Below are positions 1-64,000 of a DNA stretch of 64,000 nt, one piece after another. The stretch spans positions 2,418,001-2,482,000 of the forward strand of contig NZ_CP117430.1 in the NCBI RefSeq assembly GCF_030687395.1, read 5' to 3'. The position numbers and the translations under genes were made by a program. The DNA is from Pseudomonas wuhanensis (GTDB lineage: Bacteria; Pseudomonadota; Gammaproteobacteria; Pseudomonadales; Pseudomonadaceae). The notes beneath the pieces were generated by a model. It was given only the letters and a program-made list of their open reading frames with translations. It was not told the origin of the DNA and made no database searches. Each line of letters begins with the position of its first letter. Within the stretch, counting starts at the first letter, position 1.

Positions 1-660
1 CAGCACATAGCCGACACCGCGCAGGGTGTGGATCAGTTTGCTGTCGAACGGGTCGTCGATCTTGGCGCGCAAACGGCGGATCGAGACTTCGACCACATTG
101 GTGTCGCAGTCGAAATTCATGTCCCACACCAGCGAAATGATCTGGGTGCGGGTGAGCACCTCGCCAGACTGGCGCATCAGCAGATGCAGCAGGGCGAACT
201 CCTTGGTGGTCAGGTCAATGCGCTGCTCGCCGCGAAAGGCGCGGTGGCGTCCCGGATCGAGTTCCAGGTCGGCGACTTTGAGCACCTGCGGCACCGGGAT
301 GTTTTCGCTGCGGCGCATCAGTGTGCGCACCCGCGCCAGCAATTCGGGGAACTCGAACGGTTTGACCAGATAATCGTCGGCGCCCAGATCCAGGCCGCGA
401 ATCTTGTCGGCCAGACGCCCGCGTGCGGTGAGCATCATCACCCGGGTGGAATGGGTGCGACGCAATTGTTCCAGCACGCCCCAGCCATCGAGTTCCGGCA
501 GGTTCACATCCAGAATCACCAGGTCATACGCCTGCTGTTGCGCCAGATGCAGTCCATCGGCGCCAGTGGCCGCATGGTCAACGATATAGCCACTTTCCGT
601 CAGTCCCTGGTGCAAGTATTCGGCAGCTTTAAGCTCGTCCTCGACGACAAGGATTCGCAT
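1..660 (-). CDS. czcR: Heavy-metal response regulator, CzcR/CopR type (partial, runs off left edge)
   Basis: OmpR/PhoB-family response regulator. The receiver domain (residues 1-115) has acidic residues E7-D8, the phospho-acceptor D51 in VILDVNLPE, a MLTARG switch segment and the LVKPF lysine. A winged-helix DNA-binding domain follows, ending in the typical LIHTLRGVGYVL, so only a few C-terminal residues and the stop are missing (220 codons seen). The ATG at 660-658 opens with MRILVVEDE, normal for the family. It is divergent from czcCBA, which points to metal-responsive control of that operon. A partner sensor kinase would lie beyond the left edge. CzcR, CopR and CusR are hard to separate by sequence alone; metal-class assignment rests on context. 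Confidence 0.9.
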   Translation of the reverse strand, partial: MRILVVEDELKAAEYLHQGLTESGYIVDHAATGADGLHLAQQQAYDLVILDVNLPELDGWGVLEQLRRTHSTRVMMLTARGRLADKIRGLDLGADDYLVKPFEFPELLARVRTLMRRSENIPVPQVLKVADLELDPGRHRAFRGEQRIDLTTKEFALLHLLMRQSGEVLTRTQIISLVWDMNFDCDTNVVEVSIRRLRAKIDDPFDSKLIHTLRGVGYVL

Positions 661-781
661 GATCTATCACCACTTTTATTTAATGGATATTTAATTAAGG
701 TGGCCGGGAAAGTTGTTGTTTTTGTAGTGGCTTCCGGACGGGATTTAATAACGACTAGAGGTTGTGAATTCCTGGTTTCCT

Positions 782-797
782 ACAGGGATTTCCCTGT
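782..797. promoter_or_regulatory. Inverted repeat ACAGGG-N4-CCCTGT
   Basis: Perfect 6-bp arms around a 4-bp spacer, about 120 bp upstream of the czcR start. A second repeat, CTGTAG-N3-CTACAG, lies at 820-834. Either could be an operator; neither matches a site I can name. Confidence 0.35.
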
Positions 798-1034
798 GCG
801 ATGGCGTGCAAGGTAAAGGCTGTAGTGGCTACAGGGTCAACTGAAATGCCGGGTCTTGAGCCCTGAAAATGGCGATCTGCGACAGCCTGTCGCAGCAGGC
901 AAGCCCGAGTGCCTATGCGCCACATTCAGGCAAGGGCTGTTTGGCAGATAACTACCGTGTATTTGTTTCCATGTATTGCTATGTCGCCTTTCGCACTTCG
1001 TATCCTAGATCAAAACAACTTCCACAAACCGTGG

Positions 1035-1050
1035 ATGACGGATTTGTAAT
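1035..1050 (+). promoter_or_regulatory. Candidate CzcR/CopR operator upstream of czcC
   Basis: ATGACGGATTTGTAAT. It matches 14 of 16 positions with the site at 6912-6927 (before the first ptrA-like gene) and 13-14 of 16 with the reverse-strand site at 10034-10049 (before the oprD-family gene). All three have the same orientation to the downstream gene. The two half-elements, TGAC and TGTAAT, suit an OmpR-family regulator binding direct repeats. Assignment to the adjacent regulator is inference. Confidence 0.5.
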
Positions 1051-1127
1051 GTTCCAGTCACCTTGCCGATAAGTTCAAAACCCTACCGTGGCGGCATCAA
1101 AAATTCTTGAATAAAGGAAGTCTTCCA

Positions 1128-2387
1128 TTGCCCGGTTTAAAAGAACTGACGGCGCGATCACGCCTGAAAAAAACAGCGAGGACAGTGACGGCCAGCGTTG
1201 TGTTGCTGGCCGGCACGGGGCTTGTGCATGCATCGACCCTGACCCTCGATCAAGCCCTGCAAACGGCATTCGCCGGTAATCCGGATCTGGCGGCTGCGCA
1301 GTGGGAGATCGGTATCGCCGAGGGTGATCGCAAACAGGCCGGTCTGATCCCCAACCCCGAAGTGTCGTGGGAGGCCGAAGACACTCGTCGCGATTCGCGA
1401 ACCACCACGGTGATGCTCAGCCAACCGATCGAGCTGGGCGGCAAACGTGGCGCACGGATTGACGTCGCCAGCCGCGCGCAGGACGCCGCCGGGATCGAGT
1501 GGGAGCGTAAGCGCAATGCCTTGCGCGCCGACGTGATTCAGGCGTTCAACGGCGCCCGGACCGCGCAACAGCGCTTGCAGTTGTCCCGTCAGTCGCTGCA
1601 ACTCGCCGAACACGGTTTGCGCGTCGCCCAAGGACGCATCGAGGCTGGTAAATCATCGCCAGTCGAAGGCACCCGGGCGCAAGTGCAATTGTCCGAAGTG
1701 CGTCTGGAGTTGAGCCGCGCCGAGCGCGATCAGGCCAACGCCTATCAGCAATTGGCGCAGGTCATGGGCGCACCGTTGCCAGCCTCGACCACCGTGCAAG
1801 CGGCCACGCAAAGCATGCCCACCGTGCCACCGGCGAGCCGATTGCTGGAGCGCCTGAACGAGACCGCTGAGCTGCGTCTGGCCAAATTGCAGATCGATCA
1901 GCGCGAAGCCTCATTGGGTCTGGAAAAGTCGCAACGCATTCCCGACCTGACCGTGAGCATTGGCAGTCAATACAGCGAAACCGAGCGCGAGCGGGTCAAC
2001 GTGGTCGGGCTGTCGATGCCGATTCCGCTGTTCAACCGCAATCAGGGCAACGTGCTGGCGGCCGCCCGGCGCAGCGATCAGGCGCGGGATCTGCGCAATG
2101 CCACCGAGCTGCGTTTGCGCACGGAAATCCAGACCAGCCTTGAGCAATGGCAGACCGCCAACGGCGAAGTCGAGGCGTTCAACCAGACCATCCTGCCCGC
2201 TGCGCAAAGTGCGGTCGACAGCGCCACGCGCGGCTTCGAAATGGGCAAGTTCGGCTTCCTCGACGTGCTTGACGCCCAACGCACCCTGATTAGCGCTCGC
2301 ACCCAATACATCCAGGCTGTTGCGGAGGCGACGGATGCGCGAGTACGCATCGAACGCATCTTCGGCGACCTCACCGTCAGCCCTTGA
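1128..2387 (+). CDS. czcC: Outer-membrane efflux channel of a CzcCBA system
   Basis: TolC/OMF-family outer-membrane factor (419 codons), the exit duct of the RND pump encoded by the next two genes. The TTG start at 1128 is chosen because AAGGAAG lies 7 bp upstream; an in-frame TTG at 1107 has no such site. The N-terminus has a signal peptide (TASVVLLAGTGLVHAS), then the two OEP repeats with long helical stretches, such as LTLDQALQTAFAGNPDL at the start and LDVLDAQRTLISARTQY near the end. Length and order (C-B-A) are typical of heavy-metal RND operons. The ion (Zn/Cd/Co) is inferred from family resemblance. Confidence 0.88.
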   Translation: MPGLKELTARSRLKKTARTVTASVVLLAGTGLVHASTLTLDQALQTAFAGNPDLAAAQWEIGIAEGDRKQAGLIPNPEVSWEAEDTRRDSRTTTVMLSQPIELGGKRGARIDVASRAQDAAGIEWERKRNALRADVIQAFNGARTAQQRLQLSRQSLQLAEHGLRVAQGRIEAGKSSPVEGTRAQVQLSEVRLELSRAERDQANAYQQLAQVMGAPLPASTTVQAATQSMPTVPPASRLLERLNETAELRLAKLQIDQREASLGLEKSQRIPDLTVSIGSQYSETERERVNVVGLSMPIPLFNRNQGNVLAAARRSDQARDLRNATELRLRTEIQTSLEQWQTANGEVEAFNQTILPAAQSAVDSATRGFEMGKFGFLDVLDAQRTLISARTQYIQAVAEATDARVRIERIFGDLTVSP

Positions 2388-2436
2388 ATTTCATCTTTCA
2401 AATCACTGCGCGATGGCATGGCGCAGAGGAGTTTCC

Positions 2437-3630
2437 ATGGAAAAAAAACTGATCGTGGTGGCTGCGGCGACGTTGGCGCTGGGCATTGGTATTGGCTCGC
2501 TGTGGCCGGGCAATGCGTCCATCGACGCGCACGCCGATGAAGCGGCGCAACACGCCGGTCACGCTGAAGAAGGCGCAGCAGCCGACGGCGAACATGCAGA
2601 AGAAGGGCACCTGGAGCTGAGCGCTGAACAGATCACCGCGGCGGGCATTCAACTGGCCGAAGCGGGGGCGCAGAACATCAGCCTCGGCTTGCCGTTCCCC
2701 GGCGAAGTGCGCTTTGACGAAGACCGCACCGCGCACGTGGTGCCTCGGGTGCCCGGCGTGGTCGAGTCGGTGTCGGTCAATCTTGGGCAGCCGGTGAAGA
2801 AGGGCCAGTTGCTGGCGGTGATCGCCAGTCAGCAGATCTCCGATCAGCGCAGCGAACAGGCTGCCGCACAGCGTCGCCTGACCTTGGCGCGCACCACCTA
2901 CGAACGCGAGAAAAAACTGTGGCAGGACAAGATCTCCGCCGAGCAGGATTTCCTTCAGGCACGCCAGGCATTGGAAGAAGCCGAAATTGCCCTGACCAAT
3001 GCCCGGCAAAAAATCAGCGTGCTCAGCGGCAGCGTGGTCGCCACCGGCGGCAATCGCTATGAACTGCGCGCGCCGTTCGACGGTGTGGTGGTGGAAAAAC
3101 ACCTGACGCCGGGGGAGGTGGTCGATGAAACCACGGCGGCGTTTACGCTCTCCGACCTGTCGCGGGTGTGGGTGACGTTCGGCGTTTCGCCCAAGGATCT
3201 GACCAAGGTGCAAGTGGGCAAACCGGTCACCGTCAGCGCCCCGGAACTCGATGCCGAAGTCGCCGGCACCGTGGCCTACGTCGGCAGTTTGCTCGGTGAA
3301 CAGACCCGCACTGCAACGGTCCGCGTGACCTTGGAAAATCCGCAAGGCTCGTGGCGCCCCGGCCTGTTCGTCACCGCGCTGGTGGCGACTGACAGTCGCC
3401 AAGCCAGGGTCGCCGTACCTGAAACCGCAATCCAGACCGTCGAGGACAAACCCACGGTGTTCGTGCGCACCGATGACGGCTTCAAGGCGCAAGCGGTGGA
3501 GCTGGGCAGTCGCGCGGCCGGTCTGGTGGAAGTCACCCAAGGGCTGGAGCCGGGCGTGCAAGTCGCCAGTGCCGGCAGCTTCGTCCTCAAATCGGAATTG
3601 GGCAAAGCCTCGGCCGAGCACTCTCATTGA
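2437..3630 (+). CDS. czcB: Periplasmic adaptor of a CzcCBA metal efflux pump
   Basis: Membrane-fusion protein (397 aa) linking the inner-membrane RND pump to CzcC. The ATG at 2437 follows an AGAGGA site; a longer in-frame ORF overlaps czcC and lacks a site. An N-terminal membrane anchor or signal (LIVVAAATLALGIGIGSLW) is followed by a histidine- and acid-rich stretch at about residues 33-58 (HADEAAQHAGHAEEG...EHAEEGH), as in metal-binding CzcB-type adaptors. Lipoyl and coiled-coil hairpin parts (VKKGQLLAVIASQQ... and the returning LRAPFDGVVVEKHLTPGEVV) and a beta-barrel follow. The C-terminus ends in HSH. It sits between czcC and czcA. Confidence 0.9.
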   Translation: MEKKLIVVAAATLALGIGIGSLWPGNASIDAHADEAAQHAGHAEEGAAADGEHAEEGHLELSAEQITAAGIQLAEAGAQNISLGLPFPGEVRFDEDRTAHVVPRVPGVVESVSVNLGQPVKKGQLLAVIASQQISDQRSEQAAAQRRLTLARTTYEREKKLWQDKISAEQDFLQARQALEEAEIALTNARQKISVLSGSVVATGGNRYELRAPFDGVVVEKHLTPGEVVDETTAAFTLSDLSRVWVTFGVSPKDLTKVQVGKPVTVSAPELDAEVAGTVAYVGSLLGEQTRTATVRVTLENPQGSWRPGLFVTALVATDSRQARVAVPETAIQTVEDKPTVFVRTDDGFKAQAVELGSRAAGLVEVTQGLEPGVQVASAGSFVLKSELGKASAEHSH

Positions 3631-3643
3631 AGGCTCCCACTGA

Positions 3644-6823
<3,180 letters not shown>

Positions 6824-6911
6824 ACCAACCCTGTGAATACAACCCCTGTGGTATTTCTCAGTCTGCAGATTTTCTGAGTGATCAATACGCTGCAATGACT
6901 GCCCCTCCCAC

Positions 6912-6927
6912 ATAACGGATATGTAAT
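6912..6927 (+). promoter_or_regulatory. Candidate CzcR/CopR operator upstream of the ptrA-like gene
   Basis: ATAACGGATATGTAAT lies 73 bp before the start of the small exported protein and matches the site before czcC at 14 of 16 positions. The distance to the start is almost the same as at czcC (78 bp), which supports a functional regulator site over a chance match. Confidence 0.5.
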
Positions 6928-6999
6928 CTCCACGCCACCGTCACGAAAGGTTCGGATTGTTACCTTGATCCCGTCAGTTAATTAAACGAGGAATCAAAC

Positions 7000-7200
7000 A
7001 TGAAATTTGCACAACTGAGTGCCTTTGCGGCGGCGCTGGTGATGTCTTCCGTTGTTTTGGCTGAAGGTGGCGGCGATCGAACTTTCGAAAAGATGATGAC
7101 CGCCAATGACCGCTCCGTAGAGCTGTTCGTAGCCAAGGAACAGGCCCGCGACCCAGTCGTCGTCAATGAAAAGAAAGACGACAACACCAAAGACTTGTAA
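7000..7200 (+). CDS. Small exported protein with PtrA-like N-terminus
   Basis: 66-aa protein with a signal peptide (MKFAQLSAFAAALVMSSVVLA) followed by EGGGDRTFEKMMTANDRSVE, which resembles the N-terminal region of the Pseudomonas metal-inducible regulator PtrA. The charged tail (KKDDNTKDL) has no recognised domain. GAGG lies before the ATG. It follows czcCBA and carries a shared promoter motif, so metal induction is likely. The link to PtrA is from memory of the family motif, and a periplasmic location is inferred from the signal sequence. PtrA has been described as a type III secretion repressor, which need not apply here. Confidence 0.7.
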   Translation: MKFAQLSAFAAALVMSSVVLAEGGGDRTFEKMMTANDRSVELFVAKEQARDPVVVNEKKDDNTKDL

Positions 7201-7217
7201 GCGTGTCGCACTTGAAC

Positions 7218-7252
7218 AAGCCCGTCATCGAGTTCCGATGCCGGGCTTTTTT
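7218..7252 (+). terminator. Intrinsic terminator after the ptrA-like gene
   Basis: Stem AAGCCCG/CGGGCTT extended by CATCG/CGATG, then a run of six or seven T. It lies between the two small exported-protein genes, so the second is probably a readthrough product or has its own promoter. Confidence 0.75.
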
Positions 7253-7279
7253 ATGAGCCGGGTTTTGAAGGTACGGAAT

Positions 7280-7612
7280 ATGAAGTTGATCAAGTTGATT
7301 GCGTTCGCCGGGGTGATGGCGATATCCCTGAATGTGCTCGCTGAAGGTGGCGGTGACAGGACATTCGAAAAGATGCTGAGCGCCAACACCCAAGCCATGG
7401 AGCAATACGCTGCCAGCCAGGGCAAACCTGCGCCGGTGGTGAAAGACTACGAATACGGGATGAAACTGGATGTGGTGAAAGTGGTGAGCGTTGTGCGGCC
7501 GCAAGTTGCTTGTGCCGTGGTGCCTACTGCCATGACCTATGAGGATTCAAAGGGCCAACTCAACACCATCAAATACACGGTGGCAGGCGATTGCCGCCGA
7601 CAGGGCGGGTGA
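7280..7612 (+). CDS. Exported PtrA-like/DUF2790 fusion protein
   Basis: 110-aa exported protein. The ATG at 7280 is chosen because the signal peptide (MKLIKLIAFAGVMAISLNVLA) starts there; upstream in-frame sequence overlaps the terminator. Residues 21-45 (EGGGDRTFEKMLSANTQAMEQYA) repeat the PtrA-like motif of the preceding gene. The C-terminal half (YEYGMKLDVVKVVSVV...CAVVPTAMTYEDSKGQLNTIKYTVAGDC) has the hallmarks of the DUF2790 family: the YGM.LDV opening, two cysteines that could pair, and the MTY.DS.G..... strand. The combination suggests a duplication of the first gene joined to a DUF2790 module. Function is unknown; periplasmic metal handling is a guess from context. Confidence 0.72.
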   Translation: MKLIKLIAFAGVMAISLNVLAEGGGDRTFEKMLSANTQAMEQYAASQGKPAPVVKDYEYGMKLDVVKVVSVVRPQVACAVVPTAMTYEDSKGQLNTIKYTVAGDCRRQGG

Positions 7613-7642
7613 GGGCGCAGAGAGTCTCCAACCTACGTTGAG

Positions 7643-7979
7643 TATTTCAATTCGGGATGTTTAACGGGTGTGGCGCAAGTACAGACGCTTCCCACAATGT
7701 TTTCAGGTTGTCCGTCGGACGTCCGGTCTCTAGCCTGTGTTCGTCGCTGCCAATTCAGCGACCGGGATTGGAAACCCCGAGTAGAACTGAGCGCACAAGC
7801 GCCTTTCATAACGTATCCTTGCGCACTTCCAATGTGTGCACTCCGTTATGGCGGCTGTGCGCGGGAGACCTTCGGGTCAACCGGGTTCTCCGTTCCCCGG
7901 GTTTCCAACCTGCGTACAGCTGCCCCCCCTTCGTTCGGAAACCGAATGGGTCAGCTCCACCGTTAGACGGAGATACAGC
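7643..7979 (+). ncRNA. Candidate structured leader RNA of DUF6124 gene (copy 1)
   Basis: A 337-bp leader, conserved at high identity with 10247-10493 plus 11867-11966. Visible helices: GTCC/GGAC (7710-7720), GTCGCTG/CAGCGAC (7743-7762), GCGC/GCGC (about 7791-7802), a two-tier hairpin CATAACG/CGTTATG (7807-7813 with 7844-7850) over TGCGCAC/GTGTGCA (7820-7826 with 7834-7840), GACC-TTCG-GGTC (7867-7878), and a 3' hairpin near the ribosome site (7918-7956). TTGGAAACCC (7768-7777) is complementary to GGGTTTCCAA (7899-7908). In copy 2 two base changes in the CATAACG helix keep pairing as G-U. An open frame (from 7657) also crosses the leader, so a leader peptide is a possible alternative. Confidence 0.6.
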
Positions 7980-8360
7980 ATGAAAAAACCAACACCAAAT
8001 CCTCCCGAAACAGAAGCCGTTGCGGACGCCAACTCAACGTCCCCCTACACCACCATCAACTCCAAAAAACTCGACGAAGCCGCCGAACGTGCGCTCGATT
8101 ACTACCTGAACCCTACCGCCCACATCATGGCCACGCCCTACACCCCCAACCAGATGTATTTCGCCAATCCCAAAGCCGACACCGAATCTCTGCTGGCCAA
8201 TGCCAGCGAGTCATTGTCCTCGGCCACGGTCATGCTCGGTGACTTCGCCGCACTGCTGGAAGGCCCACATCGCAAGACTCTGTTGGGTATTGCGCAAGTG
8301 GTCATGTTGGGAGAGTTGGCGGTGAATCAGGCGTTGGATAACGTCGAGGTGACTACATAG
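7980..8360 (+). CDS. DUF6124 family protein (copy 1)
   Basis: 126-aa cytosolic protein of the Pseudomonas DUF6124 family; function unknown. The ATG at 7980 follows ACGGAGA. After a variable Pro/Thr-rich N-terminus (residues 1-27) comes a conserved part: KKL.EAAERALDYYLNP.....T.YTPNQM, then LLANASESLSSATVMLGDFAALLEG, then HRKTLLGIAQVVMLGELAVNQALDNVE. It is mostly helical by eye. There is no signal peptide or catalytic motif. It differs from the paralogue at 11967-12347 at about 20 positions, mostly residues 11-27 and the last three. It stands alone behind the conserved leader and is followed directly by a REP pair. Confidence 0.82.
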   Translation: MKKPTPNPPETEAVADANSTSPYTTINSKKLDEAAERALDYYLNPTAHIMATPYTPNQMYFANPKADTESLLANASESLSSATVMLGDFAALLEGPHRKTLLGIAQVVMLGELAVNQALDNVEVTT

Positions 8361-8362
8361 CC

Positions 8363-8455
8363 CTGTGGGAGCGAGCCTGCTCGCGATGGCGGTGGGGCAG
8401 TCGACGAAGATGTTGGATTGTGCCGACGCCATCGCGGGCAAGCCCGCTCCCACAG
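8363..8455. repeat. REP pair (REPIN)
   Basis: Two inverted Pseudomonas REP palindromes (CTGTGGGAGCGAGCCTGC and its mirror CGGGCAAGCCCGCTCCCACAG) around a ~34-nt spacer, between convergent genes. Such REP doublets are moved by RAYT transposases encoded elsewhere in the genome. Confidence 0.9.
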
Positions 8456-8484
8456 TTTTTCGCCGTGTGTTAAAGACCGGGCAT

Positions 8485-8508
8485 AAAAAAGGCGCCCCGA
8501 AGGGCGCC
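8485..8508 (-). terminator. Intrinsic terminator of the oprD-family gene
   Basis: Read on the minus strand: GGCGCCC-TTCG-GGGCGCC followed by six T. It lies about 65 bp beyond the porin stop codon. A second 8-bp stem (ATTCACCT/AGGTGAAT) lies between it and the gene. Confidence 0.8.
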
Positions 8509-8573
8509 AAAAGATTCACCTCTTACCAAAGGAGCAAGGAGCTTCTAAAGGTGAATTTGCATAAACCCTGAAG

Positions 8574-9899
8574 TCAGAGAATCGCCAGCGGGTACTCGAC
8601 AATCACCCGCACCTCATCCAGATCTGACTCAAACGCCGTGGCGCGGGTGGTGGCCTGGCGCAGACGCAACGACATGTCTTTCAGCGAGCCGCTCTGCACC
8701 ACGTATTTGACTTCGATGTCACGCTCCCAGCGCTTCTGGTCAGTCAGTGGGTTGCCGTCGGCATCGCGACGCATGTACACGGCGTTGGCGTTGGAGTAGT
8801 CGGCGTCGGTGCCACGGCCGTAACGGGTCATGAACGACAAACCCGGCACGCCATAGCGGCTCATGTCGAGGTCGTAACGCACCATCCACGAACGTTCCTT
8901 GGGCGAGTTGAAGTCGCTGTACTGGATGGAGTTGTCGAGGAAGATCGAGTCGGACTGGCGCAGGTAATCGAAGTCGTCGTTGCCGTTGTTGCGCTGGTGC
9001 GATAACGCAACGGAGTGGGCGCCGAGCTTCACACCGACGCGGCCGCTCCAGATGTTGTTGTCGAATTCACCGAGCAGTTGTTTGCCTTCGTCGACCGCCT
9101 TGTAATAGTTCAGGCCACCGAACAACGACAGGTCATCCGACAGCGGATAAGTCCATGCGGTGCCGGCGTAGTACTGATTCCAGGCGTCCTTGAGGCGACT
9201 TGAATACAGGCTGAAACTGAGGTTTTTGTTCAGCGCGTAGTCGCCACCGAGATAGCCGACCCACGGCGAATTGACCGGGCCTGCGTAGAAAGTCGCGAAG
9301 TTTTCGCGCATGTCGCTGGACACCGGTTGGCTCATCGCATGCAGGCGACCGCCCTGTACCGACAGACCTTCGATACTCGTGTTGGTGGCCGTGACACCCC
9401 GGAAGCTTTCCGGCAACAGTCGGGAGTCACCCGCCGCAACCACCGGGTTGGCCGGAAACACATCGCCGACCTTCACCACCGTATCGAAGGCGCGCACTTT
9501 GGCGGCGCCACCGACCTTGGTGTATTCGTCCCGCGCCTGACCGTCGCTATCGACCGGCAGCACATCAAACGAACTGCGGCCACCGTTTCGGCCGTCGCCG
9601 GTATCGAGTTTCAGGCCGATCATCGCAAATGCATCGACACCGATCCCGACGGTGCCCTGGGTAAACCCTGATTCGAACTTGCTGATAACGGCGTGGGCCC
9701 AGGCCTCGGAATAACCATTGCCGGTGGGACTCGACTGGCCGTTGCGGTGATCACGATTGAAGTAGAAGTTGCGGTTGAGCACCGTCAGGCTGCTGCCCTC
9801 GATAAAGCCCTCAGGTTTTTCTTCCGCCAACACCATGGACGGCCCGGAGCCGACAACCACAGCTAAAGCGGCCATCGACATTTTTGTATTGTTAACCAT
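8574..9899 (-). CDS. OprD-family outer-membrane porin
   Basis: 441-aa substrate-specific porin of the OprD/Occ family. The ATG at 9899 has AAGGAG 6 bp upstream; an in-frame TTG just before it is less likely. Signal peptide to about residue 26 (...VVGSGPSMVLA), then the family N-terminus EGFIEGSSLTVLNRNFYFNRDHR. Features recognisable in the barrel include GTVGIGVDAFAMIGLKLD, RLLPESFRGV and SPWVGYLGGDYALN, and it closes with an amphipathic strand ending in PLAIL. Substrate cannot be told; Occ members take basic amino acids, aromatic acids or peptides. A motif shared with the czc promoters lies 135 bp upstream, so metal-linked control (known for oprD in P. aeruginosa through CzcR/CopR) is plausible. 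Confidence 0.9.
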   Translation of the reverse strand: MVNNTKMSMAALAVVVGSGPSMVLAEEKPEGFIEGSSLTVLNRNFYFNRDHRNGQSSPTGNGYSEAWAHAVISKFESGFTQGTVGIGVDAFAMIGLKLDTGDGRNGGRSSFDVLPVDSDGQARDEYTKVGGAAKVRAFDTVVKVGDVFPANPVVAAGDSRLLPESFRGVTATNTSIEGLSVQGGRLHAMSQPVSSDMRENFATFYAGPVNSPWVGYLGGDYALNKNLSFSLYSSRLKDAWNQYYAGTAWTYPLSDDLSLFGGLNYYKAVDEGKQLLGEFDNNIWSGRVGVKLGAHSVALSHQRNNGNDDFDYLRQSDSIFLDNSIQYSDFNSPKERSWMVRYDLDMSRYGVPGLSFMTRYGRGTDADYSNANAVYMRRDADGNPLTDQKRWERDIEVKYVVQSGSLKDMSLRLRQATTRATAFESDLDEVRVIVEYPLAIL

Positions 9900-10033
9900 C
9901 AATCACTCCTTGGGTTCGGCAGAACGGGAACGTGCTTCGGCGTGGGTTTTATTGTTCGGCGGGCAAGGGCCCGCCGGCATGGTCGCCGGGTGACATCGTT
10001 GCAAGCTGCGGATAACGCCAAGGTGATGGGGGA

Positions 10034-10049
10034 ATTACAATTTCGTCAT
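10034..10049 (-). promoter_or_regulatory. Candidate CzcR/CopR operator upstream of the porin gene
   Basis: On the minus strand the site reads ATGACGAAATTGTAAT, with the same ATGACG...TTGTAAT frame as the czcC site (1035-1050) and the same orientation to its gene. It lies 135 bp from the start codon, further than the other two sites, which would suit repression or a distal promoter. Confidence 0.42.
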
Positions 10050-10126
10050 GTGCGGGTGGTGTTGCCCGATCAGACCAGAACAGCCAGATCAGTCATTCAA
10101 GATAGAGCCCAAGGCGCAATGCTGGA

Positions 10127-10232
10127 TGTAGGACGAGGCGGATAGTCTGGCGAGAGCTTTCGGGTATTGCAGGAGGAGGGGAGTGCGGCGGTAAAAAATC
10201 GTACAAACGCAAACCGGCACCCGAAGCTTCGG
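10127..10232 (+). repeat. ~105-bp direct repeat, left copy
   Basis: Begins TGTAGGACGAGGCGGA and ends near GGCACCCGAAG. It aligns end to end with 14789-14895 with one short gap, by eye roughly three quarters identical, same orientation. The two copies bracket the IS256/DUF6124/toxin block. Confidence 0.65.
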
Positions 10233-10246
10233 CAGCTACACATGCG

Positions 10247-10493
10247 TATTTCAATTCGAAATGTTTAAAGGTTGTGTCTGGAATACAGAACCTTCCCACA
10301 ATGTTTTCAGGTTGTCCGTCGGACGCCCGGTCTCTAGCCTGTGTTCGTCGCTGCCAATTCAGCGACCGGGCTTGGAAACCCCGAGGGTAAGAGAGCGCAA
10401 AAGCGCCTTTCATGACGTATGCTTGCGCACCTTCATGGTGTGCACTCTGTTATGGCGGCTGTACGCGGGAGACCTTCGTGTCTGCCGGGTTGC
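10247..10493 (+). ncRNA. Structured leader RNA copy 2, 5' part (interrupted)
   Basis: Collinear with 7643-7890 of copy 1. The GTCGCTG/CAGCGAC hairpin is identical. The two-tier hairpin is kept (10411-10417 with 10448-10454, and 10424-10430 with 10438-10444) despite substitutions: CATGACG pairs TGTTATG through two G-U pairs where copy 1 has A-U and G-C. The loop sequence between has changed. The leader stops at the IS element; its last 8 bp (CGGGTTGC) are the target duplication. Confidence 0.6.
10486..10493. repeat. IS target-site duplication, left
   Basis: CGGGTTGC, repeated exactly at 11867-11874 on the other side of the element. Eight bases is the length typical of IS256-family insertions. 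Confidence 0.9.
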
Positions 10494-11866
10494 GGGACTG
10501 TCAGAAATTTTGTGTTCGGGCATAACATGTTGAAAAGGAGCATGTATGCCGACCAAAAAGAAACCGGCCTCGGAGGCCAAAACCCAGCTTCCTTCGATTC
10601 CGAAGGAGCTGATCGATCAGTTCGTTAAAGGCCCAATGAGCGCCGAGGCGATTCAGGACGCATCCATGGCGTTCAAAAAGGCGCTTATCGAGCGAGCCCT
10701 TGGCGCGGAGCTGGGTCACCACCTTGGCTACCCTCAGGGCGCGGAGCGCCCTGAGGAGTCGAGTAACCAGCGCAACGGCAAAAGCAGCAAGACCGTGCTG
10801 ACCGATGATGGCCCGCTGCGTCTGGACATTCCTCGGGATCGCGATGGCAGCTTCGCGCCAATGCTGATCCCCAAGCATGAGCGTCGGTTCACGGGCTTCG
10901 ACGACAAAATCATTGCCATGTACGCCCGTGGCATGACCGTCCGAGAGATCCGGGCATTCCTTTCGGAGCAGTACGGGACCGATGTTTCCCATGATTTCAT
11001 CAGCTCGGTCACTGACGCAGTGTTGGAGGAAGTGACTGCCTGGCAACAACGCCCGCTTGAGCCGATGTATCCGGTGATTTTCTTCGATGCGCTGCGGGTC
11101 AAAATCCGTGAGGAAGGACTGGTTCGCAACAAGGCCATCTACCTGGCTCTGGGCGTGCTGCCGGACGGCACCCGAGACATTTTGGGCATCTGGATTGAGA
11201 CCACTGAGGGGGCCAAGTTCTGGATGAAGGTCTTCAACGACCTCAAGACCCGTGGCGTTGAGGATGTATTGATCGCGGTAACTGACGGCCTTAAAGGCAT
11301 GCCAGAAGCCTTGAGTGCGGTGTTTCCGACGACGACCTTGCAGACCTGCATCGTGCACCTGATCCGTAACAGTCTTGATTACGCCTCCTGGGACAAGCGC
11401 CGCGAGTTGGCCAAAGCCCTCAAGCCGGTTTATCAGGCGCTTAACGTTGAAGCTGCCGAGCAAGCTCTGGACGCATTTGAAACGGGGCCTTGGGGCAAAC
11501 AATACCCAACAGTCGTAGCCGCTTGGAGACGTGCCTGGGATCGAGTCATCCCGTTTTTTGTCTTCCCGCCTGCCATCCGAAAAGTGATCTACACCACTAA
11601 CGCCATCGAGAGCATCAATGCTCAGTTGCGCAAGATCATCAAGACAAGAGGCCACTTCCCGACTGATGATGCAGCGACGAAGCTGATCTGGCTGGCACTG
11701 CAAAACATCACGGCCAATTGGGGCAGCGCAGCGCACGACTGGAAGAGCGCAATGAATCAGTTTGCGATTCTTTATGGCGATCGATTTACCAGGTCAAACT
11801 GGTGAAATGAGGGCTTGCCTTATGGCAGGCCGTTACCGGCCCGCACACAAAAAATCTGACACTCCC
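10494..11866 (+). mobile_element. IS256-family insertion sequence, 1373 bp
   Basis: Complete element. The left end GGGACTGTCAGAAATTTTGT and the reverse complement of the right end GGGAGTGTCAGATTTTTTGT are imperfect terminal inverted repeats (24 of the first 28 positions match). It is flanked by an exact 8-bp duplication CGGGTTGC and carries one full-length transposase. It sits inside the leader of the second DUF6124 gene, 92 bp before that gene's start. Removing the element and one duplication restores a sequence collinear with the intact leader at 7643-7979. Confidence 0.95.
10546..11805 (+). CDS. IS256-family DDE transposase (Transposase_mut)
   Basis: 419-aa transposase, full length for the family and without frameshift. 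An AAGGAG site lies 5 bp before the ATG. The N-terminal DNA-binding part includes the conserved ALIERALGAELGHHLGY segment. The catalytic triad is readable: D181 in IFFDALRVKIR, D247 in AVTDGLKGMPEA and E355 in NAIESINAQLRK, with the family's C-terminal ...FPTDDAATKLIWLAL. It also carries the H-rich C/D segment TLQTCIVHLIRNSL. It probably remains active. Nothing suggests passenger genes. Confidence 0.97.
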   Translation: MPTKKKPASEAKTQLPSIPKELIDQFVKGPMSAEAIQDASMAFKKALIERALGAELGHHLGYPQGAERPEESSNQRNGKSSKTVLTDDGPLRLDIPRDRDGSFAPMLIPKHERRFTGFDDKIIAMYARGMTVREIRAFLSEQYGTDVSHDFISSVTDAVLEEVTAWQQRPLEPMYPVIFFDALRVKIREEGLVRNKAIYLALGVLPDGTRDILGIWIETTEGAKFWMKVFNDLKTRGVEDVLIAVTDGLKGMPEALSAVFPTTTLQTCIVHLIRNSLDYASWDKRRELAKALKPVYQALNVEAAEQALDAFETGPWGKQYPTVVAAWRRAWDRVIPFFVFPPAIRKVIYTTNAIESINAQLRKIIKTRGHFPTDDAATKLIWLALQNITANWGSAAHDWKSAMNQFAILYGDRFTRSNW

Positions 11867-11966
11867 CGGGTTGCTCTCTCCCGGGTTTCCAACCTGCGTA
11901 CAGCTGTCACCCATTCGCTTGGAAACCGAATGGGCCAGCTGCAACTATCATAGAGAGAGAAACATC
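11867..11966 (+). ncRNA. Structured leader RNA copy 2, 3' part
   Basis: Begins with the duplicated CGGGTTGC and continues collinear with copy 1 (CCCGGGTTTCCAACCTGCG...). It holds a strong hairpin just before the ribosome site: CAGCTG (11901-11906) with CAGCTG (11936-11941), and CCCATTCG (11910-11917) with CGAATGGG (11927-11934). GGGTTTCCAA here would pair with TTGGAAACCC in the 5' part, which is now 1.4 kb away across the IS. Confidence 0.6.
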
Positions 11967-12347
11967 ATGAAAAAACCAACACCCAATCCTCCCGAAGCAA
12001 ACACAGCTACGGACACCGACCCAACATCCCCCTACGCCTCCATCGACGCCAAAAAACTCCACGAAGCCGCCGAACGTGCGCTCGATTACTACCTGAATCC
12101 TACCGCCCACGTCATGGCCACGCCCTACACCCCCAATCAGATGTTTTTCGCCAATCCCAAAGCCGACACTGAATCCCTGCTGGCCAGTGCCAGCGAGTCA
12201 TTGTCCTCGGCTACGGTCATGCTCGGTGACTTCGCCGCTCTGCTGGAAGGCACACATCGCAAGACTCTGTTGGGTATTGCGCAAGTGGTCATGTTGGGAG
12301 AGTTGGCGGTGAATCAGGCGTTGGATAACGTTGAGCCGGGTGAGTAG
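11967..12347 (+). CDS. DUF6124 family protein (copy 2)
   Basis: 126-aa paralogue of the gene at 7980-8360, same length, near-identical from residue 28 (changes such as D/H, I/V, Y/F, N/S, P/T) and variable in residues 11-27. The ATG at 11967 follows GAGAGAGA; an upstream in-frame start lies within the leader. Function unknown. Its native leader is split by the IS256 element, so expression must now come from a promoter within the IS, from the remaining 100 bp, or be lost. Confidence 0.8.
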   Translation: MKKPTPNPPEANTATDTDPTSPYASIDAKKLHEAAERALDYYLNPTAHVMATPYTPNQMFFANPKADTESLLASASESLSSATVMLGDFAALLEGTHRKTLLGIAQVVMLGELAVNQALDNVEPGE

Positions 12348-12372
12348 TCGCGACGACGGTTCTTAAAGAAGC

Positions 12373-12406
12373 AAAAAAACGCGGCGCTAGAAGGGCCGCG
12401 TTTTTT
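12373..12406. terminator. Bidirectional intrinsic terminator
   Basis: Stem ACGCGGC/GCCGCGT with an A run on the left and a run of six T on the right. It serves the DUF6124 gene (plus) and the convergent immunity-like gene (minus). Confidence 0.78.
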
Positions 12407-12438
12407 ATTGAAAGGACTGGCAAAACTATTCGCTGGTT

Positions 12439-13233
12439 TTAGGCAAGTACCCCGAAGAATTTTCCGCTGAGATGGAACACGCAATAACCTAGAAAAGAAT
12501 AGGCCAGCATCCGGGTGGGAATAATGACCAAACGTCGCAGGGGTAAGGGAAAACGAGCGATCTCATCCATTGCATGGGGATCACTGTCCGACAAAAAGTC
12601 ATCGTCCAGCAAAAGCATGGTGGAAATGTGGGACAAGCGACAGTAGCGGCCATACGCGCCGTTTCCCATCACTCGACGATTGCGAGCGACGAAGTACGAT
12701 TCTTTCAGGAAAGACTCAATCTCAGCCAGTTTGAAAAAGCTGACGTATATCTTTGCGATCACAGCCAACAAGGCCAGGACAACACAAGCGATCAATGTGG
12801 CGATACAGAGCAATTTCAGGTCGCTCGTCGGTTTGGAAACTGTCATGCGTAACCAGTCGAAACCGAGCCAAATCAAGAGTAACCCAGCACCGGTCAGAGC
12901 GGCTCGCATCAGGTGTCCTGGAATCTTTCCCCATTTTTTCAGGTGCTCAGGAAAAATCTCGGCCTCCATGACAGCATACGGATCTAGCATTTGGAAATGT
13001 GTAAAACGGCCTGTTAATGCTCCTATCTGCCTAACCCTTTTCATTCTTCCCCATAGCCCATTTCCCAACGTTTTTCGATTAATGCTCACAAGATGAGATG
13101 CAATGAAGTGCCGCTCCATTTGATCAAGCCGAAAATAGGCGGCAAACAACACGATTGCCTCGCTGAGGAAAATAAGTAGAAGTACAACTCCCCATGATGA
13201 GAGGTAAATAAAATCAAGATGAGGGCCAATCAC
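12439..13233 (-). CDS. Four-TM protein with internal duplication, candidate immunity protein
   Basis: 264-aa membrane protein of no family I recognise. The GTG at 13233 is chosen because GAAGGA lies 6 bp upstream; the longer ORF starts at a TTG with no site. About four TM segments lie near residues 9-33, 110-130, 140-168 and 235-260. The two halves repeat each other: NRKTLGNGLWGRMKRVRQIGAL...DPYAVMEAEIFP in the first matches NRRVMGNGAYGRYCRLSHISTM...DPHAMDEIARFP in the second. It starts about 90 bp beyond the stop of the toxin-like gene, on the same strand. Base composition is lower in GC than the core genome. A membrane immunity protein against a membrane-acting toxin is an inference from layout. 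Confidence 0.6.
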   Translation of the reverse strand: MIGPHLDFIYLSSWGVVLLLIFLSEAIVLFAAYFRLDQMERHFIASHLVSINRKTLGNGLWGRMKRVRQIGALTGRFTHFQMLDPYAVMEAEIFPEHLKKWGKIPGHLMRAALTGAGLLLIWLGFDWLRMTVSKPTSDLKLLCIATLIACVVLALLAVIAKIYVSFFKLAEIESFLKESYFVARNRRVMGNGAYGRYCRLSHISTMLLLDDDFLSDSDPHAMDEIARFPLPLRRLVIIPTRMLAYSFLGYCVFHLSGKFFGVLA

Positions 13234-13324
13234 AGGTAATCCTTCGCATCTATCCAAACCAGAGTGCCAAGTCCCCACAAGATGCAAAACGCATTAACGT
13301 GGCCAATTATCCGGTCGAGGTGCA

Positions 13325-14662
13325 TTACTCATTCACCTCGTACAGTTTCTCACCGAAAAATTCTCCAGCATGGCTACCGCTGTCTCCCATTTGCGCAGCC
13401 AGCATGCCACTCACAACCAACATGCAAACTACTCCTCCCGTTCCGGCTGTCCCCACTCCAATTGCGGCACATGTCATTGGCGCAAGAGTTGGGGCTAGTC
13501 GGCCCGCTATCATTCCGCCTACAACGTTTCCAGATAGTTTCGAACCCTCCACAAATTTCGCCTGACGACATTCCTCCTCGCGCCCAGTGCGACACGTTTC
13601 GTAAATCTTCGTCGCCGCAGAACCAGCCCCCAGCCCAATTGCTACATAGCCGCCTGCCTTCAAGTATTTAGAAGCTTGCGCCACGCCTTCGATATGTGTT
13701 GCGTAGCCTGGTAACTGAGCCGGTGCACCAGCCTTGTTCCAGTTGTGCACGATCCTTCGCGTGGACAAGCCTAGTACCCGTTTAAGTTTTGGATGATCCG
13801 CTAGGCCCGTAGTCTTACGAACCAAAGGCTCTAAACCGGCATCCAGTTTCGTCATCAACCTTTTGCGTTTCGCAAAAAAATCCGGCGACTTCAGGTGTCC
13901 ATGCTGGCGGTACTGCTCTATGTGTAACCGCTCAAGTTCTTTAAGCGTGTTCTTAAGCGTTTCCATATGCTGACCCACCATAAACGATGCAACACCCAAC
14001 GCTCCGGAAGAAACTCCCAAAAACGGCTCAATCACCTCATGGTACTCAACCATGAATGAAGCCTCTTCATCCGTCAGATCCTTCAGCGCTTCATTCACTT
14101 TCTCCGCTGCTGCCATCATCTGCGCCTCTTCGCGCCGGCACATGTAGTTGCGCGAGTCGCTGAAGATAACCATTTGCCCTGGCTTTACCCGTTCACCGAG
14201 ATGTCGATTGAGCGAGCGGAACTCGCGGCGCAGCACATCGCTGGGTGTGATTTCGTACAGCGAGCGTTCCAGCGCTTCGAGGGTCATGGGTGTCTGGACG
14301 ATGTGGAAGCCGGACTCTGCCGGTTTGGGCAGGGTGAAGGCGTGTTCTTCCACCAGATGCTCTGCCGGTGCTGGCTCGGGTTTGGGTTTGAAGGCGTTCC
14401 AGGAGGCTCCGCCGTTATCCGCAGCGACGCGCGGCTTCACCATTGCCCAGTCACCGTTACTGACGGCATCGATGAGTTTTCGCTGGTTGGCCCCTTGCAT
14501 GTAGTTGGAGCGATTGAGGCCCACTGCGTTTAGCAGTTCGTCGAAGCCAGGCAGATCGTCCGGGCGGTTCAGTGCCTGTCGGAAGTCGTCCATGGCTTGG
14601 TAGGTGTCGAGTACTTGGTCGCGTTGGCCATGGAGTTCACTTTTGGGGATGAGTCTGGTCAC
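13325..14662 (-). CDS. Putative polymorphic toxin / secreted effector with hydrophobic glycine-rich C-terminus
   Basis: About 445 aa if the GTG at 14662 (GGGA 7 bp upstream) is the start; an in-frame TTG at 14710 would add 16 residues. There is no signal peptide. The N-terminal ~190 residues include LNRHLGERVKPGQMVIFSDSRNYMCRREE, which resembles a LysM-like segment, then helical charged regions. The C-terminus (GGYVAIGLGAGSAATKIYE... and GNVVGGMIAGRLAPTLAPMTCAAIGVGTAGTGGVVCMLVVSGMLAAQMG) is a glycine-zipper-like hydrophobic hairpin, as in pore-forming or membrane-inserting toxins. The C-terminal part is visibly less GC-rich than the N-terminal part. No VgrG, PAAR or secretion gene is adjacent. 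The effector role is inference. Confidence 0.55.
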   Translation of the reverse strand: MTRLIPKSELHGQRDQVLDTYQAMDDFRQALNRPDDLPGFDELLNAVGLNRSNYMQGANQRKLIDAVSNGDWAMVKPRVAADNGGASWNAFKPKPEPAPAEHLVEEHAFTLPKPAESGFHIVQTPMTLEALERSLYEITPSDVLRREFRSLNRHLGERVKPGQMVIFSDSRNYMCRREEAQMMAAAEKVNEALKDLTDEEASFMVEYHEVIEPFLGVSSGALGVASFMVGQHMETLKNTLKELERLHIEQYRQHGHLKSPDFFAKRKRLMTKLDAGLEPLVRKTTGLADHPKLKRVLGLSTRRIVHNWNKAGAPAQLPGYATHIEGVAQASKYLKAGGYVAIGLGAGSAATKIYETCRTGREEECRQAKFVEGSKLSGNVVGGMIAGRLAPTLAPMTCAAIGVGTAGTGGVVCMLVVSGMLAAQMGDSGSHAGEFFGEKLYEVNE

Positions 14663-14788
14663 GTTCGTGTCCCGATCCGTAAAACGGGGGACTTTGGCGA
14701 GCAGCCTCAAGTTTGAATGCCGGGTGATTCTGTTTTAGGCGTAGGGGAAATCCGATTTATCCGCGCGCCACAGGTTAGGCAATAAAAC

Positions 14789-14895
14789 TGTAGGACGAAG
14801 CGGACAATTCGGCGAGAGCTTCGGAGATTGCAGAAGAAGGGAAGGGCAGCAGAAACAAATCCCACAAACGCAAAAACGGCACCCGAAGGTGCCGT
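14789..14895 (+). repeat. ~105-bp direct repeat, right copy
   Basis: Begins TGTAGGACGAAGCGGA and ends in GGCACCCGAAGGTGCCG. Same orientation as 10127-10232. In this copy the right end doubles as the nuo terminator stem. Confidence 0.65.
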
Positions 14896-14899
14896 TTTT
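14872..14899 (-). terminator. Terminator of the nuo operon
   Basis: Minus strand: CGGCACC-TTCG-GGTGCCG followed by TTTTTG. Its A/T symmetry makes it usable in both directions. It lies 28 bp after the nuoN stop. Confidence 0.85.
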
Positions 14900-14926
14900 G
14901 TTTGTTACCGAGAATCGCTTAAGCGA

Positions 14927-16390
14927 TCAACCCGCCAACCCCGATTGCTGAACCAGGTTCAGCAGCGGCTGTGGATACAGCCCAAGGAAGAACGCCAGTA
15001 CGGCGATCGCCAGCAGCATCACGCCGCCTGCACGTTGTTCCCAGTGCAGTTGCGCATCGTGGCGACGCAGGTTTGGTTCCATCAGGTACAGGGTGACCAT
15101 CACACGCAGGTAGTAGAAGACGCCGATGGCGCTGCCCAGTACCAGGGAGCCAACCAGCCACCATTGCTGCGATTCGACACCGGTAGCGATGATGTAGAAC
15201 TTGCCGATGAAGCCCGCGGTCAGCGGGATACCGGCCAGGGACAGCATCATCACGGTCAGGACGGCGGTCAGGTACGGACGGCGCCAGAACAGGCCGCGGT
15301 ATTCGTACAGGGCATCCGCGTCACGGCCGTTGTACGGCGAGGACATCAGGGTAATTACACCGAACGCGCCGAGGCTGGTGATCACGTAGGTGACCAGGTA
15401 CACGCCGATGGCTTCAACGGCCAGGCCTTTGCTCGCCACCAGGGCGATCAGCAGGTAACCGAAGTGAGCGATGGACGAGTAACCCAGCAGACGCTTGAGG
15501 TTGCTCTGGGTCAGTGCCAGCAGGTTACCGAACAGGATCGACGCGATGGCGATGATGGTCAGCACATCGCTCAGCACGCCACTGCTCGCCGCTGGCGAGA
15601 TCTGGAACAGACGCACCATCACCGCGAACACGGCGACTTTCGACGCGGTGGCCAGGAACGCTGCCACCGGTGCCGGAGCACCTTCGTAAACGTCCGGGGT
15701 CCAGAGGTGGAACGGTACCAGCGACAACTTGAACGCCAGACCGATCAGCATCATGCCCAGGCCCAGTTGAGCCAGCGAGCTTGGCAGACCGGTGGCCGCG
15801 AGGGCCTGACCGATGCCGTTGAAGCTCAGGCTGCCAGCGTCGGCGTAGAGCAGGGCCATGCCGAACAACAGGAACGCGGAACCGGCGGCCGACAGCACCA
15901 TGTACTTGATACCGGCTTCCAGCGAGCGCTTGTTGAAGAAGGCATACGCCACCAGACCGTAAACCGGTACCGAGAGCAGTTCCAGACCGATGAACAACCC
16001 TGCCAAGTGCTGCGCGCTGACCAGTACCAGGCCACCGGCGGCGGCCATCAGGATCAGCAGGTAAAGTTCTTCACGGTTGCCCGGGTAACCCGAACCGCCA
16101 TCGCCCAGGTAGGCGTGGGCGAGGGTCACACAGGCGAGGGTGGCGACCAGGATCAGCGCCATGTACAGGCAGGCGAAGGTGTCGATCTGCAGCAATGGCG
16201 TCACGGCCAGCGGCGCGACTTTCAGGGCTGGCAGGATCGACAGCAAAGCCAGGTTCAGACCTGCCACCGACAGCAGGAAGGTCTGTGAGTGGTTGCGGCG
16301 CCATGCGATAGCCAGCATCACCACGATGATCGTGGCGCTGGTGATCAACAACGGCGCAAGCGCGATAAAGTGTTGAGTCGTGAATTCCAT
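14927..16390 (-). CDS. nuoN: NADH-quinone oxidoreductase subunit N
   Basis: 487-aa antiporter-like membrane subunit of complex I, the last gene of the operon. The ATG at 16390 ([15 protein letters not shown]) is chosen; the longer ORF runs into nuoM. There are about 14 TM helices. Conserved parts include the lysine-bearing [21 protein letters not shown] loop and [18 protein letters not shown]. It pairs with NuoM and NuoL in proton pumping across the inner membrane. Confidence 0.97.
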
Positions 16391-16397
16391 AGCGCTC

Positions 16398-17930
16398 TTA
16401 CCGGGCCGAAGCGAGTTGAGTGAAGGCGGTGCCGAGCCACTGCTGCACGCCATGCATCGTCGCGGCAGAGGTATCGAGGAACGGTTGCGGGTACACGCCG
16501 ATGTAGATCAGCAGCGCCGCAAGTCCAACCACCATGATCAGTTCGCGACCGTCCATGCCATGCAGCACCGCGTCCGATTTCGACGGGCCGAAGAAGGCAC
16601 GGTGGACCATGATCAGCGAGTAGACCGAACCGAACACCAGGCCGGACGTCGCAATCACGGTGATCCATGGGGCGCTGGCGAAGGTGCCGATCAGGATCAG
16701 GAACTCACCGACAAAGTTACCGGTCGCCGGCAAGCCCAGCGACGCGGCGGCGAAGAACAGGCTGAGGGCGGGCAGGTAAGCGATCTTCGACCACAGGCCA
16801 CCCATCTCACGCATATCGCGGGTGTGGGTACGCTCGTACAGCTGACCGGAGAGGATAAAGAGTGCCGCCGCCGACAGACCGTGTGCCAGCATCTGCATTA
16901 CCGCGCCCTGCAGCGCCAGTTGGCTGCCGGAGTAGATGCCGATCAGCACGAAACCCATGTGGGAAACGGACGAGAAGGCAATCAGACGCTTGATGTCGGT
17001 TTGCGCGAAGGCCAGGAACGCACCGTAGAAGATCCCGATCAGACCCAGGGCCATGGCGAACGGCGCGAACTCGGCCGAGGCATTCGGGAACAACGGCAGG
17101 GCGAAACGCAGCAGGCCATACGCCGCAGTCTTCAACAAGATACCAGCCAGGTCCACGGAACCCGCGGTCGGTGCCTGGGCGTGAGCGTCAGGCAACCAGG
17201 AGTGGAACGGTACGACGGGCAACTTGACCGCGAAGGCGATGAAGAAGCCGAGCATCAGGATGTACTCGGTGGTCATCGACATCTTGGTCTTCAACAGATC
17301 GGCGTAGTTGAAGGTAATCACGCCGGTGTCGTTGAAGTTGACCAGTACCAGACCCAGGATCGCCACCAACATGATCAGGCCGGAAGCCTGAGTGAAGATG
17401 AAGAACTTGGTCGCCGCGTAGATCCGGGTTTTCTTGCCATCCGAAGAACTGTGACCCCAGAGCGCGATGAGGAAGTACATCGGCACCAGCATCATTTCCC
17501 AGAAGAAGAAGAACATGAACAGGTCGAGGGCGAGGAACACGCCGACGACACCGCCCAGGATCCACATCAGGTTCAGGTGGAAGAAGCCCACGTGACGCTG
17601 GATCTCTTTCCACGAGCAGAGTACCGAGAGGACACCCAGCAAGCCGGTCAGCAGGATCATCAATAGCGACAGGCCGTCGAGGGCCAGGTGCACGTTGATG
17701 CCGAAGCGCTGGATCCAGACGTGCTTGAACTCAAGCGCCCAGGTCGGGTCGGCGCCAGGCGCCGGGGCAAATGAATAATCACCGTTGGCCCACAGCCAGA
17801 GGCCGAGGGAGAGCAACAGGGACATGGTGATCAGCGCAATCCAGCGGGGGAGGGTGGCGCCGAAGCGCTCACCCATCCAGCACAGCAGGCCGCCGATGAA
17901 GGGGATCAGGATTAGCCAGGGCAGAATCAT
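16398..17930 (-). CDS. nuoM: NADH-quinone oxidoreductase subunit M
   Basis: 510-aa antiporter-like subunit of complex I. It starts [18 protein letters not shown]. The signature loop [33 protein letters not shown] is present, as is [15 protein letters not shown]. The segment [19 protein letters not shown] holds the conserved glutamate used in proton transfer. It lies 7 bp upstream of nuoN and 40 bp after nuoL. Confidence 0.97.
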
Positions 17931-17970
17931 GACGGGCTCGTTTCCTTTCGCAAGTTCGCAAGGTTCATAG

Positions 17971-19824
17971 TCAGACCGCTACCAGCACGACGGCGCCGAT
18001 TACCAGCACGGCACCAGCAGCCATCGAGGCGGCATACCAACGCAATTGACCGGTCTCGGTGCGGCTCAGGGCGGTGTGACCGCCTTTGGCCATACGCGGG
18101 ATCAGACCGATAGTCTGGTCGAGCGGGTCTTTGCGCAGAATGTGGCTGATCGCAAGGTAAGGCTTGACGAACAGTTTGTCGTAGATCCAGTCGAAGCCCC
18201 AGGCAGCGAACCACCAGGCCGAAAGGAAGCGGCCGACGCCGCTGTTGGCGATGGCGGTGACGAAGCGACGCTTGCCGAGGAACAGCAGCGCGGCCAGCAG
18301 GATACCGGCCAGGGCGATGGCGCCCGAGGCGATTTCCAGACTGTGCTTGGCTTCGCCGCCGGCATGGCCGACGCTTTCTGGCAGTACACCGTGCAGCGGC
18401 GGAACGATCATCGCGCCGACGAACGTCGACAGTACGATCAGCACCGACAGTGGCAGCCAGTGAGCAATGCCGTGACCGGCATGGGCTTCGGTCTTCGCTT
18501 CACCGTGGAACGCGATGAAGATCAGGCGGAAGGTGTACAGCGAGGTCATGAAGGCACCGACCAGACCTGCATAAAGCAGACCCTGGTTACCGCTGGCGAA
18601 TGCTTCCCAGAGGATTTCATCCTTGGAGTAGAAGCCCGCGGTCACCAGAGGCAAGGCCGCCAGGGCCGCGCCGCCGACGATGAAGCTGGCGTAGGCCAGT
18701 GGCAGTTTCTTCCACAGGCCGCCCATCTTGAAGATGTTCTGCTCGTGGTGGCAGGCAACGATCACCGCACCGGATGCAAGGAACAGCAGCGCCTTGAAGA
18801 AGGCGTGGGTCATCAGGTGGAAAATCGCGCCATCCCATGCACCCACGCCCAAGGCCAGGAACATGTAGCCGATCTGGCTCATGGTCGAGTAGGCGAGAAT
18901 ACGTTTGATGTCGGTCTGAACCAGTGCGGCAAAACCTGCCAGCACCAGCGTCACGCCACCCACCACACCCACCAGGTGCAGGATATCCGGCGCCAGCGCG
19001 AACAGGCCGTGGGTACGGGCGATCAGGTAGACACCGGCGGTCACCATGGTCGCGGCGTGGATCAGTGCCGAAACCGGAGTAGGGCCGGCCATCGCATCCG
19101 CCAGCCAGGTTTGCAGCGGCAGTTGCGCGGATTTACCGACAGCGCCGCCCAGCAGCATCAGGGTCGCCAGAACGATCCAGAAGTCACCGGCCTTGAAGTG
19201 CTCAGGTGCCTTGACCAGCAGTTCCTGGATGTTCAGCGTGCCCAACTGTTGGAACAGGATGAACAGGCCGATGGCCATGAACACGTCGCCGACCCGGGTC
19301 ACGATGAAGGCTTTGAGTGCTGCGTTACCGTTGTTGCGATTGCTGTAGTAGAAACCGATCAACAGGTACGAGCACAGGCCCACGCCTTCCCAGCCGAAGT
19401 ACACAAACAGCAGGTTATCGGCCAGGACCAGGAACAGCATGCTGGCGATAAACAGGTTGGTGTAGGCGAAGAAGCGCGAGTAACCGGCTTCACCGCGCAT
19501 GTACCAAGACGCGAACAAGTGGATCAGGAAGCCGACGCCAACCACCACACCGAGCATGGTCAGGGACAGACCATCCAGGTACAGCGCGAAGTTAGGCGTG
19601 AAGCCTTCTACCGCCATCCACTGCCACAACACTTGGGTGTAGTGACCGCCTTCAGGTGGCGCAACGTTGAACTGCCAGATTATGTAAGCAGTGACGATTG
19701 CCGACAGGCCAATGGAGCCGACGCCGATCAGCGCCGAAAGGTTTTCCGACCAGCGACCGCGTGAGAACGCCAGCAGCAGGAAACCTATGAGAGGGAATAC
19801 GAAAGTCAGATAGAGAAGGTTCAT
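17971..19824 (-). CDS. nuoL: NADH-quinone oxidoreductase subunit L
   Basis: 617-aa largest antiporter-like subunit of complex I, with the long amphipathic lateral helix at the C-terminal end. The family signature [40 protein letters not shown] is intact, as is [19 protein letters not shown] with its conserved glutamate. The start overlaps the nuoK stop by 4 bp (ATGA), indicating translational coupling. Confidence 0.97.
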
Positions 19825-20129
19825 CCGCGCATCTCGCTGGCAGCGTCGATATCGAGAGTGTGGAAGCGGCGATACAGCTGCAACAGAATCGCCAGGCCAA
19901 TACTGGCCTCGGCGGCTGCCAGGCTGATCACCAGGATGAACATGATCTGTCCATCTGGCTGCGCCCAGCGGCTACCGGCAACGATGAACGCCAACGCGGA
20001 AGCATTCATCATGACCTCCAGGCTCATCAGCACGAAGAGAATGTTGCGCCGGACCATCAGGCCGACCAGACCGAGGCAGAACAGGATGCCGGCGACCGCC
20101 AGACCATGCTCCAAAGGGATAGCAGGCAT
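19821..20129 (-). CDS. nuoK: NADH-quinone oxidoreductase subunit K
   Basis: 102-aa, three-TM subunit of complex I. The ATG at 20129 is preferred to the one at 20135 because AAGGAG is 8 bp upstream of the former and only 2 bp from the latter. The protein starts [21 protein letters not shown]. The buried glutamates needed for proton transfer are seen in [15 protein letters not shown] and [13 protein letters not shown]. Confidence 0.96.
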
Positions 20130-20131
20130 CG

Positions 20132-20635
20132 TCATTGCTCCTTGGCTTCGTTGCGGCCCAAGTGGAACGCCGTGACGGCTGCAGCGAGCAGCAGCATCGA
20201 GGCGAGTTCGACCACCAGCAGATACGGACCGAACAGGCTGATGCCCACGGCCTTCGCGTCTACGGTGGTGTGGCCGATGGCCTGACCGCTGGCGTCGCTG
20301 AACAGCACGTACAGCAGTTCAACCAGCAGCAGGGTGCCGAGTGCGACCGGGCCCAGCCAGATACCGGGCTTGAGCCAGACGCGCTCTTGCTGAACCGAGG
20401 CGGGGCCCAGGTTCAGCATCATCACCACGAACACGAACAGCACCATGATGGCGCCGGCGTAGGCGATCACTTCCAGTACACCGGCAAATGGTGCGCCGAG
20501 GGCGAAGAACGTCATGGCCACGGCGATCAACGAAATGATCAGGTAGAGCAGGGCGTGCACGGGGTTGGTGTTGGTGATCACGCGAAGCGTGGACACAACA
20601 GCGATACCCGATGCGAAATAGAAAGCGAATTCCAT
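20132..20635 (-). CDS. nuoJ: NADH-quinone oxidoreductase subunit J
   Basis: 167-aa, five-TM subunit of complex I ([20 protein letters not shown]). The conserved TM3 segment [25 protein letters not shown], site of the pi-bulge linked to quinone-proton coupling, is present. Its stop lies inside the ribosome-binding region of nuoK. It starts 9 bp after nuoI. Confidence 0.96.
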
Positions 20636-20644
20636 CTTTCTTCC

Positions 20645-21190
20645 TTAAGGCAGCAAGCTCTTCACGTTGATCGGCTGGGCTTCATTCTGCGCGGAGCCTT
20701 TTGGCTTACCGGCAATCGCCATACCTGCAACACGATAGAAGTTGTAATCAGGGTTTTTGCCGGGGCCGGAGATCAGCAGATCTTCTTTCTCGTACACCAG
20801 GTCCTGACGTTTGAACTCGGCCATCTCGAAATCCGGTGTCAGCTGGATCGCGGTGGTCGGGCAGGCTTCCTCGCAGAGGCCGCAGAAAATGCAGCGCGAG
20901 AAGTTGATACGGAAAAACTCCGGGTACCAGCGACCGTCATCGGTTTCAGCTTTCTGCAGCGAGATGCAACCCACCGGGCACGCCACGGCGCACAGGTTGC
21001 AGGCTACACAACGCTCTTCGCCATCGGGGTCGCGGGTCAGCACGATACGCCCACGGAAGCGCGGCGGCAGGTACACGGCTTCTTCCGGGTACTGCAGCGT
21101 GTCGCGCTTGCGGAAGGCGTGGCCGAAAATCATCACCAGGCTGCGAAGCTGGGTGAAGAAGCCATGCACGATGTCAAAAATGTACTTCAT
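20645..21190 (-). CDS. nuoI: NADH-quinone oxidoreductase subunit I
   Basis: 181-aa ferredoxin-like subunit of complex I carrying clusters N6a and N6b. Two CxxCxxCxxxCP motifs are read directly: [12 protein letters not shown] and [12 protein letters not shown]. It passes electrons from NuoG toward NuoB. It starts [14 protein letters not shown] and lies 12 bp after nuoH. Confidence 0.97.
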
Positions 21191-21202
21191 GATTCTCTAT
21201 CC

Positions 21203-22210
21203 TCACTGAGCCGCGACGGCGGGCGTGTTGAGCAACACGACCGCAGCGGTCACCAGCATGTTGACGAGGGTCAGCGGCAGGCAGAACTTCCAGCTGAAAT
21301 CCATCACTTGGTCATACCGTGGGCGCGGAATCGAGGCGCGCAGCAGGATGAAGAACATGATGAAGAACGCGGTTTTCAGTGCGAACCAGATGAACGGGAT
21401 CTGCGGCAGAATGCCGAACGGACCGTGCCAGCCACCGAAGAACAAGGTCACCAGCAGCGCCGAAATCAGCACGATGCCGATGTATTCACCGACGAAGAAC
21501 ATGCCCCATTTCATGCCGGCGTATTCAATGTGGTAACCGTCGGCCAGTTCCTGTTCCGCTTCCGGCTGGTCGAACGGGTGACGGTGAGTCACGGCGACGC
21601 CAGCGATGAAGAAGGTCAGGAAACCGAATATCTGCGGAATGACGAACCACAGGTTCTGCGCCTGGTATTCAACGATGTCGCGCATGTTGAATGAGCCGAC
21701 CTGGATCACGATGCCCATCAACGACAGACCCATGAACACTTCGTACGACACGGTTTGTGCCGAGGCCCGCAAGCTGCCCAGCAGGGCGAACTTGTTGTTG
21801 CTCGACCAGCCGGCGAACAGCACCGCGTAGACCGACAGACCGGCCATGGCGAAGAAGAACAGGATGCCGATGTTGATATCCGCCACGCCCCAGGTCGGGG
21901 TGATCGGGATGATCGCGAAGGCAATCAGCAAGGCGCTCATGGCCACGACCGGTGCCAACGTGAAGATCACTTTGTCGGCGAACGGCGGGGTCCAGTCTTC
22001 CTTGAAGAACATCTTGATCATGTCGGCCGCAATCTGGAACGCGCCGAACGGGCCGACGCGGTTCGGACCGTAACGGTCCTGCCAGAGGGCGAGCAGACGA
22101 CGCTCGACCCAGCTCAGCAGCGCACCGCACACCACCACGGCGAGCAGAATCACGATGGCCTTGAGGACCGCGATGATTACGTCGATCACTTCAGGAGTGA
22201 ACCAGGTCAT
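21203..22210 (-). CDS. nuoH: NADH-quinone oxidoreductase subunit H
   Basis: 335-aa membrane subunit forming much of the quinone site of complex I. It carries the family motifs [21 protein letters not shown] near the start and the acidic loop [31 protein letters not shown] in the middle. There are about eight TM helices. The start overlaps the end of nuoG by 4 bp. Confidence 0.97.
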
Positions 22211-24921
22211 AGCGCTGCCTCCTGCAGACCGTCAACGGATTTGCCAAAGATCGCGGGCGGAATGCCGGCGATACCGGCCGGCAATGCGACCAGGCCGGCA
22301 CCCAGCTCTTCGTTGATGCGCAGCGGCAGACGCAGGGTCTGGCCGGCCACGTTCAGGCTCAGCAGGGCACCGTCATTGACACCCAGACGATCGGCTTCGG
22401 ACTTGGCCAGCGACAGGTATGGGGCTGGAATGCGTTCTTGAACCGGCGCGGCTTTGGAAGAGTTCTCTTCGCTGCCGAACAGATGGAAGAACGGCACGAC
22501 CTGCCAGGTGCCCGGAGCCGGGTTGAATGCGCGCGGAACACTGGCGAACCAGTTCAGCGAATCACCGGTGCTTTCGATCAGGCGAGTGCCCGGGTCGCCC
22601 GCGCGGATGTGACCACCGACTTCGTCCTGGAACTTGTTCCAGGCTTGCGGCGAGTTCCAGCCCGGAGACCAGGCGAATGGCACTTGCTGACGCGGTTCGA
22701 CCGAGCCCGAGTAACCTTCCATGGAGAAGGAAAATGCGGTGTCGTTGTCCTGGGAGGTACGCGGTTCGTGCACGCTGATGTCGGCGCGCATGGCGGTCCG
22801 GCCGCTGTAACGCAGCGGTTCGCGCGCCAGTTTCAGGCCTTTGATGCGGAACGCGGCGGACGGTGCGGCATCGACGATGCGCGCCAGTTGCGGTTTGCTC
22901 GCAGCAACGGCAGCGGTGACGTGGTCCAGTTGGGTCCAGTCGATCGGCTGGTTCAACAGGGTCGAACGCAGGGCATGCAGCCAGCGCCAGCCTTCGTGGA
23001 CAAGAATGCTTGCGTCGAGGTAAGTCGGGTCGAAGACCTGGAAGAAACGCTGGGCGCGGCCTTCCTGGCTGACCAGTGTACCGTCGCCTTCAGCGAAGCT
23101 GGCGGCTGGCAGAACCAGGTGCGCGCGATCGCTGGTGGCGGTTTTCTGATGGTCCGCCACGATCACCACTTTCGCGGCGTTCAGGGCAGCATCGACCTTG
23201 GCTTTGTCAGTGCGGGTGTACAGATCGTTTTCCAGCACGACGATGGCATCGGCCTTACCGTCGATCACCGCTTGCAGGGCTGCGTCGACCGAATCACCAC
23301 CGAGCATGGCCAGGCCGAGGCTGTTGGCCTCTGGCACGATCAGGCTGATGGAACCGTTCTTCTCACGCAGCTTCAGGGCCTTGGCGATGTTCGCCGCGGC
23401 TTCGATCAGCGCCTTGGAACCCAGCGAGGTACCGGCAATGATCAGCGGACGCTTGGCTGCGAGCAGGGCGTCGGCAATGCGCTTGGCCAGCTCCAGAGCT
23501 TCGATATCCAGGCCTTCTACGGCTGGAGCGCTGGCGTCGAGGGCGTGAGCCACGGCGAAACCGATGCGGGCCAGGTCGTCGGGAGCGGCGTGAACGCATT
23601 CTTCAGCCACGTCGTCGAGCTTGGTTTCAGCCAGGCTGGCGATGAACAGCGGGTTCAGCGCGTGCTGGCCGATGTTCTTCACCGCGGCGTCGAGCCATGG
23701 CTGAACGCGCATGGCGTCGGCCATGTCTTCGGCCTTGCCCTTGACCGATTGACGCAGGGCCAGGGCCATGCGCGCAGCAGTTTGGGTCAGGTCTTCACCG
23801 AGGACGAAGATCGCATCGTGATCTTCGATGTCGCGCATGTTCGGGATCGGCAGCGGACTGTCTTTGAGCACCTGCATGACCAGACGAATGCGCTCCAGCT
23901 CCGAGGCTTCGATACCGGAGTAGAAGTGCTCGGCGCCGACCAGTTCCAGCAACGCGTAGTTGCTTTCGAGGCTGGCGCGCGGCGAACCGATACCAACGAT
24001 ATTGCGACCGCGCAGCAGGTCAGCGGCTTTATCCAGTGCTTCGTCGAGGCCCAGCTTGGCGCCGTTGGCCAGCAGTGGCTGACGCGGGCGGTCTTCGCGG
24101 TTGACATAGCCATAGCCGAAACGGCCACGGTCGCACAGGAAGTACTGGTTCACCGAACCGTTGAAGCGGTTTTCGATGCGACGCAGTTCGCCGTAACGCT
24201 CGCCCGGGGAGATGTTGCAACCGCTGGAGCAGCCATGGCAGATGCTCGGCGAGAACTGCATGTCCCACTTACGGTTGTAGCGCTCGGAGTGAGTCTTGTC
24301 GGTGAACACACCGGTCGGGCAGACCTCGGTGAGGTTGCCGGAGAACTCGCTTTCCAGGGTGCCGTCTTCAACGCGACCGAAGTACACGTTGTCGTGGGCG
24401 CCAAACACACCGAGATCGGTGCCGCCAGCGTAGTCCTTATAGAAGCGCACGCAGCGATAGCAGGCGATGCAGCGGTTCATTTCGTGGGAAATGAACGGGC
24501 CCAGTTGCTGGTTCTGGTGGGTACGCTTGGTGAAGCGGTAACGGCGCTCGTTGTGGCCGGTCATCACTGTCATGTCTTGCAGGTGGCAGTGACCGCCTTC
24601 CTCACAGACCGGGCAGTCGTGAGGGTGGTTGGTCATCAACCATTCGACGACGCTGGCGCGAAACACTTTCGCTTCTTCGTCGTCGATGGAGATCCAGCTG
24701 CCGTCGGTGGCGGGGGTCATGCAGGACATGACGATCCGACCACGCTTGTCGTTCTCGTCGGTGTACTGCTTGACCGCGCACTGGCGGCAAGCGCCAACGC
24801 TGCCAAGGGCAGGGTGCCAGCAGAAATAAGGGATATCGAGGCCTAGCGACAGACATGCCTGTAACAGGTTGTCTGCCCCATCGACTTCGAGCTCTTTGCC
24901 GTCTACGTGGATAGTGGCCAT
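22207..24921 (-). CDS. nuoG: NADH-quinone oxidoreductase subunit G
   Basis: 904-aa iron-sulfur subunit of complex I. The N-terminal 2Fe-2S cysteines are in [31 protein letters not shown] and [11 protein letters not shown] are 4Fe-4S ligands. [14 protein letters not shown] with a later LCDRG gives the extra N7 cluster motif found in E. coli NuoG and not in all species. The rest is a molybdopterin-oxidoreductase-like fold without a cofactor. It starts after an unusual 137-bp gap from nuoF. Confidence 0.97.
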
Positions 24922-25058
24922 GGTTCAAAGTTCTTCGTTGGCCCGGTGTCAGCGGGCGTGGCTAATGGAATCTTGTTATTCGCGTGAATCAACACAGCCG
25001 TTTACGGCGTCATCACACGAGAAGACGAAGGGCACGGACCCTTCGCCTTTTTAAGCGT
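24922..25058 (-). other. nuoF-nuoG intercistronic gap with hairpin
   Basis: The longest gap in an otherwise closely packed operon. It holds a stem CGAAGGG/CCCTTCG (25026-25045). In the direction of transcription the A/T run is on the upstream side, so it does not look like a terminator; an mRNA processing or stability element is more likely. Confidence 0.5.
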
Positions 25059-26414
25059 TTACGCGCCGACTACGATCGGCTTTGCCAGAGGCGGGACGAC
25101 GGCGCTGCTAGGCGCGATGCCGGCTTCGAACTCTGGACGGAAGTATTTGATGGCGCTACCCAACGGCTCCACGGCACCCGGTGCGTGAGCACAGAAGGTC
25201 TTGCCTGGGCCGAGGAAACCGACCAGACCCAGCAGGGTCTCGATATCGCCGGCTTGCCCTTCACCGTTCTCGATCGCGCGCAGCAGCTTGACGCTCCACG
25301 GCAGACCGTCACGGCATGGGGTGCAGAAGCCACAGGATTCGCGGGAGAAGAACTCTTCCATGTTGCGCAGCAAGGACACCATGTTGACGCTGTCGTCCAC
25401 CGCCATGGCCAGGCCGGTACCCATACGGGTGCCCACTTTGGCGATGCCGCCGGCATACATTTGTGCGTCCAGGTGTTCCGGCAACAGGAAACCGGTACCG
25501 GCGCCGCCTGGCTGCCAGCACTTGAGCTTGTAACCGTCGCGCATGCCGCCGGCGTAGTCTTCGAACAGCTCGCGACCGGTGACGCCGAACGGCAATTCCC
25601 ACAGGCCCGGGTTCTTGACCTTGCCGGAGAAGCCCATGAGCTTGGTGCCCATGTCTTCGCTGCCTTCGCGGGCCAACGATTTGTACCAGTCCACGCCGTC
25701 GGCAATGATCGCCGGCACGTTGCACAGGGTTTCGACGTTGTTCACGCAAGTCGGCTTGCCCCACACGCCCACGGCGGCAGGGAAGGGCGGCTTGGAGCGC
25801 GGGTTGGCGCGGCGGCCTTCGAGGGAGTTGATCAGTGCGGTTTCTTCACCGCAGATGTAACGCCCGGCGCCGGTATGGACGAACAGCTCGAAATCGAAGC
25901 CGCTGCCCAGGATGTTTTTACCCAGCAGGCCCGCTGCCTTGGCTTCTTCCACGGCACGGTTCAGGTGCTTGGCTGCGGTGGTGTACTCGCCACGCAGGAA
26001 GATGTAGCCACGGTAGGTTTTCAGCGCGCGAGCACTGATCAGCATGCCTTCGATCAGCAGATGGGGCAGTTGCTCCATCAGCATGCGGTCTTTCCAGGTG
26101 TTCGGCTCCATTTCATCCGCGTTGCACAGCAGGTAGCGGATGTTGATGGATTCGTCCTTGGGCATCAGACCCCACTTCACGCCCGTGGGGAAGCCTGCGC
26201 CGCCGCGGCCCTTGAGGCCGGAATCTTTCACGGTCTGGACGATGTCGTCCTGGGCCATGTCGGCGAAGGCCTTGCGCGCAGCGGCGTAACCGTTCTTGGC
26301 CTGGTACTCGTCGAGCCATACGGCTTCGCCGTCGTCACGCAGGCGCCAGGTGAGCGGGTGAGTCTCGGCCGTACGCTTGATGCGGTTGGCTGGACCAAAG
26401 GAAGTCAGGGTCAT
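25059..26414 (-). CDS. nuoF: NADH-quinone oxidoreductase subunit F (NADH/FMN binding)
   Basis: 451-aa flavoprotein of complex I that oxidises NADH. Glycine-rich [17 protein letters not shown] binds NADH/FMN, with [19 protein letters not shown] following. N3 cluster ligands are in [12 protein letters not shown] and the later cysteine in KTFCAHAPG. The start overlaps the nuoE stop (ATGA). Confidence 0.98.
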
Positions 26415-26908
26415 ACGTAGCCCTCGAGCAATTTGGCAACGCCGGCAGGCTGTACATCACCGAACGTGTCGTCGTCGATCATCAGCGCCGGCGCCTTGTC
26501 GCAGTTGCCGAGGCAGCAGACAGGTAGCAGGGTGAAACGACCGTCGGCGGTGGTTTGACCCAGGCCGATGCCCAGCTTGCTCTGGATTTCGCTGACCACT
26601 GACTCGTGGCCACCGATGTAGCAGACCATGCTGTCGCAGACGCGAATGATGTGACGGCCCACGGGCTGACGGAAGATCTGGCTGTAGAACGTCGCCACCC
26701 CTTCAACGTCGCTGGCCGGGATGCCGAGGATTTCGCCGATGGCGTAGAGCGCGCCGTCAGGCACCCAGCCACGTTCCTTCTGAACGATCTTCAGGGCTTC
26801 GATCGACGCCGCGCGCGGGTCTTCGTAGTGATGCAGCTCGTGCTCGATGGCCGAGCGCTCGGTTTCGCTCAGGGCGAAACGGTCTGTCAGGATAAGCGTG
26901 CTGTTCAT
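26411..26908 (-). CDS. nuoE: NADH-quinone oxidoreductase subunit E
   Basis: 165-aa thioredoxin-fold subunit of complex I carrying cluster N1a. The four cysteine ligands are seen in [10 protein letters not shown] and CCLGNC. It works with NuoF in the peripheral arm. It starts 2 bp after the nuoCD stop. Confidence 0.97.
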
Positions 26909-26910
26909 GC

Positions 26911-28695
26911 TTAACGGTCCACGTCGGCCATAACGAAATCGATACTACCCAGGTACGCGATCAAGTCCGCGACCATGCTGCCTTTGATCACCGAAGGGAT
27001 CTGCTGCAGGTGCGGGAAGCTTGGGGTACGAATCCGGGTGCGGTAGCTCATGGTGCCGCCATCGCTCGTCAGGTAATAACTGTTGATGCCCTTGGTCGCT
27101 TCGATCATCTGGAAGGATTCGTTGGCCGGCATGACCGGGCCCCACGAAACTTGCAGGAAGTGCGTGATCAGGGTCTCGATGTGCTGCAGCGTGCGCTCTT
27201 TGGGCGGCGGCGTGGTCAGCGGGTGGTCCGCCTTGTACGGGCCTTCCGGCATGTTGCGCATGCACTGCTCGATGATCTTGATGCTCTGGCGCATTTCTTC
27301 GACGCGAACGATGCAACGGTCGTAGGCATCACCATTAGCCGCCAACGGGATTTCGAATTCGAAGTTCTCGTAGCCGGAGTAGGGGCGGGCTTTACGCAGG
27401 TCGAAATCGCAACCGGTCGAACGCAGGCCGGCACCGGTGACACCCCATTCCAGGGCTTCTTTGGTGTTGTAGGCGGCGACGCCGATGGTCCGGCCACGCA
27501 GGATGCTGTTGTCCAGTGCGGCTTTCTGGTATTCGTCCAGACGCTTTGGCATCCACTCGACGAAATCCTTGACCAGTTTTTCCCAGCCGCGCGGCAGGTC
27601 GTGGGCTACGCCACCGATGCGGTACCAGGCCGGGTGCAGACGGAAACCGGTGATGGCTTCGATCACCGTGTACGCCTTCTGGCGGTCGGTGAAGGTGAAG
27701 AACACCGGGGTCATGGCGCCGACGTCCTGGATGTAAGTGCCCAGGAACAGCAGGTGGCTGGTGATCCGGAAGAACTCGGCCATCATGATGCGGATGACGT
27801 CGACCTTCTCGGGCACCTTGATGCCGGCCAGCTTCTCGACCGAGAGCACGTACGGCAGGTTGTTCATCACGCCGCCGAGGTAGTCGATACGGTCGGTGTA
27901 CGGAATGAAACTGTGCCAGGACTGACGCTCGGCCATCTTCTCGGCACCACGGTGGTGGTAACCGACGTCCGGCACGCAGTCGACGATCTCTTCACCGTCC
28001 AGCTGCAGAATGATGCGGAACGCACCGTGGGCCGAAGGGTGGTTCGGCCCCAGGTTGAGGAACATGTAGTCCTCGTTCGGGCCGGAACGCTTCATGCCCC
28101 AGTCTTCAGGCTTGAAGCGCGCGGCTTCTTCCTCAAGCTGTTGCTTGGCCAGGGTCAGGCTGAACGGATCGAACTCGGTGGCACGGGCCGGGAAGTCCTT
28201 GCGCAGCGGGTGTCCTTCCCAGGTCGGCGGCATCATGATGCGGGTCAGGTGAGGGTGACCGGCAAAGTGGATGCCGTACATGTCCCACACTTCACGCTCG
28301 TACCAGTTGGCGTTCGGCCAGATGCTGGTGACGCTCGGCAGGTTGAGGTCGCTCTCGGACAAGGCGACCTTGATCATTACGTCACTATTACGTTCGATCG
28401 ACATCAAGTGATAGAACACAGTGAAGTCGGCGCCGCTTGGCAGCCCTTGACGCTTGGTGCGCAGACGCTCGTCCACGCCGTGCAGGTCATAGAGCATGAC
28501 GTACGGCTTGGGCAGGTTGCGCAGGAAAGTCAGGACTTCGACGAGTTTGGCGCGGGCAACCCAAAGCACCGGCATGCCGGTGCGGGTCGGCTGGGCGCTG
28601 AACGCCTCCGGGCCAAAACGATTGTTCAGTTCGACGACCACATCCTGGTCGTCTGCCTTATAAGGCGGGATGTACAGAGCACTGCCTGTAGTCAT
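26911..28695 (-). CDS. nuoCD: NADH-quinone oxidoreductase subunit C/D fusion
   Basis: 594-aa fused subunit: a NuoC part (to about residue 190, with [27 protein letters not shown]) and a NuoD part (from about residue 210, [21 protein letters not shown], with a late [23 protein letters not shown] end). NuoD lines the quinone pocket. The fusion is normal for E. coli and Pseudomonas. A 72-bp gap separates it from nuoB. Confidence 0.98.
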
Positions 28696-28767
28696 GGTTA
28701 TTTATCGCTTTCGGTCAACGTAAAGAATGAAACCAGTTTCTCGTTTCTTTGTAAGAACAGATCTGGA

Positions 28768-29442
28768 TCAGACTTCGTCGGGGCTGCGCAGGTTGGTTAC
28801 CTGAATACGCTGTTCGCGGCGCTGTTCCTTTTGCGAAGGCATCTCGGCGCGGTAAACGCCTTGATCGCCAACGACCCAGGAAAGTGGGCGACGCTCCTGG
28901 CCAATCGACTCCTGCAACAGCATCAAGCCTTGCAGAAAAGCTTCAGGGCGGGGCGGGCAGCCAGGCACGTAGACGTCCACGGGCAGGAACTTGTCCACCC
29001 CTTGAACGACGGAGTAGATGTCGTACATGCCACCGGAGTTGGCGCACGAACCCATGGAGATGACCCATTTAGGCTCGAGCATTTGCTCGTAGAGACGCTG
29101 AATGATCGGCGCCATCTTGATGAAGCAGGTACCGGCGATAACCATGAAATCCGCCTGACGCGGCGATGCCCGGATCACCTCGGCGCCAAAGCGCGCGATG
29201 TCGTGGGGCGCCGTGAAGGCGGTGGTCATTTCCACGTAGCAGCACGAAAGACCGAAGTTGTACGGCCACAGGGAGTTCTTGCGCCCCCAGTTGATCGTGC
29301 CGTTGAGCACGTCTTCGAGCTTGCCCATGAAAATGTTTTTGTGGACTTGATCTTCTAACGGATCGGAAACGGTTTCCCGTTTGCCAATCGGATACTGCTC
29401 GTTAGGAGCATCGGGGTCGATCCTGGTGAGATTGTATTGCAT
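28768..29442 (-). CDS. nuoB: NADH-quinone oxidoreductase subunit B
   Basis: 224-aa subunit of complex I holding terminal cluster N2, which reduces quinone. Ligands are in GLSCCYVEM, the GSCANSGG segment and VPGCPPRPE. The ATG at 29442 (MQYNLTRID) with GAGG 8 bp upstream is preferred to a TTG two codons earlier. Confidence 0.97.
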
Positions 29443-29452
29443 TGCCAAAGCC

Positions 29453-29866
29453 TCATTGTTTCAGCTTCGCTTGCCGCTTACGACGAGCTTCCGGAGCCCA
29501 GTCAAGGGCGCCCACTCGGAATAGGTAGACAAGACCTGCCAACAGAATTGCTATGAAAACGAGAGCTTCGACGAATCCGGTCCAGCCGCTTTCGCGGACG
29601 GACACAGACCAGGCAAAGAGAAATAGGGCTTCGATATCGAAGATCACGAAGAGCATCGCGACCAGATAGAATTTGGCTGAGAGCCGCAAGCGGGCGCCAC
29701 CTGTAGGTAGCATGCCGGACTCGAACGGTTCGTTTTTGCTGCGGCCCCAGGCTTTTGACCCGAGGAGGCTGGAGACACCGAGCATGAAGGCGCAAAGGCC
29801 GCCGACACCCAGAAGGAAAATGGCAAAGCCCCAGTTGTGGGCCATGAGTCCGGTCGCTTCGGGCAT
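29453..29866 (-). CDS. nuoA: NADH-quinone oxidoreductase subunit A
   Basis: 137-aa, three-TM first gene of the nuo operon. The ATG at 29866 ([15 protein letters not shown]) follows AAGGA by 8 bp; a longer ORF upstream lacks a site. Conserved [41 protein letters not shown] carries the acidic residues of the quinone-coupled loop. Confidence 0.97.
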
Positions 29867-30297
29867 GCTGGTAATCCTTAACAGAGAGCAAAGGTCTCTG
29901 AGCTTGAAAAGAAACAAAGCAGTGACGATATGTCGCAGCAATCAATCGCGGTGATTTTATGGCTAAACACCGAGCAAGTAAAATTCAGATAGCGAAATTA
30001 TTTACAAGAATAAGGACATAGCCTGCCTCCAAAGCCCTGTAGCCCATGCGGCTCGGGCATTAGCGGGAGTTTTGTCAAATATGGTTTGTAGGGAATGTAA
30101 CGAACATAGTTGTCGCTAAATGATAATCAATATTATTTGACGTGGTTTTCAAACTGTTTAACAGGTGAGTGGCTGGGAAGTTGTCTTATATGCGCGTTAC
30201 TGCAAGTAGCACGCGTGCTCGTTTTACCCGCTTTCTCTGATCGCAGTACCGCTCTGGATCAATGTTTTTCGCAAAATTTTGTGGGTCGCTGCATTCC
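29867..30297. promoter_or_regulatory. Upstream region of the nuo operon
   Basis: About 430 bp without a gene. The nuo promoter should lie here on the minus strand. An AT-rich segment near 30115-30142 (AATGATAATCA then TATTATT) partly resembles a Fur box, but it is about 250 bp from nuoA and the match is incomplete. Confidence 0.4.
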
Positions 30298-30390
30298 CTG
30301 GGGGAGCCGGGCTTGCCCGCGATGGCGGTCTTCCAGTCGACATCTGTGGCGTCTGGCACGCTGCCATCGCGGGCAAGCCCGCTCCCACAG
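30298..30390. repeat. REP pair (REPIN)
   Basis: Inverted REP units GGGCTTGCCCGCGATGGCGG and CCATCGCGGGCAAGCCCGCT around a ~33-nt spacer. The left unit has diverged at its outer end (CTGGGGGAGC). Confidence 0.88.
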
Positions 30391-30419
30391 GGTTTTGCGG
30401 TGTTTGTTAAATCGCAGGC

Positions 30420-30448
30420 AAAAAAACGCCCCGAACCAGTCGGGGCGT
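30420..30448 (-). terminator. Terminator of aceA
   Basis: Minus strand: ACGCCCCGA-N6-TCGGGGCGT followed by seven T, about 65 bp beyond the aceA stop. Confidence 0.88.
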
Positions 30449-30515
30449 CAGATGAGCGGCTTTGCGGTTAGCTTTTTATTCGGTCCGCAAGGGCCGTTTG
30501 CTTAAACGAAGCAGA

Positions 30516-31841
30516 TCAGTGGAACTGTTCTTCTTCGGTCGAACCAGTCAGTGCGGTCACCGAGGATGTGCCACCTTGAATCACGGTGGTCATGTCGTCG
30601 AAGTAGCCGGTGCCCACTTCCTGCTGGTGAGCCACGAAGGTGTAACCCTTGGCAGCGTCAGCGAACTCTTGCTCTTGCAGCTTCACGTAGGCAGTCATGT
30701 CGTTGCGGGCGTAGTCGTGCGCCAGGTTGAACATGCTGTGCCACATGTTGTGAATGCCGGCCAGGGTGATGAACTGGTGCTTGTAACCCATGGCGGACAG
30801 TTCGCGCTGGAACTTGGCGATGGTCGCGTCGTCCAGGTTTTTCTTCCAGTTGAAGGAAGGCGAGCAGTTGTACGACAGCAGTTGGTCCGGGTATTCCTTT
30901 TTGATCGCTTCAGCGAAGCGACGAGCCTCGTCCAGATCCGGCTTGGCGGTTTCGCACCAGATCAGGTCGGCGAACGGCGCGTAAGCCAGGCCGCGAGCGA
31001 TGGCCTGGTCGAGACCGGCACGCACTTTGTAGAAACCTTCCTGGGTACGTTCGCCAGTCACGAAAGGCTGGTCGTACGGGTCGCAATCGGAAGTCAGCAA
31101 GTCAGCTGCGTTGGCGTCGGTACGGGCCAGGATGATGGTCGGTGTACCGGCAACGTCAGCTGCCAGACGAGCAGCGGTCAGCTTCTGTACGGCTTCCTGG
31201 GTAGGAACCAGTACCTTGCCGCCCATGTGGCCGCATTTTTTCACGGAAGCCAGTTGGTCTTCGAAGTGAACGCCGGCGGCGCCTGCTTCGATCATGCTCT
31301 TCATCAGCTCGTAGGCGTTCAGAACGCCACCGAAACCGGCTTCAGCGTCAGCCACGATCGGAGCGAAGTAGTCGATGTAACCTTCGTCGCCCGGGTTCTT
31401 GCCGGCTTTCCACTGGATCTGGTCGGCGCGACGGAACGAGTTATTGATGCGCTTGACCACGGTCGGAACCGAATCCACCGGGTACAGCGACTGGTCCGGG
31501 TACATCGATTCGGCGGAGTTGTTGTCCGCAGCCACTTGCCAGCCCGACAGGTAGATCGCCTGGATACCGGCTTTGACTTGTTGTACAGCCTGGCCGCCGG
31601 TCAGGGCGCCCATGCAGTTGACGAAATCTTTCTCAGGACGGAAGGACGGCTTGGCACCCTGGGTTACCAGGTTCCAAAGCTTGTCGGCGCCCATTTTTGC
31701 AAAGGTGTGCTCAGGTTGAACCGAGCCACGCAGACGGACGACGTCAGCAGCGGAGTAATTGCGTGTCACGCCTTTCCAGCGCGGGTTTTCAGCCCAATCT
31801 TTTTCGAGGGCTGCAATTTGCTGTTCGCGTGTCAGTGCCAT
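30516..31841 (-). CDS. aceA: Isocitrate lyase
   Basis: 441-aa enzyme splitting isocitrate to succinate and glyoxylate, the first step of the glyoxylate shunt. The active-site motif KKCGHMGGK is present with catalytic C203. Other conserved parts are [36 protein letters not shown] and FNWKKNLD. The ATG at 31841 (MALTREQQ) is the family start; 18 upstream in-frame codons are probably not translated. It competes with the two isocitrate dehydrogenases at 38.9-42.9 kb. Confidence 0.97.
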
Positions 31842-32351
31842 GGAGATAAACCTCGTCGCGTCTTTGATAAAAAGTCGTTCTTGGTGGAAATTCATGCTCC
31901 TGCCAGGTACGCAATTAAAAGGGGCGTAAAAGGCTGCTCGCTGACCAGAAGCTTAGGCGGTCAAGTCGGGTTGGCGGGGATGGCGACGGGATGAACGATG
32001 GGCTCGAGGGGAAGTGAGCAGGTAAGGGCGAACTGGCGAGCGCATTCGGGCGTCGTGGGCCTTGGTGCGGACTTCAGTGTGGAGCCGGGTTACCTAATTA
32101 CGCTTCCGTCCCTCGGGACAACTTCGTTCCAGTCGGCAACCTCGTCAAACACACCTTGTGGGCGGTACAGACACGAATCGGCTCGCGGGGTAGGTGCGAA
32201 CAGCGACTCGAAAGCCCTTGCCAGGGCCTCTGATTAGCGGGAGCGAGGCCATCATGCCTTTGCTTTTTTGGCTCGTCAAACGTTTTGTAGTGCTTTTTTT
32301 CTGGCACTACATCTTTGGTCTAATACGACTAATCAGTCAGTTTTTGGTGCT
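31842..32351. other. Upstream region of aceA
   Basis: 510 bp without a credible gene. The aceA promoter should be here on the minus strand. A T-looped hairpin TGTAGTGC/GCACTACA lies at 32286-32311, with a T-rich loop rather than a T tail, so its role is unclear. Confidence 0.4.
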
Positions 32352-33113
32352 TTAGTCCAACGTATCGACTTTCACCCGCAGAGTCATGTCATCCCGGCCC
32401 TGAGTCGAGTAGCTGCGGGTCAGGCCCTGTTTATCGGCCTGAGTCTGGCGATTTACGCCGGCCAGGGTGATCCACTCGCCCAGTCGGCCGCTGACCGTTG
32501 TGTCGGTACTTTGCACGTTCACTACATCGGGACGTTCCTGGCTCATCCGGTCACGGTTAGTACTGATTGCCAGATGAACGATGTCGCCGGTGACGCTGGC
32601 GGTGACGTAGAAACCTTGGGTGACATTGCGGTATTCGGTCTGGCTGCGCAGGTCGCCATAGCTGTCGGTCTGGGTGCTGGTGAGCGGCACGCTCTGGCCG
32701 ACCTGGATCAGCGCCGGTGTGCCTTCGCTGGCCTGAACCTGCTGGATGCCGCCGTCACGGCTGTCGGTGCTGCGGTTGATGATGCGCGTCTGGCTCGGCT
32801 TGGCGCCGTTCACCGAATACCCCTGATCACCCTGGAAATTGTTTTCGTTGGTGTCGACGGTGATCAGCAAGCGCTTGGCGGCCACATCGAGTTGGCCGAT
32901 CACGGCCTTAAGTTCGTCGATCTTGCGCTGTTCTGCGTTGACGATTAGCTGATTGCCATAGGCGCTGACCTTGCCCTCGTTGCCGATGAAATTCTGCGCC
33001 ACCGGCAGCAAGTCGGCGCTGGTGCGATAGTTCAGGGGCACGATCTCGGTGGCGGCCATTACCGAAAAACTGCAGGTCAGTAGCAGCGTGGTGAGCAGGG
33101 TGCGTAGGGACAT
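32352..33113 (-). CDS. Exported secretin N-terminal (STN/N0-like) domain protein
   Basis: 253-aa protein with a signal peptide (MSLRTLLTTLLLTCSFSVMAA); the ATG at 33113 has GGAG 8 bp upstream. The mature N-terminus TEIVPLNYRTSADLLPVAQNFIGNEGKVSAYGNQLIVNAEQRKIDELKAVIGQLDVAAKRLLITVDT is the secretin N-domain fold. The remainder (SVPLTSTQTDSYGDLRSQTEYRNVTQGFYVTASVTGD...) resembles the beta-rich start of secretin domains but stops before any membrane-inserting region. No secretion-system genes are nearby. Function unknown. Confidence 0.72.
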   Translation of the reverse strand: MSLRTLLTTLLLTCSFSVMAATEIVPLNYRTSADLLPVAQNFIGNEGKVSAYGNQLIVNAEQRKIDELKAVIGQLDVAAKRLLITVDTNENNFQGDQGYSVNGAKPSQTRIINRSTDSRDGGIQQVQASEGTPALIQVGQSVPLTSTQTDSYGDLRSQTEYRNVTQGFYVTASVTGDIVHLAISTNRDRMSQERPDVVNVQSTDTTVSGRLGEWITLAGVNRQTQADKQGLTRSYSTQGRDDMTLRVKVDTLD

Positions 33114-33191
33114 GTCCGTTTCTCCGCAAATCAAAGGTTTGATATTGCCAGTTTGTCGGCACGTCGTGGTGCGAGTTGAATCACAGGCAGC

Positions 33192-33223
33192 AAAACGCCC
33201 CGGCATCGAAGGATGGCGGGGCG
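33192..33223 (-). terminator. Terminator after the roxA-GNAT pair
   Basis: Minus strand: CGCCCCG-N-CGGGGCG type stem followed by TTTTG, about 40 bp past the acetyltransferase stop. Confidence 0.7.
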
Positions 33224-33262
33224 CTCTGTGGTGTTCCTGATGTGCCTTTGTGGTGAGGGGTC

Positions 33263-33688
33263 TTAAGCCAAGTGGCGCACCATGTCCACATGCGGAATTC
33301 CGGCTTCCAGGAACTCCTCACTGACCATGCTGAAACCCAAACGCTCATAGAACGCCGTGGCCTGCACTTGCGCGCTCAGCATCTGCTGCTTCAGCCCGCG
33401 CTCCTCGGCTTCACCGATCACTGCTTGCATCAGCGCATCGCCGACTTTCAAGCCGCGCCAGTCCTTGAGCACCGACACTCGGCCGATGTGACCATCTGGC
33501 AACAACCGGGCGGTGCCGATCGGGAAGTCGCCTTCAAAGGCCAGAAAGTGGACTGCCGTTGCGTCATCAGCATCCCATTCCAGCTCAGGCGGAACGGATT
33601 GCTCGGCGATGAACACCGTCTCACGAATGCGCCGGATCTCGGCGTTGTCCTTTTGCCAGTCTGCGACACGTACGTGAATTTTATTCAT
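33263..33688 (-). CDS. GNAT family N-acetyltransferase (ElaA-like)
   Basis: 141-aa acetyltransferase. The ATG at 33688 lies inside the last codons of roxA (overlapping GATGAATAA), so the two are translationally coupled. Motif A with the acetyl-CoA loop is read as HIGRVSVLKDWRGLKVGDALMQAVIGEA, and motif B as QVQATAFYERLGFSMVSEEFLEAGIPHVDM. The substrate is not known. Confidence 0.85.
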   Translation of the reverse strand: MNKIHVRVADWQKDNAEIRRIRETVFIAEQSVPPELEWDADDATAVHFLAFEGDFPIGTARLLPDGHIGRVSVLKDWRGLKVGDALMQAVIGEAEERGLKQQMLSAQVQATAFYERLGFSMVSEEFLEAGIPHVDMVRHLA

Positions 33689-34850
33689 CGGCAAACCCCA
33701 GGCTTCCCTGCTTGATCAGTTCACACAGCAGGCCGCGGCCGTCTTCATCGCTCAGCCAGTCGCCGAGATTGTCGACGTGCAGTGCATCGGCGGCGCAGAT
33801 CATCTTCAGCAGCTCGCGCAGTTTGCCCGGCAGATAACGGCTCTGACCGCTGGCAAACAGCAGCAGGTCGTCATCAACTTCCGACCAGGCCAAGCGCGCG
33901 CTCGGGTTGCGGATCAGCACCGCGCCTTGCTCGAGGCTGGCAAGCAGGTCGTCTTCTTCGATCTCTTCCGGGCCAACCACGAGTTCCGGGTAGCGCGGCT
34001 CGGTCATGAACTGGCCGAACCAGGTCAGCAGCAGGCGCTCGTCGCTCATGTGCTCGGCGAGCAGGCTTTTCAGGCGATCGAGGGCGTCGTGCTGGATCTG
34101 ATGAGGATCGGCCGCTGGCAGGGCGTCAGCGTCGGTGTAACGCTCTTCGTCCGACAGGAACTGGCTGAGGAAATCGGTGAAGTGGGTCAGCACTTCAGCG
34201 GCGCTCGGCGCGCGGAAACCAACCGAATAGGTCATGCAGTCATCGACGGCCACGCCGCAGTGGGCCAGGCGTGGCGGCAGGTAGAGCATGTCGCCCGGTT
34301 CCAGTACCCATTCGTCGGTGGCGTCGAAGTCGGCGAGGATGCGCAGGTCGGCGTGTTGCAGCAACGGGCTCTCGGAATCGCACATCTGGCCGATTTTCCA
34401 GTTGCGCTTGCCGTGACCCTGCAGCAGGAACACGTCGTAGTTATCGAAGTGCGGACCAACGCTGCCACCCGGAGCGGCGAAGCTGATCATCACATCGTCG
34501 ACACGCCAGCTCGGCAGAAAGCGGAAGTTTTCCAGCAGCTCAGCGACTTCCGGCACGAATTGGTCGACGGCTTGCACCAGCAGAGTCCATTCACGTTCCG
34601 GCAGTTTGCTGAATTCGTCTTCGGCGAACGGGCCGCGGCGCAATTCCCAAGGGCGCTCGCCGTGCTCGATCACCAGGCGCGATTCGACTTCTTCTTCCAG
34701 CGCCAGGCCGGCCAGTTCGTCGGCGTCGATCGGGCTTTCGAAATCAGGAATCGCCTGGCGGATCAGCAGGGGTTTTTTCTGCCAGTAGTCGCGCAGGAAT
34801 TCGCGCGCCGTGATGCCGCCCAGAAGTTGAAGAGGAATGTCAGGATTCAT
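33681..34850 (-). CDS. roxA: Ribosomal protein uL16 3-hydroxylase (cupin/JmjC oxygenase)
   Basis: 389-aa 2-oxoglutarate/Fe(II) oxygenase of the YcfD/RoxA family, which hydroxylates an arginine in ribosomal protein L16. The metal-binding HxD is in SVGPHFDNYDVFLLQGHGKRNW, and the distal histidine in PPRLAHCGVAV. The start MNPDIPLQLLGGITAREFLRDYWQKKPLLIRQA is family-typical; an ORF extension of eight codons is discarded. The C-terminal half is the winged-helix dimer region. It lies just downstream of purB. Confidence 0.92.
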   Translation of the reverse strand: MNPDIPLQLLGGITAREFLRDYWQKKPLLIRQAIPDFESPIDADELAGLALEEEVESRLVIEHGERPWELRRGPFAEDEFSKLPEREWTLLVQAVDQFVPEVAELLENFRFLPSWRVDDVMISFAAPGGSVGPHFDNYDVFLLQGHGKRNWKIGQMCDSESPLLQHADLRILADFDATDEWVLEPGDMLYLPPRLAHCGVAVDDCMTYSVGFRAPSAAEVLTHFTDFLSQFLSDEERYTDADALPAADPHQIQHDALDRLKSLLAEHMSDERLLLTWFGQFMTEPRYPELVVGPEEIEEDDLLASLEQGAVLIRNPSARLAWSEVDDDLLLFASGQSRYLPGKLRELLKMICAADALHVDNLGDWLSDEDGRGLLCELIKQGSLGFADE

Positions 34851-34889
34851 GTGTAACCTATTGAAAAAAAGCACTTTTCAGACGGGAAT

Positions 34890-34914
34890 AAAAACGCCCG
34901 GCGCTGCCGGGCGT
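34890..34914 (-). terminator. Terminator of purB
   Basis: Minus strand: ACGCCCGGC-AGC-GCCGGGCGT followed by TTTT, 22 bp after the purB stop. RoxA downstream therefore probably has its own promoter or depends on readthrough. Confidence 0.85.
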
Positions 34915-34936
34915 CTCAAACGGGTAGAGCGGTCGA

Positions 34937-36394
<1,458 letters not shown>

Positions 36395-36434
36395 TTACGC
36401 GTTACTGACTACAAAGCGGTATTGCGGGCGCGGT

Positions 36435-37058
36435 TCAGCTGCTGCGCATCAGCGGGTAAAGCTCTTTAAGCAATTTGCGCCGGCTGATCACCAACTGCCA
36501 GCGATGACCACCCAACTGCCGCCACAGGCGTGCCGAGCGGATCCCGGCCAGCAACAGCGCGCGAATCTTCGAGGCATTGCTCGGTTGCTGCAGGTTGCGC
36601 ATGTCGCCATGCACCTGAATCCGTTGGCGCAGGGTGCTCAGGGTGTCCTGATACAGCGCACCGCAGGCGGCGATCACGTTTTCGTGAGCCGGCCCGAAGT
36701 GCTCGACCTGGGACTGAATCTGCGGCAGACGCTTGCCGATTTCGTCCAGCATGTCGCCACGTTTGGCCAGCTGACGCTCCAGCCCCAGCATCGCCAGGGC
36801 ATAGCGCAGCGGTTCGCGCTGAAGAGTGCTGGGGTCGCGCTCCAAGGCGCCGATCAGGGCGCGGTAACCGTCACGCAGGTTGATGTCGTCACCGCCATAG
36901 ACTTCCAGCGTGTCCTTGGGGTCGCGAATCAACAGGCTGCCGAGCATGCAGGTCAGGCCGGCTTCGTTGGTCTGGCCGGTCTTGGCGATCTTGTCGACCA
37001 GCACGGCGGCGAGAAATACACCGCCCAGGGCTGTCAGTTGCTCCTGAGTCGGGCTCAT
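36435..37058 (-). CDS. hflD: HflD family lysogenization regulator homologue
   Basis: 207-aa all-helical protein ([29 protein letters not shown]). In E. coli HflD binds phage lambda CII and is peripheral to the membrane; its native role is unclear. Length is normal. The start overlaps the mnmA stop by 4 bp, so it is co-translated with the tRNA thiolase. Confidence 0.93.
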
Positions 37059-38188
37059 GAACGCTGACCCTTGCTGGTCCAGGGTTCGGCCACTTCGATC
37101 ACGCCGCCGCCAAGGCAGATTTCACCGTCGTAGAACACCACGGATTGGCCTGGGGTGACCGCGCGTTGTGGGTCATCGAAGGTCGCGCGGTAGCCGGTGG
37201 CGGTCTTTTCCAGCGTACAAGGCTGGTCGCTCTGGCGATAACGCACCTTGGCGGTCAATTTGCGCGGCTCGGTCAAGTCGATCGGGTTGACCCAATAGAT
37301 GTCCGAGGCGAGCAGGGCGCGGGAGAACAAATAAGGGTGATCGTTGCCCTGGCCAACGATCAGCTCGTTGTGTTCCAGGTCCTTGATCAGCACGTACCAC
37401 GGCTCGTCACCGGCGTCTTTCAAGCCGCCGATGCCCAGGCCCTGACGCTGGCCGATGGTGTGATACATCAGGCCGTGGTGACGGCCGATGACTTCGCCTT
37501 CGGTGGTCTTGATCTCGCCTGGCTGTGCCGGCAGGTATTGCTTGAGGAAGTCGCTGAAGCGGCGTTCGCCGATAAAACAAATCCCGGTGGAATCCTTTTT
37601 CTTCGCGGTGGCCAGGTCGTGTTTCTCGGCAATCGCACGGACTTCGGGTTTTTCCAGCTCGCCGACCGGGAACAGCGTCTTGGCGATCTGTTCGCCGCCG
37701 ACGGCGTGCAGGAAGTAGCTCTGGTCCTTGTTCGGATCCAGGCCCTTGAGCAATTCGGTACGACCATCGATGTCGCGGCGGCGCACGTAGTGGCCGGTGG
37801 CAATCAGATCGGCGCCGAGCATCATGGCGTAATCGAGGAACGCCTTGAACTTGATCTCGCGGTTGCACAGGATGTCCGGGTTCGGCGTGCGGCCGGCCTT
37901 GTATTCGGCCAGGAAGTGCTCGAACACGTTGTCCCAGTACTCGGCGGCGAAGTTGGCGGTGTGCAGCTTGATGCCAATCTTGTCGCACACGGCCTGAGCG
38001 TCCGCCAGGTCATCCATGGCGGTGCAGTATTCCGTTCCATCGTCTTCTTCCCAGTTCTTCATGAACAGGCCTTCCACCTCATAACCCTGCTCGATCAGCA
38101 GGAGGGCGGAAACGGAAGAGTCCACGCCGCCGGACATACCGACAATGACGCGCTTCTTTTGTGTGGCAGAAGGGGCTGGATCACGCAT
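37055..38188 (-). CDS. mnmA: tRNA-specific 2-thiouridylase MnmA
   Basis: 377-aa enzyme that makes 2-thiouridine at U34 of Lys, Glu and Gln tRNAs, taking sulfur from the Tus relay encoded at 59.4-60.8 kb. The ATP-binding SGGVDSS P-loop is at the N-terminus. Catalytic cysteines are in [12 protein letters not shown] and [32 protein letters not shown] is also conserved. Confidence 0.97.
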
Positions 38189-38247
38189 AGGGATTTAATG
38201 AGTGTCTTGAAAAAGGACGCGATTCTAGCAGGCTCAAGCCTGCAAGG

Positions 38248-38694
38248 CTAAAGAGAAGGGCGGATCAGCTCGAGGCTGAAGTGTTTACCGTCCAGATAAT
38301 CATCGATGCAGCGGATGATCAGCTCACTGCGCCAGTTTGCGCGCTGTTGCAGCAGTTCGTCACGCGTCAGCCATTTCGCGCCGACAATACCGTCGTCCAA
38401 TTGATAATCCGGGTGGTGTTTCAACGCTTTGGCGGTGAAGCAGACGCGTTGATAGGTCACGCCGTTGCTTGGGGCGGTGTAGAGATAAATGCCTACCACG
38501 CCGGTCGGCTCGACGTCCCAGCCGGTTTCTTCAAGGGTTTCGCGTATGGCGGCTTCGATCAGGGTTTCTTCCGGGTCCAGATGGCCGGCGGGCTGGTTGA
38601 GCACCGTTCGTCCGTGCTTGGACTCTTCGACCATCAGGAAGCGACCGTTGTCTTCGACAATGGTGGCGACGGTGATGTGGGGTAGCCAATCCAT
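38248..38694 (-). CDS. nudJ: Nudix hydrolase (NudJ type)
   Basis: 148-aa pyrophosphatase. The Nudix box GHLDPEETLIEAAIRETLEETGW is complete (GX5EX7REUXEEXGU). The ATG at 38694 with AGGAAG upstream is chosen; the longer ORF crosses a REP pair. In E. coli NudJ (with mnmA-hflD-purB downstream, as here) hydrolyses HMP-PP and nucleoside di/triphosphates. Confidence 0.9.
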   Translation of the reverse strand: MDWLPHITVATIVEDNGRFLMVEESKHGRTVLNQPAGHLDPEETLIEAAIRETLEETGWDVEPTGVVGIYLYTAPSNGVTYQRVCFTAKALKHHPDYQLDDGIVGAKWLTRDELLQQRANWRSELIIRCIDDYLDGKHFSLELIRPSL

Positions 38695-38730
38695 GAGACT
38701 TCCTCGAATTTTGAATATTGGAACCCGATC

Positions 38731-38822
38731 CTGTGGGAGCTGGCTTGCCTGCGATGGCGGTGGGTCAGTCGACATCAATGTTGAATGATAAATGGCTATC
38801 GCAGGCAAGCCAGCTCCCACAG
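38731..38822. repeat. REP pair (REPIN), variant
   Basis: Units read CTGTGGGAGCTGGCTTGCCT and the mirror AGGCAAGCCAGCTCCCACAG. The arms differ from other REPs here by compensated T/A changes in the central stem. Confidence 0.9.
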
Positions 38823-38863
38823 GTTTTTGTTTCGGCAGATTGATATGTGTAAAAGTCAGAAGC

Positions 38864-38892
38864 AGAAACCCCGGCACTGGGCCGGGGCTTCT
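38864..38892 (-). terminator. Terminator of idh
   Basis: Minus strand: GCCCCGGCC-N-GCCGGGG stem with flanking AGAA/TTCT, ending in TTTCTG. It lies 17 bp after the idh stop. Confidence 0.7.
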
Positions 38893-38908
38893 TTGCATCC
38901 TTACAACC

Positions 38909-41627
<2,719 letters not shown>

Positions 41628-42884
41628 ATGGGATACAAGAAGATTCAGGTTCCAGCCGTCGGCGACAAAATCACCGTCAACGCGGACCATTCTCTCAATG
41701 TTCCTAACAACCCGATCATCCCCTTCATTGAAGGTGATGGTATTGGCGTTGATATCAGCCCGGTCATGATCAAGGTTGTCGATGCTGCTGTTAAGAAGGC
41801 TTACGGCGGCGAACGCAAAATTTCCTGGATGGAAGTCTACGCCGGGGAGAAAGCGACTCAGGTTTACGATCAGGACACCTGGCTACCTCAGGAAACCCTG
41901 GACGCGGTCAAGGATTACGTGGTTTCCATCAAGGGCCCTCTGACCACGCCGGTCGGCGGCGGCATCCGTTCGCTGAACGTGGCCCTGCGCCAGCAACTCG
42001 ACCTGTATGTGTGCCTGCGTCCGGTGCGCTGGTTCGAAGGCGTACCTAGCCCGGTCAAGAAGCCAGGCGACGTCGACATGACGATCTTCCGCGAAAACTC
42101 GGAAGACATTTATGCCGGTATCGAATGGAAGGCCGGTTCGCCGGAAGCGACCAAGGTCATCAAGTTCCTTAAAGAAGAAATGGGCGTCACCAAGATCCGT
42201 TTCGACGAAAACTGCGGTATCGGCGTCAAGCCGGTCTCCCTGGAAGGCACCAAGCGTCTGGCGCGCAAGGCCCTGCAGTATGTGGTCGACAACGATCGCG
42301 ACTCGCTGACCATCGTGCACAAAGGCAACATCATGAAGTTCACCGAAGGTGCCTTCAAGGAATGGGCCTACGAAGTGGCCGCTGAAGAATTCGGCGCGAC
42401 CCTGCTCGACGGCGGCCCGTGGATGCAGTTCAAGAACCCGAAAACCGGCAAGAACGTCATCGTCAAGGACGCCATCGCCGACGCCATGCTCCAGCAGATC
42501 CTGCTGCGCCCGGCCGAGTACGATGTGATCGCGACCCTGAACCTGAACGGCGACTACCTCTCCGACGCCCTGGCGGCCGAAGTGGGCGGTATCGGTATCG
42601 CGCCGGGTGCCAACCTGTCCGACACCGTGGCCATGTTCGAAGCGACCCACGGTACTGCGCCGAAATACGCCGGCAAGGACCAGGTCAATCCGGGTTCGTT
42701 GATCCTGTCCGCCGAGATGATGCTGCGTCACATGGGCTGGACCGAAGCGGCCGACCTGATCATCAAAGGCACCAACGGCGCGATCTCCGCGAAAACCGTG
42801 ACCTATGACTTCGAACGTCTGATGGAGGGCGCCAAACTGGTTTCGTCTTCAGGGTTTGGTGATGCGCTGATTTCGCACATGTAA
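41628..42884 (+). CDS. icd: NADP-dependent isocitrate dehydrogenase, dimeric type
   Basis: 418-aa TCA enzyme, close to E. coli Icd. The ATG at 41628 ([17 protein letters not shown]) has GGAG 6 bp upstream; the longer ORF is rejected. Substrate-binding [15 protein letters not shown] contains S115, equivalent to the serine phosphorylated by AceK. NADP and active-site parts [14 protein letters not shown] and [30 protein letters not shown] are intact. Reversible inactivation of this enzyme would send isocitrate to AceA; aceK itself is not in the window. Confidence 0.98.
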
Positions 42885-42900
42885 GCGGATTTATGTAACA

Positions 42901-42927
42901 AAAAAACCGCCTTCGGGCGGTTTTTTT
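42901..42927. terminator. Terminator shared by icd and cspD
   Basis: AAAAAACCGCC-TTCG-GGCGGTTTTTTT: a symmetric stem usable by icd (plus) and cspD (minus). Confidence 0.92.
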
Positions 42928-42948
42928 ATGACTGGATGACAGATTGCA

Positions 42949-43230
42949 TCAGCTAGGCACTTTTTCTTGCTGGAGGGCAGGTGTGGTCTGTTCGTTCGGG
43001 GATGTGGCAGACGCGATCTTTACTGCATGCAAGCCTTTGGGGCCCTGAACGATCTCGAAGCTAACGATCTGTCCAGCTTTGAGGGTTTTGTATCCATCCA
43101 TCTCAATGGCCGAATAGTGGGCAAAGAAATCGATTTCTTTTCCATCCTCGTCACGACCTTCTCTGGCGTCGGTGTTAATGAAACCGAACCCCTTGGCATT
43201 GTTGAACCATTTCACCTTGCCAACTGACAT
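42949..43230 (-). CDS. cspD: Cold-shock domain protein CspD
   Basis: 93-aa single-stranded nucleic-acid binder. RNP motifs [12 protein letters not shown] and DFFAHYSAI are clear. The ATG at 43230 (MSVGKVKWF) has AGAGGGA 7 bp upstream, whereas in-frame ATGs just before it are too close to that site. The C-terminal extension ([19 protein letters not shown]) is longer than in small Csp proteins, as in CspD. It is divergent from clpS, a gene order shared with many gamma-proteobacteria. Confidence 0.93.
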
Positions 43231-43455
43231 ACCCATATCCCTCTGCAACAGACTCCATCACTGGAGTATCATCCAGTTAATCCGCAGTCTAATCTTGCAA
43301 ATAAGATTGACTCCGCGGACCTTTTTTACCCACTGTGGGCTCTATTGGTTGTAACACCGATTTTCCGATAGTCAAGGTGACCGGGCAGTCGGAGTTGAAA
43401 ACGTTCATAAGCGCCCCCACCACTGTATTTGCACAACTGACGAACCTTTCTTTCC

Positions 43456-43818
43456 ATGCATGCAATCAGCCAGATTCGACTAACATTCAATCAGGATCGC
43501 CCTGATTTACACGACGACGATTCCGCAGGCATTGCTGTTCAGGAGGCTAAGCCTGCTTTACAGGCGCCGCCTATGTACAAGGTGGTTTTGTTCAACGATG
43601 ACTACACACCGATGGATTTCGTCGTCGAAGTGCTCGAGGTGTTTTTTAACCTGAATCGCGAGCTGGCGACCAAGGTCATGCTGGCCGTTCATACAGAAGG
43701 ACGGGCAGTATGTGGAGTGTTTACCCGCGACATCGCCGAGACCAAGGCCATGCAGGTCAACCAGTACGCCAGGGAAAGCCAGCATCCGCTACTCTGTGAA
43801 ATCGAGAAGGACGGTTAA
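43456..43818 (+). CDS. clpS: ATP-dependent Clp protease adaptor ClpS
   Basis: 120-aa adaptor that delivers N-degron substrates to ClpAP. The N-end binding pocket region [22 protein letters not shown] and the conserved [20 protein letters not shown] are present after a flexible N-terminal tail that enters ClpA. It lies 30 bp upstream of clpA in the same operon. Confidence 0.97.
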
Positions 43819-43848
43819 TCGCCGACCACTTGGGTATGAGGTGAAGCT

Positions 43849-46119
43849 ATGTTAAACCGCGAGCTCGAAGTCACCCTCAATCTTGCCTTCAAGGAGGCTC
43901 GTTCGAAGCGTCATGAATTCATGACCGTCGAACACCTGCTGCTGGCCCTATTGGATAATGAGGCTGCCGCTACCGTTTTGCGTGCCTGCGGCGCAAACCT
44001 CGACAAACTCAAGCATGACCTGCAGGAGTTCATCGACTCCACCACGCCATTGATCCCCTTGCATGACGAGGATCGTGAAACCCAGCCAACCCTGGGCTTC
44101 CAGCGTGTACTGCAACGTGCTGTCTTTCACGTACAGAGCTCGGGCAAACGCGAAGTGACTGGCGCCAACGTGCTGGTCGCGATCTTCAGTGAGCAAGAGA
44201 GTCAGGCAGTGTTTCTGCTGAAACAGCAGAGCGTTGCGCGCATCGATGTCGTCAACTACATCGCCCATGGCATTTCCAAAGTGCCGGGGCATGGCGATCA
44301 CTCTGAAGGTGAACAAGATATGCAGGACGACGAGGGCGGTGAGTCTTCTTCTTCAGGCAATCCTCTGGATGCTTATGCCAGCAACCTCAACGAACTCGCG
44401 CGCCAGGGTCGTATCGATCCGTTGGTAGGCCGTGAGCTGGAGGTCGAGCGCGTCGCGCAGATCCTGGCGCGTCGTCGCAAAAACAATCCGCTGCTGGTGG
44501 GCGAGGCGGGCGTGGGTAAAACCGCGATTGCCGAAGGCCTGGCCAAACGCATTGTTGATAACCAGGTGCCGGACCTGCTGGCCAACAGCGTGGTGTATTC
44601 CCTCGATCTGGGGGCCTTGCTGGCCGGAACCAAATACCGCGGCGATTTCGAGAAGCGTTTCAAGGCGCTGCTCAATGAGCTGAAAAAACGTCCGCAGGCG
44701 ATCCTGTTCATCGACGAGATCCACACCATCATCGGTGCGGGCGCTGCGTCCGGTGGCGTCATGGATGCTTCGAACCTGCTCAAGCCGTTGCTGTCTTCGG
44801 GCGATATTCGCTGCATCGGTTCGACCACGTTCCAGGAATTCCGTGGGATCTTCGAGAAGGACCGTGCTCTGGCTCGGCGCTTCCAGAAGGTCGATGTGTC
44901 GGAACCTTCGGTGGAAGACACCATTGGCATCCTGCGTGGCCTGAAGGGGCGTTTCGAAGCGCACCACAACATCGAATACAGCGATGAAGCCCTGCGCGCT
45001 GCTGCTGAACTGGCCTCGCGTTACATCAATGACCGGCACATGCCGGACAAGGCCATCGACGTCATCGACGAGGCGGGTGCGTATCAGCGTCTGCAGCCGA
45101 TCGAGAAGCGCGTGAAGCGCATCGAAGTGGCTCAGGTCGAGGACATTGTCGCGAAAATCGCGCGAATTCCGCCAAAGCACGTCACCAGTTCCGACAAAGA
45201 GCTGCTGCGTAACCTTGAGCGTGACCTGAAGCTCACGGTATTTGGTCAGGATGCCGCGATCGACTCGCTGTCGACCGCGATCAAACTGTCCCGTGCCGGC
45301 CTCAAGTCGCCTGACAAGCCCGTCGGTTCGTTCCTGTTCGCAGGGCCGACCGGTGTTGGTAAAACCGAAGCCGCGCGGCAACTGGCCAAGGCGTTGGGGG
45401 TCGAGCTGGTTCGCTTCGACATGTCCGAGTACATGGAGCGCCACACCGTATCGCGTCTGATCGGTGCGCCTCCAGGCTATGTCGGGTTCGATCAGGGCGG
45501 TCTGCTGACCGAAGCCATCACCAAGCAGCCTCACTGCGTGCTGTTGCTCGATGAAATCGAGAAGGCGCATCCGGAAGTCTTCAACCTGCTGTTGCAGGTC
45601 ATGGACCACGGTACGCTGACCGATAACAACGGGCGCAAGGCGGACTTCCGTAACGTGATCGTCATCATGACGACCAACGCCGGTGCCGAGACCGCAGCGC
45701 GTGCTTCGATCGGTTTCACCTATCAGGACCATTCGTCCGATGCGATGGAAGTGATCAAGAAGAGCTTCACGCCGGAATTCCGTAACCGTCTGGACACCAT
45801 TATCCAGTTTGGTCGCCTCAGCCATGAGGTCATCAAAAGCGTGGTGGACAAGTTCCTTACCGAACTTCAGGCGCAGCTGGAAGACAAGCGTGTGCTGCTG
45901 GAAGTCACCGACGCTGCTCGCAGCTGGCTGGCGGCCGGTGGTTACGACTCAGCAATGGGCGCTCGTCCAATGGCGCGTTTGATCCAGGACAAGATCAAGC
46001 GTCCGCTGGCGGAGGAGATTCTCTTTGGTGAACTGGCCGAACATGGCGGTGTGGTACACATCGACATCAAGGACGGCGAGCTGACCTTCGAGTTCGAGAC
46101 CACGGCTGAAATGGCCTGA
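43849..46119 (+). CDS. clpA: ATP-dependent Clp protease ATPase subunit ClpA
   Basis: 756-aa AAA+ unfoldase for ClpP. The N-domain binds ClpS. Walker A motifs are at 218-224 (GEAGVGK) and 499-506 (GPTGVGKT), with Walker B LFIDEIHTI and LLLDEIEKAH. A linker rich in E/D/S (about 140-170) follows the N-domain. clpP is not in the window. Confidence 0.98.
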   Translation: MLNRELEVTLNLAFKEARSKRHEFMTVEHLLLALLDNEAAATVLRACGANLDKLKHDLQEFIDSTTPLIPLHDEDRETQPTLGFQRVLQRAVFHVQSSGKREVTGANVLVAIFSEQESQAVFLLKQQSVARIDVVNYIAHGISKVPGHGDHSEGEQDMQDDEGGESSSSGNPLDAYASNLNELARQGRIDPLVGRELEVERVAQILARRRKNNPLLVGEAGVGKTAIAEGLAKRIVDNQVPDLLANSVVYSLDLGALLAGTKYRGDFEKRFKALLNELKKRPQAILFIDEIHTIIGAGAASGGVMDASNLLKPLLSSGDIRCIGSTTFQEFRGIFEKDRALARRFQKVDVSEPSVEDTIGILRGLKGRFEAHHNIEYSDEALRAAAELASRYINDRHMPDKAIDVIDEAGAYQRLQPIEKRVKRIEVAQVEDIVAKIARIPPKHVTSSDKELLRNLERDLKLTVFGQDAAIDSLSTAIKLSRAGLKSPDKPVGSFLFAGPTGVGKTEAARQLAKALGVELVRFDMSEYMERHTVSRLIGAPPGYVGFDQGGLLTEAITKQPHCVLLLDEIEKAHPEVFNLLLQVMDHGTLTDNNGRKADFRNVIVIMTTNAGAETAARASIGFTYQDHSSDAMEVIKKSFTPEFRNRLDTIIQFGRLSHEVIKSVVDKFLTELQAQLEDKRVLLEVTDAARSWLAAGGYDSAMGARPMARLIQDKIKRPLAEEILFGELAEHGGVVHIDIKDGELTFEFETTAEMA

Positions 46120-46138
46120 CGTTAAACCGCAACAAAGC

Positions 46139-46163
46139 AAAAAGGCGCCGATTGGCGCCTTTT
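46139..46163 (+). terminator. Terminator of clpSA
   Basis: AAAAAGGCGCC-GATT-GGCGCCTTTTT, 20 bp after the clpA stop. Confidence 0.9.
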
Positions 46164-46200
46164 TGCTGTCTGGTCGATTTCAAGCGATAAACACAAAACC

Positions 46201-46292
46201 CTGTGGGAGCGGGCTTGCCCGCGAAGGCGGCGGCACATTCAGCATCCAAGTAAGCAGACCCACCGCTATCGCGGGCAAGTCCGCTCCCACAG
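46201..46292. repeat. REP pair (REPIN)
   Basis: CTGTGGGAGCGGGCTTGCCC and its mirror, spacer about 35 nt, between the clpA and infA terminators. Confidence 0.9.
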
Positions 46293-46338
46293 GATCTGTG
46301 CAATGGCTCGAAATGTGGCAGCTAATTCCCACACAAAC

Positions 46339-46366
46339 AAAAACGCCCGGCATAGCCGGGCGTTTT
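46339..46366 (-). terminator. Terminator of infA
   Basis: Minus strand: ACGCCCGGC-TAT-GCCGGGCGT followed by TTTTTG. Confidence 0.88.
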
Positions 46367-46378
46367 GTATTGACTTGA

Positions 46379-46597
46379 TTAGCGAGCGCGGTAGGTGATG
46401 CGCCCTTTGCTCAAGTCATAGGGCGTCAGCTCGACGCGCACTTTGTCGCCGGTAAGAATACGGATGTAGTTCTTGCGCATCTTGCCGGAAATATGCGCGG
46501 TTACGACGTGCCCATTTTCCAACTCCACACGAAACATGGTGTTGGGCAGGGTGTCGACGACAGTGCCTTCCATTTCGAAGCTGTCTTCTTTCGACAT
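46379..46597 (-). CDS. infA: Translation initiation factor IF-1
   Basis: 72-aa OB-fold protein binding the ribosomal A site ([62 protein letters not shown]). The ATG at 46597 is the family start; the 22 in-frame codons before it are not family-like. It lies between clpA and bpt, the usual Pseudomonas order. Confidence 0.98.
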
Positions 46598-46697
46598 GCA
46601 GTAAAGCCCTCGGTGTCCAATGAATGGCCCGGTGCAACTGCGCCAGGCAAAAGCGGCGTGCATTGTGCCCGAAAAATGGGGTTTAAGCCAAGGGGTT

Positions 46698-47405
46698 CTA
46701 GCTCAGGATGACCCAACGCTGATTAATCAGCAGTTCGATAGGGCGATATTGGGTCTTGTAGCTCATTTTTTTGCAGTTTTTGATCCAGTAGCCTAGATAG
46801 ACCGCTTCCAGTCCCAGGCGCCCGGCTTCGGCGATCTGCCAGAGAATCGCGTAACGCCCCAGGCTGCGACGCTCCTCGCCGGGCTCGTAGAAGGTGTAGA
46901 CCGCCGATAAACCATTGGGCAGCAAGTCGGTCACGGCCACTGCCAGCAGTCGGCCTTCGAGACGAAATTCATAGAAGCGGGAGAACGGCAGGTCGCGCAC
47001 CAGGAAGGTCGAAAACTGGTCGCGGCTCGGCGGATACATATCGCCATCGGCGTGACGTTGTTCGATGTAGCGCTGATAGAGGTCGAAGTACTCTTCGCTG
47101 AACTTGGGTCTGGCCGGACGCACCTGCAAGTCTGCATTGCGTTTGACAATGCGTTTCTGCTGACGGTTGGGGGTAAATTGCGCCACAGGAATGCGCGCCG
47201 GCACGCACGCATTGCAATGCTGGCAATGGGGCCGGTAGAGATGATCGCCACTACGACGAAAGCCCATTTCCGACAGGTCTGCATAGACATGCACATCCAT
47301 GGGCTGGCTAGGGTCGAGGAACAGCGTGGTGGCCTGCTCCTCGGGCAGATAACTGCAAGAGTGGGGCTGAGTGGCATAGAACTTCAAACGCGCCAACTCG
47401 GTCAT
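46698..47405 (-). CDS. bpt: Aspartate/glutamate leucyltransferase (Bpt)
   Basis: 235-aa aminoacyl-tRNA-protein transferase of the Ate1/Bpt type, adding leucine to N-terminal Asp or Glu to create a degradation signal. The N-terminal cysteine region [18 protein letters not shown] and [18 protein letters not shown] are seen, then the GNAT-like fold with [25 protein letters not shown] and [20 protein letters not shown]. The ATG at 47405 has GAGGG 6 bp upstream. Confidence 0.93.
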
Positions 47406-47492
47406 GATCAACCCTCGGGATAAACTTTTGATTAGGGGGCGCTCTCAATTCGTTTCCCCGCATTAAGTGTAAGCCACGCGCGCAAAAGTCGC

Positions 47493-48173
47493 TCAGCAAA
47501 CCCAGTTGGAGCGCCCCGGTTGATCCAGGTGCCGCGCAAGATAGCCAGCAAATTCGCGGCGAGGAATCGCTCGGGCACCCAGACTGTGCAGATGATCGGT
47601 AGGCATCTGGCAATCAATCAGCACAAAACCTGAGTCCTTCAGATGCCGCACCAGTGTGGCGAAGCCATATTTGGAGGCGTTGTCGGCGCGGCTGAACATC
47701 GATTCGCCGAAAAACAGCTGCCCCATAGCCAGGCCGTAGAGCCCGCCGACCAGCACGCCATCGTCCCAGACTTCCACCGAATGGGCGTAACCACGCCTGT
47801 GCAGTTCGACATAGGCATCCTGCATCGCTTGGGTGATCCAGGTGCCGTCAGCGTACTCGCGCGGTGCGGCGCAGGCGCGGATGACCGCGGCAAAATCCCG
47901 ATCGAAGGTCACTTGATAGCGCTGCTGGCGCAGCAGTTTGTTCAAGCTGCGGGAGACATGCAGTTCGTCGGGAAACAAAACCGTGCGCGGATCCGGCGAC
48001 CACCAGAGAATCGGCTGGCCCTCCGAAAACCACGGAAAGCAGCCGTGACGATAGGCTTGAATCAGACGATCGGCAGACAGATCGCCGCCCGCGGCCAGCA
48101 GCCCGTTGGGGTCGCGCATGGCTTTTTCCAGCGGCGGGAAGGTCAGGGTATTGCGTTGTAACCAAGTCAGCAT
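47493..48173 (-). CDS. aat: Leucyl/phenylalanyl-tRNA-protein transferase
   Basis: 226-aa enzyme that adds Leu or Phe to N-terminal Lys or Arg, creating ClpS ligands. Family parts: [66 protein letters not shown] and [33 protein letters not shown]. The ATG at 48173 gives the usual length; the ribosome site is weak. Confidence 0.96.
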
Positions 48174-48241
48174 GGCATCCGGGCTTGCAGAAGGGGAGGG
48201 CGGTGGCGGGCCGTTGAGCCCGCCTTGAAGGAGGTTAACCG

Positions 48242-49506
<1,265 letters not shown>

Positions 49507-51912
49507 TTGAAGAAATCCACCGCAGCACCTAAAACAGTCGTCCCGCTCTGGCGCCAGCAATTGCACTACCGGCTCAAGGAAGGTGCATTGATCGCCATCG
49601 GCGCCTTGTGCCTGTTCCTGATGATGGCTTTGTTGACCTACGGCAAAGACGATCCGGGCTGGAGCCATAACAGCAAGATCGACGATGTACAGAACTTCGG
49701 CGGGCCTGCCGGCTCTTACAGCGCCGACATCCTGTTCATGGTCCTGGGTTACTTCGCCTACATTTTCCCGTTGCTGCTGGCGATCAAGGCGTATCAGATA
49801 TTTCGCCAGCGCCACGAACCGTGGCAGTGGAGCGGCTGGCTGTTCTCCTGGCGCCTGATCGGCCTGGTGTTTCTGGTGCTGTCGGGTGCGGCGCTGGCCC
49901 ACATCCATTTCCATGCGGCGACCGGTCTGCCGGCCGGCGCGGGTGGCGCTTTGGGCGAAAGCCTTGGCGATCTGGCCAGGAACGCGCTGAACATCCAGGG
50001 CAGCACGCTGTTGTTCATCGCGCTGTTCCTGTTCGGCCTGACAGTGTTCACCGACCTGTCGTGGTTCAAGGTGATGGACGTCACCGGCAAGATCACCCTC
50101 GATCTTTTCGAACTGTTTCAGGGCGCGGCCAATCGCTGGTGGGCGGCCCGTGTCGAACGCAAGCAACTGGTCGCCCAACTGCGTGAGGTGGACGATCGCG
50201 TGCATGACGTGGTCGCGCCGACCGTCACCGACAAACGCGAGCAGGCCAAGGTCAAGGAGCGCCTGATCGAGCGCGAGCAGGCCCTGAGCAAGCACATGTC
50301 CGAGCGCGAGAAACAGGTGCCGCCGGTGATTGCCCCCGCGCCACCCAAACCGGCCGCCCCGAGCAAACGCGTGGAAAAAGAGAAACAGGCGCCGTTGTTC
50401 GTCGACAGCGCCGTGGAAGGCACCTTGCCGCCGATCTCGATTCTCGACCCCGCGGAAAAGAAACAACTCAATTATTCGCCTGAATCCCTGGCGGCCGTCG
50501 GCCACTTGCTGGAAATCAAGCTCAAGGAATTCGGCGTCGAAGTCTCGGTGGATTCGATTCATCCAGGGCCGGTCATTACCCGTTACGAAATCCAGCCAGC
50601 AGCCGGGGTCAAAGTCAGCCGTATCTCCAACCTGGCGAAAGACCTGGCCCGTTCCCTGGCCGTGACCAGTGTGCGTGTCGTGGAAGTGATTCCGGGCAAG
50701 ACCACCGTCGGTATCGAGATCCCTAACGAAGACCGGCAGATCGTGCGGTTCTCCGAGGTCTTGTCGACCCCCGAGTACGATAACTTCAAGTCCCCGGTCA
50801 CCCTGGCCCTGGGTCATGATATCGGCGGCAAACCGGTCATCACCGACCTTGCGAAAATGCCGCATTTGCTGGTGGCCGGTACGACCGGTTCCGGTAAGTC
50901 GGTGGGTGTGAACGCGATGATCCTGTCCATTCTGTTCAAGTCTGGCCCGGAAGACGCCAAGCTGATCATGATCGACCCGAAAATGCTTGAACTGTCGATC
51001 TACGAAGGCATTCCGCACCTGCTGTGCCCGGTGGTCACCGACATGAAGGACGCCGCCAACGCCTTGCGCTGGAGCGTCGCCGAGATGGAACGGCGCTACA
51101 AGCTGATGGCGAAGATGGGCGTGCGTAACCTGTCGGGCTTCAACGCCAAGGTCAAGGAAGCCCAGGACGCCGGCGAGCCGTTGAGCGATCCGCTGTACAA
51201 GCGTGAAAGCATCCACGACGAGGCACCACTGCTGCAAAAATTGCCGACCATCGTCGTGGTCGTGGACGAATTCGCCGACATGATGATGATTGTCGGCAAG
51301 AAGGTTGAAGAGCTGATCGCCCGTATCGCCCAGAAGGCTCGTGCGGCCGGTATCCACTTGATCCTCGCGACCCAGCGGCCGTCGGTGGACGTGATCACCG
51401 GTCTGATCAAGGCGAACATTCCGACCCGTATGGCGTTCCAGGTATCGAGCAAGATCGATTCGCGGACCATCATCGACCAGGGCGGCGCCGAACAACTGCT
51501 AGGCCACGGTGATATGTTGTACATGCCGCCGGGCACCAGTTTGCCGATTCGTGTTCACGGCGCGTTCGTGTCCGACGATGAGGTTCACCGGGTGGTTGAA
51601 GCCTGGAAACTGCGCGGCGCACCTGAATACAACGATGACATCCTCGCCGGTGTCGAAGAGGCCGGTAGCGGCTTTGAAAACGGCGGCGGTGGCGGTGACG
51701 ATGATGCCGAAACCGATGCGCTTTACGACGAAGCAGTGCAGTTCGTCCTGGAAAGCCGTCGCGCGTCCATCTCCGCGGTTCAGCGCAAGCTGAAAATCGG
51801 CTACAACCGCGCGGCGCGCATGATCGAAGCCATGGAAATGGCCGGGGTCGTGACGTCCATGAACACCAACGGTTCGCGTGAAGTCCTGGCCCCTGGCCCG
51901 GTCCGCGACTGA
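49507..51912 (+). CDS. ftsK: DNA translocase FtsK
   Basis: 801-aa septal DNA pump that sorts chromosomes at division. The TTG start at 49507 gives [26 protein letters not shown]; an ATG that would shorten it is absent nearby. Four N-terminal TM helices (residues ~25-190) are followed by a short linker with proline-rich [13 protein letters not shown]. The motor has Walker A GTTGSGKS (458-465) and Walker [18 protein letters not shown]. The C-terminal gamma winged helix ([36 protein letters not shown]) reads KOPS sites. Confidence 0.98.
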
Positions 51913-51979
51913 TCCGGTTTTGAAAAGGGCGGTGTCTGAGACGCCGCCCGCACTCCCACGAATGTTTATGAGGACTCCC

Positions 51980-52603
51980 ATGCGTCTTATCCGCATGCTG
52001 TTGCTGCCGGTACTGGCTTTGACCACGCTTTCGGTCCACGCCGATGACAAGGACGTGGCGCGTCTGACTCAACTGCTGGAAAAATCCCAGACCCTGACCG
52101 CGCGTTTCTCCCAGCTGACCCTCGATGGCAGCGGCACCCAGTTGCAGGAAACCGCGGGTGAAATGTCCTTGCAGCGCCCGGGCCTGTTCTACTGGCACAC
52201 CAATGCGCCGGCCGAGCAAACCATGGTATCGGACGGTAAGAAAGTAACCCTGTGGGACCCGGATCTGGAACAGGCCACCATCAAGACCCTCGACCAGCGT
52301 CTTACCCAGACCCCGGCACTGCTGCTGTCCGGTGACGTGTCCAAGATCAGCCAGAGCTTCGACATCAGCGCCAAGGAAGCCGGTGGCGTGATCGACTTCA
52401 CCCTGAAGCCGAAAACCAAGGACTCTCTGTTCGACAGCCTGCGCCTGTCGTTCCGCAATGGTCTGGTCAATGATATGCAGATGATTGACAGTGTCGGTCA
52501 GCGCACCAATATCCTGTTCACCGGTGTGAAGGCCAACGAACCGATTCCGGCGTCCAAGTTCAAGTTCGACATTCCCAAGGGTGCCGATGTGATCCAGGAA
52601 TAA
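51980..52603 (+). CDS. lolA: Outer-membrane lipoprotein carrier protein LolA
   Basis: 207-aa periplasmic chaperone that carries lipoproteins from LolCDE to LolB. Signal peptide [21 protein letters not shown], then [63 protein letters not shown] as expected. The ATG at 51980 has GAGGA 5 bp upstream. It is 67 bp downstream of ftsK. Confidence 0.96.
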
Positions 52604-52620
52604 AGAGCAGAACATAGAAC

Positions 52621-52712
52621 CTGTGGGAGCGGGCTTGCCCGCGATGGCATTGTGTCAGGCGACTCTGATGTTGGATGTAATGCCGCCATCGCGGGCAAGC
52701 CCGCTCCCACAG
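52621..52712. repeat. REP pair (REPIN)
   Basis: Canonical units CTGTGGGAGCGGGCTTGCCC and mirror, spacer about 35 nt, between lolA and rarA. Confidence 0.92.
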
Positions 52713-52776
52713 GGATTGTGGTGTTTAGCGCTTTAACTGATCGGCATCAGGACCCAGTGAGGTTTCATAAGTAGTG

Positions 52777-54099
52777 ATGGACCTGTTTCGCAGCGCCCCG
52801 ATTGCTCAACCCTTGGCCGCACGCCTGCGTGCGGCCAATCTGGACGAGTACGTCGGTCAGGAACACGTGCTCGCTCGCGGCAAGCCTTTGCGCGAAGCCC
52901 TGGAGCAGGGTGCCCTGCACTCGATGATTTTCTGGGGGCCGCCGGGGGTGGGTAAAACCACATTGGCGCGCTTGCTCGCGGAAGTCTCCGATGCGCATTT
53001 CGAAACGGTTTCGGCGGTGCTGGCCGGGGTCAAAGAGATTCGTCAGGCGGTGGAAGTCGCCAAGCAGCAGGCCGGGCAGTACGGCAAACGCACCATCCTG
53101 TTCGTCGACGAAGTGCACCGCTTCAACAAGTCCCAGCAGGATGCGTTCCTGCCCTATGTTGAAGACGGCACACTGATTTTCATCGGCGCAACCACCGAAA
53201 ACCCCTCGTTCGAACTCAATAACGCGCTCCTGTCCCGGGCGCGCGTCTATGTGCTCAAAAGCCTCGACGAAGCGGCCCTGCGCAAGCTGGTGCATCGCGC
53301 GCTGACCGAAGAGCGTGGGTTGGGCAAACGGCAACTGACCCTCAGCGATGAAGGTTTCCAGATGCTGTTGTCCGCCGCCGATGGCGATGGCCGGCGACTG
53401 CTCAATCTGCTGGAAAACGCCTCGGACCTGGCCGAAGACAACAGCGAAATCGGCGTCGATCTGCTGCAAAGTCTGCTCGGCGATACCCGTCGACGTTTCG
53501 ACAAGGGCGGCGAAGCCTTCTACGACCAGATATCCGCGCTGCATAAATCGGTGCGCGGCTCCAATCCCGATGGCGCGCTGTATTGGTTCGCGCGGATGAT
53601 CGACGGCGGTTGCGACCCGCTGTACCTGGCCCGACGCGTGGTGCGCATGGCCAGCGAAGACATCGGTAATGCCGACCCCCGCGCCCTGAGCCTGTGCCTG
53701 GCGGCGTGGGAAGTGCAGGAGCGCCTCGGCAGCCCCGAAGGCGAATTGGCGGTGGCCCAGGCCATTACGTATCTGGCCTGCGCGCCGAAAAGCAATGCGG
53801 TGTACATAGGCTTCAAAGCCGCGATGCGCAGCGCCACCGAGCACGGTTCGCTCGAAGTGCCGCTGCACCTGCGCAACGCGCCGACCAAGTTGATGAAGCA
53901 ATTGGGCTATGGCGACGAATACCGTTATGCCCACGATGAGCCGGATGCCTACGCCGCAGGCGAAGACTACTTCCCGGACGAGCTCGAACCGCAACGGTTT
54001 TATCAACCCGTGCCCCGCGGCCTGGAGCTGAAGATCGGCGAAAAGCTTAACCACCTCGCGCAGCTTGATCGTCTAAGCCCACGGCAGCGGAGAAAATAG
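52777..54099 (+). CDS. rarA: Replication-associated recombination protein A (RarA/MgsA)
   Basis: 440-aa AAA+ ATPase acting at stalled forks. Walker [10 protein letters not shown] is at residues 54-62, with Walker [12 protein letters not shown] and sensor [22 protein letters not shown]. The C-terminal tetramerisation part is [35 protein letters not shown]. The ATG at 52777 is preferred to the GTG one codon earlier. The stop overlaps the crcB start by one base. Confidence 0.96.
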
Positions 54100-54473
54100 T
54101 GATTCCATTGATCGTTGCCGTTTCTGTCGGCGGTGTCGCCGGTACGCTATTGCGCTTCGCCACCGGAAACTGGATCAACGCGAATTGGCCACGGCACTTC
54201 TATACCGCGACGCTGGCCGTTAATATCGTGGGCTGTTTGCTGATCGGCGTTCTATACGGTCTGTTTTTGATTCGCCCGGAGGTACCGTTTGCGGTGCGCG
54301 CCGGGTTGATGGTCGGCTTCCTCGGGGGGCTGACGACTTTTTCATCCTTTTCACTGGATACGGTGCGCCTGCTGGAAACCGGGCAAGTGCCGCTGGCCCT
54401 GGGCTATGCGGCGATCAGCGTATTCGGCGGGCTGCTCGCCACCTGGGCTGGCCTGTCCTTGACCAAACTTTGA
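54099..54473 (+). CDS. crcB: Fluoride ion channel CrcB (Fluc)
   Basis: 124-aa, four-TM dual-topology fluoride exporter. Conserved [23 protein letters not shown] and the [16 protein letters not shown] box with channel phenylalanines are present. The GTG start at 54099 shares a base with the rarA stop. No fluoride riboswitch is seen, as expected for an internal operon position. Confidence 0.96.
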
Positions 54474-54476
54474 TAA

Positions 54477-55769
<1,293 letters not shown>

Positions 55770-57164
55770 ATGGACTATCTGCCGCTGTTTCATAACCTTC
55801 GCGGCAGTCGTGTATTGGTCGTCGGCGGAGGGGAAATTGCCTTGCGCAAATCCCGCCTGCTGGCCGAAGCCGGTGCGCTGCTGCGGGTGGTTGCACCGGA
55901 AATCGAACCGCAACTGCGCGAGCTAGTGATCGGCAGCGGTGGCGAGTGCCTGGTGCGAGGCTACGTCGAGGCGGATCTGGACGGTTGCGGGCTGATCATC
56001 GCCGCCACCGACGACGAACCGTTGAATGCGCAAGTCTCCGCCGATGCTCATCGGCGTTGCGTGCCGGTCAACGTGGTGGACGCGCCGGCCCTGTGCAGCG
56101 TGATATTCCCGGCGATCGTCGACCGTTCCCCATTGATCATCGCGGTGTCCAGCGGCGGCGATGCGCCGGTGCTGGCGCGGTTGATTCGCGCCAAGCTGGA
56201 AACCTGGATTCCTTCCACCTACGGTCAACTGGCCGGTCTGGCGGCGCGTTTCCGCACTCAGGTCAAAGGCCTGTTTCCGGATGTGCAGCAGCGCCGGGCG
56301 TTCTGGGAGGATGTATTCCAGGGCCCGATTGCCGACCGGCAACTGGCCGGGCAGGGCGCCGAGGCCGAGCGCTTGATGCTGGCCAAAATCAATGGCGAAG
56401 CCCCTGTAGCCACTGGCGAGGTTTATCTGGTAGGCGCCGGGCCGGGTGATCCCGACCTGTTGACCTTCCGCGCCTTGCGCCTGATGCAGCAAGCCGACGT
56501 GGTGTTGTATGACCGTCTGGTGGCGCCGGCGATTCTGGATTTGTGCCGTCGCGATGCCGAGCGGGTCTACGTTGGCAAGCGCCGCGCCGATCACGCCGTG
56601 CCTCAGGAACAGATCAACCAGCATCTGGTGGATCTGGCCAAGGCCGGCAAGCGCGTGGTGCGGTTGAAGGGCGGCGATCCGTTCATCTTCGGGCGCGGCG
56701 GTGAAGAGATCGAAGAGCTGGCGGCCCATGGCATCCCGTTCCAGGTCGTACCGGGCATCACCGCCGCCAGCGGTTGCGCGGCGTATGCCGGGATTCCGCT
56801 GACTCACCGCGATTACGCGCAGTCGGTGCGGTTTGTCACCGGGCACCTCAAGGACGGTTCCACCGATTTGCCGTGGGCCGACCTGGTCGCGCCGGCGCAA
56901 ACCCTGGTGTTTTACATGGGGCTGGTGGGTTTGCCGATCATCTGCGAGCAGTTGATCAAACACGGTCGCGCGGCCGATACCCCGGCGGCGTTGATCCAGC
57001 AGGGCACCACGGTCAATCAGCGGGTGTTTACCGGCACCCTGGCTGATCTTCCACGGCTGGTGGCGGAGCATGAAGTGCATGCACCGACGCTGGTGATCGT
57101 CGGGGAGGTGGTGCAACTGCGCGAGAAACTGGCGTGGTTTGAAGGGGCTCAGGCGCAGGTCTGA
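55770..57164 (+). CDS. cysG: Siroheme synthase (fused)
   Basis: 464-aa trifunctional enzyme. The N-terminal part (to about residue 210; [18 protein letters not shown]) is the precorrin-2 dehydrogenase/ferrochelatase. The C-terminal part is uroporphyrinogen-III methyltransferase ([68 protein letters not shown]). The ATG immediately follows the serS stop. It supplies siroheme for sulfite and nitrite reductases. Confidence 0.97.
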
Positions 57165-57174
57165 GTGCCGAGTC

Positions 57175-57275
57175 GCCTCCATCGCGGGCAAGCCCGCTCC
57201 CACAGGTTATTGGGTGAAGCTGCAATCTTTGGCATCACACAAATTCCTGTGGGAGCGGGCTTGCCCGCGATGAGG
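57175..57275. repeat. REP pair, outward arrangement
   Basis: Mirror unit first (GCGGGCAAGCCCGCTCCCAC), then the forward unit, around a 41-nt spacer. The spacer is almost the same as that at 60884-60924. Confidence 0.9.
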
Positions 57276-57300
57276 CCCTCAAAACCACCCTTGCTTCAGA

Positions 57301-58308
57301 TCAGAACTCGGCCTTGCGCCAAACCCCTTTCCCACTCAACCGCGCCCGATCATGAGCCGCAGTGAAATCCTGCGCTGGCCCTTTAGGCACGATCCCGGTC
57401 GGATTGATGGTCTTGTGGCTGCCGTAGTAGTGATTCTTGATGTGCTCAAAACTCACCGTCTCGGCAATCCCCGGCCACTGATAAATCTCCCGTAGCCAGT
57501 TCGACAGATTTGGATAATCGGCAATCCGTCGCAGGTTGCACTTGAAGTGTCCGAAGTACACCGCATCGAAACGAATCATTGTCGTGAACAGCCGAATATC
57601 CGCTTCCGTCAGGTATTCACCCGTCAGGTACCGATTCGCGCCCAGCAATTGCTCCAGCCGATCCAGCTCGCCAAACAACTCATCGAACGCTTCTTCATAA
57701 GCCTGCTGCGACGTAGCAAACCCGGCGCGATAGACGCCGTTATTCACTGCTGGATAAATCCGCTCGTTCAGCGCATCGATCTCGGTCCGCAATGGCGCCG
57801 GGTAGAAATCAAGGTCATTGCCGGTCAACTCGTCAAAAGCGCTGTTGAACATGCGGATGATCTCCGCCGACTCATTGTTGACGATGCGATTCGTCTGCTT
57901 GTCCCAGAGCACCGGCACAGTGACGCGGCCGGTGTAGTTGGCGGTGTCGGCGGTGTAGCGCTGGTGCATGAAATTGAAGTGATCAAGCTTGTCGCCGGTC
58001 GAGCCCAGGTTTTTATCAAAGGTCCAGCCGTTTTCCAGCATCAACCAGCTGACCACCGACACGTCGATCAGGCTTTCGAGGCCTTTGAGTTTGCGCAGGA
58101 TCAGCGTGCGGTGGGCCCACGGGCAGGCGAGGGACACATAGAGATGATAGCGACCAGCCTCGGCGGCAAAACCACCGACGCCGGTCGGGCCTGGCTTGCC
58201 ATCGGCCGTCAGCCAGTTACGACGCTGCGCCTGTTCGCGCTGAAACGCGCCATCCTTGCTGCTTTCATACCACTGATCCTGCCAGCGGCCTTCGACTAAC
58301 AAACCCAT
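57301..58308 (-). CDS. yqjG: Glutathionyl-hydroquinone reductase (YqjG/Xi-class GST)
   Basis: 335-aa enzyme reducing glutathionyl-hydroquinones. The catalytic C62 is in SLACPWAHRTLILRKLKGLE, the Xi-class signature. The C-terminal helical domain (IYPAVNNGVYRAGFATSQQAYEEAFDELFGELDRLEQLLGANRYLTGEYLTEADIRLFTTMIRFDAVYFGHFKCN) is typical. It stands alone between REP elements. Confidence 0.93.
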   Translation of the reverse strand: MGLLVEGRWQDQWYESSKDGAFQREQAQRRNWLTADGKPGPTGVGGFAAEAGRYHLYVSLACPWAHRTLILRKLKGLESLIDVSVVSWLMLENGWTFDKNLGSTGDKLDHFNFMHQRYTADTANYTGRVTVPVLWDKQTNRIVNNESAEIIRMFNSAFDELTGNDLDFYPAPLRTEIDALNERIYPAVNNGVYRAGFATSQQAYEEAFDELFGELDRLEQLLGANRYLTGEYLTEADIRLFTTMIRFDAVYFGHFKCNLRRIADYPNLSNWLREIYQWPGIAETVSFEHIKNHYYGSHKTINPTGIVPKGPAQDFTAAHDRARLSGKGVWRKAEF

Positions 58309-58398
58309 TTTCCTGACTCCTCAACCGATAAGCGTTGGAGAGGAGTCTATGCGCATAGGTTCGAACAAAAAGCGCAAAGGTTGGGCGTTTATGATCGG

Positions 58399-59400
58399 TT
58401 AAATCGATCGGTCCCTTGCATCCCAATACTGCTGGGCGGTTTCGAACGCTTGCTCGCGGGTCTGGCCGAGGCCGCGCAACGCCAGGGCCATGGTCGAGAT
58501 CAACGCCATTTGCGGGTAGCTGTCGACCACGTCGCCACGCCACACCGCTTTCAAATGCTCAGGATCGAGCGAAGCGGGTTTGACGTGGCGCTGGGTCGAC
58601 AGCTGCGGCCATTCTTCATCCCAGCTTTCGCCGCCAGTGGTGCCATACAGGTGACTGTCGGCATCCGGGTTGATCTCGATTTCGCCGCCATCGCCCTTGA
58701 TGACGATGGCGGTGTCACCCAGCAAACCGCTGGCATCGCGATGCACGGCCTGGTAGCCGGGGTGGAAAATGCTTTGTAGGCCGCAACGAGCACCCAGCGG
58801 GTTGAGAATTCGCGCCAGGGAATGGATCGGCGAGCGCAGGCCCAAGGTGTTGCGCAGGTCGATCATCCGCTGAAGTTGTGGGGCCCAGTCCACCAATGGC
58901 ATGAACGCCAGACCGCCCTGATCGAGCGCCGTGCCGACCTGCTGCCAGTTGCGGCACAGCGGAATGCTCAGCGTCTCGAGCAGTTGTTCGCTGTACAGCC
59001 GACCGGCCGTGTGCGCGCCGCCGCCATGCATGAAGATGCGCACACCGTTCTGCGCCAGGCACTTGGCCGCCAGCAGATACCACGGCAGATGACGCTTCTT
59101 GCCTGCATATGTCGGCCAGTCCAGATCGACCGACAGCGCCGGTGGATTCAGCCGTTCACGCAAGGCTTCGGTGAACCCGGCCATTTCCTCGGCGCTTTCT
59201 TCCTTGTGCCGCAACAGCATCAGGAACGCGCCAAGCTGGGTGTCCTCGACCTTGTCGTCGAGCAACAGGCCCATGGCTTCGCGGGCTTCGGCCCGGGTCA
59301 GATCGCGGGCGCCGCGTTTGCCTTTGCCAAGAATCCGCACGAATTGGGCGAACGGGTGCTCGGCGGGCGTTTCGAGGGTCAATGCTGGATAGTCGGTCAT
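58399..59400 (-). CDS. Glycosyltransferase family protein, TrpD2/YbiB type
   Basis: 333-aa protein resembling anthranilate phosphoribosyltransferase. It has the N-terminal helical domain (RDLTRAEAREAMGLLLDDKVEDTQLGAFLMLLRHKEESAEEMAGFTEA) and a phosphoribosyltransferase-like core. The usual catalytic KHGN.. loop is not present; MHGGGAHTAGRLYS occupies that area. TrpD2 proteins of this type bind nucleic acid and do not make tryptophan. The ATG overlaps the tusE stop, so it is the fifth gene of the tus operon. Confidence 0.85.
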   Translation of the reverse strand: MTDYPALTLETPAEHPFAQFVRILGKGKRGARDLTRAEAREAMGLLLDDKVEDTQLGAFLMLLRHKEESAEEMAGFTEALRERLNPPALSVDLDWPTYAGKKRHLPWYLLAAKCLAQNGVRIFMHGGGAHTAGRLYSEQLLETLSIPLCRNWQQVGTALDQGGLAFMPLVDWAPQLQRMIDLRNTLGLRSPIHSLARILNPLGARCGLQSIFHPGYQAVHRDASGLLGDTAIVIKGDGGEIEINPDADSHLYGTTGGESWDEEWPQLSTQRHVKPASLDPEHLKAVWRGDVVDSYPQMALISTMALALRGLGQTREQAFETAQQYWDARDRSI

Positions 59401-59732
59401 AAGCAATTCGTCGGTTTGGGCAGGCCCGCCAGTTTCGCGGCGAGTTTGGCAGGGGTGCCTTTGAACAGTCGGTTCAGGTGCAGGCTGTTGCCCTTGTCGG
59501 GGCCGAGTTTCAATGCGGTGTACTTGATCAGCGGGCGGGTCGCCGGGGACAGCTGGAATTCGGCGTAGAAACGGCGCAGCAGTTCGAGGATTTCCCAGTG
59601 TTCCGGGCTCAACTCGATGTCTTCGGCCGCAGCGAGGGCGGTGGCCACTTCGGCAGACCAGTCACTCAGCTCGACCAGGAAACCGTCCTTGTCCAGTTCA
59701 ATGGCGCGGGCGCCAACAGTCAGGGATTTCAT
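59397..59732 (-). CDS. tusE: Sulfurtransferase TusE (DsrC family)
   Basis: 111-aa sulfur carrier that hands persulfide to MnmA. The C-terminal arm ends PKPTNCL with the active penultimate cysteine C110; RRFYAEFQLSPATRPLIKYTALKLGPDKGNSLHLNRLF is typical. The ATG at 59732 (MKSLTVGARAIELDKDGFL) is chosen over a much longer out-of-family ORF. Confidence 0.95.
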   Translation of the reverse strand: MKSLTVGARAIELDKDGFLVELSDWSAEVATALAAAEDIELSPEHWEILELLRRFYAEFQLSPATRPLIKYTALKLGPDKGNSLHLNRLFKGTPAKLAAKLAGLPKPTNCL

Positions 59733-60022
59733 AGCCAACTGTTGACCTTGTCGTAATGAATCGACAGCTCGACGAAGGCGGGGTAATCGATGGCACTGGC
59801 CCAGTCCGGGACTTGCAGAGCCCGGGCCTGTACGTCTTCGGCCAGAACGAACAGTTTCAGCTGGCGGGCGTGCAGCGCGCTGAACGGTGCGGTGCCTGGC
59901 TGCAAGGCATAGGCCGCGTCGCCACTCAGTAGCAGCGCATCGTTGGGGCCGATCACGCGCAGGCAACTGCTCAGGCGGTCGTCGCCGAAAGGGGAATGAG
60001 ACAACACATGCAAAGTCGACAT
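59729..60022 (-). CDS. tusB: Sulfurtransferase complex subunit TusB (DsrH)
   Basis: 97-aa small subunit of the TusBCD sulfur relay complex (MSTLHVLSHSPFGDDRLSSCLRVIGPNDALLLSGDAAYAL). Ends overlap tusE by 4 bp and tusC by one base. This subunit is poorly conserved, and the call relies on gene order too. Confidence 0.9.
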   Translation of the reverse strand: MSTLHVLSHSPFGDDRLSSCLRVIGPNDALLLSGDAAYALQPGTAPFSALHARQLKLFVLAEDVQARALQVPDWASAIDYPAFVELSIHYDKVNSWL

Positions 60023-60384
60023 CAGAGGGTGATCACCTGGTCGTAACGGTCAATAAGGGCGGTGATTTCCTGGGCGGCCAACACCTGGGCTTCTTCAAGC
60101 GACAGATCTTTTGGGTCCAGACCACGGGCCGCGGTGCTTTCACCGCACACGAACAGGTCTTCGACACCAAACATCGGCAAGGCTTGCAGGTTGGCGCTCA
60201 GGTCTTTCTGCTGCAACGCCTTGGCGTCCTGTTTCGCGGCGAGCTGGAACACGCCGTCATCGAGAAACAGCAGACCGATCGGCAGATCGAAGGCGCCGCC
60301 GGCCAGCGCGATGTCCAGCGCTTCCCGTGCATTCGGCCCGGACCACGGCGCCCGACGGCTGATAATCAGCAAGGATTTAGCCAT
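60022..60384 (-). CDS. tusC: Sulfurtransferase complex subunit TusC (DsrF)
   Basis: 120-aa DsrEF-like subunit (MAKSLLIISRRAPWSGPNAREALDIALAGGAFDLPIGLLFLDDGVFQLAAKQDAKALQQKDLSANLQALPMFGVEDLFVCGES). It lies 1 bp after tusD in the relay operon. Confidence 0.94.
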   Translation of the reverse strand: MAKSLLIISRRAPWSGPNAREALDIALAGGAFDLPIGLLFLDDGVFQLAAKQDAKALQQKDLSANLQALPMFGVEDLFVCGESTAARGLDPKDLSLEEAQVLAAQEITALIDRYDQVITL

Positions 60385-60385
60385 C

Positions 60386-60778
60386 TCACGCGCCTCCGAA
60401 ACAGATCAGGCGGTCAGCGTCCTGCACTGCGTCATGCAACTGGCCGAGGCCGGACAATTCCCACGGCGCGCCCACCGCTACCGCTTCACGCTGATAACGC
60501 TGGGCTTCTTCCTCGTTCAACACCCCACGGCGCAGGGCGGCGGCGATGCAGACCACGGCATCGAGTTGATGCTCAGTGACAAAGTTGCGCCATTGCTTGG
60601 GCAAGTCTTGCTCATCCTGAGGCGTGACCACGCTGCCGGACGCGTTGTAGACGCCGTCTTGATAAAAAAACAGCCGGACAATCTCATGCCCGCCGGCCAG
60701 CGCGGCCTGGGCGAACAGCAAGGCACGGCGCGAGGAGGGCGCATGGGCGGCGGAAAACAGCGCGATGGCGAATTTCAT
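60386..60778 (-). CDS. tusD: Sulfurtransferase complex subunit TusD (DsrE)
   Basis: 130-aa subunit holding the active cysteine of TusBCD, probably the one in LDAVVCIAAALRRGVL. The ATG at 60778 (MKFAIALFSAAHAPSSRRALLFAQAALAGGHEIVRLFFYQDGVYNAS) is the family start; ten codons upstream are dropped. It is the first gene of tusDCBE-trpD2. Confidence 0.94.
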   Translation of the reverse strand: MKFAIALFSAAHAPSSRRALLFAQAALAGGHEIVRLFFYQDGVYNASGSVVTPQDEQDLPKQWRNFVTEHQLDAVVCIAAALRRGVLNEEEAQRYQREAVAVGAPWELSGLGQLHDAVQDADRLICFGGA

Positions 60779-60853
60779 GATGGGCTCGATCAGCAAAACT
60801 GCGGCCATGATAAAGCTTTATCGGCGGGGCGGCGAAGGGCGTTTACTCGTAGA

Positions 60854-60953
60854 CCGCCATCGCGGGCAAGCCCGCTCCCACAGGTTATGCAGTGAAGCCG
60901 CAATCTTCGGCATCACACAAATTCTTGTGGGAGCGGGCTTGCCCGCGATGAGG
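60854..60953. repeat. REP pair, outward arrangement
   Basis: Same unit order and nearly the same spacer as 57175-57275, 3.7 kb away. Confidence 0.9.
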
Positions 60954-60974
60954 CCCGAACAGTCAATGCAAAAT

Positions 60975-61679
60975 TCAGCGCGGCATATAACCCAACTGCC
61001 AACGCCGCGGTATCTTCAACGACAGCAACCCCAGCACCCCGGCCAGCAGCCCGCTGACAAACAGGGCCTTGAGACCAAGATGATGTTCCAGGATTGCTCC
61101 GAGTACCGCGCCAGCAAACATCCCGGTCCACGGAATCAATTGCACCCGCCAGCCGTTGCGGCGCTCGCCAAGCATCCACCGCCCCAGTCCACGGCCGAAC
61201 CGCGACAACGCACCGGTGACATAGGTCAGCCCGACCGGCAGGCCGTTCACTTCTTCCACGGCGGCATTGAGCATGCCCATGGCGATGATCGCCGCCAGCA
61301 GCGCCGGCAATTGCGTCTCATAGGGCCATGCCGCAGCGCCGCAGAGCAGGGTGGCGATGCACAGCAGCAACGGCAACGCCCGTCGGCCACCGAACCGGCT
61401 GACGACAATGCCCAAGGCATTGCCGGCGACGAACGTGGCCACGAGGATTACCAGGCGCAAGGTCAACCCGAGGTCGCCATCGCTGATCGCCACGGCCAGG
61501 CGGGTGGTGTTACCGCTCATGAAGGACACGAAGTCGCCACTGGCCATGAAGCCAATGGCATCGGTCATGCCGGCGAGCACCGACAAACTGGCGACCAGCG
61601 ACAGGCCGATGCGCCCGCGCCATCTATGGGTATGCAAATGTCCCGGTGTGGCCCGGGTACTTGAAGGCGAAGGCAGCAT
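60975..61679 (-). CDS. DUF1275 (YoaK-like) membrane protein
   Basis: 234-aa integral membrane protein with about six TM helices. Family features are SVLAGMTDAIGFMASGDFVSFMSGNTTRLAV and GMLNAAVEEVNGLPVGLTYVTGALSRFGRGLGRWMLGE. Function unknown; the family is widespread. Confidence 0.88.
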   Translation of the reverse strand: MLPSPSSTRATPGHLHTHRWRGRIGLSLVASLSVLAGMTDAIGFMASGDFVSFMSGNTTRLAVAISDGDLGLTLRLVILVATFVAGNALGIVVSRFGGRRALPLLLCIATLLCGAAAWPYETQLPALLAAIIAMGMLNAAVEEVNGLPVGLTYVTGALSRFGRGLGRWMLGERRNGWRVQLIPWTGMFAGAVLGAILEHHLGLKALFVSGLLAGVLGLLSLKIPRRWQLGYMPR

Positions 61680-61704
61680 CGAAAGCTTCCTTGAGCAGCG
61701 ATGA

Positions 61705-62034
61705 TTATTTGGCTAACCCATATAACTCGCAATACTCCAGCCAGTCCATGCCGGCCATCTCCGCGACTTCCTTATGCACCTCCAGGCGTTGGGCCTGGTA
61801 ATCCTCAGGCGTGGCGGCGGTCAGTTGCAGCGTCAGCTCCCAGGCAAACAAACCCAGGCGCTCAGCCTCGGCTTCGAACGCTTCATGCAAGCGCTCGTCG
61901 CGGTACTGCGCCACTGTTTCGCCCTTGGCCTGGGCCAACAGTGGATTCAGGTTGTCCAGTTCGACGCGCAGCTCAGGACGCTCGTCGAGAAACTTTTTCA
62001 GCGCCTGCTCGTGTTGCTGTTCGGTTGCCGCCAT
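61705..62034 (-). CDS. Small hypothetical protein, DUF6388-like
   Basis: 109-aa acidic helical protein (MAATEQQHEQALKKFLDERPELRVELDNLNPLLAQAKGETVAQYRDERLHEAFEAEAERLGLFAWEL...). The ATG at 62034 has AAGGAG 5 bp upstream. It resembles Pseudomonas proteins of the DUF6388 group. No signal or TM. Only 2 bp follow the next upstream gene, so they are co-transcribed. Confidence 0.75.
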   Translation of the reverse strand: MAATEQQHEQALKKFLDERPELRVELDNLNPLLAQAKGETVAQYRDERLHEAFEAEAERLGLFAWELTLQLTAATPEDYQAQRLEVHKEVAEMAGMDWLEYCELYGLAK

Positions 62035-62036
62035 GG

Positions 62037-62291
62037 TCACTCCTTAGAAGACTGCTTTTTGCTCGCCTTGGCGGCCGCGGCCAGACACTCCAGAGCAAAC
62101 TGCTCGGGGTAGGTCATCTGGATCGGCGTGGTTTCGCCTTTTACGGTTCTTTCGCCATCAAGAATGTAACGAATCCGCTTGTCGGTGACGCCAATTCGCT
62201 TGGCGATCCAGGAAGGCGTCTGACCGATCTGGCTGATCAGCTTGTCGGCATATTCAGTGGTCGGTTTGTAGTATTCGGCGTTGGGTGTCAT
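62037..62291 (-). CDS. Small helix-turn-helix-like protein
   Basis: 84-aa protein. ISQIGQTPSWIAKRIGVTDKRIRYILDGERTVKGE reads as a Cro/XRE-like helix-turn-helix, followed by MTYPEQFALECLAAAAKASKKQSSKE. The ATG at 62291 has GGAAAGG upstream; the longer ORF is not family-like. Function unknown; it may be a DNA-binding protein working with the downstream gene. Confidence 0.68.
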   Translation of the reverse strand: MTPNAEYYKPTTEYADKLISQIGQTPSWIAKRIGVTDKRIRYILDGERTVKGETTPIQMTYPEQFALECLAAAAKASKKQSSKE

Positions 62292-62453
62292 GACCTTTCC
62301 AGAAAAGTGCGCCCGGAATAATGGGCGATGCGGCGTTAATGGCGCGACAGGGTGCGCGAATCGTTGCGCGGTGTCGCGGTATAAATGAAGTAAAGCAGAA
62401 CGATACGCCGCGCCGCGGTGATACAGTCCGCTTTTTCCTGATGAGCGAACGCA

Positions 62454-62804
62454 ATGCGAATTCTGATGGTGGCGCTGGCCGCAACCTTGCTGGCGGGCTG
62501 TGCCGGATCGGCGATGAATGACGCCCGTACCAAAACCCCGTACAAAACCCTGACCTCGGACAAACCGGAAAAAGTCGTCGCCCAGTGCGTGCAGTTTGCC
62601 TGGCAGGACGAAGCGGTGTTCGGCGTCGATGCGGGCGCGTATTTGCAGCCGGGCAAGAAGGGTGGTTCGACGGTCTACACCCGTTCGGCCGAGTCCTTCG
62701 TGGACGTGACCACCGATGCCTCGGGTACAGCGTTGAGCTACTACGCGCAGCACGACGATTTTGTCGCCAAGCGCCGATTGGCGGCGTTGGCGACCTGTTT
62801 GTAA
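62454..62804 (+). CDS. Small lipoprotein
   Basis: 116-aa exported protein with a lipobox LLAGC (C16) after a hydrophobic signal (MRILMVALAATLLAGC). The mature part includes TLTSDKPEKVVAQCVQFAWQDEAVFGVDAGAYLQPGKKGGSTVYTRSAESFVDVT and ends ALATCL; two further cysteines could pair. It resembles small Pseudomonas lipoproteins of unknown function. Confidence 0.82.
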   Translation: MRILMVALAATLLAGCAGSAMNDARTKTPYKTLTSDKPEKVVAQCVQFAWQDEAVFGVDAGAYLQPGKKGGSTVYTRSAESFVDVTTDASGTALSYYAQHDDFVAKRRLAALATCL

Positions 62805-62845
62805 GCAAGCACCTCGTGCACCGGGTTGTTGGGCAGATGCAGTTC

Positions 62846-62856
62846 CTGTGGGAGCG
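62846..62856. repeat. Truncated REP remnant
   Basis: CTGTGGGAGCG only, abutting the GNAT stop codon. It is the outer arm of one REP unit, the rest lost. Confidence 0.6.
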
Positions 62857-62858
62857 TC

Positions 62859-63290
62859 TTAATCAGTGTTAATGAGGCGCTTCTGGAAAAAGAAGCGCTT
62901 GTGGCCCGGCGGGTAATCGGCAATATGCCCCAACTCGCTGTAGCCATGCTTCTTGTAAAACTCCGGCGCCTGGAAGTCGAAGGTGTCCAGCCAGATCCCC
63001 ACGCATTCCTTTTCCCGCGCCAGGTCTTCGGCCATCTGCATCAGCTTAGAGCCCATCCCTTGTCCCCGGGCCTGATCCGGCACCGACAACAACTCAATGA
63101 AAAACCACCGGTAAAACACTCGGCCATAAAGCCCGCCGAGAATCTCGTCACTGTCATTGCGTACCAGCAAAGCAATCTGCTCTGACACCGTGGTTCCGGC
63201 CTTTGACGCGTTGTAGGCGCGCAGCGGTGTGAGGATCGCCTCGCGTTCTTCCTGGGTGGCATTTTTTGACAATTCGATTCGCAGGGTCAT
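62859..63290 (-). CDS. GNAT family N-acetyltransferase
   Basis: 143-aa acetyltransferase. Motif A: LLSVPDQARGQGMGSKLMQMAEDLAREK; motif B: LDTFDFQAPEFYKKHGYSELGHIADYPPGHKRFFFQKRL. This resembles enzymes acting on small molecules or antibiotics, but the substrate cannot be told. The ATG opens MTLRIELSKNATQEEREAIL. Confidence 0.88.
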   Translation of the reverse strand: MTLRIELSKNATQEEREAILTPLRAYNASKAGTTVSEQIALLVRNDSDEILGGLYGRVFYRWFFIELLSVPDQARGQGMGSKLMQMAEDLAREKECVGIWLDTFDFQAPEFYKKHGYSELGHIADYPPGHKRFFFQKRLINTD

Positions 63291-63433
63291 GAGCTACATC
63301 CTTATGGCGGTGAGACAGAGCCTATCCGGGTCGCGGCGATTGTTCTATCCCCCGCAGCCCAAGGAACCCCCGGGGCCCCGGGAATGTCTAGCCTGAACAG
63401 CACATTGTTAAATGCAGCCGTTGAGGGCAACCC

Positions 63434-63871
63434 GTGAACATTTTTGAAGCCTTGCGCGAAAGCCACGACCGTCAGCGAAGCTATGCCGATGCACTGATCC
63501 AGACCAGTGGCGACACCCCGGAACGGGTCGAGGCTTACAAGCGGCTCAAATCCGAGCTTCAGGCCCACGCAACCGCTGAAGAACGCCATTTCTACATACC
63601 GCTGATGGAGTTCGACAACGGCGTGGATCTTAGCCGCCATGCCATTTCCGAACACCACGAAATGGACGAGATGATGGAAGCGCTGGATGCGACCGAAATG
63701 TCCAGTCCGTCCTGGTTGGCAACGGCGAAAAAGCTCTCGGAGAAGGTCCATCACCACTTGGAAGAGGAGGAGCAGAAGTTCTTCCAGATGGCCGGTAAGT
63801 TACTCGACGACCAACAGAAAGAAACCCTCGCCGGGCAGTATCAGAAAGAATTCAAGGCGCAACTTTCCTGA
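63434..63871 (+). CDS. Hemerythrin HHE-domain protein
   Basis: 145-aa four-helix protein. Metal-binding histidines and acids are in ESHDRQRSY, ATAEERHFYIPLMEF, EHHEMDEMM and VHHHLEEEEQKFF. The GTG start has GAGGG 6 bp upstream. It probably binds a di-iron site for oxygen or redox sensing. Confidence 0.9.
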   Translation: MNIFEALRESHDRQRSYADALIQTSGDTPERVEAYKRLKSELQAHATAEERHFYIPLMEFDNGVDLSRHAISEHHEMDEMMEALDATEMSSPSWLATAKKLSEKVHHHLEEEEQKFFQMAGKLLDDQQKETLAGQYQKEFKAQLS

Positions 63872-63924
63872 GGATGAAAGCGCCGCAATGCTGTTCACTT
63901 AAGAGAGTCTTGAGTCAGTAAGAA

Positions 63925-63951
63925 CTTGTGGCGAGGGAGCTTGCTCCGTCA
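63925..63951. repeat. REP-like unit of a second family
   Basis: CTTGTGGCGAGGGAGCTTGC differs from the other REPs (GGCGAGGGAGCTTGCTCC core). Single unit as far as the window shows. Confidence 0.65.
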
Positions 63952-64000
63952 GCGCCCGGCCAACACACCTTGCCAGCAAGGTGAAATGATTTGAATCCAA

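Follow-up and report, generated by a model that had tools for sequence, protein, structure and literature searches.

Introduction

In bacteriophage P1, the C4 antisense RNA is required for full repression of ant (PMC8198154). This RNA is described as being processed by RNase P and as carrying two functional segments, b', which covers the ribosome site, and a', which gives specificity (PMC5320573). In the P1 record, the parts follow each other in the order promoter, a1 (48255-48261), b1 (48269-48276), c4 (48343-48419), a2 (48423-48429), b2 (48452-48459) and icd, which starts at 48470. A C1 operator is also annotated there at the promoter of c4.

Weinberg et al. 2010 predicted C4 and c4-a1b1 motifs in Proteobacteria (c4-a1b1 in gamma-Proteobacteria) and in phages (PMC2864571), and are cited for the prediction of C4 in Pseudomonadales (PMC5320573). 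The accessible portion of PMC2864571 contains neither a link to DUF6124 or DUF3077 nor any locus-by-locus matching. In Acinetobacter baumannii AB5075, group 1 comprises 21 similar C4-like sequences, of which 15 full-length ones were analyzed (Weiss et al. 2016, PMC5320573). All but three of these 15 had the C4 fold, the a' loop was variable, and the RNAs were expressed and appeared to be processed (PMC5320573). The accessible portion of that paper names no target for them.

Here, we analyzed a 64,000-nt window of the Pseudomonas wuhanensis chromosome, in which two DUF6124 genes are preceded by similar leaders (copies 1 and 2). As in AB5075, C4-like RNAs are numerous in the single chromosome of this organism; unlike in that account, a target is proposed here, namely the adjoining gene, from covariation at four sites. 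C4 itself and multi-copy C4 in Acinetobacter are already published, whereas we found neither a link of C4 to DUF6124 or DUF3077 nor the matching of labels to targets locus by locus in the open-licence literature.

Results

Identity of the DUF6124 leader

A sequence-only reading of the window had described the leader of copy 1, ≈337 nt long, as a candidate structured RNA conserved at two loci, and had suggested a search of Rfam. This search identified a match to the C4 antisense RNA family (RF01695) with a score of 68.8 bits (cut-off 45), preceded by a c4-a1b1 element (RF03163) at 58.0 bits (cut-off 46.7). There were four gathering-level Rfam matches in the window: C4, two c4-a1b1 elements and SrbA (32016-32234 on the minus strand, 85.6 bits), the last being a small RNA regulator of biofilms by its Rfam match. 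No riboswitch family scored over its cut-off in the window, although a new riboswitch class would not show up in such a scan. All of the sequence-testable features of C4 that we tried were found in the copy 1 leader, which is a known phage-type C4 antisense RNA.

The copy 1 locus resembles the P1 c4-icd-ant operon (immI) in RNA family, order of parts and spacing. P1 has the promoter TTGACC-17-TATAGT at the place that matches TTGTCC-17-TAGCCT in copy 1, and also has a stretch similar to AATTCNGCGACCGG before a1. The operon as it stands in P1 is missing: C4 at this locus is followed not by icd and ant but by DUF6124. By analogy with the ends of the P1 RNA, the mature C4 would be expected at ≈7850-7928, and the GG at 7850-7851 agrees, by position only, with the start of P1 C4. 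The features of both copies are listed in Table 1.

Table 1. Features of the two C4-DUF6124 units, in window coordinates.
Feature	Position	Strand	Evidence
Copy 1 promoter-like TTGTCC (7708-7713), 17-base spacer, TAGCCT (7731-7736)	7708-7736	+	Recurring motif; P1 match
Copy 1 c4-a1b1 element (RF03163), including a1 hairpin	7730-7783	+	Rfam
Copy 1 a1 site TTGGAAACC, complementary to a'	7768-7776	+	Sequence; a'-a1 test
Copy 1 b1 site GAACTGAG, complementary to b' except at one position	7784-7791	+	By eye; b'-b1 test over all loci
Copy 1 spacer hairpin named in the sequence-only reading	7807-7850	+	3' arm runs up to the expected start of mature C4
Copy 1 C4 antisense RNA (RF01695)	7844-7930	+	Rfam; fold z -4.58
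Copy 1 b' segment of C4, TCTCCGTT	7887-7894	+	
Copy 1 a' segment of C4, GGTTTCCAA	7900-7908	+	
Copy 1 a2 site GGAAACC	7937-7943	+	
Copy 1 b2 site GACGGAGA, includes Shine-Dalgarno	7966-7973	+	-14.9 kcal/mol with own b'
Copy 1 DUF6124 gene (126 aa), proposed controlled gene	7980-8360	+	PF19619, 72.1 bits (cut-off 27)
Copy 2 promoter-like TTGTCC-17-TAGCCT	10312-10340	+	
Copy 2 c4-a1b1 element	10334-10387	+	Rfam
Copy 2 C4, 5' part	10449-10493	+	nhmmer, E 7e-10
Insertion sequence with mutator-type transposase, within copy 2 C4	10494-11866	+	
Copy 2 C4, 3' part; b' changed (CTCTCTC), a' unchanged	11867-11914	+	
Copy 2 a2 site	11919-11927	+	
Copy 2 b2 site AGAGAGAG, overlying the ribosome site	11952-11959	+	-13.2 kcal/mol with own b'
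Copy 2 DUF6124 gene	11967-12347	+	Profile match G000:C1:2430144-2430329, 72.8 bits; start and stop from sequence

The conservation between the two loci was borne out by blastn, which aligned the 5' part at 87.6% identity over 249 nt and the 3' part together with the gene at 90.1% over 456 nt. A protein-coding leader, which the sequence-only reading had named as one observation that would speak against an RNA, is unlikely: the homologous frame is open in just 28/79 related leaders and in 6/48 leaders of the P. wuhanensis genome. In 44/79 of the related leaders, at least one frame of any kind is free of stops along the whole leader.

The surroundings of copy 1 include two neighboring small genes with secreted-looking products (7000-7200 and 7280-7612) that share an N-terminal motif, AEGGGDRTFEKM; the second of these is DUF2790. 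The DUF6124 gene is followed by an inverted repeat (8361-8460) with many copies in relatives, which we take to be REPIN-like.

Promoter-like motif and RNA structure

The exact motif TTG-N20-TANNNT occurs in the promoter zone of 26/48 leaders of the P. wuhanensis genome and of 78/79 related leaders, compared to 0/144 and 0/237 control stretches, respectively. The -35 element is weak when measured against the consensus TTGACA, with at least four of six letters matching in 7/48 and 58/79 leaders, respectively (1/98 and 3/237 in the controls). Since the motif recurs with fixed spacing and has a counterpart in P1, the sequence before ≈7740, that is, the first 60-100 nt of the leader as delimited in the sequence-only reading, is probably a promoter region rather than RNA. 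The remainder is structured RNA, as had been proposed for the whole: the segment 7742-7985 folds better than 200/200 dinucleotide shuffles (z -4.39), and C4 alone also folds better than all of its shuffles (z -4.58).

The arms CATAACG (7807-7813) and CGTTATG (7844-7850) in copy 1, and CATGACG (10411-10417) and TGTTATG (10448-10454) in copy 2, have the letters described for them, but the helix is found mainly in close relatives, with a pairing run of at least 7 in 57/79 related DUF6124 leaders and 5/48 C4 leaders of the P. wuhanensis genome; own and shuffled partners differ little. In an RNAalifold consensus of 38 leaders, 11/42 pairs were changed on both sides, and the elements recovered were the C4 fold and two hairpins, that of a1 and a small one around a2; the spacer helix was absent from it, and so was the "terminal hairpin" that had been placed next to the ribosome site. 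An alternative hairpin between the 3' strand of C4 and a downstream GGCAGCT showed weak covariation by locus (z 2.0 to 2.8). The telling pairings are not the helices singled out in the sequence-only reading but those between the C4 loops and their targets, b'-b2, a'-a2, a'-a1 and b'-b1.

Matching of C4 labels to their targets

A C4 that controls the gene beside it would be expected to match the target sites of its own locus more closely than those elsewhere. At all 48 loci, b' and a' were therefore located by constant distances from the two ends of C4, and every target zone was scored by its longest Watson-Crick run, the own locus being compared with the others. For b'-b2, the mean run was 7.48 at the own locus compared to 4.38 at others, and the own target was best or tied in 32/48 cases. 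The corresponding values were 6.96 and 4.12 (26/48) for a'-a2, 6.81 and 4.32 (36/48) for a'-a1, and 6.44 and 4.06 (26/48) for b'-b1. None of 10,000 permutations reached the own mean at any of the four sites. Paralogues are not independent draws, and these permutation counts are therefore not exact probabilities; control zones of the same ancestry are a better guide. Such zones, taken further upstream and downstream, showed no own-locus excess over the 48 loci (z -1.0 to 1.6), and with the fixed zones there was none for the crossed pairs b'-a2 (z -1.2) and a'-b2 (z 1.4) either. (An earlier control of a' against the ribosome site, in which start codons were picked automatically and some were wrong, had been slightly raised at z 3.9.) The a1 and b1 zones overlap, and b' scored 6.52 in the a1 zone (z 18.2), a' reaching z 2.7 in the b1 zone. 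Segments that still held the CCGG stems gave a blurred duplex matrix, in which the own target was best in 7/48 cases by b' and 0/48 by a', and the own means were reached by 0 (b') and 1 (a') of 20,000 permutations; loop-only segments were then adopted.

When a2 and b2 were scored jointly, the own target was uniquely best for 38/48 C4s (10/48 not), and only 9/2256 non-cognate pairs reached the median own score. A second genome of the genus gave a similar picture. For 30 of its 36 C4 matches, the own target was best or tied in 25 (b2), 27 (a2), 27 (a1) and 21 (b1) of 30 cases, with 0/5000 permutations per site reaching the own means and controls at z -1.4 to -0.4; by the joint score, the own target was uniquely best in 24/30, and 3/870 non-cognate pairs reached the median. 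Related loci, reduced to 37 with distinct b' loops, also beat 5000 permutations at all four sites, but discrimination among them was low, with the own target uniquely best in 9/37 and 180/1332 non-cognate pairs equalling or exceeding the median own score. In 8/37 of these loci b' pairs over fewer than five bases; in 25 of the other 29, which have a run of at least 5, the paired target lies wholly or partly within -15 to -5. Taken together, the sequences suggest ≈fifty units whose labels have mostly changed along with their own targets, giving many parallel switches with little cross-talk.

A few loci depart from this pattern. L065 (G000:C1:6338349-6338435) is a C4 before a methyltransferase-like frame, with no recognizable a1 or a2 of its own, and its b' matches the b2 zone of L068 over 10 bases; L065 could act in trans or could be a remnant. 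The copy 1 C4 reaches the copy 2 target at a joint score of 14, mainly via a'.

Copy 2 and its insertion sequence

The two window leaders are one kind of unit, intact in copy 1 and interrupted in copy 2, where a 1.37-kb insertion sequence flanked by the 8-base repeat CGGGTTGC parts the two conserved pieces. The a'/a2 pairs are interchangeable between the copies. In contrast, b' and b2 are swapped in step: for the copy 1 b', pairing is worth -14.9 kcal/mol at the ribosome site of copy 1 and -5.8 kcal/mol at that of copy 2, while the copy 2 b' reaches -13.2 kcal/mol with its own site and -8.9 kcal/mol with that of copy 1.

Of the eight full copies of this insertion sequence in the genome, two lie within a C4 and one more begins or ends 138 bp before an a1b1 match; these three are the window copy and those at G000:C1:1331313-1332684 and 1611058-1612429. 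Under uniform placement, two or more insertions inside C4 would be expected with a probability of 1e-5, an estimate made after the fact. The C4 stems may be preferred targets of this insertion sequence.

Census of C4 and DUF6124

The P. wuhanensis chromosome (6,590,972 bp, one contig) has at least 48 C4 matches, 46 of them over the cut-off, and at least 47 a1b1 matches, 23 over the cut-off; both counts may be lower bounds, as 150 candidates were scored per search. No C4 or a1b1 matches were found in 14 control genomes. The C4 matches are scattered over both strands at a median spacing of 102 kb (smallest, 11 kb). An a1b1 match lies just upstream of 40/48, and a DUF6124 match within 700 nt downstream of 33/48. 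The chromosome has 39 DUF6124 matches, none with an internal stop. A whole C4 upstream is missing from six of these: the interrupted copy 2, three that have a1b1 but no C4 (L042, L089 and L090; G000:C1 near 5777167, 5657953 and 3975874), one with no such leader within the 150 nt inspected, and a partial match at 1701655. The three C4-less leaders may be unrepressed forms. Control of these leaders in trans by other C4s was not supported, their best joint scores being 10-11 compared to a median own score of 14.

Other genes also adjoin C4. DUF3077 follows C4 at L043 and L058 (and, below the cut-off, at L041), while Bro-N follows at L046 and L087, with "anti-repressor Ant" as the best PHROG. The remaining adjoining genes include small ones with no family. 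At L085 and L087, b2 precedes a short frame (14 and 21 codons, respectively), and a longer gene comes after it (Bro-N in the case of L087), an arrangement that recalls the icd-ant order of P1.

In a sample of the genus, C4 was found in 138/149 genomes and DUF6124 in 118/149, with at most 27 (C4) and 38 (DUF6124) candidates scored per genome, so that high per-genome counts are lower bounds. In a class-wide sample, with at most 15 candidates scored per genome, C4 was found in 18/274 genomes including P. wuhanensis, the other 17 having one to six matches each. Among related DUF6124 loci from named Pseudomonas genomes, C4 ends 48-72 nt before the start codon in 79/80.

DUF6124 was found in none of 72,556 plasmid records and in one of 50,697 phage records, at bases 61-405 of that record; 26 viral contigs came out of the DUF6124 search. 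The gap between the DUF2790 gene and a porin has no unit in three relatives, and the unit is therefore accessory. No clean insertion site could be read at the unit borders, where the flanks of the relatives are 78-89% identical.

The AlphaFold model of DUF6124 has a mean pLDDT of 70, and is predicted with confidence to form a helical hairpin (helices 68-90 and 96-120) and little else. Homology between DUF6124 and DUF3077 was not supported by profile comparison (probability 0.2%).

Discussion

The RNA family, the anatomy of the units and the locus-specific complementarity at four sites can be read from the sequence itself. We consider it likely that these loci are C4-type antisense operons like those of P1 and P7, with DUF6124 in place of icd and ant, and that they form an expanded set of largely insulated C4 repressors. 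We infer that a single transcript would start at ≈7742 and that C4 would be excised from it, presumably by RNase P as in P1. Its a' segment would then pair with a2 and its b' segment with b2, so that the ribosome site would be covered and DUF6124 would not be translated; by pairing with a1 and b1, C4 can probably also act on the transcript from which it is cut. Most units carry a' and b' labels matched to the sites of their own locus, and self-regulation with little cross-talk in the cell is therefore expected for most of them. The broken units, with insertion sequences inside C4 at two loci and three DUF6124 leaders that have no C4, are points against this reading, as are the ten C4s whose own target is not uniquely best, the lack of recognizable targets at L065, the low discrimination among the 37 related loci and the missing icd and ant.

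As in P1, C4 precedes anti-repressor-like genes at two loci of this genome. Unlike P1 and P7, the units are chromosomal, number ≈48, usually carry DUF6124, and each have a label of their own. Type I toxin-antitoxin loci are likewise repeated chromosomal units, in which an RNA blocks the translation of a small protein. The C4 units share the repetition and the proposed block of small-protein translation, but their RNA precedes the gene on that gene's strand and shares its transcript.

That proximity is what would favor a purely intramolecular attenuator, in which C4 is never released and folds in cis onto its own ribosome site. C4 ends ≈49 nt ahead of the start codon of its own transcript and matches the targets of its own locus; were folding confined to cis, such matching would need no selection against cross-talk. 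We nevertheless regard this attenuator as unlikely: the upstream a1 and b1 sites would be superfluous, the fold of a free 77-nt RNA is kept along with the GG at its expected 5' end, and C4 of P1 is described as a separate processed RNA (PMC5320573), although none of these points is decisive. The sequence-only proposal of a cis-regulator of DUF6124 holds insofar as regulation of the gene is probable; what it took for a new type of element belongs to the known C4 family, complete with a1 and b1.

It is very improbable that the units are decaying, unselected relics of phages, their matching a leftover of descent or of template switching among inverted repeats. Besides the broken units mentioned above, the missing unit at this gene gap in three relatives would agree with decay, but the complementarity is confined to the target sites and missing from the control zones, the paired target overlaps the region from -15 to -5 in most loci with a run of at least 5 (25/29), none of the 39 DUF6124 matches in the genome contains an internal stop, and the promoter-like motif is kept in nearly all related leaders (78/79). 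A ligand-binding riboswitch of a new class, or a protein-binding leader, would account for a structured leader conserved before a conserved gene but is extremely improbable, because the loop-to-target pairings of C4 explain the leader with no need for a ligand, no riboswitch family exceeded its Rfam cut-off, and the variable loops fit the ribosome site and three other sites, which a ligand core would not need.

On the reading as C4-type operons, the analysis suggests how a widespread group of genes with no assigned function could be controlled, and offers a candidate answer, at least in this genus, to the question of what multi-copy bacterial C4 RNAs target. A broader scenario, which we put forward as speculation and consider improbable, is that Pseudomonas domesticated a phage immunity RNA and turned it into a large array of barcoded antisense switches insulated from one another through co-evolution of labels and targets, the units being spread and lost as accessory modules. 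The DUF6124, DUF3077 and anti-repressor-like proteins would then be released once an invader brings in C4 targets or decoys that titrate the matching RNA, and the array would sense phages or rival elements that use C4. The ≈48 natural label-target pairs in one cell are a ready set for studying the evolution of antisense specificity, and also a source of orthogonal RNA regulators.
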